A DNA stretch of 64,000 nt from Actinocatenispora thailandica (GTDB lineage: Bacteria; Actinomycetota; Actinomycetes; Mycobacteriales; Micromonosporaceae): positions 3,036,198-3,100,197 of the forward strand of contig NZ_AP023355.1 in NCBI RefSeq assembly GCF_016865425.1, given 5' to 3'. The notes beneath the pieces were generated by a model. The model had not been told where the DNA came from and made no database searches. It saw only the letters and a program-made list of their open reading frames with translations. The position numbers and the translations under genes are program-made. Of the stretch, positions 1-64,000 are shown piece after piece; within the stretch, counting starts at the first letter, position 1; each line of letters begins with the position of its first letter.

Positions 1-1813
1 TGTCCCACTCGAAGATCCACATCATCGGCGGCGGGTGCAGGCCGAGCGCGGTGACGGAACGGTCGGCGTACGGGCCGATGTACAGGCCGTCGGTGATCGC
101 GGTGCGCGACAGCGCGAACGCCGCGGAGATCGCCCGTACCGCGGCCGGGTCGGTGGCGAGCGTCTGCCGCACCCAGTCCGCCCGGGCCCGGGCGAGGTCG
201 AGGTCGGGGTGCCACGCCAGCCGGGCGGCGAGGTAGACGTTGAGGTCCCACAGCTGCCAGAACCCGTGCCGCAGGTACATCGCCCGCGGGCCGGCGTAGA
301 GCGGGCCGCCCTCCTGCGCCCAGTCCCAGACCCCCTCGATGTGCGGGTTGTCGGCGAGCAGCCGACGCAGCGCGGTCTGGTCGAGGGCGCCGAGATCGTC
401 GGGCAGCGCGCCGAGTCCCTCGAACTCGCGCCGGGACTGGATCTCCACGATGCGCCGCTGGTCGCCGACCGCGAGCGTCGGGTTCAGTGCCAGGTGACTG
501 TAGAAGTCGCCGGCGCTGTACTTCGTCGACACGATCAGGTGCCGGTCGTGGATGGACCCGAGTACCCGCCGGTACGAGTCGGGGTTGGTGTGCAGGTCGC
601 CGACCGGCCCGACGCCGACCGTCCAGGACCGGAAGATGACGTCCTTGCCGGCCGCGGCGGCGGGCGCGAGGACCGCGCGCAGCATCCGGCGCACCGCGGC
701 GGCCGTGGTGACCGCCAGCGCCGACGAGTAGTCCGAGCCGGGCACGTCGTAGTCGGCGCCGCCCTCGCCGACCCGGATCATCATCCCGGCAAGGTAGGGC
801 AGCTCGTGGAACAGCTCGGCGACGCCGGCCCGGTAGACCGACCACAGCGCCGGCGAGTCGACGTCCAGCCCGCCGGCGTGCCGGTCCAGGTAGCGCACCA
901 GCGGTGGGTCGGTGGCGAGCATGTCGGTGGACAGGTAGACCTTCATGCCCATGTCGTGCGCGTACTTCCAGACCGGCCCGAAGCTGCGCCGCATCGCCCG
1001 GGCCCGCGCCGGGTGCGGGTCGCCGGCGGGGTAGACACCCAGCTCGCCGAACGTCACGTACTCCAGGAAGCCGTCGACGACCACGGCGTTGTACCCCTGG
1101 GCGAGCGACCGGTCCACGAACGCCCGGAACTCGCGGGCGATGCGTGCCACGGCCTTCCGGTCCACCCACGGCGCGGCCGGCAGCATCGCCGCCGCGGCCC
1201 GCCCGGTACCGAGGGAGTAGTCGTCGCCGCGGGCGAACCGGGCCGGGTCGTCGTCCAGACCGACCGCGCCCGCGTCGGTCAACCGCAGCCCGAGCCGCGG
1301 ACGCTGCACGGCGCCCTGCTCGGCGGCGGGTACCAGCGTGCTGGCCGACCGGACCCGGTCGGCCAGGGTGTACAGCCCGGCCCGCGCGCCGGCCGCGGTT
1401 CCCGCGGTGACGCCGATCCTGGTGCCGGCCCGGCGGAGCCGGAACTGCTCGCCCGTGAGCCCGGACCCGGCGTCGATCCGGGCGACGACCGCGGCCGCCG
1501 CCGACGGGTGCGACCCGACCGCCGGCCGGGCCAGCCCACGACCCGCGTACGCGTCGGCCAGCGAGGTCGCCGCGAGTCGCACCGATCGGTCCGCGGGCAC
1601 CGCGATCGTCGAGACCGGCGGCGCCGGTACGTCCGGGCGCGCGGCCGCGGCGTGGGTGTGCTCGGCCGGTACCCGCACCGGTTGGTGGCGCTGGCCCAGG
1701 AAGGCGCTCAGCGATCCGGCCACCAGACCACCCAGCGCGACGAGAACGACGAGTACCGCGACGAGCGTCACGGACCGTGGTCGCGCCGGCGGGGGAGGGC
1801 TGGGCACGGGCAC
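1..1813 (-). CDS. Membrane-anchored GH67-like (alpha-glucuronidase-like) glycoside hydrolase, partial
   Basis: The minus-strand frame is open from a GTG at 1813 (a second in-frame GTG is at 1807) and runs off the left edge, so the C-terminus is missing. A hydrophobic stretch around residues 15-35 (VTLVAVLVVLVALGGLVAG) is a signal anchor. Then comes a GH67/GH20-type N-terminal fold (segment GEQFRLRRAGTRIGV... ending in GLYTLADRVR), followed by a TIM-barrel-like domain with LAQGYNAVVVDGFLEYV and EGVWDWAQEGGPLYAGP. The segment LAARLAWHPDLDLARARADWV resembles the GH67 region NxYxFGRLAWNPDLS. The likely role is extracytoplasmic attack on a uronate-decorated glycan. I assign the superfamily, not the substrate. 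No clear Shine-Dalgarno precedes the start. A large open frame on the opposite strand is a high-GC shadow. Confidence 0.6.
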   Translation of the reverse strand, partial: MPVPSPPPPARPRSVTLVAVLVVLVALGGLVAGSLSAFLGQRHQPVRVPAEHTHAAAARPDVPAPPVSTIAVPADRSVRLAATSLADAYAGRGLARPAVGSHPSAAAAVVARIDAGSGLTGEQFRLRRAGTRIGVTAGTAAGARAGLYTLADRVRSASTLVPAAEQGAVQRPRLGLRLTDAGAVGLDDDPARFARGDDYSLGTGRAAAAMLPAAPWVDRKAVARIAREFRAFVDRSLAQGYNAVVVDGFLEYVTFGELGVYPAGDPHPARARAMRRSFGPVWKYAHDMGMKVYLSTDMLATDPPLVRYLDRHAGGLDVDSPALWSVYRAGVAELFHELPYLAGMMIRVGEGGADYDVPGSDYSSALAVTTAAAVRRMLRAVLAPAAAAGKDVIFRSWTVGVGPVGDLHTNPDSYRRVLGSIHDRHLIVSTKYSAGDFYSHLALNPTLAVGDQRRIVEIQSRREFEGLGALPDDLGALDQTALRRLLADNPHIEGVWDWAQEGGPLYAGPRAMYLRHGFWQLWDLNVYLAARLAWHPDLDLARARADWVRQTLATDPAAVRAISAAFALSRTAITDGLYIGPYADRSVTALGLHPPPMMWIFEWD

Positions 1814-1960
1814 ATTCTGGCATGAACGACGCAGGTTGCGGTTCCGGCGTGACGAGAAGATCTGACCCTGGCGCCACCGGCGGTGGGTGACATAGCGTGG
1901 CGCGCAATGCCCGATGACAACGATGACCGGGAACCTCTGAGAGCGTGGGGGATCTGAGCA

Positions 1961-4900
1961 GTGCATGACGATCGTGTCCTGGTCGAGGCGCGCCTCGACC
2001 GGGCGATGAACCAGTGGATCCGGCCGGCGATCTACACCGCGACCGCGCCGCTCACCGTCGAGGTCTGGCACGTACCGGACGAGCCCGGTCCGGGCGGCGC
2101 GCCGATCGCCGCGGACCCGGTGCAGGTGGCCGAGGCGCTCGCCGCGGACTACCAGCCGATGCCGATCGGTACCGCCTGGGGCCGGCCGTGGTCGACCAGC
2201 TGGCTGCGGGTGCGCGGCGAGGTGCCGGCGTCGTTCGCGGGCGAGCGGGTGGAGGCGGTGTTCGACCTGGGCTTCAGCGGCGGCCCGGGCTTCTCCGCCG
2301 AGGCGATGGCCTACGACCAGGCGGGGGTGCCGATCAAGGCGCTGCACCCGCTGAACCGGTACCTGCCGGTGGCCCGGCCGGCCGCCGGCGGCGAGCGGGT
2401 CGACCTGCTGCTGGAGGCGGCGGCGAACCCGCAGATCTCGATGGGGATCGAACCCACCCAGCTGGGCGACAAGTACACCGCGGGCGACGCGCCGCTCTAC
2501 CAGCTGCGGGCCGCCGACGTGGCGGTGCTGGACGAGACGGTGTTCGCGCTGGTCGCGGACGTGGACGTGCTGTCCGAGCTGATGCACGAGCTCAGCGTCG
2601 AGGACCCGCGCCGGCACGAGATCCTGCGCGCGCTGGAGCGGATGCTCGACACGATCGACCTGCACGACGTGCCGGGTACCGCGGCCGCCGGCCGCGCCGA
2701 GCTGGCCGAGGTGCTGTCCCGCCCGGCGAACGCGTCGGCGCACCGGATCTCCGCGGCCGGTCACGCGCACATCGACTCGGCGTGGCTGTGGCCGCTGCGC
2801 GAGACGGTACGCAAGTCGTCCCGGACGTTCGCGAACGTCACCGCGCTCGCCGCGGAGTACCCGGAGCTGGTGTTCGCCGCCTCCCAGGCGCAGCAGTACG
2901 CCTGGGTGAAGAAGGCGCAGCCGGCGGTCTGGGAGCGGATCAAGCAGGCGGTCGCGGCCGGCAACTGGGCGCCGGTCGGATCGATGTGGGTCGAGTCGGA
3001 TGCGAACCTGCCCGGCGGTGAGGCGCTGGTCCGCCAGATCACCCAGGGCAAGCGGTTCTTCGCACAGGAGCTGGGCGTGGACACCCGCGGCATCTGGCTG
3101 CCCGACTCGTTCGGCTACACCGCCGCGTTCCCGCAGATCGCCCGGCTGGCCGGGCTGGACTGGTTCCTGACCCAGAAGATCTCCTGGAACCAGGTCAACC
3201 GGATGCCGCACCACACGTTCTGGTGGGAGGGCATCGACGGCACCCGGATCTTCACCCACTTCCCGCCGGCCGACACGTACAACGGGACGTTCGCCGGCGA
3301 CGAGCTGGCCCGCGCGGTGCGCAACTACGCGGAGAAGGGCGCCGGCACGATCTCGCTGCTGCCGTTCGGGCACGGCGACGGCGGCGGCGGCCCCACCCGC
3401 GAGATGCTGGAGCGGGCCCGCCGGCTGCGCGACCTGGAGGGCTCGCCGAAGGTCACCATCGAGCACCCGGACGAGTTCTTCGCCGCCGCCCGCGCGGAGT
3501 ACCCGGACGCGCCGGTGTGGTCCGGCGAGATGTACCTGGAGCTGCACCGCGGCACGTTCACCTCGCAGGCGAAGACCAAGCAGGGCAACCGGTTCTCCGA
3601 GCACCTGCTGCGCACCGCGGAGCTGTGGGCGGCGACCGCGGCCGTGCACGCCGGGGCGGACTACCCGTACGAGGCGCTGGACGAGCTGTGGCAGACGGTG
3701 CTGCTGCACCAGTTCCACGACATCCTGCCGGGTTCCTCGATCGCCTGGGTGCACCGCGAGGCGCGGGAGACCTACGGCCGGCTCCGGGAGCAGCTGACCG
3801 GGTTGATCGACGCGTCGACGCGGGCGCTGGGCGACGGCGACGGCGGGCTGCGGGTGTTCAACGCCGCTCCGACCGACCGCGCCGAGGTCACCGCCGTACC
3901 GGCCGATCTGGCCGCGACGGCGGGGCTGGCCGCCGACGCGGCGCAGAAGCTGTCCGACGGCAGCGTCGCCGCGTTCGCCACCGTACCGGCGCTGGGCGTC
4001 GGCACCGTGGCGCCGGACCTGCCGGCCGGCGGCGCCGTGACCCCGTCCACTGTGGACGGGCTGGTGCTGGACAACGGGCTGCTGCGGGTCACCGTCGACG
4101 AGCGCGGCCTGATCACCTCGGTGTACGACCACGCGCACGGCCGCGAGGTGCTGGCCCCCGGCAGCTACGGCAACCTGCTGCAGCTGCACCCCGACCACCC
4201 GAACAAGTGGGACGCCTGGGACCTGGACAAGCACTACCTGCGCCGGCACACCGACCTGACCGAGGCGGAGTCGGTCGAGGTGGTCGAGCGGGGCCCGCTG
4301 CTGTCCGCGATCCGGGTGGTGCGCCGGTTCGGCGAGTCCACCGCGACGCAGACGCTGGTGCTCGCCGCGGGCAGCCGCCGGCTGGACGTGCGGACCGAGA
4401 TCGACTGGCGCGAGTCGGAGAAGGTACTCAAGGCGGCGTTCCCGATCGACGTGCACGCGGAGCGGGAGTCGGCCGAGATCCAGTTCGGTCACGTGCACCG
4501 GCCCACGCACACCAACACGTCGTGGGACGCGGCCCGGTTCGAGGTGTACGCGCACCGCTGGATCCACGTCGGCGAGCCCGGCTACGGCGTCGCGCTGGTG
4601 ACCGACTCGACCTACGGCCACGACGTGCACCGCGCCACCCGGGACGCCGGCGGCACGACCACCACGGTACGGCTGTCGCTGCTGCGCGCGCCGCACAGCC
4701 CCGATCCGCACACCGACATCGACACCCACACCTTCAGCTACGCGCTGGTGCCGGGTGCCGAGATCGGCGACGCGGTGGCCGAGGGGTACGCGCTGAACCT
4801 GCCGCTGCGGGTCGCGGCGGCCGGCGCCACGCCGGATCCGTTGGTACGGCTGGACAACCCGGCGGTGGCGGTGGAGGCGGTCAAGCTGGCCGACGACGGC

Positions 4901-5113
4901 TCCGGCGACGTGGTCGTCCGGGCGTACGAGTCGCGGGGCGGCCGGGCCGACGTCTCGCTGCGTCCTGGCTTCGCCGCGACTGCGGTCACCGAGGTGGATC
5001 TGCTGGAACGCCCGCTGGACGACGGCGCCGCGGACCTGCTCGACGCCGACGGCACGGTGCGGCTGACGTTCCGGCCGTTCCAGATCCGCACCCTGCGGCT
5101 GCGCCGCGGCTGA
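1961..5113 (+). CDS. Alpha-mannosidase, glycoside hydrolase family 38
   Basis: A 1,050-residue GH38 enzyme that hydrolyses terminal alpha-mannose, probably in the cytoplasm since no signal peptide is present. Metal ligands are visible in HAHIDSAWLWPLRET (His270 and Asp272), and the nucleophile motif WLPDSFGYT places the catalytic Asp at 382. Downstream lie the family's KISWNQVNRMPHHTFWW, LLPFGHGDGGGGPTREMLER and LWQTVLLHQFHDILPGSS motifs, then the all-beta C-terminal domains. Length matches the family. The start is GTG 1961. It is divergent from the GH67-like gene, so both may serve glycan breakdown. A strong hairpin follows its stop. Confidence 0.95.
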   Translation: MHDDRVLVEARLDRAMNQWIRPAIYTATAPLTVEVWHVPDEPGPGGAPIAADPVQVAEALAADYQPMPIGTAWGRPWSTSWLRVRGEVPASFAGERVEAVFDLGFSGGPGFSAEAMAYDQAGVPIKALHPLNRYLPVARPAAGGERVDLLLEAAANPQISMGIEPTQLGDKYTAGDAPLYQLRAADVAVLDETVFALVADVDVLSELMHELSVEDPRRHEILRALERMLDTIDLHDVPGTAAAGRAELAEVLSRPANASAHRISAAGHAHIDSAWLWPLRETVRKSSRTFANVTALAAEYPELVFAASQAQQYAWVKKAQPAVWERIKQAVAAGNWAPVGSMWVESDANLPGGEALVRQITQGKRFFAQELGVDTRGIWLPDSFGYTAAFPQIARLAGLDWFLTQKISWNQVNRMPHHTFWWEGIDGTRIFTHFPPADTYNGTFAGDELARAVRNYAEKGAGTISLLPFGHGDGGGGPTREMLERARRLRDLEGSPKVTIEHPDEFFAAARAEYPDAPVWSGEMYLELHRGTFTSQAKTKQGNRFSEHLLRTAELWAATAAVHAGADYPYEALDELWQTVLLHQFHDILPGSSIAWVHREARETYGRLREQLTGLIDASTRALGDGDGGLRVFNAAPTDRAEVTAVPADLAATAGLAADAAQKLSDGSVAAFATVPALGVGTVAPDLPAGGAVTPSTVDGLVLDNGLLRVTVDERGLITSVYDHAHGREVLAPGSYGNLLQLHPDHPNKWDAWDLDKHYLRRHTDLTEAESVEVVERGPLLSAIRVVRRFGESTATQTLVLAAGSRRLDVRTEIDWRESEKVLKAAFPIDVHAERESAEIQFGHVHRPTHTNTSWDAARFEVYAHRWIHVGEPGYGVALVTDSTYGHDVHRATRDAGGTTTTVRLSLLRAPHSPDPHTDIDTHTFSYALVPGAEIGDAVAEGYALNLPLRVAAAGATPDPLVRLDNPAVAVEAVKLADDGSGDVVVRAYESRGGRADVSLRPGFAATAVTEVDLLERPLDDGAADLLDADGTVRLTFRPFQIRTLRLRRG

Positions 5114-5120
5114 CCGAGGT

Positions 5121-5152
5121 GCCCGGGAGGTGCCGGCCGGTACCTCCCGGGC
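5121..5152. terminator. Rho-independent-type hairpin after the mannosidase
   Basis: A perfect 11-base inverted repeat, GCCCGGGAGGT / ACCTCCCGGGC, with a 10-base loop starts 8 bases after the stop at 5113. There is no U tract, as is usual in actinobacteria. It could serve both strands, because the disrupted minus-strand gene ends at 5160. Confidence 0.75.
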
Positions 5153-5159
5153 GGCCGGG

Positions 5160-5561
5160 TCAGGTCCCGGCGCGCCGGATGCGGATGCCGTCGACGGCGC
5201 CGGCCGGCCGGCCGCCGGCCGCGAGCACCGCGGCGAGCCGGCCGCTTCGATCCACCTCGTCCGGCGCCGCGTACTCCAGCACCAGGGTCCCCGACGGGCC
5301 GCCTGCGGCGCCCAACGCCCTCCGGTACGGTCGTCGCCGCGTCGATCCGCACGCCTGCCCCGTCCCCCGATTCCGTTGCGGCGTCGACTCCGGTATCTCG
5401 GCCGGGGCTGCTGGCGATGGCCGTTCTCACCGACTCGGGCGCGGGACGCCAGCCGCGTGCCCGAGCGCCGTCGCGGAGTGCACGATGGTGTGGCTCCCGT
5501 CACGATCCGGGCGTGCCGTGGTGCGGCAGCCGGCCGGGCGGCGGAGATGATCGGCAGGCAC
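5160..5561 (-). pseudogene. Possible frame-disrupted small gene, function unknown
   Basis: The roughly 500 bases between the mannosidase and the MFS gene contain no intact gene, but protein-like minus-strand segments can be stitched across two frame changes. They run from a GTG at 5561 (VPADHLRRPAGC..., DGSHTIVHSATALG) to GWRPAPESVRTAIASSPGRD and GVRIDAATTVPEG, and then GTLVLEYAAPDEVDRSGRL to a TGA at 5160. Third-position GC is high in each segment. The first change needs one added base and the second needs one removed. I recognise no family. It may be a decayed gene or chance open frames. Confidence 0.3.
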
Positions 5562-5611
5562 CGGTTCGGCCGTGGACGCCGTACGGTCCGGCGACGGAAT
5601 GTGGGGCAGGT

Positions 5612-6741
5612 ATGCGGCGGGATCGGCTGGGCGCGTCCGGCGTGTTCGTGGTGCACGGCGCGGTCACCGGCACGTTCGCCACCCGGGTGCCGTGGCTCGC
5701 CGACCACGTCGGCGTCGGTACCGGCCAGCTCGGCCTGGCACTGCTGTTCCCGGCGATCGGTGCGATCGGTGCGATGTCGTTCACCGGCCGGCTGCTGCAC
5801 CGCTACGACGGCCGGCGGGTCACCCGGGTCCTGCTGGGCTGCTGGTGCGCCGCGCTGCTGCTGCCCGCACTGGCCCCGAACCTGCCGGCACTGTGCGCGG
5901 CGCTGCTGATCTACGGTGCGGCCTCCGGGATGGCCGACGTGGCGATGAACGCCGAGGCGGTCGCCGTCGAGCAGGCAGTCGGCCGGTCGATCATGTCCGG
6001 ACTGCACGGGCTGTGGAGCGTCGGCGGGCTCGCCGCCTCCGGGGTCGGCGTGCTGGCCGCGGCCCTGAACGTGGACGGCCGGCTGCACTTCGCGGTACTG
6101 GCGGCCGTGCTGCTGGTGCTCGGCCAGTTCGCGGCCCGGCTGCTGCCGCCGGTACGGCCCCGGCCGGACGCGGTCGAGCCGCCCGCGTTCGCACTGCCGC
6201 CCCGCCCGGTGCTGCTGCTCGGGCTGCTCGGGTTCTGCGCGGTGTTCGGTGAGGGCGCCGGCTCGGACTGGGCGGCCAAGTACCTGACCGACGTCGCCCA
6301 CGCGCCGCAGGGCGTCGCGGCCGGCGCGTACACCGGGTTCGCGTTCGCGATGGCTGCCGGCCGGCTGGTCGGTGACGGCGTGGTCAACCGGATCGGGGTG
6401 GTCGGCACGGTACGGATGGGCGGCATCCTCGCCGCCGCCGGCGCGGTGCTCGTCGCGGTGTCCCGCCAGGCGGCACCGGGCATTCTCGGGTTCGCGCTGC
6501 TCGGCGTCGGGGTGTCGGTGGTGGTACCGCTGACCTTCACCGCGGCCGGCTCGGCCACCAGCCATCCGGGGCACGCGATCGCCGGCGTCGCGACCATCTC
6601 GTACGGCGCCGGGTTCGCCGCGCCGGCGGTGATCGGCGGTATCGCCGGCGCCTCCTCACTGTCCGTGTCGTTCGTGGTGGTGGCGGTGCTGACCGGACTG
6701 ATCGCGGTGGGGGCGACCCGCTTCGCCCCCGCCGCCGCTGA
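5612..6741 (+). CDS. MFS transporter (YbjJ/fucose-permease-like); stop codon out of frame
   Basis: Twelve-helix major facilitator with ATG 5612 preceded by GGGGCAGG. It begins MRRDRLGASGVFVVHGAVTG and contains the characteristic AAYGAASGMADVAMNAEAV-like segment and EGAGSDWAAKYLTDV, typical of YbjJ-type sugar-like MFS proteins. The frame does not stop where the protein should end. It stays open through the next gene and into the folD frame, to 8311. A TGA at 6739-6741 lies one frame off, just after the run cgcccccgccgccgc. One extra C there would give a natural tail (...FAPRRR). The end coordinate therefore assumes that missing base. Substrate is unknown. Confidence 0.8.
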
Positions 6742-6835
6742 GCCGCCGGCGGACCCTCCGGCATCCGTGCCGGCCAGCCGGTGCCGTGAGGGCCGGCCCC
6801 GCAGTGCCGCGACACCTTGCGAGCCCGGCCGGCAG

Positions 6836-6861
6836 TTGCCGGGTACCGGAGCACCCGGCAA
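6836..6861. terminator. Hairpin between MFS and cyclohydrolase genes
   Basis: Perfect 9-base inverted repeat TTGCCGGGT / ACCCGGCAA around an 8-base loop, 23 bases upstream of the ATG at 6885. It may terminate the MFS transcript or act as a leader structure for the folate pair. Confidence 0.55.
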
Positions 6862-6884
6862 TCCGGCGCACGTAGGCTCGCCGC

Positions 6885-7487
6885 ATGCAGAGTGTCGACG
6901 ACTGGCTCGCCGAACTGGGGTCCGCGGCGCCCGCGCCGGGCGGCGGCGCCGCCGCGGCGATGACCGCCGCGATCGCCGCCGGACTGGTCGAGATGGTGGC
7001 CAACCTGACCACCGGCCGCACCAAGTACGCGGCATACGAGCCGGCGACCACCCGGATCCTGGCCCGCGCCGGGCAGCTGCGGACCGAGGCGGTCGCACTC
7101 GTCGGCCGGGACGCGGCGGCGTTTCGCGAGCTGATGGCGACCTACCGGACGGACCGCTCCGATCCGGGCCGGGCCGCGGCGATCCGCGCCGCGACGGTGG
7201 CCGCCGCCGAGCCGCCGCTGGCGATCGCGGCCGTGGCCGCCGAGATCGCCGACCTGGCCGCCGAACTGCCCGGCCGCTCCAACCGGACGGTGCTCTCCGA
7301 CGTCGCGGTCGCGGCCAGCACGGCCGCCGCGGCGATCGAGTCCGCCGCGATCAACGTCGAGATCAACCTGGCCGCGCTGCCCGAGCCGGACCGGGCGCCG
7401 CTCGCGGCGCGGCTCGCCGCGGCCACCGACCGCCTTGCCCCGGCCCGCGAGCTGGCCGGCCGGCTGCGCGCGGAGCTGTCGTCGTGA
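6885..7487 (+). CDS. Cyclodeaminase/cyclohydrolase family protein (FTCD_C / FchA-like)
   Basis: A 200-residue all-helical protein of the formiminotransferase-cyclodeaminase C-terminal family. It starts MQSVDDWLAELGSAAPAPGG, and the glycine-rich PAPGGGAAAAMTAA and VANLTTGRTKYA motifs are typical. Family members either deaminate 5-formimino-THF or, as in FchA/Fch enzymes, hydrolyse 5,10-methenyl-THF to 10-formyl-THF. No histidine-degradation gene is nearby. The next gene is a folD-like dehydrogenase that starts inside this stop codon (GTGA overlap), so cyclohydrolase is the better guess. That choice is inferred from context. Confidence 0.85.
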   Translation: MQSVDDWLAELGSAAPAPGGGAAAAMTAAIAAGLVEMVANLTTGRTKYAAYEPATTRILARAGQLRTEAVALVGRDAAAFRELMATYRTDRSDPGRAAAIRAATVAAAEPPLAIAAVAAEIADLAAELPGRSNRTVLSDVAVAASTAAAAIESAAINVEINLAALPEPDRAPLAARLAAATDRLAPARELAGRLRAELSS

Positions 7488-8311
7488 CCGGCCGGCTCAT
7501 CGACGGCCGGGCGATCGCCGCGGCGCTGCGCGCCGAACTCGCCGACCGGGTCGCCGCCGCGCCGGTCCGGCCGTGCCTCGCGATCGTGGTGCCGACAGCG
7601 GACGAGGGCGCCGCCTGGTACGTGCGGCAGCTGTCCCGCACCGCCGAGCGGCTCGGCATCGAGTGCCGGGTGGTCGGGCCGCCGGTCGGCGCCGACGAGC
7701 TGGTCGACCGGCTGGCCGAGCTGTCCGCCGACGACACCGTGCACGGCGTGCTGTGCCAGACACCACTGCCAGCCGGCGTCACGCCGGTGCAGGCGGGCAG
7801 CGCGATCGACGTGGCGAAGGACGTCGACGGCGCCAACCCGCGCTCGGCCGGGCTGCTCGCCGCCGGGGCCAGCGCCTACCCGCCGGCCACCGCCGCCGCG
7901 GTGCTGCACCTGCTGCGCGCCGAGGGGGTCGAGCTGGCCGGCCGGAACGCCGTCGTGGTCGGCCGGTCCACCGTGGTCGGGAAGCCGGCGGCGACGCTGC
8001 TGCTCGCCGAGCAGGCCACCGTCACCGTGTGTCACTCTCGCACCCGGGATCTCGCCGAACACACCCGCCGGGCCGACGTGCTGGTCGCGGCGGTCGGCCG
8101 GGCCGGGCTGCTCGGTGCCGAGCACGTCGCGCCCGGCGCGGTGGTCGTCGACGTCGGGACCAACCCGACCCCGGACGGTGGGCTGACCGGCGACGTCCGC
8201 ACCGACGAGGTGGTCGACGTCGCCGCCGCCGTCACCCCGGTACCGGGCGGGGTCGGCCCGGTCACCACCGCCACGCTGCTCTCGCACGTGGTACACGCCG
8301 CAGGAGTCTGA
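7484..8311 (+). CDS. folD: FolD-family methylenetetrahydrofolate dehydrogenase, catalytic Lys replaced
   Basis: A 275-residue FolD relative, GTG 7484 overlapping the preceding stop by four bases. Family motifs present are GVLCQTPLP, KDVDGANPRSAGLL, the NADP-binding NAVVVGRSTVVGKP, TVTVCHSRT and the C-terminal VTPVPGGVGPVTTATLL. The Y-V-x-x-K helix of FolD, whose lysine drives cyclohydrolase chemistry, reads Y46-V-R-Q-L50 here. The usual PCTP motif reads YPPAT. Dehydrogenase function is plausible but cyclohydrolase function is doubtful, and the overlapping FchA-like partner could supply it. It is probably a paralogue of a canonical folD elsewhere. Confidence 0.88.
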   Translation: MTGRLIDGRAIAAALRAELADRVAAAPVRPCLAIVVPTADEGAAWYVRQLSRTAERLGIECRVVGPPVGADELVDRLAELSADDTVHGVLCQTPLPAGVTPVQAGSAIDVAKDVDGANPRSAGLLAAGASAYPPATAAAVLHLLRAEGVELAGRNAVVVGRSTVVGKPAATLLLAEQATVTVCHSRTRDLAEHTRRADVLVAAVGRAGLLGAEHVAPGAVVVDVGTNPTPDGGLTGDVRTDEVVDVAAAVTPVPGGVGPVTTATLLSHVVHAAGV

Positions 8312-8336
8312 CCCCGGGCGCGACGGGGGCCCGGGG
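8312..8336. terminator. Hairpin directly after the folD stop
   Basis: CCCCGGGC / GCCCGGGG, 8-base perfect stem immediately following the TGA at 8309-8311. It closes the folate pair's transcript. Confidence 0.6.
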
Positions 8337-8423
8337 CGAGGCGGTCGGGCTCGCCCCGGCCGGTCAGCGAACGATGCGGGGTGCGGCTCGCGCCGGGCAC
8401 GGTCGGCAGGACATGATCGAGCC

Positions 8424-9359
8424 ATGACCGGACCTGCCCGTACCCGCGACCTGACCTGGCTGGTGGCACTGTCGTCGGCGCTGTGGGGCACCGACGCGCT
8501 GCTGCGCAAGCCGCTCACCACCCAGCTACCCACCCCGCTGATCGTGGTGCTGGAGCACGCCGTGTGCGTGGCGATCCTGTCCCCGCTGCTGCCGCGGGCC
8601 TGGCGCGGCTGGCGGCGGCTGACCGGTCGGCAGCGGCTCGCCATGATCGGCGTCGGTGCCGGCGCCTCGGCGCTGGCCACCACGCTGTTCACCCTGGCGT
8701 TCACCAAGGGCGACGCGATCACCCCGCTGGTACTGCAGAAGCTGCAGCCGCTGTTCGCCATCGGGCTGGCCGGGCTGCTGCTGGGCGAGCGGCTGCACCG
8801 GCGGTACCTGCTGTTCGTGGTGCCGGCGCTGGCCGGCGCCTGGCTGTTGACCTTCCCGGACCCGCTGCACGTCGGCCTGGCAAGCGCCGAGGCGGCGCTG
8901 CTCGCGGTCGGTGCCGCCGCGCTGTGGGCCGGCGGTACGGTGCTGGGCCGGCTGGTGTCCGCCGAACTCGATCCGACCACGCTCACCGTGCTGCGGTTCG
9001 CGATCGGGCTGCCCACCGCGGTGTTGATCGCGCTGGCGACCGGTACCTCGTGGCGGGTGGCGCCGGGGGACTGGCCCGCGGTGGTGGCGCTGGCGCTGAT
9101 CCCGGGCCTGCTCGCGCTCCTGCTGTACTACCGTGGGCTGCGCCGGACCCCGGCGTCGCGTGCCACCCTGGCCGAACTGGCGTTCCCGGCGACGGCCGCG
9201 CTGGTCGGGGTGTTCGCGCTCGGCGACAGGTTCGCGCCGACCCAGTGGCTCGGCGTGGCGCTGGTGGTCGCGGCGGTCACCGCGCTGGGCGTACACGAAC
9301 GGTCCGCGGCCGGACCGGCGGTGGTCACCGGCCGGCTCGCCACCTCCGAGGGGGTCTGA
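8424..9359 (+). CDS. DMT-superfamily (EamA) transporter
   Basis: A 311-residue ten-helix protein with two EamA repeats (roughly residues 8-140 and 150-290). The first begins DLTWLVALSSALWGTDALLRK, and the second holds AEAALLAVGAAALWAGGTVLGR. The family exports or imports small metabolites, and the substrate cannot be read from sequence. ATG 8424 is the first plausible start after the folD terminator, so it is likely monocistronic. Confidence 0.88.
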   Translation: MTGPARTRDLTWLVALSSALWGTDALLRKPLTTQLPTPLIVVLEHAVCVAILSPLLPRAWRGWRRLTGRQRLAMIGVGAGASALATTLFTLAFTKGDAITPLVLQKLQPLFAIGLAGLLLGERLHRRYLLFVVPALAGAWLLTFPDPLHVGLASAEAALLAVGAAALWAGGTVLGRLVSAELDPTTLTVLRFAIGLPTAVLIALATGTSWRVAPGDWPAVVALALIPGLLALLLYYRGLRRTPASRATLAELAFPATAALVGVFALGDRFAPTQWLGVALVVAAVTALGVHERSAAGPAVVTGRLATSEGV

Positions 9360-9485
9360 GGCGCCGTCGGGGCCGGCGGCGACCGGTTCTGCGTCCGCTC
9401 CCGCGGCTCGGGGTCATCCCTGAGGGCTGGATGGGGGACAGCTCGGTACCGCACCCGATGCCCGCGGCCCGTCTCGCCCGGAAGC

Positions 9486-10114
9486 ATGGTGGGCATGGCA
9501 CTGCAGACTCCGGCGGCGCCGCGGCCCGCCGACGCCGACCCCGCGTCGGGCGGGGCGCGCGGGGCATCGAGCCGACCGACGACGAGCGGGACGCGCTGGT
9601 GGGACGGCTGCGCGAGGCGGTCGGCGCCGGCCGGTTGGATCTGGCCGAGTTCGACCGGCGGGCCGCCGCGGCCTACGCCGCGTCCAGCCGGTCCCAGTTC
9701 GCGGCACTCACCGCCGACCTGGTGCCGGCCCCGCCGCGGCCGCCGCGCTGGACCGGCGACGCCGGTGCGGTGCTGGTGCGGTTCGGGCCGCTGGCCATCA
9801 CCGCCGACACGGTGCGTACCCCGGGCGGCAGCTTCCCGCTGTCCGGTTCGGTGTGGCGCAGCTACGACTACTGGCAGACCCGCCGGGTGATCCCGACCGC
9901 GGCGATCGTGGCCGCGGTGCTCGGCTTCTTCGTGGTGCCGTTCGTCTCGCTGCTGTTCCTCCTGGTCCGGCAGGACCAGACCACCGGGGTGGTGCAGGTC
10001 TGCGGCACCGACGGCGGCCGGCAGCACGTGGTGGACCTGCCGGTGACCGGCGCCGCGCAGGCGCACGCGATCCACCGGCAGGTCCAGTACGTCCAGCTGC
10101 TCGCCGGTCGCTGA
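9486..10114 (+). CDS. DUF1707 (SHOCT-like) membrane protein, N-terminal frame disrupted
   Basis: The C-terminal 170 codons read a DUF1707 domain (IEPTDDERDALVGRLREAVG... FDRRAAAAYAASSRSQFAAL), a linker, a transmembrane helix (AAIVAAVLGFFVVPFVSLLF) and a short tail. The natural N-terminus (MVGMALQTPAAPRPADADP, ATG 9486, high third-position GC) is in another frame. The two join perfectly if one G is added to the gggg at about 9561-9564. As sequenced, the domain frame would have to start at an ATG at 9458 or 9431 with poor codon use. DUF1707 proteins are small membrane or cytosolic proteins of unknown role. Confidence 0.75.
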
Positions 10115-10168
10115 CGGCGGCGCGCGGCGCGCCGGAGCGACGCGCCCGCCACCGCCCGGCGGCCGGGC

Positions 10169-11055
10169 TCACTCCTGCGTCGCGCGGTCCTTGATGATCG
10201 CGACCGGGCAACTCGCGTTGTGCAGCACCGACTGGCTGACCGAGCCGAGCAGCAGCCCCTTGAAACCGCCGCGGCCGCGGGAACCGACCACGACCAGCTG
10301 GGCGTCCGCCGCCGCCTCCAGCAGCACCTGCGCCGCGCTGCCCATCGACACCTGGCGGCGCACCCGCACGTCCGGATACCGCTCCTGGTAGCCGGCGAGG
10401 CTCTCGGCCAGTGCCCGGTCCTGGTCGTCGCCGAACTGGTCCACGTTGACCTGCATCGGCACCAGGTCCAGCCCGGCCGGCACCTGCCAGGCGCTGACCG
10501 CCACCAGCTCCGCGTCGCGGAACGACGCGGCTTCGAAGGCGAACGCCACCGCCGACTCGGACAGCTCCGAGCCGTCCACGCCGACCACGACCGGCCCGTG
10601 GCCGTCGCCCTCGCCGCGCGGCGGAACCACCACGACGGGGCTCGCCGCGTGCGCCGCGACCTGCACGCTCACCGACCCGACCAGCAGCCCCGGAAACCGC
10701 CGTAACCGCGACTGCCGAGCACCACCAGCCGGGCCCGCTGGGACTCGTCGACCAGCGCCTCGGCCGGTACGCCCTCGATCACGGTGCCGCTGACCGCGAG
10801 TTCGGCGCCGGCCGCCTTGCGGGCCCGGTCCGCCGCCTCGCCGATCATGCGCTCGAACCCGGGACGCAGCTCGGACTCGCTCGGCAGGCTCTCCGGCGCG
10901 ACCGAGGCGGCCAGCGACGGGAACGGGAAGACGTAGATCAGCCGCAGTGGAAGGTTGCGTTCGGCCGCGAACCGTGCCGCCCAGTCGATCGCCGCCCCGC
11001 CGGCCTGCGACCCGTCGACGCCCACCACGACCGGGCCGTCCGGGATCTGTGTCAT
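10169..11055 (-). pseudogene. Universal stress protein, two UspA domains, split by a frameshift
   Basis: An ATG at 11055 starts a UspA domain (PVVVGVDGSQAGGAAIDWAA ... VVLGSRGYGGFRG). Continuation of domain 1 (LLVGSVSVQVAAHAASPVVVV) and all of domain 2 (PVVVGVDGSELSESAVAFAF ... VVVGSRGRGGFKGLLLGSVS) are one frame away. A single added G in the gggg on the minus strand (plus cccc 10688-10691) restores one 295-residue tandem-Usp protein. Both ATP-binding G-x2-G-x9-G(S/T) signatures then exist. Tandem Usps respond to starvation and redox stress. It converges with the DUF1707 gene. Confidence 0.82.
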
Positions 11056-11253
11056 CTTGCGCTCTCCTCACCACAGCAGCCGGGCCCGGCCGGGCCCGGC
11101 TGCTGCCATGATCGCCCGACGCAGTGGCCAGCGTCCCGTTTTTGACCGCGGAAGTGATCCGTCAGTCGTTCCGGAGCTGCACCCGCGCCCCCGGCCCCCG
11201 GTGTACTCGCGCAGCGGCTCCGGCAGGCAGCCACCGCCGTGCGGCGCGGACCG

Positions 11254-12000
11254 CTACGCGTCGTCGGCCGGTGCGCCGTCGGTCGGCTCGTCCGACTCGT
11301 CCTCCGCGAGGATCCGGTACAGCTGGCGGCGGGTGTCGGCCATCAGCTTGGTGGCCGCGGCGACCTGCTGCCGGTTGCCGGCGCTGACCACCTGGCCGAA
11401 CGCCTGCATCACCTGCCGGCCGGTGTCGGCCAGGGCGAGCCAGCTCTCGTCGACGCCCTCGGCTGCCGACCGCCACACCCCGTCGATCTCGTCGCGGTGC
11501 TCCTCGACGTACTCCCGGCCCTGGTCGGTCACGGTGAACACCCGCTTGCCCGCGCCGGGCTGCGGCTCGATCAGGCCCTCGTCCTCCAGTTGCTGCAGGG
11601 CCGGGTAGACCGCGCCGGGGCTGGCCCGCCAGGCGCCCTCGCTGCGAGTGGCGATCTCGCGCATCAGCTGGTAGCCGTGCATCGGCTGCTCGGCGAGCAG
11701 CCCCAGCGCGGCGAGCCGGATGTCGCCGCGGGCCGCCCGCGAGCCGCGCCGGCCGCCGCGGTGGCCGCCGGGTCCGAACGGGAAGCCCGGTCCGAAGCCG
11801 CCGAAGCCGGGGCCGAAGCCCGGCCCTCCGCCGCGCCAGCCCCGGTGGTACGCGCGTCGCTCGGCGCCGCCGTGCCCGCGGCCGCCGCGATCGCGGCTGC
11901 GCCCGCCGTCGTGGTGGTGGCCGGACTCGGCGTAGCGGGCGAACCCGCGTCCGAGGGCGCCGCGCAGGTGTGCCATTCGTGGGTCCATGGCGTAATCCAT
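11254..12000 (-). CDS. PadR-family transcriptional regulator with Gly/Arg/His-rich N-terminus
   Basis: A 248-residue protein from ATG 12000 with an excellent AAAGGAG ribosome site. Residues 1-85 are low-complexity (HHHDGGRSRDRGGRGHGG, repeated GPGFGPGF). Residues about 88-165 are a PadR winged helix (IRLAALGLLAEQPMHGYQLM ... SPGAVYPALQQLEDEGLI). The remainder is the helical dimerisation and vinculin-like C-terminal part. PadR proteins usually repress themselves and a neighbouring gene. The palindrome at 12037-12046 is the natural operator candidate. The MerR gene is divergent. Confidence 0.9.
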   Translation of the reverse strand: MDYAMDPRMAHLRGALGRGFARYAESGHHHDGGRSRDRGGRGHGGAERRAYHRGWRGGGPGFGPGFGGFGPGFPFGPGGHRGGRRGSRAARGDIRLAALGLLAEQPMHGYQLMREIATRSEGAWRASPGAVYPALQQLEDEGLIEPQPGAGKRVFTVTDQGREYVEEHRDEIDGVWRSAAEGVDESWLALADTGRQVMQAFGQVVSAGNRQQVAAATKLMADTRRQLYRILAEDESDEPTDGAPADDA

Positions 12001-12036
12001 GATCCTTCTCCTTTACCTTCTCAGCTCTATCACGTG

Positions 12037-12046
12037 TCTTCGAAGA
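12037..12046. promoter_or_regulatory. Palindrome upstream of padR, candidate PadR operator
   Basis: TCTTCGAAGA is a perfect 10-base palindrome flanked by A/T-rich sequence (atatat on one side), 37 bases upstream of the padR ATG. The A/T-rich context stands out against the surrounding GC. Its assignment as operator is inference. Confidence 0.45.
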
Positions 12047-12089
12047 TATATCGCTAACGCTCTTCTGGCAAGGGTGTTGCTGTGGTGGT

Positions 12090-12114
12090 TGACACTGTCA
12101 CGATGTCAGTGTCA
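12090..12114. promoter_or_regulatory. MerR-type operator/promoter
   Basis: Perfect 8-base inverted repeat TGACACTG / CAGTGTCA separated by 9 bases, beginning inside a consensus -35 TTGACA (12089-12094). MerR family operators are dyads lying between -35 and -10, as here. It ends 10 bases before the merR ATG, which lacks a clear ribosome site, so the transcript may be leaderless. Autoregulation is likely. Confidence 0.65.
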
Positions 12115-12124
12115 TGGTTCAGGT

Positions 12125-13075
12125 ATGGAACCGCAGCCGTGGCGGACGGAACCGCTCTGGACGCTCGACGAACTCGTCGAGCGGGCCGGCCGCGCCCTGT
12201 CCGGCACCTCGGCCGCGAACGGGCGGGTCCGGCAGCTGCCGGACCGCCGCGCCGTCCGGTGGTACGCGAGCACCGGACTGGTCGACCGGCCCGGCGTGAT
12301 GCGCGGCCGGGTCGCGCTCTACGGTCGCCGGCAACTGCTGCAGCTGGTCGCGGTCAAGCGCCGGCAGGCGCAGGGTGCCCGACTCGCCGACATCCAGGCC
12401 GAACTGGCCGGCGCCGGCGACGCCGAGCTGGCCGCGATCGCCGCGGTGCCGCCCGACCTGCTGGCCGGCGAAACCGCCGCCGCGCCGTCGGAGCAGGTCC
12501 CGGTGCGGCCACGGTTCTGGCTCGACGTGCCCGCCGCGGTGCCGCCGCCTCGCGCCGGCACCCGCACCGCTGCGCCGCCGCAGGGTGGCGACCCGGCCCA
12601 CGGCGGCGACCTGGCCCACGGCGGCGACTTGGCCCACGCCAGCGGCGCGGCCCACGGCGGCGACCCGGCCCACGGCGGCGACCCGGCCCACGGCGGCGCC
12701 GTACTGGACGAGGGTTCGGCCCGCGAGTGCGGCCCGGCTCAGGACGACGGATCGATCCGGCACGGTGATGCGGCCCAGGATGGCGGCTCGGCCCGGGACG
12801 GCGGCTCGGGGTGGCATCGTCCGGCGGTGGCCGCCCCGCGCGGGTGGCCGGCTGACGAGCCGGCCGGCCTCGTGCACGGGTTGCCGTTGGGCGGCGGGGC
12901 GGTGTTGCTGCTGCCGCCGGGGGATGCGGCGCCGACCGCGGCGCAGTCCGCCGCGTTGCGCGCCGCCGCGGCACCGTTGCTCGCCGCGCTCGCCGCGCAG
13001 CGCGGCGATGGTCCGGCGGCTGACGCCGCGAAGGACGACACTGACCGCAGCGACCCGCAGGAGGAACCGCGATGA
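12125..13075 (+). CDS. MerR-family regulator with tandem hexapeptide linker
   Basis: A 316-residue protein from ATG 12125. An N-terminal MerR helix-turn-helix (WTLDELVERAGRAL ... LPDRRAVRWYASTGLVDRPG, GRVALYGRRQLLQLVAVKRRQ) spans about residues 14-105. Next is a disordered linker with six copies of an 18-base unit encoding GGDPAH-like hexapeptides (12584-12691), then an alanine-rich C-terminal domain. The stop overlaps the ATG of the VIT/VWA gene by four bases, so the two are co-translated. MerR-VIT pairs recur in actinobacteria, which suggests the regulator controls this pair. Confidence 0.88.
   Translation: MEPQPWRTEPLWTLDELVERAGRALSGTSAANGRVRQLPDRRAVRWYASTGLVDRPGVMRGRVALYGRRQLLQLVAVKRRQAQGARLADIQAELAGAGDAELAAIAAVPPDLLAGETAAAPSEQVPVRPRFWLDVPAAVPPPRAGTRTAAPPQGGDPAHGGDLAHGGDLAHASGAAHGGDPAHGGDPAHGGAVLDEGSARECGPAQDDGSIRHGDAAQDGGSARDGGSGWHRPAVAAPRGWPADEPAGLVHGLPLGGGAVLLLPPGDAAPTAAQSAALRAAAAPLLAALAAQRGDGPAADAAKDDTDRSDPQEEPR
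12584..12691 (+). repeat. Six tandem 18-base units within merR
   Basis: Units of the type ggcggcgacccggcccac encode GGDPAH, GGDLAH, GGDLAH, ASGAAH, GGDPAH and GGDPAH. Near-identical DNA makes copy number prone to slippage without breaking frame. Confidence 0.85.
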
Positions 13076-15753
13076 CAGTGCAGCTGACGCCGCTCGGCGA
13101 CACCGAGTTCGACCGGGTGGGCGCTCGCCGTACCGGCGCGGCGGCCACCGACGAGGAACCGGGCGCCGGCGCGCTGACCACCCCGCGCGGCAACCTGCCG
13201 CTGGCCGCGCTCGCCGTCGACGCGCGCATCGTCGGGTTGACCGCGCACACGGTGCTGCGGCAGACGTTCCGCAATCCGTACGACGAACCGTTGGAGGCCA
13301 CGTACGTCTTCCCGCTGCCGCCGCGGGCCGCGGTGACCGGCATGCGGATGACCGCCGCCGACCGGGTGGTGGTCGCCGAACTGCAGGAGCGCGCGGCCGC
13401 CCGCAAGCGGTACGACGAGGCCGTCGAGAGCGGTCACCGGGCGTCGATCGCCGAGCAGGAGCGGCCGGACGTGTTCACCATGCGGGTCGGCAACATCCTG
13501 CCGGGCGAGCGGGTCGAGGTGGAGCTGACCACCGAGGGGCTGCTGCCGTACGTGGACGATGCCGCGACGTTCCGCTTCCCGCTGGTGGTCGCGCCCCGCT
13601 ACATCCCCGGCACGCCGCTGCCCGGTGGCTCCGTCGGCGACGGTACGGTCCCGGACACCGACGCGGTGCCCGACGCGTCCCGGATCACCCCGCCGGTGCT
13701 GCTGCCGGGGTTCCCGAACCCGATCGACCTGTCGGTCACGGTGCGCATCGACGCCGCCGGGCTGCCGCTGGGCCAGGTCCGCTCCAGCCTGCACGCGGTC
13801 GAGACCGAGCAGACCGACGACGGCGTCCGGCTGTCCGTCGAGCCGGGGGAGCGCGCCGACCGCGATTTCGTGTTGCGGCTCGGCTACGGAGCGAAGGCCG
13901 TCGCCACCGCGGCGAGCGTCGCTCCGGATCGGCCGGCCCCCGAGCCGGCCGGCACCGGACCAGCCGACGCCGAACCGGCCGACCCCGGACCAGCCGACGC
14001 CGGACCAGCCGACGCCGGACCAGCCGACGCCGGACCAGCCGACGCCGAACCAGCCGACCCCGGACCAGCCGACCCCGGACCAGCCGACCCCGAACCAGCC
14101 GACCCCGGACCGGCCGGCACCGGCCCGGACCCGACCGGCTCCGGTACCGACTCCGAGTACGGCGCGGGTACGGTGCGGCTCACCCTGCTGCCGCCGACCG
14201 ACGCGGTGCCGCCGCGCCCGCGCGACGTGGTCCTGCTGCTGGACCGCTCGGGCAGCATGAACGGCTGGAAGATGGTCGCCGCGCGGCGGGCCGCGGCCCG
14301 GATCGTGGACACGCTCACCGACGCCGACCGGTTCACCGTGCTGCTGTTCGACCACCTAGTCGAGCACGCCGCCGGGCTGCCGGAAGGGCTGGTCGCCGCG
14401 ACCGACCGGCACCGGTACGCGGCGGTCGAGCAACTGGCCCGCACCGATGCCCGCGGCGGTACCGAGCTGCTCGCCCCGCTGACCGAGGCGCTGTCGCTGC
14501 TGTCCGAGCCGGGCCGGGACCGGGTCCTGGTGCTCGTCACCGACGGCCAGGTCGGCAACGAGGACCAGATCGTCGCGGCCAGCGCCGACCGGCTCGCCGA
14601 CGTCCGGGTGCACACCGTGGGCATCGACCGTGCCGTCAACGCCGGGTTCCTCGGCCGGCTCGCCACGCTCGGCGGCGGCCGGTGCGAGCTGGTGGAGTCG
14701 ATGGACCGGCTGGACGAGGCGATGACCGCCATCCACCGGCGCATCTCCACCCCGGTGCTGCGCGACCTGCGGCTGGAGTTCGACGGCCCGCAGCCGGTCG
14801 ACGGCACCCTCACCCCGGCCCGGATGCCTGATCTGTTCCCCGGCGCGCCGGTGGTCCTGACCGCCCGGCTGCGCACCACCGGTGCCGGTCGGGTCCGGGT
14901 GCACGCGCGGCGCCCGGACGGTACCGCGTGGTCGACGACCACCGAGCTGGCGGCGGCCGAGGACCCGGCCGCGGCGGCGGTGTGGGCCCGCGGCCGGCTG
15001 CGCGACCTGGAGGACAGGTACGCGATCGGCGCCGCCGACCGCGCCGCCGTGGAGGCGAACATCGTGGCCACCTCGCTGCGGTTCGGCGTGCTGTGCCGGT
15101 TCACCGCGTACGTGGCGGTCGACAGCCGGGTGGTCACCGAAGGTGGTGCCCGGCGCCGGGTGACCCAGCCGGTGGAGCTGCCGTCCGGCTGGGAGCCGCC
15201 GTCGATGCCGGCCGGTGGTGGTGGCGGCATGCGGCCGATGGCGATGAAGCTGGCCGCGTCCGGTGGCGCGCCGGCCCCCGGCGCCCCGGCGGCACCCGGC
15301 GGTGCCGCCCCGTCGGGCGGCCCCGGGGTGTCCGCCCGGCGCTCCCGGCCGGCGGTGTTCGGTCGCCCCGGGTTCGCGCCCGCTCATCAGCCCTCGGCCG
15401 ATCCGATGGAGGGTGCGCACCAGCAGGCGGCGATCGAGCTGCGCCGGTTGCGCGCGCTCGGCCCGGCCGACGACCGGCGGACCGCACTGGCCGACCTGGG
15501 TACCAGGCTCGCCGCGCTGGTCGACGGCCTGCCGGACCGCACCACCGGCCGCGCCGAGCTGGCCGCGCTGGCGGCCGACCTGCGGGCCTGCGACGGCGAC
15601 GAACCGCCGCGCGGCACCGACCTGGACGAGCTGTGGCAGCGGGCGGTCGACCTGCTCGCCGCGTTCGTCGGGGAGCGGCCCGCGCCGCGCCGGTCCGGCC
15701 GGCGCCAGCGCCGCGGAGACGGTTCCGACCGCCGCGACTCCTTCTGGCGCTGA
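13072..15753 (+). CDS. VIT and VWA domain-containing protein
   Basis: An 893-residue protein. An N-terminal VIT (inter-alpha-trypsin inhibitor) domain covers about residues 30-170 (VDARIVGLTAHTVLRQTFRN, LEATYVFPLPPRAAVTGM). A Pro/Ala/Asp repeat linker follows at about 297-346. A VWA domain with an intact MIDAS D-x-S-x-S (LLLDRSGSMNGWK, near residue 389) extends to about 560, and the C-terminal region is Gly/Pro/Ala-rich with a helical end. No signal peptide or membrane helix is seen, so it is probably cytoplasmic. ATG 13072 overlaps the merR stop. Bacterial VIT/VWA proteins are thought to bind partners through metal-dependent adhesion, but their physiological role is unclear. Confidence 0.92.
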   Translation: MTVQLTPLGDTEFDRVGARRTGAAATDEEPGAGALTTPRGNLPLAALAVDARIVGLTAHTVLRQTFRNPYDEPLEATYVFPLPPRAAVTGMRMTAADRVVVAELQERAAARKRYDEAVESGHRASIAEQERPDVFTMRVGNILPGERVEVELTTEGLLPYVDDAATFRFPLVVAPRYIPGTPLPGGSVGDGTVPDTDAVPDASRITPPVLLPGFPNPIDLSVTVRIDAAGLPLGQVRSSLHAVETEQTDDGVRLSVEPGERADRDFVLRLGYGAKAVATAASVAPDRPAPEPAGTGPADAEPADPGPADAGPADAGPADAGPADAEPADPGPADPGPADPEPADPGPAGTGPDPTGSGTDSEYGAGTVRLTLLPPTDAVPPRPRDVVLLLDRSGSMNGWKMVAARRAAARIVDTLTDADRFTVLLFDHLVEHAAGLPEGLVAATDRHRYAAVEQLARTDARGGTELLAPLTEALSLLSEPGRDRVLVLVTDGQVGNEDQIVAASADRLADVRVHTVGIDRAVNAGFLGRLATLGGGRCELVESMDRLDEAMTAIHRRISTPVLRDLRLEFDGPQPVDGTLTPARMPDLFPGAPVVLTARLRTTGAGRVRVHARRPDGTAWSTTTELAAAEDPAAAAVWARGRLRDLEDRYAIGAADRAAVEANIVATSLRFGVLCRFTAYVAVDSRVVTEGGARRRVTQPVELPSGWEPPSMPAGGGGGMRPMAMKLAASGGAPAPGAPAAPGGAAPSGGPGVSARRSRPAVFGRPGFAPAHQPSADPMEGAHQQAAIELRRLRALGPADDRRTALADLGTRLAALVDGLPDRTTGRAELAALAADLRACDGDEPPRGTDLDELWQRAVDLLAAFVGERPAPRRSGRRQRRGDGSDRRDSFWR
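13960..14109 (+). repeat. Ten tandem 15-base units within the VIT/VWA gene
   Basis: Ten consecutive pentapeptide codon blocks (PADAE, PADPG, PADAG, PADAG, PADAG, PADAE, PADPG, PADPG, PADPE, PADPG) form an extended linker between the VIT and VWA domains. Near-identity at DNA level indicates recent expansion. Confidence 0.9.
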
Positions 15754-16079
15754 CCCCTCGGGCGGACCCGGCCGCTCCGGGCTACCGGCGCGGTGTGCAG
15801 GGTGCTCGCGGCCACGGCCAACGTCGACCGGGCCGCTCCGGGCTGCTGGCGCCGACCCGGCCGGGGCGGCTGTTCCGTGCCGGTGCGGTGGCTTCGGGTG
15901 GCGGCCCGGACCGGCCCGGGCGTCCCCGGCCGGTTCGGCCCGGGCCGGGCCGACGCGTCGCCGATGGGTGGTATGGCCAGGTGGCCGCGCACGTCGCCGG
16001 CAGAGCGACCGATAGCATCGAACGGGTCCGGCCGAGTCGTCGGTCCGGCGTCCCGCAGCCTTCTTGACGAGGAGTCATC
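15754..16079. other. Intergenic region upstream of thrS
   Basis: 326 bases without a supported gene. It contains an imperfect direct repeat (ccggccgctccgggct at about 15768 and gggccgctccgggctgctgg near 15828) and a TAGCAT at 16013-16018 that might be a -10 element. A GAGGAG ribosome site lies just before the GTG at 16080. No T-box or other riboswitch was recognised. Confidence 0.5.
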
Positions 16080-18113
16080 GTGCCCGCAGCGACCGCCGCC
16101 CAGGGGAGTGCGACCGCCTCCGTCCTCGTGCCGGCCGGTACGACGGCGGCCGAGGCGATCGGCGCGGCCGGGCTGCCGACGTCCGGCCCGACCGCGATCG
16201 TGGTGGTGCGCGCCGACGGCGCGTTGAAGGACCTGGAGTGGGTGCCGGCGACCGACACGGTGGTCGAGCCGGTGCCGATGGACTCGCCGGACGGTTTGAA
16301 CGTGCTGCGCCACTCGGCCGCGCACGTGATGGCGCAGGCGGTGCAGGAGATCTTCCCCGGCACCCTGCTCGGCATCGGCCCGCCGATCGAGAACGGCTTC
16401 TACTACGACTTCCTGCCGGAGAAGCCGTTCACCCCGGACGACCTCGCCGCCATCGAGAAGAAGATGGGCGCGATCATCAAGTCGGGGCAGCGGTTCCACC
16501 GGCGGCCGATCTCCGACGAGCACGCGCACGCGGAACTCGCGCACGAGAAGTTCAAGCTGGAACTGATCGACCTGAAGGGTTCGGCGGGCGAGGCGGCCGA
16601 GGGAGCCAGCGTCGAGGTCGGCGCCGGCGGGCTGACCATGTACGACAACCTCGACGCGAAGACCGGCGACCTGGCCTGGACCGACCTGTGCCGCGGGCCG
16701 CACCTGCCGACCACCCGGCTGATCCCGGCGGTCAAGCTGATGCGCAGCGCCGCCGCCTACTGGCGCGGCAGCGAGGCCAACCCGCAGCTGCAGCGCATCT
16801 ACGGCACCGCGTGGCCGACCCGGGACGAGCTCAAGGCGTACCTGAAGCTGCTGGAGGAGGCCGCCAAGCGCGACCACCGCAAGCTCGGCGCCGAGCTCGA
16901 CCTGTTCAGCTTCCCGGACGAGATCGGCTCCGGCCTGGCGGTGTTCCATCCCAAGGGCGGCATCATCCGGCGCGAGATGGAGGGCTACTCGCGCACCCGG
17001 CACGAGCAGGCCGGGTACGAGTTCGTCAACACGCCGCACATCACCAAGAGCAACCTGTTCGAAACCTCGGGCCACCTGCCGTACTACGCCGACACCATGT
17101 ACCCGCCGATGCAGCTGGAGGGCGCGGAGTACTACCTGAAGGCGATGAACTGCCCGATGCACAACCTGATCTTCCGGTCCCGGGGCCGGTCGTACCGGGA
17201 GCTGCCGCTCCGGCTGTTCGAGTTCGGCACCGTCTACCGGTACGAGAAGTCCGGCGTGGTGCACGGGCTCACGCGGGTGCGCGGCATGACGCAGGACGAC
17301 TCGCACATCTACTGCACCGCCGAGCAGATGGACGGCGAGCTGCGCACGCTGCTGGCGTTCGTGCTGGATCTGCTGCGCGACTACGGTCTGGACGACTTCT
17401 ACCTGGAACTGTCCACCCGCGACGACTCGGACAAGTTCATCGGCTCGCCGGAGGACTGGGAGCGGGCCACCGAGGCGCTGCGACTGGCCGCCGAGGAGTC
17501 GAAGCTGGAGCTGGTGCCGGATCCGGGCGGCGCGGCGTTCTACGGTCCGAAGATCTCGGTCCAGGTGCGGGACGCGATCGGCCGCAGCTGGCAGATGTCC
17601 ACCATCCAGGTCGACTTCAACCAGCCCAAGAGGTTCGGCCTGGAGTACCAGGCGGCGGACGGTTCGCGGCAGCAGCCGGTGATGATCCACCGGGCCCTGT
17701 TCGGCTCGATCGAACGGTTCTTCGGGGTGCTGACCGAGCACTACGCCGGTGCGTTCCCGGCGTGGCTGGCGCCGGTACAGGTGGTCGGCATCCCGATCCG
17801 CGACGACCACGCCGACTACCTGCAGTCCTTCGTGGACCTGCTGCGGGCGCAGGGCATCCGGGCCGAGGTGGACACCGCCGACGACCGGATGCAGAAGAAG
17901 ATCCGCAACGCCCAGAAGCAGAAGATCCCGTTCATGGCGATCGCCGGCGACGACGACGTGACCGCCGGTACGGTGTCGTTCCGCTACCGGGACGGCTCGC
18001 AGCGCAACGGCGTCCCGCTCGACGATGCCGTCGCGCACGTCGTCGAGGTGGTCCGCTCCCGTACCAACGTCGGCCCCTCCGCCGAGGCGGCCGAGGCGGC
18101 CGAGGCGGAGTAG
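16080..18113 (+). CDS. thrS: Threonyl-tRNA synthetase
   Basis: A 677-residue class II synthetase charging tRNA-Thr. It has an N-terminal TGS domain (residues about 10-70), the editing domain with [13 protein letters not shown], and the catalytic core with the zinc-site cysteine in [20 protein letters not shown] (Cys358). Motif 2 is [12 protein letters not shown] and motif 3 [14 protein letters not shown]. The C-terminal anticodon-binding domain begins near [20 protein letters not shown] 16080 follows GAGGAG. In related genomes thrS is followed closely by the HIT-pgsA-patA-pimA genes. Here about 10.5 kb of other genes intervene. Confidence 0.98.
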
Positions 18114-18117
18114 TCCC

Positions 18118-18170
18118 GCCGGGTTTCCTTGCCTGACGCCGGATTTCCTTGTGTACCAAGGAAACCCGGC
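18118..18170. terminator. thrS terminator with two competing stems
   Basis: Perfect 14-base inverted repeat GCCGGGTTTCCTTG (18118-18131) / CAAGGAAACCCGGC (18157-18170). A second copy of TTTCCTTG at 18144-18151 can also pair with the same downstream arm, giving a shorter alternative hairpin with a 5-base loop. It can serve the converging microprotein transcript too. Confidence 0.85.
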
Positions 18171-18205
18171 TCGGCACATCCTGCCGCCCGGTGCCAGGCG
18201 GGCGG

Positions 18206-18286
18206 TCAGCGGCGTTGGCCGAAGAGCAGGATCGCCAGGCAGATCAGCAGCACGACCACGCACCAGCCCAGGTAGGCCAGCCTCAC
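18206..18286 (-). CDS. 26-residue single-helix membrane microprotein
   Basis: GTG 18286 overlaps the stop of the upstream 80-codon gene by four bases (GTGA). The product VRLAYLGWCVVVLLICLAIL... is almost entirely one transmembrane helix ending FGQRR, a positive-inside tail. Its length, coupling and hydrophobicity argue for a real microprotein. No family is recognised. It may assist or anchor the upstream protein. Confidence 0.5.
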   Translation of the reverse strand: MRLAYLGWCVVVLLICLAILLFGQRR

Positions 18287-18525
18287 CGCACGTCCTGGAC
18301 CAGCAGCCCGTCGAGGCGGCAGAAGAAGACTCGGGCCCGTCCCTCCTTGTCGTTCGGGTCGAGCGGCCCCGCGGTCAGGTAACACATTCCCTCGGTGAGT
18401 GCCTTTTCCGCGGTGATCACGTGCCACCAGGCGGCGCCCGCCCCGTACACGCCGGCGGCCGGGCTGATGTGCACGAGCTGTCCGGCGCGGGGGAGTCGAT
18501 CGGGCCGCCGGATAAGGTTCGTCAT
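18283..18525 (-). CDS. Small conserved-type hypothetical protein, 80 residues
   Basis: Starts MTNLIRRPDRLPRAGQLVHI from ATG 18525, with GGGAG eight bases upstream. It contains a Trp pair (AAWWHVITAEKAL) and two cysteines (GMCYLTAGP, VFFCRLDGLL). It has a compact mixed composition and no membrane helix. It is divergent from a GntR regulator and coupled to a membrane microprotein, a cassette layout I associate with actinomycete regulator/accessory pairs. Function unknown. Confidence 0.7.
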   Translation of the reverse strand: MTNLIRRPDRLPRAGQLVHISPAAGVYGAGAAWWHVITAEKALTEGMCYLTAGPLDPNDKEGRARVFFCRLDGLLVQDVR

Positions 18526-18703
18526 AGCCGCTCCCTTCGCGAGCGGTCAGGGGCCGGGCGGCGTGGACTGGACGCCACCCGGCCCTGTCGATGGGTTGCC
18601 GGCTACGTTAGCTGAACAGATAGGTACTAGTCTAGTGCAGGTTAGGGATGGTTAGCAGTGTACCGGCCAGACATGCAGCATGCCGGGTTGTCATGATCGG
18701 CTC
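18526..18703. promoter_or_regulatory. Divergent promoter region of the GntR cassette
   Basis: A relatively A/T-rich stretch contains ACTAGTCTAGT (18627-18637, tandem CTAGT including the palindrome ACTAGT) and two GGTTAG repeats just downstream (from about 18640). This is a plausible self-regulated GntR operator between divergent starts at 18525 and 18704. Inference from position and repeats only. Confidence 0.4.
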
Positions 18704-18934
18704 ATGTCGATCGATCCTGACGCGCCGGAGTACGCCTGGCAGCAGCTCGCGGCGGTGATCGAGGACCGGATCGCCTCCGGGAAGTACACCCGGCGGCTGC
18801 CGTCCGAGTCCTCGTTCAGCCAGGAGTTCGGCCTGGCCCGCAACACGGTGCGGCGAGCCATGGAAGATCTCCGCGAGCGGGGCCTGGTCGTCACCATCCC
18901 GCAGCGCGGCACTTTCGTGAAACGCGACGCCTAG
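18704..18934 (+). CDS. GntR-family regulator, DNA-binding domain only
   Basis: A 76-residue protein (ATG 18704) consisting only of a GntR winged helix: EYAWQQLAAVIEDRIASG, LPSESSFSQEFGLARNTVRR, AMEDLRERGLVVTIPQRGTF. There is no effector domain, unlike full-length GntR regulators, so any ligand response must come from a partner. An upstream in-frame ATG at 18680 is less likely. It probably controls the divergent 80- and 26-residue proteins. Confidence 0.85.
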   Translation: MSIDPDAPEYAWQQLAAVIEDRIASGKYTRRLPSESSFSQEFGLARNTVRRAMEDLRERGLVVTIPQRGTFVKRDA

Positions 18935-19037
18935 CAGTTGGACGTCACCGCTGGAGTGCCGGCGGCGGGCGCGGCACGGAGCCATCGCCGATCCTGCGTG
19001 TCACTGGCGCTCTTCGGCGGCTCGGGAAGGCTGCTGG

Positions 19038-20345
19038 TCACCGATTCTTGTCAGGCGGCGGGGGAGCGCCAAGACTCGGCTCGCCAACCGATCCGCCCGG
19101 AGCCCGGTTCGTCGGAGGAACAGCCCAGGGCGCCGGTTGCCTGCCTCCGGCCCTGTCGCCCGTACCCGGGCCGCGGCCCCGCCGTACCACCACGACGATG
19201 GTGATCACGATGATGGCGAGAAGAGCGAGGATGGCGATCACGATCGCGACGACCAGCGGCCCGCTGGTGCCGGGGCGCCCCGCGGTCGTCGGCGAGTACG
19301 CCTTGGCCGGCGCCGACGAGGCGAGGGGATCGGCGACGATGCCGCCCAGTGGGTTCTTGTCGACCGTCGGTACGTTCGCCGTGAGCGCGGCGACCGGGTT
19401 GACGATCCCGAACCCGTACTGCTGATCCCACCCCTTCGGCCCGCGATCCGTGGCGGTCCTGATGATCCGGTTGATCACGTTCGCCGCGTCCAGGTGCGGA
19501 AACTTGGCCCGCACCAACGCCGCCACCCCCGACACGATCGCCGCTGCGTCACTCGTGCCCGTGCCCTGTGCGTAACCACTGTCGCTTGCTGGTGACGGGC
19601 CAACGATCTTCACCGCAGGCGCCGCGAGCGTCGCATACTCGCCTTGTGCCGATCCTGTCCAGAAATCACCTCCTTGGTTAACGCCCGTGACGTTGAGGAC
19701 ACCCTTCAAACGGCCCGGAGCCCCGACCGAAGTGATGCCCATATCGACGTTGCCGGCGCTGCCCACGACGAGCACGTCGTGGACCTCGGCATAGTGGATC
19801 GCGGAGACGAGCCGTGGCGTGGATGAATTGCTACTCAACGAAATGCTGATGACGGTGGCGTGCCGGTCGACTGCCCAACGAATGGCGTCCGCGACTGCGT
19901 TGTAGTCGAGGTCGGCGCCGTCATCCGCAGCAACACGGGCGGGAAGGATCTCGACGCCGGGCGCCACGCCAAGCGCGTGCTGCGCGTTACCCCCTTGCGC
20001 GGCAATAATTCCAGCCATCGCGGTGCCGTGGCCGTTCGTGTCTTGCCGGGCGGACGACCCCGCCGCTACGCCGAACGACCGACCGGGCAGTACATGCCCA
20101 GAGAGATCTGGGTGGTTCGCGTCGACTCCGGTGTCGATCACCGCGACGGTGACCCCGGCGCCGGTGCTGACGCGTTGTGCCTGCGGCACGTGCAGATAGT
20201 CGAGATACCACTGGCCATGGCGCACAGTGTCGGCGTGGGCCGCCGTGGGAATCGCCAAGAGTCCGATCACGCCGAGCGCCACGATCGCCGCGCGCCGCCG
20301 CCAGCCTGAGCGGTGCGCTGTCCCCGCGCTGCCTGTGTCGATCAC
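19038..20345 (-). CDS. mycP: Type VII secretion-associated serine protease, mycosin-like
   Basis: A subtilisin-type protease of 435 residues from GTG 20345. That start has AGGGG upstream and overlaps the previous stop by four bases. A TTG 17 codons upstream is possible but less likely. It has a signal peptide (AAIVALGVIGLLAIPTAAHA), then Asp71 in VAVIDTGVDANHPDL, His106 in DTNGHGTAMAG, Asn199 in GSAGN and Ser265 in GTGTSDAAA. A C-terminal membrane anchor lies at about 362-387, then a Pro-rich cytoplasmic tail. Mycosins process ESX substrates and stabilise the secretion complex. No eccB/C/D/E gene lies in the window, so the core must be elsewhere or absent. Confidence 0.93.
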   Translation of the reverse strand: MIDTGSAGTAHRSGWRRRAAIVALGVIGLLAIPTAAHADTVRHGQWYLDYLHVPQAQRVSTGAGVTVAVIDTGVDANHPDLSGHVLPGRSFGVAAGSSARQDTNGHGTAMAGIIAAQGGNAQHALGVAPGVEILPARVAADDGADLDYNAVADAIRWAVDRHATVISISLSSNSSTPRLVSAIHYAEVHDVLVVGSAGNVDMGITSVGAPGRLKGVLNVTGVNQGGDFWTGSAQGEYATLAAPAVKIVGPSPASDSGYAQGTGTSDAAAIVSGVAALVRAKFPHLDAANVINRIIRTATDRGPKGWDQQYGFGIVNPVAALTANVPTVDKNPLGGIVADPLASSAPAKAYSPTTAGRPGTSGPLVVAIVIAILALLAIIVITIVVVVRRGRGPGTGDRAGGRQPAPWAVPPTNRAPGGSVGEPSLGAPPPPDKNR

Positions 20346-21639
20346 TCGATCGCCCCTGCGCTGTTGGTCTTCGGCGCCGGGTTCTTTGGACGCCAAATCT
20401 CGTCATCGTCCTCGGTCAGCCAGCTGCGCCGCTCGTCGCGCTCCTTGTTACCGCCGGTACCGCCGTTGTGCGGCATGGCGCCGTACATGTTCGATCGGCC
20501 CGCCGTGGCCGCCCCGCCTCTACCAGCAGCGATGCCTCTCGGCCGGTCCGCTGCGGGACCAGCGGGGGCATGACGGCCGCTCCGGATCCGGTTGCCGGAT
20601 CCGAACCGCCGATGCCTGCACCGTAGCCACCGCTGACGCCACCGAAGCTGCCGGCTCCCGCGCCTCCGCTAGCTCCGAGCCCACTGCCGGGACCGCCGCC
20701 AGGCGCGGCCGAAGCAGCACCACCGGCCAGCGCCGATCCGGGAGCCTCGGCCCGGTGCGAATAACCGGCCGATCCACCAGATGCTCGGGCGTCGTTCGCC
20801 TGGTCTAAATCGGAGCGCCAGGAAGTAGCGTGCCAGTCCGGCGCTGCTGGCGGAGGTGACCCGATACTCGGCCCGGTCGAGCCGCCATAGCCGCTGTAGC
20901 CAGCACCCCCGAAATCTCCACCGCCGTGGGCGCCCGCGCCGCTTCCATCGCCCGTCGCAAAGGGATCCTCAGCACCGGCCACGCCAAAGGTCCCGGTCGG
21001 GATGGCGTAGGTCTGTTCGCTGTAGGCGGCGAGCAGGGTGCCGAAGGCGGCGCGGGCCTGGCGGGTACCGCGCACGTACCAGTCGTCGATCGCCTTCTTC
21101 TTGTGGCCGTAGGGATCGTTGGGGACCTTGCCGGCCGGGCGGCCGTGGGTGTCGGCGGTGATCCCGTTGTGGTCGTACATGTACTTGAGGAAGCCGCCGT
21201 CGTCGTAGCGGTCGCGGTGGGTGCGGAAGAAGTGGTACTGCACCTGATTGCCGGACTCGGCGTCGGAGTACTGGATGGTGTGCGTGGCGGGGTGTTCGCC
21301 GTCGCCCATGTCGGGTAGCGGGATGTCGGCGATCGCGCGGGCCAGCGCGCCGCCGGTGTCACCGGACAGCTCGACCACCTTCGATGTCTTCTCGTAGAAC
21401 GTGTCGATGGCCATGACCAGGCTGTCGTAGTGCTTGCGGTACGCGTCGGCGCCGGTACCCGACCAGTCCTTCTCGCTGAGCCTGCCGCGGATGTCGCGCA
21501 GCGTACGAGACGCCGCGTCGAGGATCTGGAAGTACTTGTTGTAGGCGAGCTGCAGTTCGAAGACCCGGTCCGGCCGACCAGCCATCGTCACGGCGCGGAT
21601 GATGCCTTCCCACGTGAACCCGTCCGCATCGTCGCTCAC
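20342..21639 (-). CDS. ESX/WXG-type secreted substrate with C-terminal acidic tail, frameshifted
   Basis: From GTG 21639 (GTGA overlap with the preceding gene) it begins MSDDADGFTWEGIIRAVTMA. The helical hairpin carries a WXG motif (KDWSGTGADAYRKHYDSL), then a middle domain and a Gly/Ser/Ala-rich linker. As sequenced the frame ends with an unrelated tail at 20416. One added C near 20555-20570 (gtcccgc) restores MPPLVPAADRPRGIAAG..., then GGNKERDERRSWLTEDDDEI, ending at 20342 inside the mycosin start. That tail is typical of actinobacterial type VII proteins. The restored length is about 432 residues. Likely a secreted or scaffold partner of the mycosin. Confidence 0.75.
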
Positions 21640-22358
21640 GCCCCACCGCCTCCGCCGTATCCACCGGTCGACCCAGCGCCCCCATCGCCCGCCCCGCTCG
21701 TATCCGACCCGCCGTTCGTCCCTGACCCGCCGTCCGCGCCGCTTGAGTCGCCGGCCCCGGTCCCGCCCGATCCGTCGGCGCCGGTCCCGCCGGTACCGCT
21801 GGCTCCGCCCTGCGCGTCGCCGGCCGGGTCGGCGCCCGCCGTGCCGTACGCGCCGGCCGCCGTGGCGCTGCCGCCGGAGGCGCCGCTGGAGGCGAGCAGC
21901 GACTCGACCTGCTTGGCCAGCAGTCGGTTCCGTGCCTCGGTCGACCTGTACCGCTTGGCGATCAGCTCGGTGCCGTCCGCGAGCTGCTGGACCGCCGAAG
22001 CGAGGCTCGTACCGAAGTCGCGCGTCGACGCGGCGGCCGCGCCGTAGCGACCCCACAGGTAGTCGGCGTCGGAGAACCGGCCGGACGGGTTGTTCCAGTC
22101 CTTCATCGCACCGCCGTAGTGGTGCTGGGCATGCCGGCCGGACAGCTCGACGATCTGCTTCGCCGCCTTGCCCAGGTCCCGGTCCAGGTAGTCGGCCAGG
22201 TTGCTCAGCTCGCGCGCGACGTCCGCCAGATGCTTGGCGTCCGCCTGCAGGTGCCGCCCGCTGTCTCCCACGGCCAGGTCCGGCGTCGTCGCCGTGCCCT
22301 CGCCATCGATTGCGTGCTGCGGCCCGTCGCTCGGCCCCGCCGCCCCGTCCAACGCCAT
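21636..22358 (-). CDS. WXG100-superfamily-like protein with Gly/Ser tail
   Basis: A 240-residue protein from ATG 22358. A helical region (about residues 30-165: HLQADAKHLADVARELSNLA, SLASAVQQLADGTELIAKRY) resembles ESX-type helical hairpins. No clean WXG is present, although WNNPSGRF and LWGRYG occur at the turn. The last 70 residues are almost pure Gly/Ser/Ala/Thr/Asp. It is first gene of a three-gene operon with four-base overlaps leading to the substrate and mycosin. Likely exported or surface-associated. Confidence 0.7.
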   Translation of the reverse strand: MALDGAAGPSDGPQHAIDGEGTATTPDLAVGDSGRHLQADAKHLADVARELSNLADYLDRDLGKAAKQIVELSGRHAQHHYGGAMKDWNNPSGRFSDADYLWGRYGAAAASTRDFGTSLASAVQQLADGTELIAKRYRSTEARNRLLAKQVESLLASSGASGGSATAAGAYGTAGADPAGDAQGGASGTGGTGADGSGGTGAGDSSGADGGSGTNGGSDTSGAGDGGAGSTGGYGGGGGA

Positions 22359-22665
22359 CCGGCAAACACCCCGCAACTCCCGAAAACCGACCGCCGCGAC
22401 CCTACCGAACCCCCACCACCCCTCATGTCGCCGCCACGACACAACACGTGGTGAGCGCCGGTCCGTTGCCGACCGCCCTGCTGTGCCGGGTGCGGCGCCC
22501 TGGCCGGTTGCGACCATCTGCCAGCATCTGCTCCGAATCAGTGTTTGCCATCGAACAGGGGAGCAACGTGGACATTGCGCAACGCGCGGCCGGCTCGGGC
22601 ATCGAGGCGAGATCACCCGGTGCCCGCCTCATGTTCGGAACTTACGAAGCAGTGGGTATGGAAGA
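22359..22665. other. Divergent intergenic region, type VII operon / lipoprotein trio
   Basis: 307 bases with no supported gene. GC content falls steadily towards the lipoprotein start. A 12-codon frame from ATG 22631 (MFGTYEAVGMEE) is too short to support. Promoters for both directions must lie here, but no confident -10/-35 pair was seen. Confidence 0.4.
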
Positions 22666-23469
22666 ATGAACTATTCGCGGTTCCGCCATTGCCCGTTGGC
22701 GTTGATTCTTGGATCAACGATCGCCATTTTTGCTGCCGGATGTACTCAAAGTCCGGAAGATCATCCCGGGGTAGGCAAGTCGTCTGTGGCTTCGCCTAGG
22801 AGTGCGCCACCGTGTCGGTTGAAGGCTGTTGCCAGCGGGTTCTCGGCGCACACGATTGCTGGCTCCGGGGTGATCGAGTGGGCGGCCGTGGTTGAGAACC
22901 CCTGCGATCGGGTTGCGTACGGAGTCCGTGTTGGCGCCTCGGCACTCGACGGCCGCGGAAAAGAGATTGAAGCTCACGGTGTGTTCGTTGGCGGCGGTGA
23001 GGATCTGCCGACTCTTCTGTCGAAGCAGAAGCTAGCCGTCGCAGGCACGATCGACGTGGAGAAAGACGATCCCTTTACGGCTGACGACGTGAAGTCGCTG
23101 AAAATAACGACCGGCGGAGAGGAGTGGGCTGATGAGCCTGCTTGGATGACTGAAAGTGAATTCACGAGGTTGTACCCGCACTGGCCGCGTGTGCATGCCG
23201 TGAACGTGCATCTTAGTGCCCGCGACGAGAAAGGATACGTCGGGCTCGACTTCGATCTTCGGGCGGATACTGGCCGGACAACGGTGCTCAACGACCCGTT
23301 TGGTGTTGTTGTACTCCGAGATCATGAAGGAAAGATCATCTCTGGGACCCGTATCCAGCTGGACGCCGACGTGTATGAGCACGAGCAAACCGGGATCTGG
23401 ACCCCGGCCGCGACCGACCCAAGCAAGACGCAGATCTACGTAAATCAAAAAGCCTCTGGCCTGTCTTGA
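22666..23469 (+). CDS. Secreted lipoprotein, function unknown
   Basis: A 267-residue protein. Signal peptide LALILGSTIAIFAAGC has a lipobox with Cys26, then a Ser/Pro linker and a beta-rich domain of about 200 residues (WAAVVENPCDRVAYGVRVGA, VGLDFDLRADTGRTTVLNDP), reminiscent of FxLYD-like or immunoglobulin-like extracellular folds. It has only two further cysteines. Codon use is clearly less GC-biased than flanking genes, and this runs on through the next two genes, indicating a shared foreign origin. Family not identified. Confidence 0.72.
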   Translation: MNYSRFRHCPLALILGSTIAIFAAGCTQSPEDHPGVGKSSVASPRSAPPCRLKAVASGFSAHTIAGSGVIEWAAVVENPCDRVAYGVRVGASALDGRGKEIEAHGVFVGGGEDLPTLLSKQKLAVAGTIDVEKDDPFTADDVKSLKITTGGEEWADEPAWMTESEFTRLYPHWPRVHAVNVHLSARDEKGYVGLDFDLRADTGRTTVLNDPFGVVVLRDHEGKIISGTRIQLDADVYEHEQTGIWTPAATDPSKTQIYVNQKASGLS

Positions 23470-23490
23470 AAAAACGAGTGAGAGTTGAGT

Positions 23491-23925
23491 ATGAAAACAA
23501 AAGGCTGGGAGTTCTGGACGGATCTTGGTGAGCTGATGTCCGTTGGGCAGATTCAGCTACCTCGTCTCGCATCATCTTTTGCTGTTGCGAACAGGGCAGT
23601 CGCACGGACGGCGCATCATGACCAGGAAATGTTCAATACGGGGATGGTGCCCGATGGTCTGGAGCATTCGATGAGCGAGAGTCATCGACTGTTCGGTGAG
23701 TTGCGAGATCTCGTACAGGATGCCATGGGCAAGACGGCGGACGCTTTGGAACACTCCGGCCGCGTCATCGTGCATGTGGCCAATACTTACGCAGCTACCG
23801 ATGACGAAGCCAAAGCAGCCATGCGTAGTTATGTAAAAAATGACCCTACGTACGGCCTGGTGCACGAGAATGTCGTCGATTTCAACGTCCCGGGTGTTGT
23901 TATGAGCGATCATGGGGAATCCTGA
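23491..23925 (+). CDS. EspC/WXG100-like small type VII substrate
   Basis: A 144-residue predicted helical protein from ATG 23491 (MKTKGWEFWTDLGELMSVGQ). The second half, GKTADALEHSGRVIVHVANTYAATDDEAK, matches the pattern of EspC-type ESX secretion-associated proteins, with the Y-x3-[DE] secretion-like signature (YAATD). Its stop overlaps the next ATG (TGATG). It shows low-GC codon use; bases 23821-23880 are 28/60 G+C. Probably co-secreted with the next product. Confidence 0.68.
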   Translation: MKTKGWEFWTDLGELMSVGQIQLPRLASSFAVANRAVARTAHHDQEMFNTGMVPDGLEHSMSESHRLFGELRDLVQDAMGKTADALEHSGRVIVHVANTYAATDDEAKAAMRSYVKNDPTYGLVHENVVDFNVPGVVMSDHGES

Positions 23926-24977
23926 TGTCAGACCTAACCTACCATGATAGGGACTCTCTGTATTCTCTCGGATTTGACGTTCAAAAGGCGGCGATGAGTG
24001 CGCAAATTCGCTCGTACAATCACTACAGCGCTCATCTGACGTCGGCCGACCGGCTGGCATCTGCTAGAGGAATCTACGCCGAGACCGGTATTGATATCCT
24101 TGAAGAAAGAAACCGAGGTGCAGACACGCTCAGCGGTTTTTCCGACATAGCGTTCCAGATGTGGAAGGATGTTCCGGGCCTCTTCGTTCAGTTCGCAGGA
24201 GCAAACCCTCATGATTTTGAGCCGGCGATCAACAACCTGTCGGAGGCGGCCTACTGTGTCCACATGGATCTGGGGCCGGATCGCGCAAGCAGCGGGGATA
24301 GCTACGCGGTCCCTGGTAATTTCCAGATGCCAGATGAGCCGATCGCGACGAGAATTGGCAAGATCAACCATCTATTAGAGGGCTGGGATGGTACGGCCGC
24401 TGGGGCGTTTGCTGGATACATGGCCGCGCTCCCAGCCGCGGCTAGGCTGCAAAGCGGTGTAGCTATCTCGATAGCCGCTGCTCTGGCATGTACGCAGAGG
24501 TTGCTCTCCGCCGCTTACGCGGATATCTGGAACATCGGAACCAAGACGCGGGATGTGTTGAAGTCGTGGGGGACCTGGGATAAGGGGACATCGGCGGTTG
24601 TGTCACTGAGTATTGTTGGGGTGTTGGCGGCCGTAGTGTCCGAGATTGCAACATTGGGCGCCGCAACGCCGGAGTTGCTGGGAGCTGGTGCCGCAATTGG
24701 GTCGGCCACCGCCGGACTGGCAGGAACATTCGCGAGCATAGATCTTAATGGGTCAAGCGTCCCTCAAATAGTCTCGAACATGAAGAATGCGATCGAGAAG
24801 TTGATCTCTGTGATGAAAGAAGAGAACGGTATGATCAACAAGCTTCTTGACCGCGTTTTATCGCAGGCACGGCAAGCTCGTGACTCGTTGACTATTCCGA
24901 GCCCGAAACCATTGTATGGCGTTGCGACGGCCGATCTCACCCATCTCGAGAAGTGGGATGGCTTCTACGATTCTTGA
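23925..24977 (+). CDS. Large WXG-containing ESX-like protein with hydrophobic core
   Basis: A 350-residue protein. The N-terminal 140 residues match nothing I know. A helical hairpin with a WXG-type WDG (residues 154-156, LLEGWDGTAAGAFAGYMAAL) follows. Two hydrophobic Gly/Ala-rich segments come next (about 223-245 and 249-272), then a helical coiled-coil-like C-terminus. The layout of WXG hairpin, hydrophobic segment and helical tail is seen in secreted scaffolds and membrane-active T7SS effectors. Translationally coupled to the EspC-like gene. No toxin domain recognised. Confidence 0.65.
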   Translation: MSDLTYHDRDSLYSLGFDVQKAAMSAQIRSYNHYSAHLTSADRLASARGIYAETGIDILEERNRGADTLSGFSDIAFQMWKDVPGLFVQFAGANPHDFEPAINNLSEAAYCVHMDLGPDRASSGDSYAVPGNFQMPDEPIATRIGKINHLLEGWDGTAAGAFAGYMAALPAAARLQSGVAISIAAALACTQRLLSAAYADIWNIGTKTRDVLKSWGTWDKGTSAVVSLSIVGVLAAVVSEIATLGAATPELLGAGAAIGSATAGLAGTFASIDLNGSSVPQIVSNMKNAIEKLISVMKEENGMINKLLDRVLSQARQARDSLTIPSPKPLYGVATADLTHLEKWDGFYDS

Positions 24978-25146
24978 CAGATTGGACTCGACGACGGCCC
25001 GGGGACGCATCAACGCCCGAATTCGTCGGCGAATCTGGTCGCGATAACCAGGTTGTCCGTGCGCGGCTGCGTGGGCCGTCAACGACTCGGTTCGGTGGAG
25101 CCGGTACCACCTGGCCGAACAGTGTCGGCCGGGCGGCGCGGCGCTC

Positions 25147-25610
25147 TCAGCGGTGCATGAGGTCGATGATGCGGTCCAGGTTGTCGGGGAGCGGGTGTTG
25201 GTGGCGGTGCGGTTGCGGCGGGTGGCGCCGCAGCGGGTGCACCGATGGACCAGTTGGTAGCCCTTCTTGCTGTGGTAGTCGACGGCGATCGGTACGAGTA
25301 GTCCGCCGCAGTCGGCGCCCCGGTCTCCCGGGAGCACGTCGACGTGCACGGAGTGCAGGCAGAACGGGCAGTGGTTGCGGAAACCGCCGCCGGTGTGCAG
25401 CGGTACCTGGGCATGGCAGTGCACACACCGGAATGCGGTGTTGCGCGCGGCCTTCTTCTTGGCGTTGGTGCGGTGCGTGGCGATGGTGCCGCCTCCGGCG
25501 AGTCGACGTGGTCGAGGACTCGACGGGGCAGGGTTACGTTCGTTCTTCCCGCGCCCGGGTGCTTTGGGCGTGCGGGTTCCGGGCTGGGGTGCGCGAGGGA
25601 CGCGATTCAC
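25147..25610 (-). CDS. RNHCP-domain zinc-binding protein, C-terminal frameshift
   Basis: The domain core FRCVHCHAQVPLHTGGGFRN, then HCPFCLHSVHVDVLPGDRGA, followed by DCGGLLVPIAV and a final RCTRCGATRRN, is the RNHCP family with its paired CxxC zinc ligands. The expected ending PLPDNLDRIIDLMHR with TGA at 25147 is one frame away. One added C in the ccc of caacacccgc (about 25189-25195) restores it. As sequenced the frame runs on to 24858. The GTG at 25610 is the only in-frame start before the domain, giving a basic N-terminus (GTRTPKAPGRGK). Family function unknown; a nucleic-acid role is often supposed. Confidence 0.8.
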
Positions 25611-25823
25611 CGCCGTCTGCTGCGGCGATTACTTCCGGTTCCGGCTTCACCGCGTCTCCGCGGATCCGGACCACGACCGGCTTTCCGGCGCCCGTCGGGC
25701 GGCGCCGCTGTACCGGCCACTGTCGCGAAGGGACTCCCGCGCGCCACCGGTAGGTGTCAGCGCACCCGCACCGGCATCGGCGTCTTCCCCTGATCAGGCA
25801 GCCATCGCAGCGGTTCGGGTCAT
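25534..25823 (-). CDS. Possible cysteine-rich small protein, frame uncertain
   Basis: An ATG at 25823 follows GGAGGAGG. Read directly it stops after nine codons. Adding one C to the adjacent ccc opens a 96-codon frame, MTPNRCDGCLIRGRRRCRCG..., with a five-cysteine cluster and then GKPVVVRIRGDAVKPEPEVI. The cluster resembles a small zinc ribbon. It overlaps the proposed RNHCP start, so at most one of the two starts is right. Confidence 0.3.
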
Positions 25824-26037
25824 CCCTCCTCCAGCGCGGTGGAACGGTCTGGTGCGGCGATGAGGCTACCGCTCGGTCAGCCGGATGGCTCGGCTGTTTC
25901 GGGTACGCGCCGCCGCGCCGACCCCCGTGGGAGCCCGCCGATGTCGGCATCCGCCTCGAGATCGCGCCCGATCCGGCGTCGGCGCCTGCAGCCGAGCTGC
26001 CGACGGAGCCGCGAGGGCGGCGGGGCCGGATCCTGCG

Positions 26038-26066
26038 TTGACAATCCGGGCGACCGGCGGGATCTT
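26038..26066 (+). promoter_or_regulatory. Candidate promoter of the GH18-like gene
   Basis: A consensus TTGACA at 26038-26043, a 17-base spacer, then GATCTT, 55 bases before the ATG at 26121. The -10 is poor. The 25824-26120 interval otherwise shows nothing supportable. Confidence 0.35.
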
Positions 26067-26120
26067 GGATCCGACAGCCCGGATTCTTTACTGTTTCCCC
26101 TTCTGTCCTCGGAGGCCGTG

Positions 26121-27395
26121 ATGGCCGTTCCTGCCCTCCGGCGGTCGATGCTCGCCGCCGTCCTCGTCGCCCTGCTTCCGCTGCTCGCCGCCACTCCCGC
26201 CGCGGCCCAGTCGACCCCGGCCGCCACTCCCGCCGCGGACCGGCCGACCCCGGCCGCCACTCCCGCCGCGGACCGGCCGACCCCGGTCGCCGCTGCCGCC
26301 GCGGCGAGGTCGACCTCCGGCGCTGCCGGTACGGCGCGGCCGGGCGCCCCCGCCACCGCGACGTCCGGCCAAGGCGCCGTACAGCCGGACGCGGCCGGGT
26401 CGGTGTCGGTGTACGGGGCCTGGCACTGTTCCGACGACGCCTGCCTGTGGGGCACCGTGCGGGACATGACCCAGTTCGACGCGAACAACCACTGGTTGAT
26501 CGACCGCGGGGACGGTCGGCCGTCGGTCAACCTGGTCGTACTCAGCTTCGTCAATCCGTTGCGGCTGCTGAACCAGACCACCGACGCGCAGACCGCCGGC
26601 GGGGTTCCGGTCGGTATGGACCAGGCCGTCGTCGACTACTTCACCAGCCACGGGGTGCGGGTGATGCTGTCGATCGGTGGCATCACCTACGTCGACGACT
26701 GGAACACGGCACTGGCCACGAACGGCGCCCAACTCGGGCGCAACGCCGCCGCGGTGGCGCGCCGGCTGGGTGTCGGCATCGAGATCGACTACGAGGAGAG
26801 CAGCAACCCGAACCTGACCGGCCTGCAGGCGTTCGTCGACGCCTACCGGGCGGCCGTGCCGTACGACGCGTCCGGCGCCGATCCGGCGGCCCGGCTGACC
26901 ATCGACCTTGCCGCCGGTGACCGCTGGCTGATCGGCCTGACGCGGAAGGCGACGGCCGACTGGCTGCGCACCGACACGCCGGTACTGGACTACGCGAACG
27001 CGATGGTGCCCAGCCGGCAGCCGTCCACCGGTACCGCCGAATCGAACTGGACCGAGCATCTGGTCGGCAAGGCCACCTACAGTCCGCCGATCCCGCCGCT
27101 CGCGCCGGCCAAGTTCACCGGCAGTCTCTACATCGCCGAAGGCTCCAAGGTGCGCCCGGAGTGCACCGACTTCGCCGACTCGCTGCAGAGCTCGACCGGC
27201 GACTTCGTCCGGAACGCCGCGCCGCAGGGCGCCGGCGCCAGTACCGGCATGCTCGGGTACATGTTCTGGGCCGCCGAACGCCCGTCCACCCGCGGTGTGA
27301 CCACCGACCCGCCGAACACCTGCGAGGGTGGCGTCGGAGCCGGCGCCACCGCGTACTCGGTGCCGGTCCCGATGCCCGCCCTGCGCCAGGACTGA
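26121..27395 (+). CDS. Secreted GH18-like (chitinase superfamily) protein
   Basis: A 424-residue protein with a signal peptide (RSMLAAVLVALLPLLAATPAAAQ), then a Thr/Pro/Ala linker with a 33-base tandem repeat. A TIM-barrel follows: VMLSIGGITYVDDW (the SxGG strand) and GVGIEIDYEES, corresponding to the GH18 DxxDxDxE strand with Glu221-x-Asp223-x-Glu225. The last Glu is the likely acid. The tail GYMFWAAERPS fits the final barrel strand. Substrate (chitin, peptidoglycan-type GlcNAc polymer or other) is undetermined. ATG 26121 follows GGAGG; a GTG at 26118 is also in frame. Confidence 0.75.
   Translation: MAVPALRRSMLAAVLVALLPLLAATPAAAQSTPAATPAADRPTPAATPAADRPTPVAAAAAARSTSGAAGTARPGAPATATSGQGAVQPDAAGSVSVYGAWHCSDDACLWGTVRDMTQFDANNHWLIDRGDGRPSVNLVVLSFVNPLRLLNQTTDAQTAGGVPVGMDQAVVDYFTSHGVRVMLSIGGITYVDDWNTALATNGAQLGRNAAAVARRLGVGIEIDYEESSNPNLTGLQAFVDAYRAAVPYDASGADPAARLTIDLAAGDRWLIGLTRKATADWLRTDTPVLDYANAMVPSRQPSTGTAESNWTEHLVGKATYSPPIPPLAPAKFTGSLYIAEGSKVRPECTDFADSLQSSTGDFVRNAAPQGAGASTGMLGYMFWAAERPSTRGVTTDPPNTCEGGVGAGATAYSVPVPMPALRQD
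26187..26285 (+). repeat. 33-base tandem repeat in the GH18-like linker
   Basis: The block gccgccactcccgccgcgg occurs three times at a 33-base period, encoding PTPAATPAADR units between signal peptide and catalytic domain. Confidence 0.75.
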
Positions 27396-27484
27396 CGCCG
27401 GGCCGCACCGCGCACCTCGCCGATCTGGCTTCGTACCGTGGGAAGCCGGCGCATCATCGAGAGCGGCGACGGTGAGGTGCGCGG

Positions 27485-28606
27485 ATGGACTGGACGGAGA
27501 ACCTGACGCGGCGGGCCGGGGTGGATCCGGCTCCGCTGGCCCGGGCGGTGCGGCTGGTGGCCGGGCGCGGTGGCCGGGCCCAGCTGTGCGTGCTGCACGG
27601 TGACCGGGTGCTGGTGGACCGGTGCTTCGGCTGCCGGCCCGACTCGCTGTTCTGGCTGTTCTCGACCAGCAAACCGTTCGTGGCGTTGCTGGTGCACCGG
27701 CTGGCCGAGCAGGGGCTGCTGGGCCTGGACGAGCCGGTCGCGCGGTACTGGCCGGAGTTCGCGGCGCGCGGCAAGCAGCACGTCACCGTGCGGCACGTAC
27801 TGGCGCACCGGTCCGGCGTGCCGCTCGCGCACGGCAGCATCGCCGCGGATTCGCTCGCGATGGTGGACGGTCCCCGCTTCGTCCGCGCCCTGCAACGGTC
27901 CCGGCCGCGGTGGGCGGCCGGCGCGGTCCCGGCGTACCACATCATCAGCTACGGCTACCTGCTCGGCGAGCTGGTCCGCCGGGTGACGGGCCGGCCGGTC
28001 GGTGCGGTGCTGCGGGACGAGCTGCTGGATCCGTTGCGGTTGGGCGACATTCACCTCGGCCTGCCGGAGCCGCAGCGACACCGGGCGGTGCCGGTGCACA
28101 CCCGCGGCCGTACCCTGCCCGCCCGGTACTGGCTCAACCGGGACGCGCTGCGGGCGGCGCCGATCCCGGCGGCGGGTGTCTCGGCGACCGCGCACGACGT
28201 GGCGCTGTTCTACCGGATGCTGCTGCGCGGCGGCGACCTGGCCGGGTCGCGGGTACTCGCACCGGACAGCATCGCCGCCGCCCGGGAACCGTCGACCTCC
28301 GACACCGAACTGGACCGGCTGCTGCACGTGCCGGTGCGCTGGGCGCACGGGTTCCAGCTCGGCTCGGCGACGCCGGGCTCGCCGGCGGCGAACCCGCTGG
28401 GGCAGGCCAGCCACCGGGACGCGTTCGGCCACAACGGCTCCAACTGCTGTCTGGCCTGGGCCGACCCGACCCGTGACCTGGTGTTCGTGCACCTGGGGAA
28501 CGTGTTCACCGCCGGGCACGAGGGTGCCCGCTACCTCGCCGAGGTCTCCGACGCCGTGCTGGCGGCGGTGGACGGCGGCCGTAGGATCGGTGGCCGTGAG
28601 CGATGA
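27485..28606 (+). CDS. Serine hydrolase, beta-lactamase class C / esterase EstB family
   Basis: A 373-residue cytoplasmic-looking protein with Ser60-x-x-Lys63 in FSTSKPFVALLV, a Tyr151 motif in VPAYHIISYGYLLGEL and HNGSNCC near 318 in place of the KTG box. The fold covers the whole length. Members are esterases, D-aminopeptidases or lipid-tail hydrolases more often than true lactamases. No signal peptide argues against antibiotic resistance in the periplasm. The last codons overlap the HIT gene start by 11 bases. Confidence 0.88.
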   Translation: MDWTENLTRRAGVDPAPLARAVRLVAGRGGRAQLCVLHGDRVLVDRCFGCRPDSLFWLFSTSKPFVALLVHRLAEQGLLGLDEPVARYWPEFAARGKQHVTVRHVLAHRSGVPLAHGSIAADSLAMVDGPRFVRALQRSRPRWAAGAVPAYHIISYGYLLGELVRRVTGRPVGAVLRDELLDPLRLGDIHLGLPEPQRHRAVPVHTRGRTLPARYWLNRDALRAAPIPAAGVSATAHDVALFYRMLLRGGDLAGSRVLAPDSIAAAREPSTSDTELDRLLHVPVRWAHGFQLGSATPGSPAANPLGQASHRDAFGHNGSNCCLAWADPTRDLVFVHLGNVFTAGHEGARYLAEVSDAVLAAVDGGRRIGGRER

Positions 28607-29156
28607 GCAGGTGATCCGGCAGGACGGGGCGGGCGATCCGGACGAGCTGGAACGGCTCTGGACGCCGTTCCGGATGGCCTACATCCAGGGCGAGAACAAG
28701 CCGACCGGCCCGGCCGACGACCCGGCCGGCTGTCCGTTCTGCCGGGTGCCCACGCTGCCGGACGCCGAGGGCCTGGTGATCGCGCGTGGCTCCAGCGTCT
28801 ACGCGCTGCTCAACCTCTACCCGTACAACACCGGGCACCTGATGGTCTGCCCGTACCGGCACGTGCCCGACTACACCGATCTGACCGGCGCGGAGCTGGC
28901 CGAGTTCGGTACTTTCACGCAGACCGCGATGCGGGCGGTGCGCCGGGCCAGCGGCGCGGAGGGCTTCAACGTCGGGATGAACCAGGGCCCGGTCGGTGGT
29001 GCCGGCATCGCCGGCCACCTGCACCAGCACGTGGTGCCACGGTGGGGTGGCGACACGAACTTCATGCCGGTGATCGGGCACACCAAGGTGCTGCCGCAGT
29101 TGCTCGCCGACACCCGGACCCTGCTCGCCGACGCCTGGGCCGCGATCACCGGCTGA
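28596..29156 (+). CDS. HIT-family protein (Ap4A phosphorylase-like)
   Basis: A 186-residue protein with the histidine triad GHLHQHVVPRW, an N-terminal CPFC (zinc or structural) and LLNLYPYNTGHLMVCPYRHV. The mycobacterial orthologue beside pgsA (Rv2613c) is described as a diadenosine-tetraphosphate phosphorylase, and the layout here matches it. GTG 28596 is chosen because the HIT N-terminal segment begins soon after; a GTG at 28590 is also in frame. Normally adjacent to pgsA, here separated from it by 5.7 kb. Confidence 0.92.
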   Translation: MSDEQVIRQDGAGDPDELERLWTPFRMAYIQGENKPTGPADDPAGCPFCRVPTLPDAEGLVIARGSSVYALLNLYPYNTGHLMVCPYRHVPDYTDLTGAELAEFGTFTQTAMRAVRRASGAEGFNVGMNQGPVGGAGIAGHLHQHVVPRWGGDTNFMPVIGHTKVLPQLLADTRTLLADAWAAITG

Positions 29157-29165
29157 TCGGTCCGT

Positions 29166-29879
29166 TCACCGCTCGGGCGGCGGGGGACGGCGCAGGTCGT
29201 GGCGGCGGGCGTGGCCGAGGTTGGCGACCGCCATCGCCACCACGGTCACCAGGTACAGCTGGCCGAGGACCGCTTCGGAGGCGGCGACCATCCGGCCCAG
29301 GTCGCCGCGTGCCACCAGGTCGCCGTAGCCGGTCGTGGTGATCGTGACGAGGCTGAAGTACAGGTAGTCCACGGCGCGCTCGCCGCCGGTTCCGGCGAAG
29401 AACGGTGGCCGGGCCGCGCCGATCAGCCCGAACGCGTCCGCGTAGCCGACGGCGACGAGCAGGTACACGCTCAGCGCGGCGGTGATGGTGGCCAGCGTGA
29501 TGCGTGGCGACCGCCCGACCCGGGCCAGTACCAGCGCGATGGTGGCGGCGACCAGCAACAGCGTCAGGATGTCGCCGATGATCGCCAGCGGCTGGGATCC
29601 GGTGACGGCCGCGGCCAGTAGCGCCGCCACCGCCGCGGCGCCGACCGGCGCGGCCGCGCGGACCAGCCGGGTCGGGTAGCCCGCGGTGTGGATCGCGAAC
29701 AGCAGGGCGAGCGTCAACAGGACGACGGCGCCGGCACCGCCAACCCCGCCGAATCCGGTGCCGATCAGGGACAGCAGCACCGCGAGCAGGACGACCCCGT
29801 AGGCGTCCGGCTGCTGGGTTCGCCGCCAGAGCCGGCGCAGCCGACCGGCCGGTACGACGGGCTGCGGCGTGTCCGACAT
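29166..29879 (-). CDS. Two-pore-type potassium channel protein
   Basis: A 237-residue membrane protein with an N-terminal bundle of about four helices and a C-terminal pore-loop domain. The selectivity filter TITTTGYGDLVARGD is intact, preceded by YLYFSLV and followed by the last helix LGQLYLVTVVAMAVANL. There is no RCK/TrkA domain. ATG 29879. It converges with the HIT gene, 9 bases apart. Confidence 0.92.
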   Translation of the reverse strand: MSDTPQPVVPAGRLRRLWRRTQQPDAYGVVLLAVLLSLIGTGFGGVGGAGAVVLLTLALLFAIHTAGYPTRLVRAAAPVGAAAVAALLAAAVTGSQPLAIIGDILTLLLVAATIALVLARVGRSPRITLATITAALSVYLLVAVGYADAFGLIGAARPPFFAGTGGERAVDYLYFSLVTITTTGYGDLVARGDLGRMVAASEAVLGQLYLVTVVAMAVANLGHARRHDLRRPPPPER

Positions 29880-29983
29880 GGCTCCAGCATCCCAGCGCGA
29901 CCGGTACGGATCTCGCGTTCGGCGCAGGCTCGCCGGCGCTGGCGTGAGGTGCGTCCCGATCGAGCGGGATCGATCACCGCGAC

Positions 29984-30008
29984 TATATTAGTTAGCAGCA
30001 AGCAACTA
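29984..30008 (+). promoter_or_regulatory. MFS exporter promoter with overlapping inverted repeat
   Basis: A -10-like TATATT (29984-29989) abuts the inverted repeat TAGTT (29989-29993) / AACTA (30004-30008). A repressor binding at the transcription start fits MarR-type control by the regulator encoded after the exporter. Inferred. Confidence 0.45.
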
Positions 30009-30035
30009 GCATGGCGTGCGGGAGGTTGTGCACGC

Positions 30036-31772
30036 ATGTCAGAGGCTGCCGTGTCGCAGGCCGCATCAGGTCGTCGGAACCGGTTCGATCGGGACCACCC
30101 GCGCTACAAGTGGGTGGCGCTGTCCAACACCACGGTGGGCATGCTGCTCGCCACCATCAACGCGTCCATCGTGATCATCTCGCTGCCGGCGATCTTCCGC
30201 GGCATCGGTCTCAACCCGCTCGAACCCGGCAACGTCAGCTACCTGCTGTGGATGATCATGGGGTTCCTGCTGGTCTCGGCCGTGCTGGTGGTGTCGGTCG
30301 GGCGGCTCGGCGACATGTTCGGCCGGGTCAAGATCTACAACGGCGGCTTCGTCGTGTTCACCGTCGCGTCCATCGCACTGTCGCTGGATCCGTTCCACGC
30401 CAGTTCCGGTGCGCTGTGGCTGATCGCCTGGCGGGTGGTGCAGGGTGTCGGCGGCGCGATGCTGTTCGCCAACTCCACCGCGATCCTGACCGACGCGTTC
30501 CACGAGAAGCAGCGCGGCATGGCGCTGGGCGTCAACCAGGTCGCCGCGATCGCCGGCTCGTTCGTCGGGCTGGTCATCGGCGGCGTGCTGTCGGAGTACC
30601 ACTGGCGGCTGGTGTTCCTGGTCAGCGTCCCGATCGGGGTGATCGGCACGATCTGGTCGTACACCTCGCTGCGGGAGCTGGGGCAGCGCAAACGCGAGTC
30701 GCTGGACTGGCCGGGCAACATCACCTTCGCCGCCGGGCTGTCCGTGCTGCTCGCCGCCATCACCTACGGCATCCAGCCGTACCGGTCGCACGCCACCGGC
30801 TGGACCAACCCGAAGGTCGATGCCGGCCTGGCCCTGGGCGTCGCCCTGCTCGTCGCGTTCTGCATCATCGAGAGCAAGGTGCGCGAGCCGATGTTCCGGC
30901 TCAGCCTGTTCAGGATCCCGCGGTTCTCCGCCGGCAGCCTCGCGGTGCTGCTGTCCGCGATCGGCCGCGGCGGCCTGCAGTTCATGCTGATCATCTGGCT
31001 GCAGGGCATCTGGCTGCCGCTGCACGGCTACGACTTCGTCGACACGCCGCTGTGGGCCGGCATCTACATGCTGCCGCTGACCATCGGCTTCCTGCTCGCC
31101 GGCCCGGTGTCGGGGTACCTGTCCGACCGGTTCGGGCAGCGCGTCTTCGCCTCCGGTGGGCTGGTCATCGTGGCCTGCACGTTCCTCGGGATGATGCTGC
31201 TGCCGGTCGACTTCCCGTACTGGATCTTCGCCCTGCTGCTGTTCGTCAACGGAGTCGGTTCGGGCATCTTCTCCTCGCCGAACACCTCGCGGGTGATGAG
31301 CAGCGTGCCCGCCCACCAGCGCGGTGCCGCCGCCGGCATGCGCGGCACGTTCCAGAACTCCGGCCAGGCACTCTCGATCGGCATCTTCTTCTCGCTGATG
31401 ATCGTCGGGCTGGCCGCCACGCTGCCGACCGCGCTCACCCACGGGCTGGAGCAGCAGGGCGTACCGGCCGCCACCGCGCAGCAGGTGGGCGATTTGCCGC
31501 CGGTGGGCAGCCTGTTCGCCGCGTTCCTCGGGTACAACCCGATCCGCAGCCTGGTGCCGCCGAGCGTGCTGCACCAGCTGACCCAGCACCAGCAGGACAC
31601 CCTGCTCGGCAAGGAGTTCTTCCCGCACCTGATCTCCGGCCCGGTACATCAGGGACTGGTCGTGGTGTTCACCGCCGCGGCGATCATGATGCTCGTCGGC
31701 GCGGTCGCGTCGACCTTCGACGGCCGCCGGAACCGGCGCACCGAAAGCGACCCGACCAGGGCCGATGCGTAA
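30036..31772 (+). CDS. MFS drug exporter, DHA2 (EmrB/QacA) family, 14 helices
   Basis: A 578-residue transporter. Motifs include NTTVGMLLATINASIVIISL (helix 1, family hallmark), WMIMGFLLVSAVLVVSVGRL, GDMFGRVKIYNGGF (motif A), and the later GSGIFSSPNTSRVMSSVPAHQRGAAAGMRGT loop. ATG 30036 is preceded by GGGAGG at 10 bases. It probably exports toxic or antibiotic compounds. Followed 45 bases later by a MarR regulator in the same direction, an autoregulated exporter arrangement. Confidence 0.93.
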   Translation: MSEAAVSQAASGRRNRFDRDHPRYKWVALSNTTVGMLLATINASIVIISLPAIFRGIGLNPLEPGNVSYLLWMIMGFLLVSAVLVVSVGRLGDMFGRVKIYNGGFVVFTVASIALSLDPFHASSGALWLIAWRVVQGVGGAMLFANSTAILTDAFHEKQRGMALGVNQVAAIAGSFVGLVIGGVLSEYHWRLVFLVSVPIGVIGTIWSYTSLRELGQRKRESLDWPGNITFAAGLSVLLAAITYGIQPYRSHATGWTNPKVDAGLALGVALLVAFCIIESKVREPMFRLSLFRIPRFSAGSLAVLLSAIGRGGLQFMLIIWLQGIWLPLHGYDFVDTPLWAGIYMLPLTIGFLLAGPVSGYLSDRFGQRVFASGGLVIVACTFLGMMLLPVDFPYWIFALLLFVNGVGSGIFSSPNTSRVMSSVPAHQRGAAAGMRGTFQNSGQALSIGIFFSLMIVGLAATLPTALTHGLEQQGVPAATAQQVGDLPPVGSLFAAFLGYNPIRSLVPPSVLHQLTQHQQDTLLGKEFFPHLISGPVHQGLVVVFTAAAIMMLVGAVASTFDGRRNRRTESDPTRADA

Positions 31773-31817
31773 CGTGCCGGTGGATAGGGTGGGGCATCCG
31801 CGCTGAGGACGAGGGGA

Positions 31818-32303
31818 ATGGCAGTGTCCGAGAAGCCTGCGGCGGCCGCCGCTGCCGACCCGGTGCCCGCCGCCGACCCCACCGCGCCGTACGCGGCGGA
31901 CGCCGCCGGGCTGTTCGTCGCGATGGCGCGGCTCAACCGGCTGGTGCGCCGCAAGGCCCCGGCACAGCTCGGGCACTCCGCCGTGGCGGTGCTCGCCACG
32001 GTCGTGTGGTCCGGTCCGCTGCGACCCAGCGACCTCGCGGCGCGGGAGGGCGTCAGCGCGCCGACCATGACCCGGGTGCTGTCCGGTCTGGAGGCCGGCG
32101 GCTACGCGGTGCGGGAACCCGATCCGGCCGACGGCCGGGCCAGCCTGGTGCGCGCCACCGCCGAGGGCGCCGCGCTGGTCCAGGGCAACCGCTCGGCGCG
32201 CTCCCGGGTGCTGCAGGAACGCATCGCCGCCCTGTCCGACGAGCAGCGGGCGGCGCTGCGTGCCGCGCTGCCGGCGTTGCAGGCGCTGTCCGGCGACGAC
32301 TGA
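31818..32303 (+). CDS. MarR-family transcriptional regulator
   Basis: A 161-residue protein with a winged helix: SAVAVLATVVWSGPLRPSDLAA, SAPTMTRVLSGLEAGGYA, and the wing DPADGRASLV. N- and C-terminal helices form the dimer interface. The alanine/proline-rich first 25 residues are variable. Most likely represses the preceding exporter gene through the repeat near 29989-30008. Confidence 0.92.
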   Translation: MAVSEKPAAAAAADPVPAADPTAPYAADAAGLFVAMARLNRLVRRKAPAQLGHSAVAVLATVVWSGPLRPSDLAAREGVSAPTMTRVLSGLEAGGYAVREPDPADGRASLVRATAEGAALVQGNRSARSRVLQERIAALSDEQRAALRAALPALQALSGDD

Positions 32304-32326
32304 CGGCGCGGCACCCCGCGGTCCCC

Positions 32327-32352
32327 GGCCCGGGCGACCGATGCGCCGGGCC
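32327..32352. terminator. Bidirectional hairpin between marR and EF-G2 gene
   Basis: GGCCCGG / CCGGGCC stem, extendable by a CG pair past a bulge, between two converging genes. Confidence 0.6.
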
Positions 32353-32375
32353 CGTGTTCCAGCGCCCGGGGGCTG

Positions 32376-34571
32376 TCAGCGCGCCGCGTGCTCGGCGCGG
32401 ATGTTCTCCGCGAGCTGCGCCGGCATCGGCTCGTACCGGACGAAGTGGCGGGTGAAGCTGCCGGTGCCGCTGGTCATCGAGCGCAGTTCGATGGCGTAGC
32501 GCAACAGCTCGGTCGCCGGCACCTCGGCCCGCACCAGGGTGCGCTCGCCCGGCTCCTGCTCGGTCCCGAGCACCCGGCCGCGCCGGCCGGACAGATCGGA
32601 CAGCACCGTACCGACGTGGTTGTCCGGTACCAGCACCGCCACCTCGTCGAGCGGCTCCAGCAGCGTCACCCCGGCCTTGGCCGCCGCGTCCTTGAGCGCC
32701 AGCGCGCCCGCGGTCTGGAACGCCGCGTCCGACGAGTCGACCGAGTGCGCCTTGCCGTCGGTGAGAGTGACCCGCACGTCCACCACCGGGAACCCGGCCG
32801 ACAAACCCGCGGCGAGCTGGTTGACCACGCCCTTCTCCACGCTCGGGATGTACTGGTGCGGCACCGCGCCGCCGACCACCTTGTCCAGGTACTCGAAGCC
32901 GCTGCCGGACGGCAGCGGCGCCACCTCGATGTCGCACACCGCGTACTGTCCGTGCCCGCCGGACTGTTTGACGTGCCGGCCGTGCCCGACGCCGGTGGCG
33001 GCGAACGTCTCGCGCAGCGCCACCCGGACCGGCTCGGTGTCGATCTCGGCGCCGCCGGCCCGCAACCGGTCGAGCACCACGTCGGCGTGCGCCTCGCCCA
33101 TGCACCACAGCACCAGTTGCCGGGTCTCGGCGTTGCGCTCCAGCCGCAGCGTCGGATCGCCGGCCACCAGTCGCGCCATGTTGCGGGCCAGCGCGTCCTC
33201 GTCCGAGCGGGTGTGCGCGACGATCGCCACCGGCAGCAGCGGCTCGGGCATCTGCCACTGCTCGATCAGCAGCGGATCGGACTTCGCCGAGATCGTGTCG
33301 CCGGTCTCCGCGGTGCCGGACTTGGTCACCGCGCACAGGTCGCCGGCGACGCAGCGCGGCACCTCGCGCAGCGCGGTACCGAGGGGGGAGTAGAGGTGCG
33401 CGATCCGCTCGTCCGCGTCGTGGTCGGGGTGGCCGCGCTCGGCCAACCCGTGCCCGGCGACGTGTACCGCCACCTCCGGGGTCAGCGTGCCGGAGAACAC
33501 CCGCACCAGCGAGACCCGGCCGACGTACGGGTCGATCGTCGTCTTGACCACCTCGGCGACCAGCGGACCGGCCGGATCCGCGGTCAGCGGGTCGCGCGGC
33601 GAGCCGTCCAGGTCGGTGACCGCGGGCAGGTTGTGCTCGGTCGGGCCGGGGAAACCGCGCACGATGCCGGACAGCACCGAGTCCAGCCCGACCGAACTCG
33701 GCGCGTCCACCGGAATCACCGGGTAGAACGATCCGCGCGCCACCGCCTTCTCCAGGTCGGTGATCAGGGTGGCCTCGTCGATCGCCTCGCCGTCGAGGTA
33801 CCGGTCCATCAGGGTCTCGTCCTCGCTCTCGGCGATGATCCCCTCGATCAGCGCGTTGCGCGCCTCCTCGATCGCCTCGACGTGCGCGGCCTGCGCCGGC
33901 TGCTCGGCCGGCGGGTACCCGTTGCTGTAGTCGAACACCGTCTGGGTGAGCAGGCCGATGAGCCCAACGACCGGTTCGCCGGCGTCCTCCGGGGCATCGG
34001 CGGCTCGCTCACCGTGCACCGGCAGGTACAGCGGGAGTACGCCCTCGCCGAACACCCGCTGGCACAGCGCGACGGTCTCGTCGAAGTCGGCGCGCGGCGC
34101 GTCCAACCGGGTCACCACCACGCCGCGAGGCAGGCCGACCGCGGCGCACTCGTCCCACAGTGCGATCGTCGCCGCATCCATCCCGTCGACCGCGGAGACC
34201 ACGAACAGTGCCGCGTCCGCCGCCCGCAACCCGGCCCGCAGCTCACCGACGAAGTCGGAGTAGCCGGGCGTGTCCAGAAAGTTGATCTTGGTGTCGCCGA
34301 CCACGACCGGTGCCACCGCGAGGTTGACCGAACGCTGCTGGCGCACGGCCGCCGGGTCGGCGTCGCAGGCCGTACTCCCGTCGGTGACCGTGCCGGCCCG
34401 CTCGATCGTGCCGGTGGCCTGCAGCAGCGCCTCCACCAGCGTCGTCTTCCCGACTCCGGAATGCCCGACCAGCACCACGTTGCGCAGGTTGCGCGGATCA
34501 TCGACCACCGGCCCAGGGCCGGCGGCTCCCTTCTCGGACCCTTTCTGCGGGCCCGTGCCTCGCTGTGCCAT
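32376..34571 (-). CDS. Elongation factor G-like protein EF-G2
   Basis: A 731-residue translational GTPase relative. The G1 loop is GHSGVGKTTL, G3 is DTPGYSDFVGEL, and G4 reads TRLD instead of NKxD, as in divergent EF-G2/FusA2 proteins. EF-G domains II-V follow (VGGAVPHQYIPSVEKG is the domain IV signature). The G2 switch is also non-canonical. EF-G2 does not replace EF-G in translocation in studied actinobacteria, and its role is unclear. ATG 34571. Divergent from the PIM-lipid operon. Confidence 0.93.
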   Translation of the reverse strand: MAQRGTGPQKGSEKGAAGPGPVVDDPRNLRNVVLVGHSGVGKTTLVEALLQATGTIERAGTVTDGSTACDADPAAVRQQRSVNLAVAPVVVGDTKINFLDTPGYSDFVGELRAGLRAADAALFVVSAVDGMDAATIALWDECAAVGLPRGVVVTRLDAPRADFDETVALCQRVFGEGVLPLYLPVHGERAADAPEDAGEPVVGLIGLLTQTVFDYSNGYPPAEQPAQAAHVEAIEEARNALIEGIIAESEDETLMDRYLDGEAIDEATLITDLEKAVARGSFYPVIPVDAPSSVGLDSVLSGIVRGFPGPTEHNLPAVTDLDGSPRDPLTADPAGPLVAEVVKTTIDPYVGRVSLVRVFSGTLTPEVAVHVAGHGLAERGHPDHDADERIAHLYSPLGTALREVPRCVAGDLCAVTKSGTAETGDTISAKSDPLLIEQWQMPEPLLPVAIVAHTRSDEDALARNMARLVAGDPTLRLERNAETRQLVLWCMGEAHADVVLDRLRAGGAEIDTEPVRVALRETFAATGVGHGRHVKQSGGHGQYAVCDIEVAPLPSGSGFEYLDKVVGGAVPHQYIPSVEKGVVNQLAAGLSAGFPVVDVRVTLTDGKAHSVDSSDAAFQTAGALALKDAAAKAGVTLLEPLDEVAVLVPDNHVGTVLSDLSGRRGRVLGTEQEPGERTLVRAEVPATELLRYAIELRSMTSGTGSFTRHFVRYEPMPAQLAENIRAEHAAR

Positions 34572-34885
34572 CCTGCTACCTCCCGTGCCGGGCCGTCACC
34601 GTCGCCGTGGCGGATGCTCACGCACCGCCTGCCGCCGATCACACACCCACACCACTACCGACACAACCCCGACGCGCCTGGCGGACACCGGCGCCGTAAC
34701 GGTACGGGTGGACCATCGCACCGGATGCCGCCGGCCCGGCTGGCAACACGCTGAGTGCCGGGTACGGTGCGCTGCACGCCATGGTCGACAACCCGTTAAG
34801 GTGGGATGTCGCGCCCGCCGGCGGGTGCGGGCGTCCGGCCGGAGCGGGTGCGCCGGGGCGGATATCCCAACATCCTGGCGGGAGC
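34572..34885. other. Divergent intergenic region EF-G2 / pgsA
   Basis: 314 bases without a supported gene. An in-frame ATG at 34781 could extend pgsA by 35 residues, but the extension is low-complexity and lacks a ribosome site. GGGAG directly precedes ATG 34886. No convincing -10/-35 pairs were seen. Confidence 0.5.
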
Positions 34886-35641
34886 ATGGCGAAGATCTTC
34901 AGCGTGGTGGGCAGGGCCGGTGCCGCTCGGGTGGTCAGCCCCGTCGCCAGGGCCCTGTTGCGGGCCGGGGTCACCCCCGACGTCGTGACCCTGATCGGCA
35001 CCGGTGCGGTGCTCGCCGGCGCGCTCGGGTTCGTGGCCCGCGGGCACATCCTCACCGGCCTGATCATCATCACCCTCAGCGTGAGTACCGACATGCTCGA
35101 CGGCGCGATGGCGCGCGCCCGCGGGTACTCCACCCCGTTCGGCGCGTTCCTCGACTCGACGATGGACCGCATCGCCGACGCCGCGGTGTTCGGTTCGCTG
35201 GCGTTCTGGCTCGGCAACACCGGCCATCCGCTGCCGGCCATCGGCGCGCTGATCTGCCTCGGCGCGGGCCAGGTCATCTCGTACGCGAAGGCCCGGGCGC
35301 AGAGCGTCGGCTTCGAGTGCAACGTGGGCATCGCCGAACGGGCCGAGCGGCTGATCATCGTCGGCGTCGGCGGCCTGTTCTACATCTTCGGCCTCGACCT
35401 GGTCTTCTGGATCGCGATCTGGGTGCTCGCCGTGCTGTCGCTGATCACCGTCGGTCAGCGCATCCTGTACGTGCGCCGGCAGGCGGCCGGGATGCGCACC
35501 CCGCTGGGCAACGCCGACGGCCCCGGGCCGGCCGCGGCTGACTCGGCGACCGCCGGGGACGGCGACGCCCCGAGGACCGGCGAGGGGGACGGCGACTCCA
35601 GCGATCCGGTGCCCTCGCCGGGGCGCGGGGCAGGCACGTGA
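34886..35641 (+). CDS. pgsA: CDP-alcohol phosphatidyltransferase, phosphatidylinositol-phosphate synthase
   Basis: A 251-residue integral membrane enzyme. The full CDP-alcohol signature D69-x2-DG-x2-AR-x8-G86-x3-D90-x3-D94 is present (TDMLDGAMARARGYSTPFG...). About six helices follow. Next to patA and pimA it is the phosphatidylinositol-phosphate synthase that makes the PIM lipid anchor, not a phosphatidylglycerol-phosphate enzyme. The C-terminal 35 residues are acidic and disordered. Its stop overlaps the patA GTG by four bases. Confidence 0.94.
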   Translation: MAKIFSVVGRAGAARVVSPVARALLRAGVTPDVVTLIGTGAVLAGALGFVARGHILTGLIIITLSVSTDMLDGAMARARGYSTPFGAFLDSTMDRIADAAVFGSLAFWLGNTGHPLPAIGALICLGAGQVISYAKARAQSVGFECNVGIAERAERLIIVGVGGLFYIFGLDLVFWIAIWVLAVLSLITVGQRILYVRRQAAGMRTPLGNADGPGPAAADSATAGDGDAPRTGEGDGDSSDPVPSPGRGAGT

Positions 35642-36672
35642 GCGGCCGCGGCGTCGAGCTGGCGTACGCGGCCGGGTGGAAGCTGGTCCGGCTGATGCCG
35701 GCGGGCCTGGCCAGGTGGGTCTTCCGGGCCGTCGCCGACCAGTTGACCCGCCGCGGCGGCCGTGGCGTCTGGCAGCTGACCCGCAACCTGCGCCGGGTCG
35801 TCGGCCCCGGTCCCAGCGAGGAGGAACTCTCCGGCCTGGTCCGCGACGGCATGCGCTCCTACGCGCGGTACTGGCTGGAGGCGTTCCGGCTGCCCGCGGT
35901 GTCCCCGGAGACGATGACGCGGACCTTCCACCTGACCACGCCGGAGCTGCTGGACACCGTCACCGGCGGCTGCGTACTCGCCCTGCCGCACGCGGCGAAC
36001 TGGGAGCACGCCGGCGTCTGGGCGACCTCGCAGGGCATCCGGCTCACGGCGGTCGCCGAACGGCTCCAGCCCGAGGGCCTCTACCAGCGGTTCGTCGCCT
36101 ACCGGCAGCGCCTCGGGATGGAGATCCTGCCGACCCGGGGGCCGGATCGCGCCACCATCGACACGCTCGCCGACCGGCTGCGCGACGGCGGGGTCGTGGC
36201 CCTGCTCGCCGACCGCGACATGTCCAGCCGGGGCGTCCCGGTGACCTTCTTCGGCCACCCCACCCGGATGCCACCCGGCCCGGCCCTGCTCGCGATCCAG
36301 ACCGGCCGACCGCTGATCGTGGTGTCGCTGTGGTTCGGCGACGACGGGACGTACGCGAAGCTCACCGGCCCGCTCCCGGTGCCGGCCGAGGGCACCCTGC
36401 CGGAGCGGGTCGCCATGCTGACCCAGCGTGTCGCGGACGAGCTGGCCGCCGGCATCGCCGCGCACCCGGCCGACTGGCACATGCTCTCCCGGCTGTGGCT
36501 CGACGACCGCCACCGCACCACCTCGCCGCCCACCGACGGTGCTCCCGTCGACACCGACCCGGCCGCCAGCGCTCCCGTCGGTGCGGACCCGGCCGCCGAC
36601 GCCACCACGGCCGAGCCGGCGGGGCCGGTGGCCCGCGAGTCCGGCCGGGACACCTCGACCGGGGTGCGGTGA
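35638..36672 (+). CDS. patA: Phosphatidylinositol mannoside acyltransferase
   Basis: A 344-residue member of the lysophospholipid acyltransferase (LpxL/HtrB-like) superfamily, with the catalytic H118-x4-E123 in LPHAANWEHAG and later ALLADRDMSSRGVPVTFFG and GPALLAIQTGRPLIVV. It acylates the mannose of PIM1/PIM2 on the inner leaflet. An Ala/Pro/Thr tail of about 45 residues is probably disordered. GTG 35638 overlaps pgsA; the pimA ATG follows 3 bases after its stop. Confidence 0.93.
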   Translation: MSGRGVELAYAAGWKLVRLMPAGLARWVFRAVADQLTRRGGRGVWQLTRNLRRVVGPGPSEEELSGLVRDGMRSYARYWLEAFRLPAVSPETMTRTFHLTTPELLDTVTGGCVLALPHAANWEHAGVWATSQGIRLTAVAERLQPEGLYQRFVAYRQRLGMEILPTRGPDRATIDTLADRLRDGGVVALLADRDMSSRGVPVTFFGHPTRMPPGPALLAIQTGRPLIVVSLWFGDDGTYAKLTGPLPVPAEGTLPERVAMLTQRVADELAAGIAAHPADWHMLSRLWLDDRHRTTSPPTDGAPVDTDPAASAPVGADPAADATTAEPAGPVARESGRDTSTGVR

Positions 36673-36674
36673 GG

Positions 36675-37970
36675 ATGCGCGTCGGCATCGTCTGCCCGTT
36701 CTCCTTCGACGTACCCGGGGGAGTCCAGTGGCACGTGCGCGACCTCGCCGAGACGCTGATCGCGCTCGGTCACCGGGTCAGCGTGCTCGCGCCGGCCGAG
36801 GACGAGACCCGGCTGCCCGACTACGTCGTACCGGCCGGTCGGGCGGTTCCGTTGCGTTACAACGGATCCGTGGCTCGGGTGTCGTTCGGGCCGATCTCGG
36901 CCACCCGGGTCCGGCGGTGGCTGTCGGCCGGCCGGTTCGACGTGCTGCACGTGCACGAGCCGATGTCGCCGAGCCTGTCGCTGCTGGCCTGCCTGGCGGC
37001 GCGCGGCCCGGTGGTCGCCACGTTCCACTTCGCCACCGGCGGCCGGTCCAAGGCGCTGGCCGCCGCGCAGGGCGCGCTGCAACTGGTCCTGGAGAAGATC
37101 ACCGCCCGGATCGCGGTCAGCGCGCTGGCCCGCCGCGCCCAGGTGGAACACCTCGGCGGTGGCGCGGTCGAGATCCCCAACGGGGTGCTGATCGAGCGGT
37201 ACGCGCACGCCAGGCCGCTGCCCGGCTGGGACCACGACGGGACGACCGTCGGCTTCCTCGGCCGGTTCACCGAGCCACGCAAGGGGTTCGACATCCTCGT
37301 CGCGGCACTGGCCGGCCTCGTTGCCGAGCGGCCCAGGCTGCGGCTGCTGGTGGCCGGCCCGGGTGACGAGGACGAGCTGTACCAGCGGCTGCCCGAGGTG
37401 CTGCGCGACCGGGTGACCTTCCTCGGCCGGGTCAGCGAGGACGACAAGGCCCGAATGCTGCGCTCGGTCGACGTGTACTGCGCGCCCAACACCGGCGGCG
37501 AGTCGTTCGGGATGATCCTCACCGAGGCGATGGCGGCCGGCACCACGGTGCTCGCGAGCGATCTGGACGCGTTCCGGCGGGTACTGGACAACGGCACCGC
37601 CGGCGCGCTGTTCCGAACCGGCGACTCCGGCTCGCTGGCCGCCGAGCTCGGACCGCTGCTCGACGACGCGCCCCGGCGGGCCGCGCTCGCCGCTCGCGGT
37701 ACCGAGATCGTCGCCAGCTACGACTGGCCGGTCGTGGCCCAGCGGGTGCTGGAGGTGTACAACTCGGCCATCGAGGCCACCAGCAACGCGCCGACGGTGC
37801 GCGGCGACGACCCGACGCTGGCGCAGCGGCTCGCCGCGGTACTGCGAGACACCGGCAACGAGGCCGGCGGGTCGCCGCCGGACGGTCCGCCGGTCGCCGA
37901 GCCGTGGCCGGAAGGCAGCCGGCGCGGTCCCCGCCGCAGGCTGCGCGGGGCGACCAGCCGGCAGCGCTGA
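36675..37970 (+). CDS. pimA: Phosphatidylinositol alpha-mannosyltransferase
   Basis: A 431-residue GT-B, GT4-family enzyme. The N-terminus MRVGIVCPFSFDVPGGVQWH binds PI and GDP-mannose. DVLHVHEPMSPSLSLLAC, VGFLGRFTEPRKGFDIL and the E-x7-E region ESFGMILTEAMAAGT are intact. It transfers the first mannose to phosphatidylinositol at the cytoplasmic membrane. ATG 36675 matches the conserved start; a GTG at 36669 would overlap patA. The C-terminal 45 residues are a basic, Pro-rich extension. Confidence 0.95.
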   Translation: MRVGIVCPFSFDVPGGVQWHVRDLAETLIALGHRVSVLAPAEDETRLPDYVVPAGRAVPLRYNGSVARVSFGPISATRVRRWLSAGRFDVLHVHEPMSPSLSLLACLAARGPVVATFHFATGGRSKALAAAQGALQLVLEKITARIAVSALARRAQVEHLGGGAVEIPNGVLIERYAHARPLPGWDHDGTTVGFLGRFTEPRKGFDILVAALAGLVAERPRLRLLVAGPGDEDELYQRLPEVLRDRVTFLGRVSEDDKARMLRSVDVYCAPNTGGESFGMILTEAMAAGTTVLASDLDAFRRVLDNGTAGALFRTGDSGSLAAELGPLLDDAPRRAALAARGTEIVASYDWPVVAQRVLEVYNSAIEATSNAPTVRGDDPTLAQRLAAVLRDTGNEAGGSPPDGPPVAEPWPEGSRRGPRRRLRGATSRQR

Positions 37971-38049
37971 GTCGAGATCGCCGCCCCGACGGGTGGCTGG
38001 GCGGGCCGCGAGCGGTGCCCGTACCTGCCGGCCGGTTACCATTCCCGAC

Positions 38050-38577
38050 GTGTGGTGGCTGGTCGGAGTCGTCGTCCTGGTGGTCCTGGTCGCCACCTAC
38101 CTGACCTGGCTGGCGGCCCGGGTCGACAGGTTGCATGCCCGCGCCGCCGGTGCCAGCTCGGCGCTGGACGCGCAGCTGCGCCGTCGGGCCGTGCTCGCCG
38201 CCGGTCTCGCCGAGGCGGCCCTGCGCGAGCGGGGTGACGCGTGGGCGGGCCAGGCGGCCACGGTGCGGGGTGCCGCCCGGGTCGCGGTGGACAGCGCGCC
38301 GCCAGACCGGGAGGCCGCCGAGAACGATCTGACCCGGCTGCTGCGCGAGCTGCCGCTGGCGCCGGACGAACCCGACGTGACGGCGCTGGACGCCGCGTCG
38401 CGACGGGTGGCGCTGGCCCGCCAGGTACACACCGATCTGGTCCGGGACGCGCTCGCGGTGCGCACCCGGCGGATCGTCCGGCTGCTGCGGTTGGCCCGCC
38501 GCCATCCGCGGCCCAGCTACTTCGACATCGACGACCCCGGACCGGTCGCTCCGGCCACCCCGCTGCCGACGCCGTGA
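38050..38577 (+). CDS. LemA-like membrane-anchored hypothetical protein
   Basis: A 175-residue protein. The N-terminal helix VWWLVGVVVLVVLVATYLTW anchors it; the rest is long helices (RVDRLHARAAGASSALDAQL, RRRAVLAAGLAE). The position and the ALDAQLRRR motif resemble LemA-family proteins. It sits after pimA where related genomes also carry a small membrane protein. Function unknown. Confidence 0.7.
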   Translation: MWWLVGVVVLVVLVATYLTWLAARVDRLHARAAGASSALDAQLRRRAVLAAGLAEAALRERGDAWAGQAATVRGAARVAVDSAPPDREAAENDLTRLLRELPLAPDEPDVTALDAASRRVALARQVHTDLVRDALAVRTRRIVRLLRLARRHPRPSYFDIDDPGPVAPATPLPTP

Positions 38578-38625
38578 CCTGGCCGGCGGGGTTCGTCCTG
38601 TTCAGCGCCCGGTCGGGCAGCTTGT

Positions 38626-38637
38626 GAGGCGCGCCTC
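38626..38637. promoter_or_regulatory. 12-base palindrome between the LemA-like gene and pdxS
   Basis: GAGGCGCGCCTC is a perfect palindrome, 177 bases before the pdxS start. It may be a short terminator for the upstream gene or a binding site. The 38638-38813 interval shows AAAGGAG (38798-38804), the likely pdxS ribosome site, and nothing else supportable. Confidence 0.35.
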
Positions 38638-38813
38638 TCACCGCTGGGGCAACCGTCCCCGATGGGTAGGATGAAGGTGCTGTCGGCGCGGCCGACCAGG
38701 CCCCGGCATCGCCTCGCGCGGCCCCGGTGCCCGGGTGGCGGCGGAAGGGCAGCCGTCCGGCGCAGGTCGGACCCCGGCAGACATGGACGATCAGGAAAAG
38801 GAGCGCGTCGGTC

Positions 38814-39737
38814 GTGACCACCGAGCCCACTTCCGAAAGCGGCGCGACGAGCGCGCCCGGCACCGGTACCGCCCGCGTCAAGCGCGGGATGGCGGAGATG
38901 CTCAAGGGCGGCGTGATCATGGACGTCGTGACCGCCGAGCAGGCCAAGATCGCCGAGGACGCCGGCGCGGTGGCGGTGATGGCGCTGGAGCGGGTGCCGG
39001 CCGACATCCGCGCGCAGGGCGGCGTGGCCCGGATGAGCGACCCCGATCTGATCGACGGCATCGTCGGCGCGGTGTCGATTCCGGTGATGGCCAAGGCCCG
39101 GATCGGGCACTTCGTCGAGGCGCAGGTCTTGCAGTCGCTCGGCGTCGACTACATCGACGAGTCCGAGGTGCTGACCCCGGCCGACTACGCCAACCACATC
39201 GACAAGTGGCAGTTCACCGTGCCGTTCGTGTGTGGCGCGACGAACCTGGGCGAGGCGCTGCGGCGGCTCACCGAGGGTGCGGCGATGATCCGCTCCAAGG
39301 GCGAGGCCGGCACCGGCGACGTGTCCAACGCGACCACCCACATGCGCCGGATCCGGGCCGAGATCGCCCGGCTGACCTCGATGAGCGCCGACGAGCTGTT
39401 CGTCGCGGCCAAGGAGCTGCAGGCGCCGTACGAGCTGGTCGCCGAGGTCGCCCGGACCGGCAAGCTGCCGGTCGTGCTGTTCACCGCCGGCGGCATCGCC
39501 ACCCCGGCCGACGCGGCGATGATGATGCAGCTCGGCGCCGAGGGCGTGTTCGTCGGCTCCGGCATCTTCAAGTCCGGTGACCCGGCCAAGCGTGCCGCGG
39601 CGATCGTCAAGGCCACCACCTTCCACGACGACCCGGACGTGATCGCGAAGGTGTCCCGGGGGCTCGGTGAGGCGATGGTCGGCATCAACGTCGACGACAT
39701 CCCCGAGCCGCACCGGCTCGCCGAGCGCGGCTGGTGA
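38814..39737 (+). CDS. pdxS: Pyridoxal 5'-phosphate synthase lyase subunit PdxS
   Basis: A 307-residue (beta/alpha)8 synthase that makes PLP from ribose 5-phosphate, glyceraldehyde 3-phosphate and ammonia supplied by PdxT. It has [35 protein letters not shown] (with the second Schiff-base lysine region), [16 protein letters not shown] and the phosphate-binding [14 protein letters not shown] 38814 gives a 20-residue variable N-terminus before the conserved core. Overlaps pdxT by four bases. Confidence 0.97.
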
Positions 39738-40402
39738 CCCAGCCGGTGACCAGCACCAGCCTGCACGCCGATCTCGGTGCCGGTGACATCGACGCACCGC
39801 TGGTCGTCGGCGTGCTCGCGCTGCAGGGCGACGTCCGCGAGCACCTTCGGGCGATCGCGGGTGACGGGGTCACCGCGCTGCCGGTGCGCCGGCCGGCCGA
39901 GCTGGCCGCGGTGGACGCGCTGGTGATCCCCGGCGGCGAGTCGACCACGATGTCGAACCTCGCGATCGCGTTCGACCTGCTCGACCCGTTGCGGCAACGG
40001 ATCGCCGCGGGGATGCCCACCTACGGCTCGTGCGCCGGCATGATCATGCTCGCCGACACCGTGCTGGACGGCCGGGCGGACCAGCAGACCTTCGGTGGCA
40101 TCGACATGGTGGTGCGGCGTAACGCGTTCGGCCGGCAGGTCGACTCGTTCGAGAGCTCGGTGGAGTTCGCCGACATCGGCGGTGCACCGTTCCATGCGGT
40201 GTTCATCCGGGCGCCGTGGGTCGAATCGGTCGGGCCCGAGGTCGAGGTGCTCGCCCGGGTGGCCGGCGGTGCCGCGGACGGTAGGATCGTTGCGGTACGA
40301 CAGGGCAATCTGCTCGCCACCGCATTCCATCCGGAGCTGACCGGCGACCTGCGGGTGCACCGGCACTTCGTGCAGTTGGCGCGGGCGGCACGCACGCACT
40401 GA
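39734..40402 (+). CDS. pdxT: Pyridoxal 5'-phosphate synthase glutaminase subunit PdxT
   Basis: A 222-residue class I glutamine amidotransferase. It has [26 protein letters not shown] (oxyanion loop), nucleophile Cys100 in [10 protein letters not shown], and the His/Glu pair in [11 protein letters not shown]. It channels ammonia into PdxS. GTG 39734 overlaps the pdxS stop (GTGA), and this start adds about 20 residues before the usual N-terminus. Confidence 0.97.
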
Positions 40403-40537
40403 CCCGCGGCCCGGCCTCCGACGTGGCCGAGGCGCGCGGTGGCGTGCATGATCACGAGGGCGGAAACGCCGTGCGAGCGGCATATGGCATGCTGTTGCGC
40501 GCGAAGACGGTGGGCGCCGTCGGGGACGGAGAGGTGA

Positions 40538-41287
40538 ATGTCCGGGCACTCCAAGTGGGCCACGACGAAGCACAAGAAGGCGGTCATCGACGCCAAGCGC
40601 GGCAAGATGTTCGCCAAGCTGATCAAGAACGTCGAGGTCGCGGCGCGCACCGGTGGCGGTGATCCGGCCGGCAATCCCACGCTGTACGACGCAATCCAGA
40701 AGGCCAAGAAGAACTCGGTCCCGAACGACAACATCGACCGTGCGGTCAAGCGCGGCTCCGGCCAGGAGGGCGGCGGCGCCGACTGGCAGACGATCATGTA
40801 CGAGGGGTACGGCCCGAACGGCGTCGCGCTGCTGATCGAGTGCCTGACCGACAACCGCAACCGGGCCGCCGGTGAGGTGCGCACGGCGCTGACCCGCAAC
40901 GGTGGCAACCTCGCCGACGCCGGCAGCGTGTCGTACCTGTTCAACCGCAAGGGTGTGGTGATCGTCGGCAAGGGCGAGCTGACCGAGGACGACGTGCTCG
41001 TCGCGGTGCTGGACGCCGGCGCCGAGGAGGTCAACGACCTCGGCGAGGAGTTCGAGGTGGTCAGCGAGGCGACCGATCTGGTCGCGGTGCGCACCGCGTT
41101 GCAGGAGGCCGGCATCGACTACGAGTCGGCCGACGCGAGCTTCCTCGCCAGTGTCAACGTGCCGCTGGAGGCGGACGGCGCGCGCAAGGTGTTCAAGCTG
41201 GTCGACGCGCTGGAAGACTGCGACGACGTGCAGAACGTCTACACCAATGCGGACGTGCCGGACGAGGTGCTGGCGGCGATCGACTGA
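40538..41287 (+). CDS. yebC: YebC/PmpR-family protein
   Basis: A 249-residue protein starting [20 protein letters not shown], the family signature, with the later [20 protein letters not shown] and [19 protein letters not shown]. Family members have been described as transcriptional regulators and, more recently, as helping ribosomes past proline stretches. It lies between pdxT and ruvC, as in other actinobacteria. Confidence 0.96.
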
Positions 41288-41350
41288 CCTGCGCCGAGCG
41301 ACCGCGTGTCGCAGCGGCGGCCGTCCCCGCCGCAACCGGTACAGTCCTCC

Positions 41351-41366
41351 TCGAACGTTCGTTCGA
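41351..41366. promoter_or_regulatory. LexA (SOS) box of the ruvCAB operon
   Basis: TCGAACgttcGTTCGA exactly matches the actinobacterial/Gram-positive LexA consensus TCGAACNNNNGTTCGA. It ends 12 bases before the ruvC GTG and touches the GAGGAGG ribosome site, so bound LexA would cover the transcription start. DNA-damage induction of ruvCAB is strongly implied. Confidence 0.92.
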
Positions 41367-41378
41367 GGAGGACTGGTC

Positions 41379-41921
41379 GTGTTGGTGCTCGGGATCGACC
41401 CCGGCCTGACCCGGTGTGGCGTCGGTGTCGTGACCGGGCGACCCGGCGGGTCCTGCTCGCTGGTGGCGGTCGAGGTGGTCCGCACCCCGTCCGACGCCGA
41501 GCTACCCCACCGGCTGCTCACGCTGGATCGTCGACTCGGCGAGCTGGTCGCCGAGCACGCGCCCGACGCGGTGGCGGTCGAGCGGGTGTTCAGCCAGCAC
41601 AACACCCAGACCGTGATCGGTACCGCGCAGGCCAGCGCGGTCGCGGTGCTGGCCGGGGCGCGCGCCGGCCTGCCGGTCACCACGTACACGCCGAGCGAGG
41701 CGAAGGCGGCGATCACCGGCTCGGGTACCGCAGACAAGGCGCAGGTCACCGCGATGGTGACCCGGCTGCTGCGGCTCGCCGATCCGCCCCGGCCGGCGGA
41801 TGCGGCGGACGCGCTGGCGTTGGCCATCTGTCACATCTGGCGGGGCAGCGCGAAGGCCCGGCTGGCCGCGGCGGCCGGTGGCGGGGTACGGCCGAGTCGG
41901 GGATGGGGAGGGCGGAGATGA
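41379..41921 (+). CDS. ruvC: Holliday junction resolvase RuvC
   Basis: A 180-residue endonuclease. Catalytic Asp7 is in [12 protein letters not shown], Glu in [13 protein letters not shown], and the C-terminal acidic pair in [14 protein letters not shown]. It cuts four-way junctions with RuvAB. GTG 41379 follows GAGGAGG. The stop overlaps the ruvA ATG. Confidence 0.97.
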
Positions 41922-42544
41922 TCTCCAGTGTTCGCGGGCGGGTCACCGCGGTGGGGCCGAACGAGGCGGTGGTCGACATCGGCGGCGCCGCCGGCGGCCT
42001 CGGGTTCGCCGTGCAGTGCGCCCCGGCGACCCTGGCCACCCTGCAGGTCGGCACCGAGACCACGCTGCACACCAGCCTGGTGGTCCGGGAGGACTCGCTC
42101 ACCCTGTACGGGTTCGCCGCGCCCGCCGAGCGCGGCCTGTTCGAGCTGTTGCAGACCGCGTCCGGGGTGGGGCCGAAGCTCGCCCAGGCGATCATCGCGG
42201 TGCTCGACCCGCTGACCGTCCGGCGCGCCCTGGCCAGCGGTGACGTCGCCACCCTGACCCGGGTGCCGGGGGTGGGGAAGAAGTCGGCCGAGCGGATGAT
42301 CCTGGAGCTGCGCGAGCGGATCGGGCCGGTCCCGTCCGCCGAACCGGCGGCCGTGGCGACCGCCGCCCCGGCCGCCGCCTGGCAGGACCAGGTCACGCAG
42401 GGGCTGGTCGGCCTCGGCTGGTCCGGCCGGGACGCCGCCGCCGCGATCGCGGCGGTGGCCGAGTCGCTGCCCGAGGGCGAGCCGGTTCCGGCGATGCCGG
42501 TCCTGCTTCGCCAGGCGATCCGCCAGTTGGGGCGGACCAAGTGA
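41918..42544 (+). CDS. ruvA: Holliday junction branch migration protein RuvA
   Basis: A 208-residue protein starting [20 protein letters not shown]. It has an OB-fold domain, two helix-hairpin-helix motifs ([20 protein letters not shown] and [20 protein letters not shown]) and the small C-terminal domain that contacts RuvB, after an Ala/Pro linker. It tetramerises on the junction. ATGA overlap with ruvC. Confidence 0.97.
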
Positions 42545-42578
42545 CGGCCGCCGTGGCCCGTCGCGGCGGGTGCCGCCG

Positions 42579-43652
42579 ATGAGCGCCGACGGCGAGTCGA
42601 GCCCGGTCTCGGCGTATGCGGCGGACGAGGAGCACGACGCCGAGGTCAACGTGCGGCCCCGGCGGCTGGCCGAGTTCATCGCCCAGGACCGGGTCCGGGA
42701 GCAGCTCCAGTTGCTGCTGGCCGGCGCGGCCCGCCGCGGCGACCCGCCGGACCACATCCTGCTCGCCGGTCCTCCGGGGCTCGGTAAGACCACCCTGGCG
42801 AACATCGTCGCGGCCGAGCTCGGCGCGGCGCTTCGGGTGACCAGCGGTCCGGCCATCGAACGCTCCGGTGATCTTGCCGCGCTGCTGACCAGCCTCGGCC
42901 CGGGCGACGTGCTGTTCATCGACGAGATCCACCGCATCGCCCGTCCAGCCGAGGAGCTGCTGTACAGCGCGATGGAGGACTTCCGGGTCGACGTGGTCGT
43001 GGGCAAGGGGCCGGGTGCCACCGCGATCCCGCTGGACGTGGAACCGTTCACGCTGGTCGGGGCCACCACCCGGTCGGGCCTGCTGACCAGCCCGATGCGC
43101 GACCGGTTCGGGTTCGTCGCACATCTCGACTTCTACACTCCGGCGCAGCTGGACGCGCTGCTCGTCCGTTCGGCCCGGATCCTGGGTGTCGCGCTCACCC
43201 CGGAGGGCGCGGTGGAGATCGCCGGCCGTTCCCGGGGTACCCCGCGCATCGCCAACCGGCTGCTGCGCCGGGTCCGGGACTTCGCCGAGGTCCGGGCGGA
43301 CGGGGTGATCACCCGCGAGGTGGCGTTTGCCGCGCTCCGGGTCTACGACGTGGACGAACGGGGCCTCGACCGGCTCGATCGGGCGGTCCTGACCGCGCTG
43401 GTCGGCTCGTTCGGCGGCGGTCCGGTGGGACTGACCACCTTGGCGGTGGCGGTCGGCGAGCAACCGGATACTGTCGAGGAGGTGTGTGAGCCGTACCTGG
43501 TCCGTGCGGGCCTGCTGGCCCGGACACCGCGAGGCCGGGTGGCGACTCCGGCGGCCTGGACTCATCTGGGCCGCACACCGCCGCCGGGCACGTTCGGTAC
43601 CGCGCCGGATCAGGACGCGCCGGACGAACAACCAGATCTGTTCGATACGTGA
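42579..43652 (+). CDS. ruvB: Holliday junction branch migration ATPase RuvB
   Basis: A 357-residue AAA+ motor. Walker A is [15 protein letters not shown], Walker [10 protein letters not shown], sensor 1 GATTRSG, arginine finger region PMRDRFGF, then the C-terminal winged helix. ATG 42579 gives a 25-residue acidic N-terminus before [15 protein letters not shown]. 34 bases after ruvA, same operon. Confidence 0.97.
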
Positions 43653-43698
43653 GCCGTGATCGGACCGTGACCTACGCCGCTCAGGGTTCCCGAAGTCT

Positions 43699-43721
43699 GA
43701 CCGGCTAGACTCCGGCCGGTC
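43699..43721. terminator. Hairpin between ruvB and yajC
   Basis: GACCGGC / GCCGGTC, 7-base stem with a 9-base loop containing TAGACT. The loop sequence would also fit a -10 element for yajC, so the site could be a terminator, an operator or both. Confidence 0.45.
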
Positions 43722-43751
43722 TACACCAAAGAATTATGGGGAAGGTCACCA

Positions 43752-44255
43752 GTGCATTTCGCACAGCCCTTGGCGGCATCTAGCAGCGGCGGTGGCAGCA
43801 GCTGGACGATGATCCTGCTGTTCGTCTTGATGATCGTTGCCATGTATTTCCTGCTCATTCGCCCGCAGCAGAAGCGCAAGCGCGAACAGCAGCAGATGCA
43901 GTCCAACGCCGGAATCGGCGCCGAGATCATGACGCTCGGCGGGCTCTACGGCACGATCGTCGACACCGACGACGAGTCGATCACCATCGAGGTTGCCCCC
44001 GGCGTCACCAACCGGTACGCCAAGGGTGCGATCGCCCGCGTGGTCACGCCGGCCGACCAGGTCGCCGACGAGGCGGACGAGGACGACGAGATCGACGAGG
44101 AGTACGTCGAGGAGTCGGACGAGGCGGTGGAGCCCGAGCTGGCCGAGACCGTCGAGGAGCCGGCCGACGACGACGCGTCGGTGCAGAAGACCAAGAAGAA
44201 GGAGGAGGTCGCCGCCAGCAACCAGGGGTTGCCGCGCGACCCGACCGCCAACTGA
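43752..44255 (+). CDS. yajC: Preprotein translocase subunit YajC
   Basis: A 167-residue protein with a single N-terminal helix (WTMILLFVLMIVAMYFLLI) followed by RPQQKRKREQQQM and the conserved ...EIMTLGGLYGTIVDTDDESI domain. The last 65 residues are a highly acidic Glu/Asp tail. It accompanies SecDF at the Sec channel. GTG 43752 follows GGGGAAGG. Confidence 0.95.
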   Translation: MHFAQPLAASSSGGGSSWTMILLFVLMIVAMYFLLIRPQQKRKREQQQMQSNAGIGAEIMTLGGLYGTIVDTDDESITIEVAPGVTNRYAKGAIARVVTPADQVADEADEDDEIDEEYVEESDEAVEPELAETVEEPADDDASVQKTKKKEEVAASNQGLPRDPTAN

Positions 44256-44467
44256 CCCGCCGATCCGGCCCGCCGCGTCCAGCGCCGACGTCGGCGCTCG
44301 GGTGCTGCGCGGCGAGCCCGGTCGGTGCGCGGGCGCTGTTCGCGATACTGCACAATCAGCTCTGAACGTCGCGCCGGGCAACTTTCGGCGCGTGCCCGGC
44401 CGGTCCCCGCTCGGGGTGGACGGGGGCCGGATGACCATCTGGGGACCTAGGTAGGAGACATCACGTC

Positions 44468-46393
44468 GTGGCACCACCTCCGAAGGGTCGGATGCATCCG
44501 TCCCGCTATCTGGCCGTGCTTGGCGGCATCTTTGTCGTTCTGTACGCGCTGGTGTTCTTCACCGGGCCGGGCTCCATCGGCGACGTGCATCAGAAGCTGA
44601 AGCCTCGGCTCGGGCTGGACCTGGTCGGTGGCACGACGTTGACGCTGATCGCGCAGACCACCGACGGCAAGCCGCCGCCGAAGACCAGTCTCGAAGAGGC
44701 TCGCAACATCATCGAGCAGCGGGTCAACGGCCTCGGTATCGCCGAGCCGGAGGTGGTCACCGAGGGAAACCAGAACATCGTCGTCTCGGTGGCGGGCCAG
44801 AACAGCGACGCGATCAAGCAGGTCGGGCAGCCGGCCCAGCTGCGGTTCCGTAAGGTCATCAACGCGACGCAGGACCAGGGCCCGACCGCTTCGCCCACCC
44901 CGAAGCCGAGCGCCAGTTCCAGCGGCAAGCCGAAGGCGTCCGGCAGCGCGACCCCGTCCGGCAGCGTGAAGCCGTCGGCGAGCAAGACGCCGTCGGCGAC
45001 CCCGTCGGCGAGCAAGAGCGCCCAGTCCAGCAAGAGCCCGTCGGCGAGCAGCACGCCGTCCGCGGCGGCCAGCCCGAGCACCGACAACACCAACGTCGGT
45101 ACGAACAAGGCGGCCCAGAAGAAGCTGCTGGCGAAGGTGCAGAAGAAGCTGGGGGCGACCTACCAGCTGGCGCAGCAGGTGACCAGCCCGGACCAGGTGG
45201 CCCAGGGCGGCGCGCAGGCGGAACAGGCGCTCAAGGGGTTCCGCAAGCTCAGCCCGGCCGAGGTCTCGGTGCTGCCGACGACGATGCAGTTCAACATCCC
45301 GCAGATCAGCTGCAAGCAGCTGAACAACCGCCCGGCCGGCTCGATCGACAACGAGAACGCGCAGGTCGTCTCCTGCGACTCCGGGCAGAAGCTGTTGCTG
45401 GACAAGGCGAAGGTCCTCGGGACCGACGTCAAGAGCGCCGACTACACCTACGACAACCAGGCCGGCGGCTGGAAGGTCACCCTGTCGTTCAAGGGCAAGG
45501 GTCAGTCCAAGTGGACGAACCTGACCAAGGAGGCCTACGACAACTCCGGCAAGACCAAGTGCGAGCAGGCCGCGCTGGGTGCGGAGGGGCACTGCCGGGT
45601 CGCCATCGTGCTGGACACCAAGGTCGTGTCGTCCCCGCAGATCACCTCGGTGATCGCGGGTGACGCGGAGATCACCGGTGGGTTCAGCCAGTCGCAGGCG
45701 ACGCTGCTGGCCAACCAGTTGAAGTTCGGTGCGCTGCCGCTGACGTTCCACCAGGGCGAGGCGAACCAGGTCTCGGCCTCGCTGGGGACCAGCCAACTGG
45801 AGGCCGGGCTGATCGCGGCCGCGATCGGCCTGCTGATCGTGATCATCTACTCGCTGTTCTACTACCGGCTGCTCGGCATCGTGATCTTCCTGAGCCTGGT
45901 GCTGTCCGGGTTGCTGGTGTTCGCGGCGTTGATCCTGCTCGGCCGCAACCCCGGGTTGACCCTGACCCTTGCCGGCTTCGCGGGATTCGTGGTGTCGTTG
46001 GGTGTGGCTGCCGACTCGTTCGTCATCTACTTCGAACGGCTCAAGGACGAGATCCGGGACGGCCGAAGTCCGCGCAGCGCGGTGCCTCGAGCCTGGGCGC
46101 GCGCCCGCCGGACGATCATCTCGGCCAACGCGATCACCATTCTGTGTGCCGCGGTGCTCTACTTCCTGTCCGCCGGGTCGGTGAAGGGTTTCGCGTTCGC
46201 GCTGGGGCTCGCCACCATCCTGGACCTGATCGTGGTGTTCCTGTTCCGGCACCCGATCATGACCCTGTTCGCCCGCAGCAAGGCGTTCCTGTCGCCGCGG
46301 GTGTCGGGCCTGGGTCGGGTGCTCGACCAGCAACGGTCCGAGGAGAAGCCGACCCGCCGCCGCTCCGGTCGCACCGAGACGAAGGAGGCCTGA
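44468..46393 (+). CDS. secD: Protein translocase subunit SecD
   Basis: A 641-residue membrane protein. The first helix is YLAVLGGIFVVLYALVFF, followed by RLGLDLVGGTTLTL (P1 domain). A Ser/Pro/Lys low-complexity insert of about 80 residues comes next (about 135-215), typical of actinobacterial SecD. Five C-terminal helices complete the RND-type channel (GVAADSFVIYFERLKDEIRD). Uses proton motive force to pull exported proteins. GTG 44468 follows AGGAG. One base separates it from secF. Confidence 0.96.
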   Translation: MAPPPKGRMHPSRYLAVLGGIFVVLYALVFFTGPGSIGDVHQKLKPRLGLDLVGGTTLTLIAQTTDGKPPPKTSLEEARNIIEQRVNGLGIAEPEVVTEGNQNIVVSVAGQNSDAIKQVGQPAQLRFRKVINATQDQGPTASPTPKPSASSSGKPKASGSATPSGSVKPSASKTPSATPSASKSAQSSKSPSASSTPSAAASPSTDNTNVGTNKAAQKKLLAKVQKKLGATYQLAQQVTSPDQVAQGGAQAEQALKGFRKLSPAEVSVLPTTMQFNIPQISCKQLNNRPAGSIDNENAQVVSCDSGQKLLLDKAKVLGTDVKSADYTYDNQAGGWKVTLSFKGKGQSKWTNLTKEAYDNSGKTKCEQAALGAEGHCRVAIVLDTKVVSSPQITSVIAGDAEITGGFSQSQATLLANQLKFGALPLTFHQGEANQVSASLGTSQLEAGLIAAAIGLLIVIIYSLFYYRLLGIVIFLSLVLSGLLVFAALILLGRNPGLTLTLAGFAGFVVSLGVAADSFVIYFERLKDEIRDGRSPRSAVPRAWARARRTIISANAITILCAAVLYFLSAGSVKGFAFALGLATILDLIVVFLFRHPIMTLFARSKAFLSPRVSGLGRVLDQQRSEEKPTRRRSGRTETKEA

Positions 46394-46394
46394 G

Positions 46395-47609
46395 ATGAGC
46401 AAGAAACGCCACGGCCTCGCGCACCGGTTGTACATGGGGCAGGCCGGCCTCAACATCATCGGCCATCGCAAGTGGTTCTACCTGGTCACGCTGGTGATCC
46501 TGATCGTCGGGCTGACGAGCTTCTTCGTTCGCGGCTTCCACCTGGGCATCGACTTCCGCGGTGGTGAGCAGTTCCAGATCCCGAAGACGTCGTCGGTGAG
46601 CCTGGAGGACGCGAAGAAGGCGGTCACCGACGGCGGCGCGGTGGTCATCACCGGCCAGTCGGTCGGCGGGACGCACCCGACGTACCTGATCAAGACCGAG
46701 AGCCTGAGCGTCGGCGCGGCGGAGAAGGTCAAGACGACCATCAGCCAGGACCTGAACATCCCGGCGAACCAGATCAGCGAGAACTCGGTGTCCGGCGCCT
46801 GGGGTGCGCAGATCACCCAGAAGGCCGGCATCGCGCTGATCGTGTTCCTGGCCCTGGTGGTCGTCTATCTGATCTTCAGATTCGAGTGGCGAATGGCCGT
46901 CGCGGCGTTCGCCTCGCTCATCCACGACCTGTTCGTGGCGGCGACCGTCTACTCGATCGTGGGCTGGGAGGTCACCCCGAACACCGTCATCGGGCTGCTG
47001 ACCATCCTCGGGTTCTCGCTGTACGACCTGGTCGTGGTGTTCGACAAGGTGCACGAGAACACCCGGGGCATCACCGCGAGCAGCCGGATGACCTACGGCG
47101 AGGCCACCAACCTGGCGATCAACCAGACCCTGATGCGCTCGATCAACACCACGGTGATCTCGCTGCTGCCGGTCGCGGGCCTGCTGTTCATCGGTGCCGG
47201 GTTGCTCGGCGCCGGGACGCTCAAGGACCTGGGCCTGGTGCTGTTCGTCGGCATGCTCTCCGGCACCTACTCGTCGATCTTCCTGGCCGCGCCGGTCCTG
47301 GTGGACCTGAAGATGCGCGACTCGCGTTATCGGGCCCACGCGGCGCGGGTGCTCGCCCGGCGGGCTGCCGGCGACACCGGCGGCCGCCGCCGGCGCGCCG
47401 ACAAGACCAAGGCGGACGGGGAGTCGGCGAGCGACGAGGCGGCGGACACGGACGAGAAGTCGGAGGACAAGCCCGGCGCCGATCGGGTGCTCGCCGGCTC
47501 GGCGCCGCGTCCGGGTGCCCGGCCGACCAACCGGCCGGCGGCGCGTCGGCGCAGCGGCCGAGGCGGCTCCTCCGGTGGCAACCGTCCCGGTACCAAGCGC
47601 AAGTCCTGA
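46395..47609 (+). CDS. secF: Protein translocase subunit SecF
   Basis: A 404-residue partner of SecD. The N-terminal helix, FHLGIDFRGGEQFQIP, a periplasmic domain and five helices with LGFSLYDLVVVFDKVHENTR and MRSINTTVISLLPVAGLLF are all present. A long basic/acidic disordered tail (about 100 residues, ending KRKS) is cytoplasmic. ATG 46395. Confidence 0.96.
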   Translation: MSKKRHGLAHRLYMGQAGLNIIGHRKWFYLVTLVILIVGLTSFFVRGFHLGIDFRGGEQFQIPKTSSVSLEDAKKAVTDGGAVVITGQSVGGTHPTYLIKTESLSVGAAEKVKTTISQDLNIPANQISENSVSGAWGAQITQKAGIALIVFLALVVVYLIFRFEWRMAVAAFASLIHDLFVAATVYSIVGWEVTPNTVIGLLTILGFSLYDLVVVFDKVHENTRGITASSRMTYGEATNLAINQTLMRSINTTVISLLPVAGLLFIGAGLLGAGTLKDLGLVLFVGMLSGTYSSIFLAAPVLVDLKMRDSRYRAHAARVLARRAAGDTGGRRRRADKTKADGESASDEAADTDEKSEDKPGADRVLAGSAPRPGARPTNRPAARRRSGRGGSSGGNRPGTKRKS

Positions 47610-47638
47610 CGACGACGGCACGAGGGTAGGTACGCCAG

Positions 47639-48259
47639 GTGACCCGGGTTGACCCAGGCATCGAGCCCGGCGACGGGCCGGACGCTGGTGTCGGTACGCC
47701 GACCGACGCCGCCGCGCCACACGGGGACAGCGGCGCGGCGGTGGCCGCGGCGGTGGCCAAGCACGTTCTGGACGTACCGGACTTTCCCGAAACCGGGGTG
47801 ACGTTCAAGGACCTCACCCCGCTGTTCGCCGACCCGGACGGGTTCCGGCACGTGATCGACGCGGTCGTCGAACATCACGGACCGGACTCGTTCGACGTTG
47901 TGGCCGGGATCGAGGCGCGCGGGTTCGTCATCGCCGCCGCGGTCGCCTACGCGACCGGGACCGGTGTGGTGCCGGTGCGCAAGGCCGGCAAGCTGCCCCG
48001 CCGCACCATCTCCGCCTCGTACTCGCTGGAGTACGGCACGGCCACGCTGGAGGTGCACGAGGACGCGTTCCACCGCGGCGAGCGGGTCCTGGTGGTCGAC
48101 GACGTGCTCGCCACCGGCGGTACCGCCGAGGCGACGCTGCACCTGGTGGAACGGGCCGGTGGCAGCGTCGCGGGCTTCAGCGTGCTGCTGGAGCTGGGTT
48201 TCCTGCAGGGCCGACAACGGCTCGCGCCGCGTCCGGTGCACGCCCTGCTGACCCTCTGA
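47639..48259 (+). CDS. apt: Adenine phosphoribosyltransferase
   Basis: A 206-residue type I PRTase that recycles adenine to AMP. It has VPDFPETGVTFKDLTPLF, FDVVAGIEARGFVIAAAVAY, and the PRPP-binding loop ERVLVVDDVLATGGTAEATL. The first 35 residues are an extension. GTG 47639, 29 bases after secF. Situated between secF and rel as in most actinobacteria. Confidence 0.95.
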   Translation: MTRVDPGIEPGDGPDAGVGTPTDAAAPHGDSGAAVAAAVAKHVLDVPDFPETGVTFKDLTPLFADPDGFRHVIDAVVEHHGPDSFDVVAGIEARGFVIAAAVAYATGTGVVPVRKAGKLPRRTISASYSLEYGTATLEVHEDAFHRGERVLVVDDVLATGGTAEATLHLVERAGGSVAGFSVLLELGFLQGRQRLAPRPVHALLTL

Positions 48260-48454
48260 GCGGGCTCGTCGGGCTTGCCCGGCATGCCGGTGACGCCCGC
48301 CCGAGTGCCGTCCCGGCCCGCTTGTCGCCGACCTCGTGGTGTCGACCGAGCCGCGGGATACGATGGGCACTCGGATCCGCGGAACAGACCGTGGGCCGCG
48401 CCGCGTCGCCTTCCCAGGGGTGTGTGTTGACCGAGCAGAGCTCAGGAGAGCCAG

Positions 48455-50833
<2,379 letters not shown>

Positions 50834-50927
50834 TCGGTCCGTCCGTCACAGCGTGTGCGCTCGCTTGACCTGCGCCGACCACCTACCATGGACGATCCGT
50901 GACCATCGGTGGACTTCGGAGGCGAGC

Positions 50928-51098
50928 ATGAGTGAGGACCGTGAGCAGTCCACTCCCGGTCCTGCCGACCCGACGGCCCGCCCGGCCCTGCCGCGGCGGT
51001 CCCCGACCCGGACCGGCAACCATCGCGCGCCGGACCTGGACGGCCCGGACGAGGGTGAGCTCGCCGCGATCCTGCGCCACCTGCACACCGAACTCTGA
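50928..51098 (+). CDS. Small hypothetical protein, 56 residues
   Basis: ATG 50928 has CGGAGG seven bases upstream. The product, MSEDREQSTPGPADPTARPA and on to GPDEGELAAILRHLHTEL, is disordered with a short amphipathic helix at the end. The good ribosome site and a terminator after it support a real gene. Function unknown. Confidence 0.55.
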   Translation: MSEDREQSTPGPADPTARPALPRRSPTRTGNHRAPDLDGPDEGELAAILRHLHTEL

Positions 51099-51155
51099 CC
51101 CGGCGGTCCACCCGGTCCGGGCCGGCACCCCGCCACCCGCCCAGCCGCGGACAGC

Positions 51156-51193
51156 GAACGGGCCGGCGCCGCAGCAGCGGCACCGGCCCGTTC
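51156..51193. terminator. Strong bidirectional terminator
   Basis: A 17-base stem (GAACGGGCCGGCGCCGC / GCGGCACCGGCCCGTTC, one mismatch) with a 4-base loop, between the converging 56-codon gene and the cyclophilin gene. Confidence 0.9.
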
Positions 51194-51207
51194 TTCGTCG
51201 CGGGTGG

Positions 51208-52077
51208 TCAGCTCTTGTTGCTGGCCGAGGTCGACGGGGTCGGCGAGGAGGTCGCCGGCGCGGAGACCCGCAGGGAGGAGATCTTCACCTTCTCCTTCGG
51301 CGCGCCGTCGCCCTTGCTGGCGTTGGCGCCGGTGACGCCCTTGTTCGCGATCGCCTGGACCTTGTCGAGGCCCTTGCTGACGGTGCCGATCACCGAGTAC
51401 GAGGCGGGCAGGTCACTGTCGCCGTACACGATGAAGAACTGGCTGGAGCCGCTGCCCGCCTGGCCGGTGTTCGCCACGGCGACGGTCCCGGCCGGGTAGG
51501 TCGGCTTCTTGCCGGTCGGCAGGTTCTCGTCCTTGACCGTGTAGGTCGGGCCGCCGGAGCCGGTGCCGGACGGGTCGCCGCACTGCAGCACCTCCAGCCC
51601 GGACGCCTTGGTGGTCAGCCGGTGGCAGGTGGTGTTGTCGAAGAACTTCTTGCTCGCCAGGTAGGCGAAGCTGTTGACGTTGCAGGGCGCCTTGGCGGTG
51701 TCCAGCTTGACGTCGATCTCGCCCCGGTTGGTCTTGATCGTCATCGTCTGGGTGCCGGTCTTCGGCACGTCGCTGTTGCTCGGCATGCCGACGTCCTTGA
51801 GCTTCTGCCCGGACTTCGCCGTCGCCTTGGTGTAGCAGCTGCCGGCCGCGGCGGCGGTGGCGCTGGGCTTCGCCTTCGCCTTCGCGCTGCCGTTGTCCTT
51901 GCCACTCTTGGCCCAGACGACGACGCCGGTCAGCCCGCCGACGACGATCACGGCCGCCGCGATCCCGACGATCGCCAGGACCTGCCGGCGCTTGCGCGCC
52001 GCCGCGGCGCGACGGGCCATCTGGCGTTCGAGCTTGGCGCGGGCCAACGCGCGCTGGCGGTTCCTACTGGAAGCCAA
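51208..52077 (-). CDS. Membrane-anchored cyclophilin-type peptidyl-prolyl isomerase
   Basis: A 289-residue protein from TTG 52077, chosen for its strong GGGGAGGGGAG ribosome site; upstream starts lack one. A basic cytoplasmic N-terminus of about 35 residues is followed by one helix (VLAIVGIAAAVIVVGGLTGV), a Lys/Ala/Ser linker and a cyclophilin domain (VNSFAYLASKKFFDNTTCHR, GSSQFFIVYGDSDL). It assists folding outside the membrane. Conserved neighbour of rel. Confidence 0.92.
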   Translation of the reverse strand: MASSRNRQRALARAKLERQMARRAAAARKRRQVLAIVGIAAAVIVVGGLTGVVVWAKSGKDNGSAKAKAKPSATAAAAGSCYTKATAKSGQKLKDVGMPSNSDVPKTGTQTMTIKTNRGEIDVKLDTAKAPCNVNSFAYLASKKFFDNTTCHRLTTKASGLEVLQCGDPSGTGSGGPTYTVKDENLPTGKKPTYPAGTVAVANTGQAGSGSSQFFIVYGDSDLPASYSVIGTVSKGLDKVQAIANKGVTGANASKGDGAPKEKVKISSLRVSAPATSSPTPSTSASNKS

Positions 52078-52469
52078 CGTCAGCTCCCCTCCCCGGTCGG
52101 ACTGCAAGGACAATACGGGACTCGGATGGTACGAAACGGCGCGTCTGCCGCCGGCGGAAGGGCCGAACGAGGAGGTTGTGCCGGGTGTACCCGTGGGTGT
52201 CGCCGCGCACGGCGGTGGGACCCAGCGTCAAAGGTTAACCAACTGTGATCGGAGCGCGCGCGGACCGGGCGGAACAAATACGTAACGGATCACCCGAAGA
52301 CGGCTGGGCGGCCCGCCGGACCGCTGCTCGGTACGGCGTCGTCGCTGGGTAGGCTGGTCGGGTATCGCATCGCCCATCCCGCGTCCGCGCGCATCCGGCC
52401 GGTGCCGCGCCGCGGGCCCCGGGCGTGGTCGCCCACGCGGCGCCGCGCCGCGGGTACAGGAAGGACGTC

Positions 52470-53207
52470 ATGTTCGTCGCCGGGTTCCCGTCCGCCGCGT
52501 TCGGCACGAACTGCTACGTGCTCGCCCCGGCCGTCGGCGAGCAGTGCGTGATCGTCGACCCCGGTTACCAGGTGGCCGACGAACTGGCCGAGGTGGTCGC
52601 CGAGTTCCGGTTGCGTCCGGTCGCGGTGCTGTTGACGCACGGCCACCTCGATCACACGTTCTCGGTGGTGCCGGTCTGCAAGGCGAACGACGTCACCGCC
52701 TACGTGCACCCGGCCGACCGGGCGATGCTCGCCGATCCGACCGTGGGGCTGTCCCCGGAGCTGGTCGCCGCGCTGCACCAGTTGCCGGACGGCATGGTCG
52801 ACACCGAGCCCGCCGATGTCGCGGAGCTCACCGACGGTGCGACGCTGTCGCTGGCCGGGCTGACCCTGGCCGTCGACCATGCGCCCGGCCATACCGAGGG
52901 GTCGGTGATGTTCCGTCTGCCCGGTGGGGTGCGGCGCGTCGGTGCGCAGCTGCCTCCCGAGCAGGCCGAGCTGGCTGAGGCCAGCGAGGTCTGCCTGACC
53001 GGGGACGTGCTCTTCGCCGGCTCGGTAGGACGCGTGGACATGCCCGGCGGGTCCGCCGCGGCGATGGCCGACAGCCTGCGGCGCCGGGTGCTGCCGCTGG
53101 CCGACACCGTCGCCGTCCTGCCCGGGCACGGGCCGCACACCACGATCGGCCGCGAGCGGCGCACCAATCCGTACCTGCTGGATCCGGGCGTGCTCGCGGC
53201 CACCTGA
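52470..53207 (+). CDS. MBL-fold metallohydrolase (glyoxalase II-like)
   Basis: A 245-residue protein starting MFVAGFPSAAFGTNCYVLAP, with the metal motif LLTHGHLDHTFSV (HxHxDH), HAPGHTEGSVMF, CLTGDVLFAGSVGR and the final LPGHGPHTTIGRER. It likely hydrolyses a thioester such as a mycothiol or other thiol adduct. Substrate inferred only at family level. ATG 52470 follows AGGAAGG. Confidence 0.92.
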   Translation: MFVAGFPSAAFGTNCYVLAPAVGEQCVIVDPGYQVADELAEVVAEFRLRPVAVLLTHGHLDHTFSVVPVCKANDVTAYVHPADRAMLADPTVGLSPELVAALHQLPDGMVDTEPADVAELTDGATLSLAGLTLAVDHAPGHTEGSVMFRLPGGVRRVGAQLPPEQAELAEASEVCLTGDVLFAGSVGRVDMPGGSAAAMADSLRRRVLPLADTVAVLPGHGPHTTIGRERRTNPYLLDPGVLAAT

Positions 53208-53291
53208 CACGTCGTCGAAGATCCGTTTCGCGCGCCACCGGCGATCAGCCGGGCCGGGTCGCGTCGTACGCCGAGGAGCGTTGAACACACC

Positions 53292-54626
53292 ATGAGCCAG
53301 GGCAAACCGACCCCGCTCAGCGGCTTCCCCGAGTGGCTGCCGGCCGGGCAGATCGTGCAGCGGCAGGTGATCGACACGCTGAGCCGTGTCTTCGAGCTGC
53401 ACGGGTTCGCGCCGCTGTCCACCCGCGCGGTGGAACCGCTGGACCAGCTGTTGCGCAAGGGCGAGACCTCCAAGGAGGTGTACGTGCTGCGCCGGCTGCA
53501 GGCCGACGCCGACGACGCCTCGGACTCCGGGCTCGGGTTGCACTTCGACCTGACCGTGCCGTTCGCCCGGTACGTGCTGGAGAACGCCGGCAAGCTGCAG
53601 TTCCCGTTCCGGCGGTACCAGATCCAGCCGTGCTGGCGCGGCGAGCGGCCGCAGGAGGGCCGCTACCGCGAGTTCTGGCAGGCCGACATCGACGTGGTCG
53701 ACCGGGACACCCTGTCGCCGCACTACGAGGTCGAACTGCCGCTGGTGATCGCGGACGCGCTGGGCGCGCTGCCGCTGCCGAAGGCGACCATGCACGTCAA
53801 CAACCGGAAGCTGTCCCAGGGCTTCTACACCGGCCTCGGGTTGTCGGACCCGATGGCGGCGATCCGGATCGTCGACAAGATCGACAAGATCGGCCCGGGC
53901 GGGGTCGGCGCAACGCTGGCCGACGAGCTCGGCGCGTCCGACGCGCAGATCAAGGCGTGCCTGGCGATGGCCGAGATCCGCACCACGGACGGTTCGTTCG
54001 CCGACCGGCTGGCCGCGCTCGGGGTGGCCGACCCGCTGCTCGACGAGGGCATCGAGGAGCTGACCCGGGTGGTCGAGGCGGCCGCCGAACACGCGCCCGG
54101 GCTGGTCGTGGCGGACCTGCGGATCGCCCGCGGGCTGGACTACTACACCGGCACCGTGTACGAGACGTTCCTGGACGGAGCCGAGGCGCTCGGGTCGATC
54201 TGCTCGGGTGGCCGCTACGACAACCTCGCCACCGCCGGCACCGAGAGCTATCCGGGTGTCGGGCTGTCGATCGGGATCTCCCGGATCCTCGGCCGGCTGC
54301 TGGGTCGCCACGAACTGACCGCCACCCGGACCGTCCCGACCTGCGTACTGGTGGCGCTGCCCGACGACGCCTCCCGGCCGGCGTGCGACCGGATCGCGGC
54401 CGGGCTGCGCCGGCGCGGCATCGCCACCGAGGTGGCTCCGGCGGCGCAGAAGTACGGCAAGCAGATCCGGTTCGCGCAGCGCCGCGGCATCCCGTACGTG
54501 CTGTTCCCGGACGCCGACGGTGCTGTCGAGATCCGCGACATCCGCTCCGGCGAGCAGGCGCCGGCCGTGCTGGAGAGCTGGCAGCCGCCGGCCGCCGACC
54601 TGCACGCCCGGATCGGTACCGAATAG
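53292..54626 (+). CDS. hisS: Histidyl-tRNA synthetase
   Basis: A 444-residue class II synthetase. Motif 2 is FRRYQIQPCWRGERPQEGRY, the histidine A loop RGLDYYTGTVYETF, motif 3 GLSIGISRILGRLLG, and the C-terminal anticodon-binding domain follows. ATG 53292. Confidence 0.96.
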   Translation: MSQGKPTPLSGFPEWLPAGQIVQRQVIDTLSRVFELHGFAPLSTRAVEPLDQLLRKGETSKEVYVLRRLQADADDASDSGLGLHFDLTVPFARYVLENAGKLQFPFRRYQIQPCWRGERPQEGRYREFWQADIDVVDRDTLSPHYEVELPLVIADALGALPLPKATMHVNNRKLSQGFYTGLGLSDPMAAIRIVDKIDKIGPGGVGATLADELGASDAQIKACLAMAEIRTTDGSFADRLAALGVADPLLDEGIEELTRVVEAAAEHAPGLVVADLRIARGLDYYTGTVYETFLDGAEALGSICSGGRYDNLATAGTESYPGVGLSIGISRILGRLLGRHELTATRTVPTCVLVALPDDASRPACDRIAAGLRRRGIATEVAPAAQKYGKQIRFAQRRGIPYVLFPDADGAVEIRDIRSGEQAPAVLESWQPPAADLHARIGTE

Positions 54627-54731
54627 TCCGACCCCGGCCGCCGGTCGTGCACCGGCCGGCGGCTGAAACAATCGTCTCGGGCCCTCGGAAACACCCGGCC
54701 CGGAACCGCGATCTGTCGAAGGAGAACGCTC

Positions 54732-56567
54732 GTGATCCGCACCCACGGGGCAGGCACGCTGCGCGCCGAGCATGTCGGGCACCATGTCACGCTGGCCGGT
54801 TGGGTGGCCCGCCGCCGCGACCACGGCGGGGTGATCTTCGTCGACCTGCGGGACGCCTCCGGCGTCGTCCAGGTGGTGTTCCGGGGCGGTACCGCCGAGG
54901 CGGACGCCGCGGAGGCCGCCGCGCACGTGCTGCGCAGCGAGTACTGCGTGCGCATCGAGGGCACCGTCGAGGCCCGGCCGGCCGGCAACGAGAACCCGGA
55001 GCTGCCCACCGGCGACGTCGAGCTGACCGTCACCGCGCTGACGGTGCTCAGCGCCTCGGCGCCGCTGCCGTTCCCGATCGACGAACACCTGTCGGTCGGT
55101 GAGGAGGCCCGGCTCAAGTACCGCTACCTGGACCTGCGCCGGTCCGGCCCGGCGCACGCGCTGCGGCTGCGCAGCGACGCGAACCGGATCGCCCGTACCG
55201 TGCTGGCCGAGCGCGACTTCGTCGAGATCGAGACGCCGACGCTGACCCGCTCCACCCCGGAGGGCGCCCGCGACTTCCTGGTCCCGGTGCGGTTGCAGCC
55301 CGGCTCCTGGTACGCGCTGCCGCAGTCGCCGCAGCTGTTCAAGCAGCTGCTGATGGTGGCCGGGATGGAGCGCTACTACCAGATCGCGCGCTGCTACCGG
55401 GACGAGGACTTCCGCGCCGACCGGCAGCCGGAGTTCACCCAGCTCGACATCGAGATGTCGTTCGTCACCCAGGACGACGTGATCGAGGTCGGCGAGGCGA
55501 TCACCGCGGCGCTGTGGTCGCAGCTGGCCGGCTACGAGATTCCGCGGCCGATCCCGCGGATCACCTGGCACGAGGCGATGGACCGGTACGGCTCGGACAA
55601 GCCCGACCTGCGCTACGAGGTGGAGCTGACCGAGCTGACCGAGGTGCTGCGTGGCACCGAGTTCCGGGTGTTCGCCGGTGCGATCGCCGCCGGCGGTTAC
55701 GTGGGCGCGGTGGTGATGCCGGGCGGCGCCGGCCAGACCCGCAAGGAGCTGGACGGCTGGCAGGACTGGGCGAAGGCGCGCGGCGCCAAGGGCCTCGCGT
55801 ACGTGCTGTTCGACGCGGAGACCGGCGCGCCGAAGGGCCCGGTGGCGAAGAACCTGTCCGCCGAACACCTGGCCGCGCTGCCGGACGCGGTGGGCGCCAA
55901 GCCGGGCGACGCGGTGTTCTTCGCCGCCGGCGACCGGATCGGCGCGCAGGAACTGCTCGGCGCGGCCCGCAACGAGATCGCCCGCCGCTGCGGCCTGATC
56001 GACGAGAACGCCTGGGCGTTCTGCTGGGTGACCGACGCGCCGATGTTCCTGCCGGTGGAGTCCAGTGACGACGTGGCGGTCGGCTCCGGCGCCTGGACCG
56101 CCGTGCACCACCCGTTCACCTCGCCGGCCGGGGAGTGGCTGGAGACCTTCGAGCAGGACCCGGAGCGCGCCACCGCCCACGCGTACGACATCGTCTGCAA
56201 CGGCAACGAGATCGGCGGCGGCTCGATCCGTATCCACCAGGCGGACGTGCAGAAGCGCGTTTTCGACCTGCTCGGCATCACCCCGGACGACGCGGCCGAC
56301 AAGTTCGGCTTCCTGCTCGACGCCTTCCAGTACGGGCCGCCCCCGCACGGCGGCATCGCGTTCGGCTGGGACCGGGTGTGCATGCTGCTCGGCGGGCTGG
56401 ACAGCATCCGTGAGGTGATCGCGTTCCCGAAGTCGGGCGGCGGGTTCGACCCGCTGACCGGTGCGCCGACCCCGATCACGCCGCAGCAGCGGCGCGAGGC
56501 CGGGGTGGACGCGAAACCCAAGCCGAAGGCCGCCGAGGCAGCGGAGAAGCCGGCGACCGCGCAGTGA
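54732..56567 (+). CDS. aspS: Aspartyl-tRNA synthetase
   Basis: A 611-residue class IIb enzyme with an N-terminal OB-fold anticodon domain ([20 protein letters not shown]), motif 2 [20 protein letters not shown], the bacterial GAD insertion and motif 3 [15 protein letters not shown]. The C-terminal 30 residues are a Lys/Ala tail. It is unclear from sequence whether it is discriminating or also charges tRNA-Asn. GTG 54732 follows AAGGAG. Confidence 0.97.
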
Positions 56568-56573
56568 CCGGGC

Positions 56574-56601
56574 GGCGCCTCCACCCCGGGGTGGAGGCGC
56601 C
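56574..56601. terminator. aspS terminator, 28-base perfect palindrome
   Basis: GGCGCCTCCACCCC followed directly by GGGGTGGAGGCGCC, seven bases after the aspS stop. With no spacer, about four central bases form the loop. Confidence 0.88.
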
Positions 56602-56691
56602 GAACCCATCCGGGCGCCGATGCGCCGCCACGGCCGGTTTCCGTAGCGTCGAGTTCGTTGACGATCGGCTCTCCACGGAAGTTGGCGGCGC

Positions 56692-57183
56692 ATGTCCTCC
56701 CAGACCACGTCCTACCTGCTCTACGGGTTGCTCGGGCTCGTCCTGCTGATCTGGATCATCTCCCGCCAGGTCGGCGAGCGCACCTGGACGCCGCGCCGGC
56801 TGGCGATCATGCCGTTGATCTTCGTGGTCGCCGCGGTGGTGAACGGCAAGACGCTCGGGCACGATCTGTCCACCGGGCTGGCGGTCGGTCTGTTCGTGGC
56901 CGGTCTGGTGCTCGCCGTCCTGCTCGGGCTGGCCCGGTCCGCCACGATGGCCGTCCGGCCTGGTTCGGACAATTCGGTGGTCACCCGCGGCAACGGGTGG
57001 ACGATTGGCCTGTGGCTGGTCTCGATCGCGGTACGGGTGGGGCTCGCGTTCGGCGCGTCCTCGCTCGGCGCGCCCGAGGGTATGGCCGAGGCGATGCTGT
57101 TCGCCGCCGTCACGATCGGCGCGCAGAACCTGGTCGTCGCCCGCCGCGGCGGGTTGCTCGGCGCGGTGCCGCAGCGGGTCTGA
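56692..57183 (+). CDS. DUF1453 (CcdC-like) integral membrane protein
   Basis: A 163-residue protein with about four or five helices (SYLLYGLLGLVLLIWIISRQ, LAIMPLIFVVAAVVNG, VGLFVAGLVLAVLLGLARSA). The RTWTPRRLAIMPLIF element is typical of this family. It precedes a sensor kinase, so it may belong to the same operon. Function unknown. Confidence 0.72.
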   Translation: MSSQTTSYLLYGLLGLVLLIWIISRQVGERTWTPRRLAIMPLIFVVAAVVNGKTLGHDLSTGLAVGLFVAGLVLAVLLGLARSATMAVRPGSDNSVVTRGNGWTIGLWLVSIAVRVGLAFGASSLGAPEGMAEAMLFAAVTIGAQNLVVARRGGLLGAVPQRV

Positions 57184-57237
57184 GCGGGGCCCGGCGGTGA
57201 CCGACAGCAGTCCGGGGAGGACGACGGCCTGCGCGAC

Positions 57238-58452
57238 GTGGGCGGCTCGTCCGAGGGCGGCGGGCCGCTGCAGGGCGGCGGGCGGGCCCGCGGCGCCGAC
57301 CCGGACGTGAGCGGGTTGCGGGACGGCGGCGTGCTGCTGCCCGGGAGCCCGGGGAGCCCGGCCCGGCTCGCGTTTCGGATCACCGCGCTGGCCTCCTGGA
57401 TCCTGCTGTCGGTGCTCGGCGTGCCGGTCGCGCACCGCCCGCTGACCACCGTGCTGGTCGCCGTCGCCGGTGCGGTGGTGATCGTGAGCGCGACCGTACT
57501 GCGCCGCCGGCACTGGTGGCTGTCGGCGCTCGGCGTGCAGCTGTTCGCGGCGATGGGGCTGGTGCTGACGGCGATCGGGCCCAGCTGGGTCGGCTGGGCG
57601 CCGGTGGTCTTCGCGCTGTTCTGGTCGATCATCCGGCTGCCGGCTCGTTTCGCGGTCTTCGCCTCGGCGACGCTGACCGCCGGCATGATCGTCGTCGGCT
57701 GGTTCGCCCTGGGGCCGGCCGCGGTGGTCGGGCAGCTCGGTACCTGCATGGGCGTCGCGGTGCTGGCGTACTCGATGCGTACCGCCCGGCAGCGCGCCAC
57801 GGACGCCGAGCGGCTGCTCGCCTCCGAACGCGCGGCGCGCGAGGCGACCGAGCGGGCCGGCGTACTCGCCGAGCGGCAGCGGCTGGCCCGGGAGATCCAC
57901 GACATCCTGGCGCACACGCTCTCGGCGCAGGTGGTGCAGTTGGAGGGGACCCGGATGCTGCTGCGCCACGGGGCCGACACCGACGCGGTACTGGCCCGGG
58001 TCGAGCAGGCGCAACGGCTGGCCCGGGACGGCCTGGACGAGACCCGCCGCGCGCTGGACTCGCTGCGCGGCCGGTCCCGGCCGTTGACCGAGACGCTGCC
58101 GGCGCTCGCCGCGGACGCCGGCGCCGGCTACACCAGCGAGGGCGACGCGCGGGACCTGGGACCGGAGGCGTCGCTCGCGATCGTGCGGACCGTACAGGAA
58201 GCCTTGACCAACGTACGCAAGCACGCGCGCGGCGCCGCCACGACGGTACGGCTGCGGTACGCCCCGGACGCGACCACCGTCGAGGTCGTCGACGGTGGGG
58301 GAGGCGTGCCGGCCGCCGACGAACTCGCCGGCACCGGCGGCGGGTACGGTCTTGCCGGGATGCGGGAGCGCGCCGAACTGCTCGGCGGAGCGCTGACCGC
58401 GGGGCCGCTCGCGGATGGCGGATTCCGGGTCCGGCTGCGCATTCCGACCTGA
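57238..58452 (+). CDS. NarL-type sensor histidine kinase
   Basis: A 404-residue kinase. The N-terminus is disordered, five or so helices span about residues 40-180, and the HisKA_3 phosphoacceptor is in RLAREIHDILAHTLSAQVVQ. The ATPase domain has TVQEALTNVRKHARGAATTV (N box) and GGGYGLAGMRERAELLGG (G box). GTG 57238. Followed 13 bases later by its response regulator. Signal unknown. Confidence 0.92.
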   Translation: MGGSSEGGGPLQGGGRARGADPDVSGLRDGGVLLPGSPGSPARLAFRITALASWILLSVLGVPVAHRPLTTVLVAVAGAVVIVSATVLRRRHWWLSALGVQLFAAMGLVLTAIGPSWVGWAPVVFALFWSIIRLPARFAVFASATLTAGMIVVGWFALGPAAVVGQLGTCMGVAVLAYSMRTARQRATDAERLLASERAAREATERAGVLAERQRLAREIHDILAHTLSAQVVQLEGTRMLLRHGADTDAVLARVEQAQRLARDGLDETRRALDSLRGRSRPLTETLPALAADAGAGYTSEGDARDLGPEASLAIVRTVQEALTNVRKHARGAATTVRLRYAPDATTVEVVDGGGGVPAADELAGTGGGYGLAGMRERAELLGGALTAGPLADGGFRVRLRIPT

Positions 58453-58465
58453 ACGAGGGGGTGCG

Positions 58466-59128
58466 GTGGAGCAGCGGCCGATCCGGGTCGTGGTGGCCGA
58501 CGACCAGCGCGTGGTGCGCGAGGGCATCGAGCTGATGCTGTCGCTGACCGACGGGGTCGAGGTGGTCGCCACCGCCGCCGACGGCGAGCAGGCGGTGGCC
58601 GCGGTCGCCCGGCACGACCCGGACGTGGTGCTGATGGATCTGCGGATGCCGCGTTGCGACGGGGTCGAGGCGACCCGGCGGGTGCGTCGGGACCATCCGC
58701 GCTCCCAGGTCGTGGTGCTGACCACGTTCGCCGACGACGAGTCGGTACTGGCCGCGCTGCGTGCCGGCGCGCGCGGCTACCTGACCAAGGACGCCGGCGC
58801 CGACGAGGTGGCCCGGGCGGTGCACCGGGTCGCCGCCGGCCAGGCCGACCTGGATCCGGACGTGCAGCGCCGGCTGCTGGAGCTGCTGCCGGCTCACCAG
58901 CCGGCCCGGCCGGTACCGACCGGGCCGGCGCCGGACGGCCTGACCGACCGGGAGGCGCAGGTGCTGTCGCTGATCGCGGCGGGCCTGTCCAACACCGAGA
59001 TCGCGCAGGCCCTGGTGGTCAGCGAGGCGACGGTCAAGACCCACGTCAACCACGTCTTCGCCAAGACCGGGGTGCGCGACCGCGCCCAGGCCGTCGCCTA
59101 CGCCTACCGGCACGGCCTCGCCGGCTGA
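58466..59128 (+). CDS. LuxR/NarL-family response regulator
   Basis: A 220-residue protein with a receiver domain (RVVVADDQRVVREGIELM, phosphoacceptor Asp58 in VVLMDLRMPRCDG, Lys in GYLTKDAG) and a GerE-type helix-turn-helix (LTDREAQVLSLIAAGLSNTE, ...ATVKTHVNHVFAKTGV). Cognate partner of the preceding kinase. GTG 58466 after GAGGGGG. Confidence 0.95.
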   Translation: MEQRPIRVVVADDQRVVREGIELMLSLTDGVEVVATAADGEQAVAAVARHDPDVVLMDLRMPRCDGVEATRRVRRDHPRSQVVVLTTFADDESVLAALRAGARGYLTKDAGADEVARAVHRVAAGQADLDPDVQRRLLELLPAHQPARPVPTGPAPDGLTDREAQVLSLIAAGLSNTEIAQALVVSEATVKTHVNHVFAKTGVRDRAQAVAYAYRHGLAG

Positions 59129-59185
59129 CCACGCCGGCTTGCCGGTGGGCCGAGGCGGTGCCGGCCCGCTTGTACGCTTCCCGCC

Positions 59186-60031
59186 ATGGTGGGAACGATG
59201 ATCGTCACCGGCGTGTCGGGATATCTGGGTGGCCGGCTGGCCGCGCGGGCCGTTCGCCGGGGCTGGTCGGTCGTCGGCACGGTTCATGCTGGACGGTGCT
59301 CGGTCGCTGCGGTCCAGGTCGAACGGATCGATCTGGTCGATCGTTCGGCCACCGCCGCGCTGCTGGACCGGATCCGGCCCGACGCGGTGATCCACGCCGC
59401 GACCGGCCGGGATCGCGGTGACTGGGCCGCGGTCGCCGACGCCACCGGTACCGTCGCGGTCGCCGCGGCCGCGGTGGGCGCCAGGCTGGTGCACGTCTCC
59501 AGCGACGCCGTCCTGTCCGGGCGGCAACCGCCGTACGACGAGTCGGCGCTACCGGACCCGGTCAACCGGTACGGCGCGGGGAAGGCCGCGGCCGAGACCG
59601 TCGTGAAGGCGGTGGCGCCCGGCGCGGCGATCGTCCGGGCACCGCTGATCGTCGGGACCGACGGCGACAGCAAGTACGAGCGGATGACGCCGGCGCTGAT
59701 CGCGGGGGAGCCGGGTGCGCTGTTCACCGACTCGTACCGCTCGCCGATCCACGTCGACGACCTGAGCGAGGCGCTGCTCGAGCTCGCCACCGCGGGTGCC
59801 GCCGCCGGCGAGCATGCCGGCGTGCTGAACGTGGCAGGGCCGGAGACCATCAGCTTTCATCAGCTCGGCATGTTGATCGCGCGCCGGCAGGGCCTCGACC
59901 CGGCGCTGGTCCCGAGCGCCCGAGCGGGTGAACTCGATGTCGTGATCCCACGAGACACCCGTCTCGACACGAGCCTTGCCACCGGCCTGCTGACGATCAG
60001 GCTGCGCGGCGTGCGCGAGTTTCTCGCCTGA
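59186..60031 (+). CDS. RmlD-like NAD(P)-dependent epimerase/reductase
   Basis: A 281-residue extended short-chain dehydrogenase. The Rossmann start is MIVTGVSGYLGGRLAARAV, followed by RPDAVIHAATGRD, the catalytic VHVSSDAVLSG and Y-x3-K in NRYGAGKAAAE. It resembles dTDP-4-dehydrorhamnose reductase, but no sugar-nucleotide genes are nearby. Substrate unknown. Confidence 0.85.
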   Translation: MVGTMIVTGVSGYLGGRLAARAVRRGWSVVGTVHAGRCSVAAVQVERIDLVDRSATAALLDRIRPDAVIHAATGRDRGDWAAVADATGTVAVAAAAVGARLVHVSSDAVLSGRQPPYDESALPDPVNRYGAGKAAAETVVKAVAPGAAIVRAPLIVGTDGDSKYERMTPALIAGEPGALFTDSYRSPIHVDDLSEALLELATAGAAAGEHAGVLNVAGPETISFHQLGMLIARRQGLDPALVPSARAGELDVVIPRDTRLDTSLATGLLTIRLRGVREFLA

Positions 60032-60127
60032 CCGGGCTGGCCCGACGGGGACCGGTGTCCGGGCCCCGTGCGCGGATCGAGCCGGCCGGTTCGCGGGCCG
60101 GCGGCCGTGGACGGGCGCGGCGGTCGG

Positions 60128-60682
60128 TCAGCGGACCGGGGGCAGACCGCGGCGGTTGGTCAGGCTGGCCGCGGCGGTGCCGCGCACGATCGCGGTGATG
60201 GCGATGCCGCCGATCAGGTTGATGATCACTGTCGGCAGCACCGTGAGGTACCCGCCCTCCCGGTTGTGCACGCCGAGCGGGATCAACACCAGGATCGCCG
60301 TACACAGCGCGCCGATCCAGCCGAAGTAGAACAGCGGCCGCGGGGTGCCGACGAGCAGCAGGTGCATCACCGCGGTGGCCAGCAGCGCGGCGACCGCGCC
60401 GGAGAACGCGTACGCGAGCATCGACGGCGCGAACGGATCACCGCCGGGCTTGACGCCGAGCACGCTCTGTCCGAGCACGTTGCCGACGATCAGGAACCCG
60501 ACCACGGCGAGCAGTGCGGCGATCACCGCGGTGACGACGCCGCCGGTCCACAACCGGGTCGCGGAGAACGTCGCCGCGCTCCGTGGGCGGGCCGGCTCGG
60601 GCTCGCCGTACCCGCGGGGGCCGACCGCCTCGTCGGTCGGTGGCCGGGGCGGTTCAGGGGTTGCCGAGCCGTACCAGGTCAC
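60128..60682 (-). CDS. DUF6069-like membrane protein
   Basis: A 184-residue protein. The Pro/Arg-rich N-terminus (about 40 residues) is followed by four helices (LWTGGVVTAVIAALLAVVGF, MLAYAFSGAVAALLATAVMH, FYFGWIGALCTAILVLIPLG, VLPTVIINLIGGIAITAIV). The layout fits the DUF6069 family. Function unknown. Confidence 0.72.
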   Translation of the reverse strand: MTWYGSATPEPPRPPTDEAVGPRGYGEPEPARPRSAATFSATRLWTGGVVTAVIAALLAVVGFLIVGNVLGQSVLGVKPGGDPFAPSMLAYAFSGAVAALLATAVMHLLLVGTPRPLFYFGWIGALCTAILVLIPLGVHNREGGYLTVLPTVIINLIGGIAITAIVRGTAAASLTNRRGLPPVR

Positions 60683-60753
60683 GTGCCACCTCCGCGGAAG
60701 GACCGGATGTCTCGTCCATCATCGGTCATCCCGGGCGTGCCCGCATCCGACGG

Positions 60754-61578
60754 TCAGTCCGACCGGTCGTAGCCCCAGGCGGTGCAGAACGAGGTGAACT
60801 CGTCCGGCACGTCGTCGGGCACCGGCCGGGCCGGTTGCAACCGGCCGGAGTTGATCTTCTCGCTCCAGTCGCCGAGGCCGCGGCGGAACTTGGTGTGCCC
60901 GTTGTCGCCGTACTCCAGCATCGAGGCTTCCCACTCGACGCCGAGGAACTCGCACAGCCGGCGGGTCTCCTCCTCCGGGCGTTCGGTGAGGTCCTCGTAC
61001 CGCACGTCGACGCCGGTCAGCTGCTCGCGCGCCTCCTGCAGCGAGGTCAGGTACCGCAGGATGTCGGTGATGGCCTCGTCCCGGGACAGTTGGGGCCGGG
61101 CCTCCCGCCACGATGCGAGGATCGAGGCCGGGTGACGGAGCAGGAAGACGAACCGGGCGTCCGGCCAGATGTCGAGCAGCCGCTTGGTCCGGAACACCTG
61201 GTTGGGCGTCTTCTCGACCAGGACTTTCTTGCCGCTGCGGCGCAGCGCCTCGTCCAGCAGCCGGTCCCACAGCAGCGCGGTGAGCTCGTTGTTGTCGAAC
61301 CCCAGGTCGCTCATCGCGTGCTCGGCGAACCAGCCCTTGGCCTTCGCCTCGATGTCGCCGAGGTGCAGCTCGTGCGGCGCGAACAGCTGGGAGTGGCTGT
61401 CCAGGATGACGCGTAACAGGGTGGAGCCGGAGCGCACCGAGGACAGCAGGAACACCGGCTGCTTCAGCAGCCGTTCGCCGCGGATCACCGGGCGTCGTCG
61501 ACGTGGGCCGCGGACCCGGACCAGTTCGAAACCGGTGGTGCGACCCAATGCCGTGTTGATCTTCTGCTTCACCTTCAT
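60754..61578 (-). CDS. Sulfotransferase family protein
   Basis: A 274-residue protein with the PAPS 5'-phosphosulfate loop VFLLSSVRSGSTLLRVIL and the 3'-phosphate region ARFVFLLRHPASILASWREA. The Sulfotransfer_3-type helices (DVRYEDLTERPEEETRRLCE) follow. It would transfer sulfate from PAPS to an unknown lipid, carbohydrate or secondary metabolite. ATG 61578 follows AAGGAGAG. The promoter lies in an A/T-rich island. Confidence 0.9.
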   Translation of the reverse strand: MKVKQKINTALGRTTGFELVRVRGPRRRRPVIRGERLLKQPVFLLSSVRSGSTLLRVILDSHSQLFAPHELHLGDIEAKAKGWFAEHAMSDLGFDNNELTALLWDRLLDEALRRSGKKVLVEKTPNQVFRTKRLLDIWPDARFVFLLRHPASILASWREARPQLSRDEAITDILRYLTSLQEAREQLTGVDVRYEDLTERPEEETRRLCEFLGVEWEASMLEYGDNGHTKFRRGLGDWSEKINSGRLQPARPVPDDVPDEFTSFCTAWGYDRSD

Positions 61579-61617
61579 CGAGCCGCACGGTAAGGAGAGA
61601 GTTTAAGAATTTGCTGA

Positions 61618-61636
61618 GCTGTAACCAAGATACAGC
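61618..61636. promoter_or_regulatory. Inverted repeat in the A/T-rich sulfotransferase promoter
   Basis: GCTGTA / TACAGC with a 7-base spacer lies about 40 bases upstream of the sulfotransferase start, in a stretch (about 61590-61670) much richer in A/T than its surroundings. A plausible regulator site. Confidence 0.4.
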
Positions 61637-61695
61637 CATGATTTACCTCACAACAGGCAACTCGGTAGTATCGGTCGCCCGTTTGGTGTCCCCCT

Positions 61696-62262
61696 TCAGG
61701 TGGTCTCGGTGCGCAGCCCGCGCAGCAGCGCGGCGAACACCGGTGCCGTCGGCGGCGTGTCGTGCGGGTTGGCCAGCCGCAGCAGCAGGACGCCGTCGAT
61801 GAGTGCGAGCAGTGCCCGAAGGTCCCGTTCCGGCCGGTTCGAACCGAGCGCGGCCAGCCAGCCGCCGCCCCAGCCGAGCAGCTCCTGCTGGGCGACGTCG
61901 ATCCGGCGCTGCAGCTCGGGCCGGAACGCCGCTTCGTGGAAGATCGCCTGCCGGGCCAGTGCCAGCATCCGCTGCGGCCCGGTGAGTTGCTCGATCAGCC
62001 CGGCGAGCTGTGCCGCGAAGGTGTCCACGTCGTGCGGCGGGTCCGCCGTGGCGAGCTGCCGCCAGCCCTCGGTCTCGCGCTCCAGCAGCCGGTCCAGCAC
62101 GCCGGCCAGCAGCGCGTCCCTGCTGCGGAACACGTTGGAGGTCGAGCCCAGCGGCAGGCCGGCGGCGGCGTCCACGGCACGGTGGGTGAGCCGACGGGAG
62201 CCGCCGGCGCCGAGCACGTCGATCGCCGCGTCGCAGATGCGCTGTCGTCGGTCGGTCGCCAC
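61696..62262 (-). CDS. TetR-family transcriptional regulator
   Basis: A 188-residue protein. The TetR helix-turn-helix is RRQRICDAAIDVLGAGGSRR, then LTHRAVDAAAGLPLGSTSNV, followed by a C-terminal ligand domain (TetR_C_6-like, LLALIDGVLLLRLANP). GTG 62262. Divergent from a flavin monooxygenase across a 54-base region with two matching palindromes, so it represses itself and that gene. Confidence 0.94.
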   Translation of the reverse strand: MATDRRQRICDAAIDVLGAGGSRRLTHRAVDAAAGLPLGSTSNVFRSRDALLAGVLDRLLERETEGWRQLATADPPHDVDTFAAQLAGLIEQLTGPQRMLALARQAIFHEAAFRPELQRRIDVAQQELLGWGGGWLAALGSNRPERDLRALLALIDGVLLLRLANPHDTPPTAPVFAALLRGLRTETT

Positions 62263-62270
62263 GGGCCGAC

Positions 62271-62305
62271 ACTACAGCAGTAGTCATGAGCACTACATCT
62301 GTAGT
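62271..62305. promoter_or_regulatory. Tandem TetR operators
   Basis: Two 14-base dyads, ACTACAGCAGTAGT (62271-62284) and ACTACATCTGTAGT (62292-62305), have starts 21 bases apart, two helical turns. They lie between the divergent tetR and monooxygenase starts. The second is perfect (ACTACA-TC-TGTAGT). Confidence 0.85.
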
Positions 62306-62316
62306 ACGGTCGGGGC

Positions 62317-63378
62317 ATGGCGAGAACGGCGGCCGTCGTCGGAGGCGGCATCGGAGGGTTGACCGCGGCGATCGCGTTGCATCGGGCCGGCTGGCGGGTC
62401 GCCGGGTTCGAGCGGGCCGCGGCGCTGCCCGCCACCGGCACCGCGCTGGGCATCTGGCCGGCCGCGCTGCGTGCGCTGGAGCGGATCGGCGTGGACGCCC
62501 GGTCGGTGGGCCGGCCACAACCGTCCGGCGCGCTGCTGCGGCCGGACGGGCGGCCGCTCGCCGAGATCGACATGGACGCGCTGACCGCCCGGGTCGGCGA
62601 GCCGGTCCGGCTGATCAACCGCCCGACGCTGCTGCGGTTGCTGTTCGCCGCGCTGCCGGCCGGCACCGTCCGGCTGGATCGTCCGGTCACCGACCTCGGG
62701 GCGCTGCGCGCCGAGTACGACCTGGTGGTGGGCGCCGACGGGGTGCACAGTGCGGTGCGTGCGGCGGCGTTCGGCCCGCGGTACCGGGCGCGTCCGGTCG
62801 GCAGCGTCGCCTGGCGCGGGTCGGTGCCGCTGCGGCTGCCGTCCGGTGCCGAGGTGTGGGGGAGCGGGACGAAGTTCGGTTACACCCCGCAGCAGGACGG
62901 CCGGACGAACTTCTACGCGGTGACCCGGGCGCCGGCCGGGTGGCGCCCCGCCGACGACCTCGCCGAACTGACGCGGCTGTTCGGCTCCTGGGCCGAGCCG
63001 GTGCCCACGATCGTCGCCGGGATCGACCCGGCGGGCCTGCTGCGGCACGAGATCGTCGACCTGCGACCGCCGCTCCCGTCGTACGTGGCGGGCTCGGTGG
63101 TGCTGCTCGGCGACGCGGCGCACGCCATGACGCCGGACCTCGGGCAGGGTGGCTGTCAGGCGATCGTGGACGCGGTGACGCTCGCGGACTGCCTCGGCAC
63201 CGGCGACGACATCGCGGCCGGGCTGGCCGGCTACGAGCGGCTCCGCCGCCGCCGCACGCAGCGGATCGTGCGGATGTCCCGGCTGGCGGGCCGGCTCGGG
63301 CAGGTGCGCCGGCTGGTCTGGCTGCGCAACGCCGCGCTGCGGCTGGCGATCCGCTCCGGCCCACCCGCTGCGGGCTGA
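62317..63378 (+). CDS. FAD-dependent monooxygenase
   Basis: A 353-residue group A flavoprotein hydroxylase. The FAD-binding AAVVGGGIGGLTAAIALHRA, the DG motif VVGADGVHSAVRAA and the second FAD motif LLGDAAHAMTPDLGQGGCQA are intact. The nearest look-alikes act on aromatics, antibiotics or quinones. With its divergent TetR it forms a substrate-inducible detoxification or catabolic unit. ATG 62317. Confidence 0.92.
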   Translation: MARTAAVVGGGIGGLTAAIALHRAGWRVAGFERAAALPATGTALGIWPAALRALERIGVDARSVGRPQPSGALLRPDGRPLAEIDMDALTARVGEPVRLINRPTLLRLLFAALPAGTVRLDRPVTDLGALRAEYDLVVGADGVHSAVRAAAFGPRYRARPVGSVAWRGSVPLRLPSGAEVWGSGTKFGYTPQQDGRTNFYAVTRAPAGWRPADDLAELTRLFGSWAEPVPTIVAGIDPAGLLRHEIVDLRPPLPSYVAGSVVLLGDAAHAMTPDLGQGGCQAIVDAVTLADCLGTGDDIAAGLAGYERLRRRRTQRIVRMSRLAGRLGQVRRLVWLRNAALRLAIRSGPPAAG

Positions 63379-63513
63379 GGTCGGCGCCCTTCTTTCAGTC
63401 CAGCTACCTAGGAAGCATTGCGAGCAGTGCCCGCCGGCACACCGCGCGCCGATCGGGACGCCCGGGGCTGGAATGATGGACAGCCACGGAGCTGGCGACA
63501 GGCAGGTGGGCCG

Positions 63514-64000
63514 ATGAAGAGGCTGTACAACTCGCCCGACACGGTGGTGTCCGAAGCGCTGGAGGGCATCGCGCTGACCCATCCCGAACTGCTGCGGGTG
63601 GCCCACGATCCGACGTACCTGGCCCGGGTCGACGCGCCGGTCGCCGGCCGGGTCGCGGTGGTCTCCGGCGGCGGCTCCGGCCACGAGCCGATGCACGTCG
63701 GGTTCGTCGGCCCCGGCATGCTGTCCGCCGCCTGCCCGGGCGAGCTGTTCACCTCGCCCACCGCCGACCAGGTCGAGGCGGCGGTACGCGCGGTCGACGC
63801 CGGCGCCGGCACGGTGCTGGTGGTGAAGAACTACTCCGGCGACGTGATGAACTTCGAGATGGCCGCCGAGCTGCTCGCCGCCGACGGGGTCGCCACCGAA
63901 ACCGTGCTGGTCGCCGACGACGTCGCGGTCGAGGACTCCACCTACACCAGCGGGCGGCGCGGCGTCGGCGCGACGGTGCTGGTGGAGAAGGTGTGCGGAG
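63514..64000 (+). CDS. dhaK: Dihydroxyacetone kinase subunit DhaK, partial
   Basis: The first 162 residues are present and the gene runs off the right edge. It starts [20 protein letters not shown], with [20 protein letters not shown] (substrate-binding His region), [20 protein letters not shown] and [10 protein letters not shown]. DhaK binds dihydroxyacetone covalently and is phosphorylated via DhaL, using ATP or a PTS donor. ATG 63514; 135 bases after the monooxygenase, with a plausible own promoter. Confidence 0.93.

What the first reader, a model, noticed from the sequence alone, without database searches (positions are those of the whole stretch)
6885..8311. Split methylene-THF dehydrogenase/cyclohydrolase: FchA-like protein fused by overlap to a lysine-less FolD
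Seen: the FolD-family protein has Y46-V-R-Q-L50 where the family has Y-V-x-x-K, and YPPAT in place of PCTP; the other FolD motifs are intact. Its GTG overlaps the stop of an FTCD_C/FchA-family gene. Known: the FolD/MTHFD lysine is needed for cyclohydrolase but much less for dehydrogenase activity, and FchA/Fch proteins of this second family are stand-alone methenyl-THF cyclohydrolases. Inference: the two activities have been divided between two co-translated proteins, possibly as a complex.
Basis: partly seen in the sequence, partly recalled or inferred. Interest (0 to 1): 0.78.

Follow-up and report, generated by a model that had tools for sequence, protein, structure and literature searches.

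The report
Two-protein split of folate enzyme FolD
In some actinobacteria the folate enzyme that normally does two steps has lost the lysine needed for the second step, and a neighbouring gene appears to do that step instead, in some genomes as the only route that was found.

Summary
FchA-like (6885-7487) and FolD-like (7484-8311) genes overlap by 4 nt; the FolD has Leu50 where FolDs have the cyclohydrolase lysine, and PATA for PCTP. It belongs to one clade (FolD'; 100/100), found in 42 of 298 genomes of the order. In 42 of 42 the Lys is Ile/Leu and FchA is present: 35 adjacent on one strand, 5 unlinked, one close on the opposite strand, one only a fragment. In 24 of 42, FolD' is the only FolD found and no formate-THF ligase is found, so FolD' plus FchA look like the route to 10-formyl-THF. 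In 13 the pair lies within 10 kb of soxA. Published E. coli FolD K54N keeps ~19% dehydrogenase and no detectable cyclohydrolase. The split itself is known from clostridia; clostridial FolDs beside FchA also lack the Lys (12 of 13). New variant of a known kind. A complex is untested. Exceptions: Lys FolDs beside FchA in other clades, and another Lys-less FolD clade often without FchA nearby.

The parts
6885..7487 (+). FchA-like gene (FTCD_C family, P0001), predicted methenyl-THF cyclohydrolase
   Evidence: PF04961 156.5 bits; NF045657 FchA model 132.2 bits, below its 275 cut-off; best solved relative 7vg4, methenyl-THF cyclohydrolase, E 2.9e-27; PGGG, D76, F80, R96, P111, N133, D139, N157, N161 intact, but T135 where 7vg4 and most relatives have Asn, and T86 and L83 at two other conserved places
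7484..8311 (+). Lys-less FolD (FolD', P0002), predicted monofunctional methylene-THF dehydrogenase
   Evidence: PF00763 and PF02882; FolD structures to E 4.5e-59; inside a clade of 22 FolD' rows at 100/100
7484..7487 (+). GTGA overlap: GTG start of folD' over TGA stop of fchA
   Evidence: sequence; the same 4-nt overlap in 18 of 25 gene-called same-strand pairs, window included
7619..7633 (+). codons of Y46-V-R-Q-L50; L50 stands where FolDs have the cyclohydrolase lysine
7877..7891 (+). codons of YPPAT (132-136), in the place of the PCTP motif region

Best explanation
A two-protein module for 5,10-methylene-THF to 10-formyl-THF. FolD' oxidises methylene-THF to methenyl-THF with NAD(P)+ and cannot hydrolyse it, because the catalytic Lys is Leu/Ile. 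FchA, made from the overlapping upstream gene, hydrolyses methenyl-THF to 10-formyl-THF. In the window's genome the module runs beside a canonical bifunctional FolD; in 24 of 42 genomes with FolD' it appears to have replaced it; in 13 it sits with sarcosine oxidase genes, where it would oxidise the methylene-THF made from sarcosine, with PurU releasing formate. Shown by computation: gene pair, Lys loss, co-occurrence, absence of another detected FolD, cluster. Inferred: the activities, the direction of flux, translational coupling. Untested: a physical complex.
For: Lys absent in 42 of 42 FolD' genomes; FchA in 41 of the 42 by genome search plus a C-terminal fragment in the last, G033; Fisher p 1.4e-36 over 298 genomes, not corrected for kinship. 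Named loci: 5 of 5 Lys-less FolDs have FchA within 10 kb, 0 of 75 Lys FolDs do (actinobacterial FchA queries). In 6 genomes (5 unlinked, one on the opposite strand) FchA is kept although the two genes are not an operon. 24 of 42 have no other PF00763 match, and none of these 24 has an FTHFS match. A second FolD was read in 17 of the 18 genomes with more than one: Lys in 17 of 17, no FchA within 1.5 kb; the 18th is the window's own, also with Lys. E. coli K54N: ~19% dehydrogenase, no detectable cyclohydrolase (PMC5688156, passages). Residues shared by FchA proteins are mostly intact. In family f16, sox clusters L098, L099, L102 and L112 lack both genes where L051 and others have both.
Against: No assay. 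P0001 scores well below the NCBIfam FchA cut-off and departs from its relatives at 83, 86 and 135. H268 is a new conserved basic residue in FolD' (21 of 22) and could in principle take a role. Methenyl-THF can hydrolyse spontaneously (stated in PMC5688156), so dependence on FchA is not proved. Two sox clusters have FchA without FolD' (L101, L109). FchA also occurs beside Lys FolDs of other clades, and another Lys-less clade often lacks FchA. The window's genome shows no good PurU match (best 50.1 bits, 33%) and no SoxA at E <= 1e-80, so its C1 source here is unknown.
Confidence: 0.85

Rival explanations
1. FolD' is still bifunctional: another residue (for example the conserved H268) replaces the lysine, and FchA only adds capacity.
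For: H268 in 21 of 22 FolD' and 7 of 8 clostridial FchA-linked FolDs, Asn or Gln in 46 of 46 Lys FolDs. Lys FolDs beside FchA (L065, L066, L068, L071, L197) show that FchA can be present without Lys loss.
Against: At thresholds of 80% basic in FolD' and at most 40% in Lys FolDs, only positions 56 and 268 gain a basic residue. In this clade Lys loss was not seen without FchA in the genome. K54N in E. coli has no detectable cyclohydrolase.
Confidence: 0.07
2. The FchA-like protein is a formimino-THF cyclodeaminase or acts on another folate, and the neighbourhood is coincidental; methenyl-THF hydrolyses spontaneously or through the canonical FolD.
For: The Pfam family FTCD_C holds cyclodeaminases, and P0001 is under the FchA model's cut-off. 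In the window's genome a canonical FolD could do the step.
Against: Best solved relative is a methenyl-THF cyclohydrolase, ahead of two cyclodeaminases (99.5 against 57.7 and 52 bits); two of three relatives tested score 212 bits on the FchA model, the third 138.1, all under the 275 cut-off. In 24 genomes no canonical FolD and no FTHFS was found.
Confidence: 0.05
3. FolD' is a decaying or repurposed paralogue with no methylene-THF dehydrogenase activity.
For: In this genome it is a second copy; the Lys and PCTP changes alter active-site motifs.
Against: Tyr46, Gln92, Asp115 and the GRSxxVGKP nucleotide motif residues are invariant in 20 of 20 aligned FolD'; outside those 20, L082 has Ala for the Gln and L045 has Thr for the Lys of that motif. 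It is the only FolD found in 24 of 42 genomes.
Confidence: 0.03

Closest known systems
FolD plus FchA of Clostridium perfringens (Aluri, Sah, Miryala, Varshney 2016; title seen in reference lists; its content is recalled)
   Same: As recalled, dehydrogenase and cyclohydrolase on two proteins of the same two families. Clostridial FolDs beside FchA also lack the Lys (12 of 13), and the 8 compared share Ala139 (8), Val/Ile260 (8) and His268 (7) with FolD'.
   Different: The signature differs (YERxA-like, Gln lost, PCTP mostly kept, against WYVR[SQ][IL]-like, Gln kept, PATA). The second tree puts the clostridial set with clostridial Lys FolDs, away from FolD', but one origin is not rejected (p-AU 0.318). 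I did not see the C. perfringens sequence.
fhs-fchA-folD clusters of acetogens (Acetobacterium woodii, PMC10472528, passages; C. autoethanogenum, PMC9040625, passages)
   Same: fchA beside folD.
   Different: Wood-Ljungdahl context with fhs and metF; here FTHFS is found in 5 of 42 FolD' genomes.
Bifunctional FolD (PF00763/PF02882)
   Same: Both domains, Tyr, Gln, Asp and nucleotide motifs.
   Different: The catalytic lysine is missing; no cut-off is reached among the 25 NCBIfam models shown of 34.
Actinobacterial sarcosine clusters glyA-soxBDAG-sdaA-purU (PMC3534580, passages)
   Same: Much the same gene set surrounds fchA-folD' in 11 gene-called loci.
   Different: The passages name no fchA or folD in those clusters.

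Membership tests
FolD family (PF00763 + PF02882) | both domains over the curated cut-off | tested here: met
   81.5 bits (cut-off 32.8) and 187.8 bits (cut-off 27)
Bifunctional FolD | YxxxK lysine of cyclohydrolase | tested here: not met
   Leu50; Lys in 75 of 80 named loci
Bifunctional FolD | other catalytic residues (Tyr, Gln, Asp) | tested here: met
   Y46, Q92, D115 present
Bifunctional FolD | NCBIfam FolD cut-off | tested here: not met
   best 264.7 bits against 421; none of the 25 shown (of 34) is reached
FchA methenyl-THF cyclohydrolase | FTCD_C domain | tested here: met
   156.5 bits, cut-off 24.5
FchA methenyl-THF cyclohydrolase | NCBIfam NF045657 cut-off 275 | tested here: not met
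   132.2 bits for P0001; three relatives 138.1, 212.3 and 211.9
FchA methenyl-THF cyclohydrolase | residues conserved with the solved 7vg4 enzyme and relatives | tested here: inconclusive
   PGGG, D76, F80, R96, P111, N133, D139, N157, N161 kept; P0001 departs at 83, 86 and 135. Which residues are catalytic was not established here.
FchA methenyl-THF cyclohydrolase | enzymatic activity | not testable with these tools
   needs assay
Split FolD/FchA system | FolD without cyclohydrolase activity | not testable with these tools
   inferred from Lys loss and published K54N data
Split FolD/FchA system | FchA in each genome that has this FolD | tested here: met
   42 of 42 FolD' genomes, one as a fragment
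Split FolD/FchA system | rule 'no Lys, then FchA' for Lys-less FolDs of other clades | tested here: not met
   separate YER clade: FchA within 1.5 kb in 2 of 7 loci; G233 and G265 are not among the 56 FchA genomes
Split FolD/FchA system | the pair can stand in for bifunctional FolD | tested here: met
   24 of 42 genomes with no other FolD and no FTHFS found; genomic inference only
MtdA methylene-THF dehydrogenases | MtdA family match | not tested
   P0002 matched only the two FolD families in Pfam; MtdA was not sought in the genomes

The most novel reading that the evidence does not exclude
Having FchA frees FolD from its cyclohydrolase step, and FolD then loses the lysine repeatedly, in actinobacteria and separately in clostridia, with parallel changes (Lys to aliphatic, G139 to Ala, M260 to Val, Asn268 to His) that mark monofunctional FolDs. 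In members of at least six actinobacterial genera the split pair, possibly passing methenyl-THF between coupled proteins, has replaced the usual bifunctional enzyme.
Probability: 0.4. Interest if true: 0.7.

Novelty: new variant of a known kind. Interest (0 to 1): 0.62.

Why it matters
FolD is usually treated as one bifunctional enzyme, and this protein matches, below their cut-offs, models named 'bifunctional'. Here the sequence predicts a dehydrogenase only, with the second step moved to a neighbour, and in 24 genomes nothing else was found by the searches made that could do either step. It gives natural separation-of-function FolDs, a residue signature to correct annotation, a gene pair for C1 engineering, and a place to test whether two enzymes that replace a bifunctional one pass the unstable methenyl-THF between them.

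Tried and rejected
Considered and rejected: misalignment hiding a lysine (the residue lies in a conserved stretch, and Lys is missing in 42 of 42 genomes read); a real MFS-FolD fusion (the open frame 5417-8311 crosses fchA out of frame; not tested in relatives); a sarcosine role for the window's own pair (no SoxA at E <= 1e-80; best PurU match 50.1 bits).

Inconclusive: the first tree (89 rows; 2 changes of the Lys state) had FolD' and the clostridial FolDs on one side of a branch at 64/49. For the second tree I dropped 21 of those 89 rows (long-branch, partial or redundant; the Paenibacillus row and four of the 12 clostridial rows among them) and added 11; it separates the two with 3 changes. 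AU tests reject no shared origin (first tree: clostridial+YER 0.228, FolD'+YER 0.42; second tree: FolD'+clostridial 0.318, FolD'+YER 0.231, clostridial+YER 0.243); a fourth test did not finish. The number of Lys losses is open. The 46 Lys FolDs were picked as Lys FolDs, so their 46 of 46 at position 50 is by choice; the other columns were not chosen. The phylum search (133 of 396 genomes match) mostly brought Lys FolDs, because deep-branching ones score almost as high; 29 loci besides the window's own were read: 26 Lys, none with FchA within 1.5 kb; 3 Lys-less, 1 with FchA adjacent and 2 (G060, G021) with it elsewhere in the genome; the rest were not read. SoxA and FolD' are only weakly associated over the 298 genomes (p 0.052). 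No promoter or terminator match (the scan does not cover other promoter types). Nine paper searches found nothing on this actinobacterial pair (listings, plus passages of ten papers); a paper on FolD family evolution does not mention FchA in its main text (PMC11064299, term search). Subscription papers are mostly not held. No structure was predicted, because model coordinates could not be measured here.

Full report
WHAT IS THERE. The window carries an FchA-like gene at 6885-7487 (+) and a FolD-like gene at 7484-8311 (+) that overlap by GTGA. The first matches FTCD_C with 156.5 bits; the second matches both FolD domains. Its best solved relatives are FolD structures (E 4.5e-59), and in those alignments L50 falls on the lysine of YVxxK. 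The gene before them encodes an MFS transporter and the one after them an EamA transporter, so the local neighbourhood does not point to a pathway. The genome has one FTCD_C match and a second FolD, 2.7 Mb away, with Lys and PCTP.

IS LYS LOSS A RULE IN THIS CLADE? P0001 was searched in 298 genomes of the order: 56 have a match at E <= 0.001. P0002 was searched in the same set: a gap between 231.7 and 196.9 bits separates 42 genomes with a close relative (FolD') from the rest. All 42 were read: none has Lys; the residue is Ile or Leu. FchA is in 41 of the 42; the last, G033 (74% complete), has an FchA C-terminal fragment at a contig end. By the coordinates pairs are adjacent on one strand, one is about 1 kb apart on opposite strands (G214), 5 are unlinked (G021, G060, G234, G254, G293, all genus g25; the g25 rows in the tree, G021, G060 and G214, group with named Nocardia), and one is the fragment. 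Of 25 gene-called same-strand pairs, 18 overlap by 4 nt; the other 7 overlap by 8 or show gaps of 23 to 272, at least two of them with a shortened FolD call. Fisher's test gives 41/1/15/241, p 1.4e-36, without correction for kinship. The 15 FchA genomes without FolD' include the aromatic-degradation group below.

NAMED RELATIVES. A scan of named genomes kept the best 80 loci. The 5 without Lys (Nocardia mexicana, N. xishanensis, N. caishijiensis, Paenarthrobacter nitroguajacolicus, an actinomycete MAG) all have FchA within 10 kb; of the 75 with Lys none does, judged with actinobacterial FchA queries at E <= 1e-6. A family search over the whole genomes of 32 of these loci finds FTCD_C in 5: the three Lys-less ones that were included, and two whose listed FolD has Lys (Paenibacillus lignilyticus, an Izimaplasma).

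REPLACEMENT OF THE USUAL ENZYME. A PF00763 search of the 42 FolD' genomes finds a single match in 24 of them, and that match is FolD' (all 24 are listed as at least 96% complete; genera g4, g5, g14, g38, g20 and g25, in four families). FTHFS, the other route to 10-formyl-THF, is found in 5 of 42, none of them among the 24. In those 24, FolD' and FchA are the only candidates I found for the two steps; MtdA-type dehydrogenases were not sought. In 17 of the 18 genomes with more than one FolD a second copy was read: Lys in 17 of 17, no FchA within 1.5 kb; the 18th is the window's own, also with Lys. Four of the 18 have a third copy; of these only that of G243 was read (L064, Lys-less YER type).

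SARCOSINE CLUSTER. SoxA was found in 56 of 298 genomes at E <= 1e-80, not in the window's genome. 13 genomes have both SoxA and FolD', and in 13 of 13 the two lie on one contig within 10 kb (coordinates). The association across genomes is weak (p 0.052): 29 FolD' genomes have no SoxA match. In the example L051 the cluster holds SHMT, SoxB, SoxD, SoxA, SoxG, a dimethylglycine-oxidase-like protein (DAO, FAO_M, GCV_T), serine dehydratase and PurU. Clusters L098, L099, L102 and L112 of the same family have the same kinds of genes without fchA and folD', and L101 and L109 have fchA with no FolD beside it. A published account of such clusters in Arthrobacter and Corynebacterium lists glyA, soxBDAG, sdaA and purU (PMC3534580, passages). 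In these clusters the pair would turn methylene-THF from sarcosine into 10-formyl-THF, and PurU would release formate; this is inference. The window's genome has no comparable PurU match.

MECHANISM. In E. coli FolD, K54N keeps about 19% dehydrogenase activity and shows no detectable cyclohydrolase (PMC5688156, passages). The human-numbered active site is Tyr52, Lys56, Gln100, Leu101, Asp125, Gly273, Gly276 (PMC3368264, passages); FolD' keeps the Tyr, Gln and Asp and loses the Lys. I recall, and did not see, that E. coli K54S lacks cyclohydrolase with high dehydrogenase activity. Comparing 22 FolD' with 46 FolDs picked for having Lys: position 139 Ala 22 of 22 against Gly 46 of 46; position 137 Ala/Ser 22 of 22 against Pro 46 of 46; position 260 Val 22 of 22 against Met 43 of 46; position 268 His 21 of 22 against Asn 39 and Gln 7 of 46. 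No new conserved Lys stands in for the lost one; besides position 56, H268 is the one gained basic residue. P0001 keeps most residues shared by FchA relatives and the solved cyclohydrolase 7vg4 (PGGG, D76, F80, R96, P111, N133, D139, N157, N161), but has Thr at 135, where 7vg4 and 93% of the linked set have Asn, and departs at 83 and 86.

OTHER SPLITS. In 196 Clostridia genomes 69 have an FTCD_C match; of the 30 loci returned, 13 show a FolD within 1.5 kb, and 12 of these lack the Lys (Ala or Ile); the 13th, L208, has a gap there. The 8 compared share Ala139 (8 of 8), Val/Ile260 (8 of 8) and His268 (7 of 8) with FolD'. The second of two trees places them with clostridial Lys FolDs and gives three changes of the Lys state; the first gave two and left FolD' and the clostridial set together at 64/49, and AU tests reject no common origin. 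Monofunctional FolD plus FchA is known for C. perfringens from a paper whose title I saw; its findings I recall.

EXCEPTIONS. A third Lys-less clade (YERRL-type, Gln also lost) is in 6 of 112 genomes of family f16 at E <= 1e-70 (7 loci), and in G243 of another family (L064); FchA lies within 1.5 kb in 2 of the 7 loci, and none was found in the 10.5 kb of L097. Lys FolDs of another clade lie 0.1 kb (L068) to 1.8 kb (L065, L066, L071) from FchA in clusters with an MTHFR-like gene and, in some, DesA/LigM-like and LigB genes, and a Paenibacillus FolD beside FchA keeps Lys (L197). FchA therefore permits Lys loss but does not force it, and the rule 'no Lys, then FchA' holds for the FolD' clade, not for all FolDs.

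VERDICT. The division of labour is a known kind; the actinobacterial version, its distinct signature, its apparent replacement of bifunctional FolD in 24 of 42 genomes and its place in sarcosine clusters were not found in my paper searches. Complex formation is untested.

Noticed in passing
window 5417-8311 (+): The MFS transporter frame (Pfam match within 5612-6859) meets no stop and stays open, in the frame of folD', across fchA to 8311 (964 codons). Probably a chance open frame at high GC or a sequencing indel at the end of the MFS gene, not a fusion.
   Followed up: partly
L064 7401-8372, L067 7252-8172, L097 4843-5712, L261-L267: A separate clade of FolD-like proteins has lost both the Lys and the Gln of the active site (YERRL, LRPLP, PST), in several loci next to MTHFR-like and PurU genes or FTHFS, often without FchA nearby; its function is unexplained.
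   Followed up: partly
L101 4066-4620 (-), L109 6348-6962 (-): Sarcosine oxidase clusters with an FchA gene but no FolD beside it.
   Followed up: no
L065, L066, L068, L071, L096: Clusters with an MTHFR-like gene, a Lys-containing FolD and FchA, in some with DesA/LigM-like O-demethylase and LigB genes: perhaps C1 disposal from methoxylated aromatics.
   Followed up: partly
L082 (G033:C88 contig end), 5227-6454: A FolD' on one strand and the end of an FchA followed by the start of another FolD' on the other strand, at a contig end; looks like an assembly artefact or an inverted duplication.
   Followed up: partly
window 1961-5113 (+): GH38 alpha-mannosidase gene upstream of the pair.
   Followed up: no
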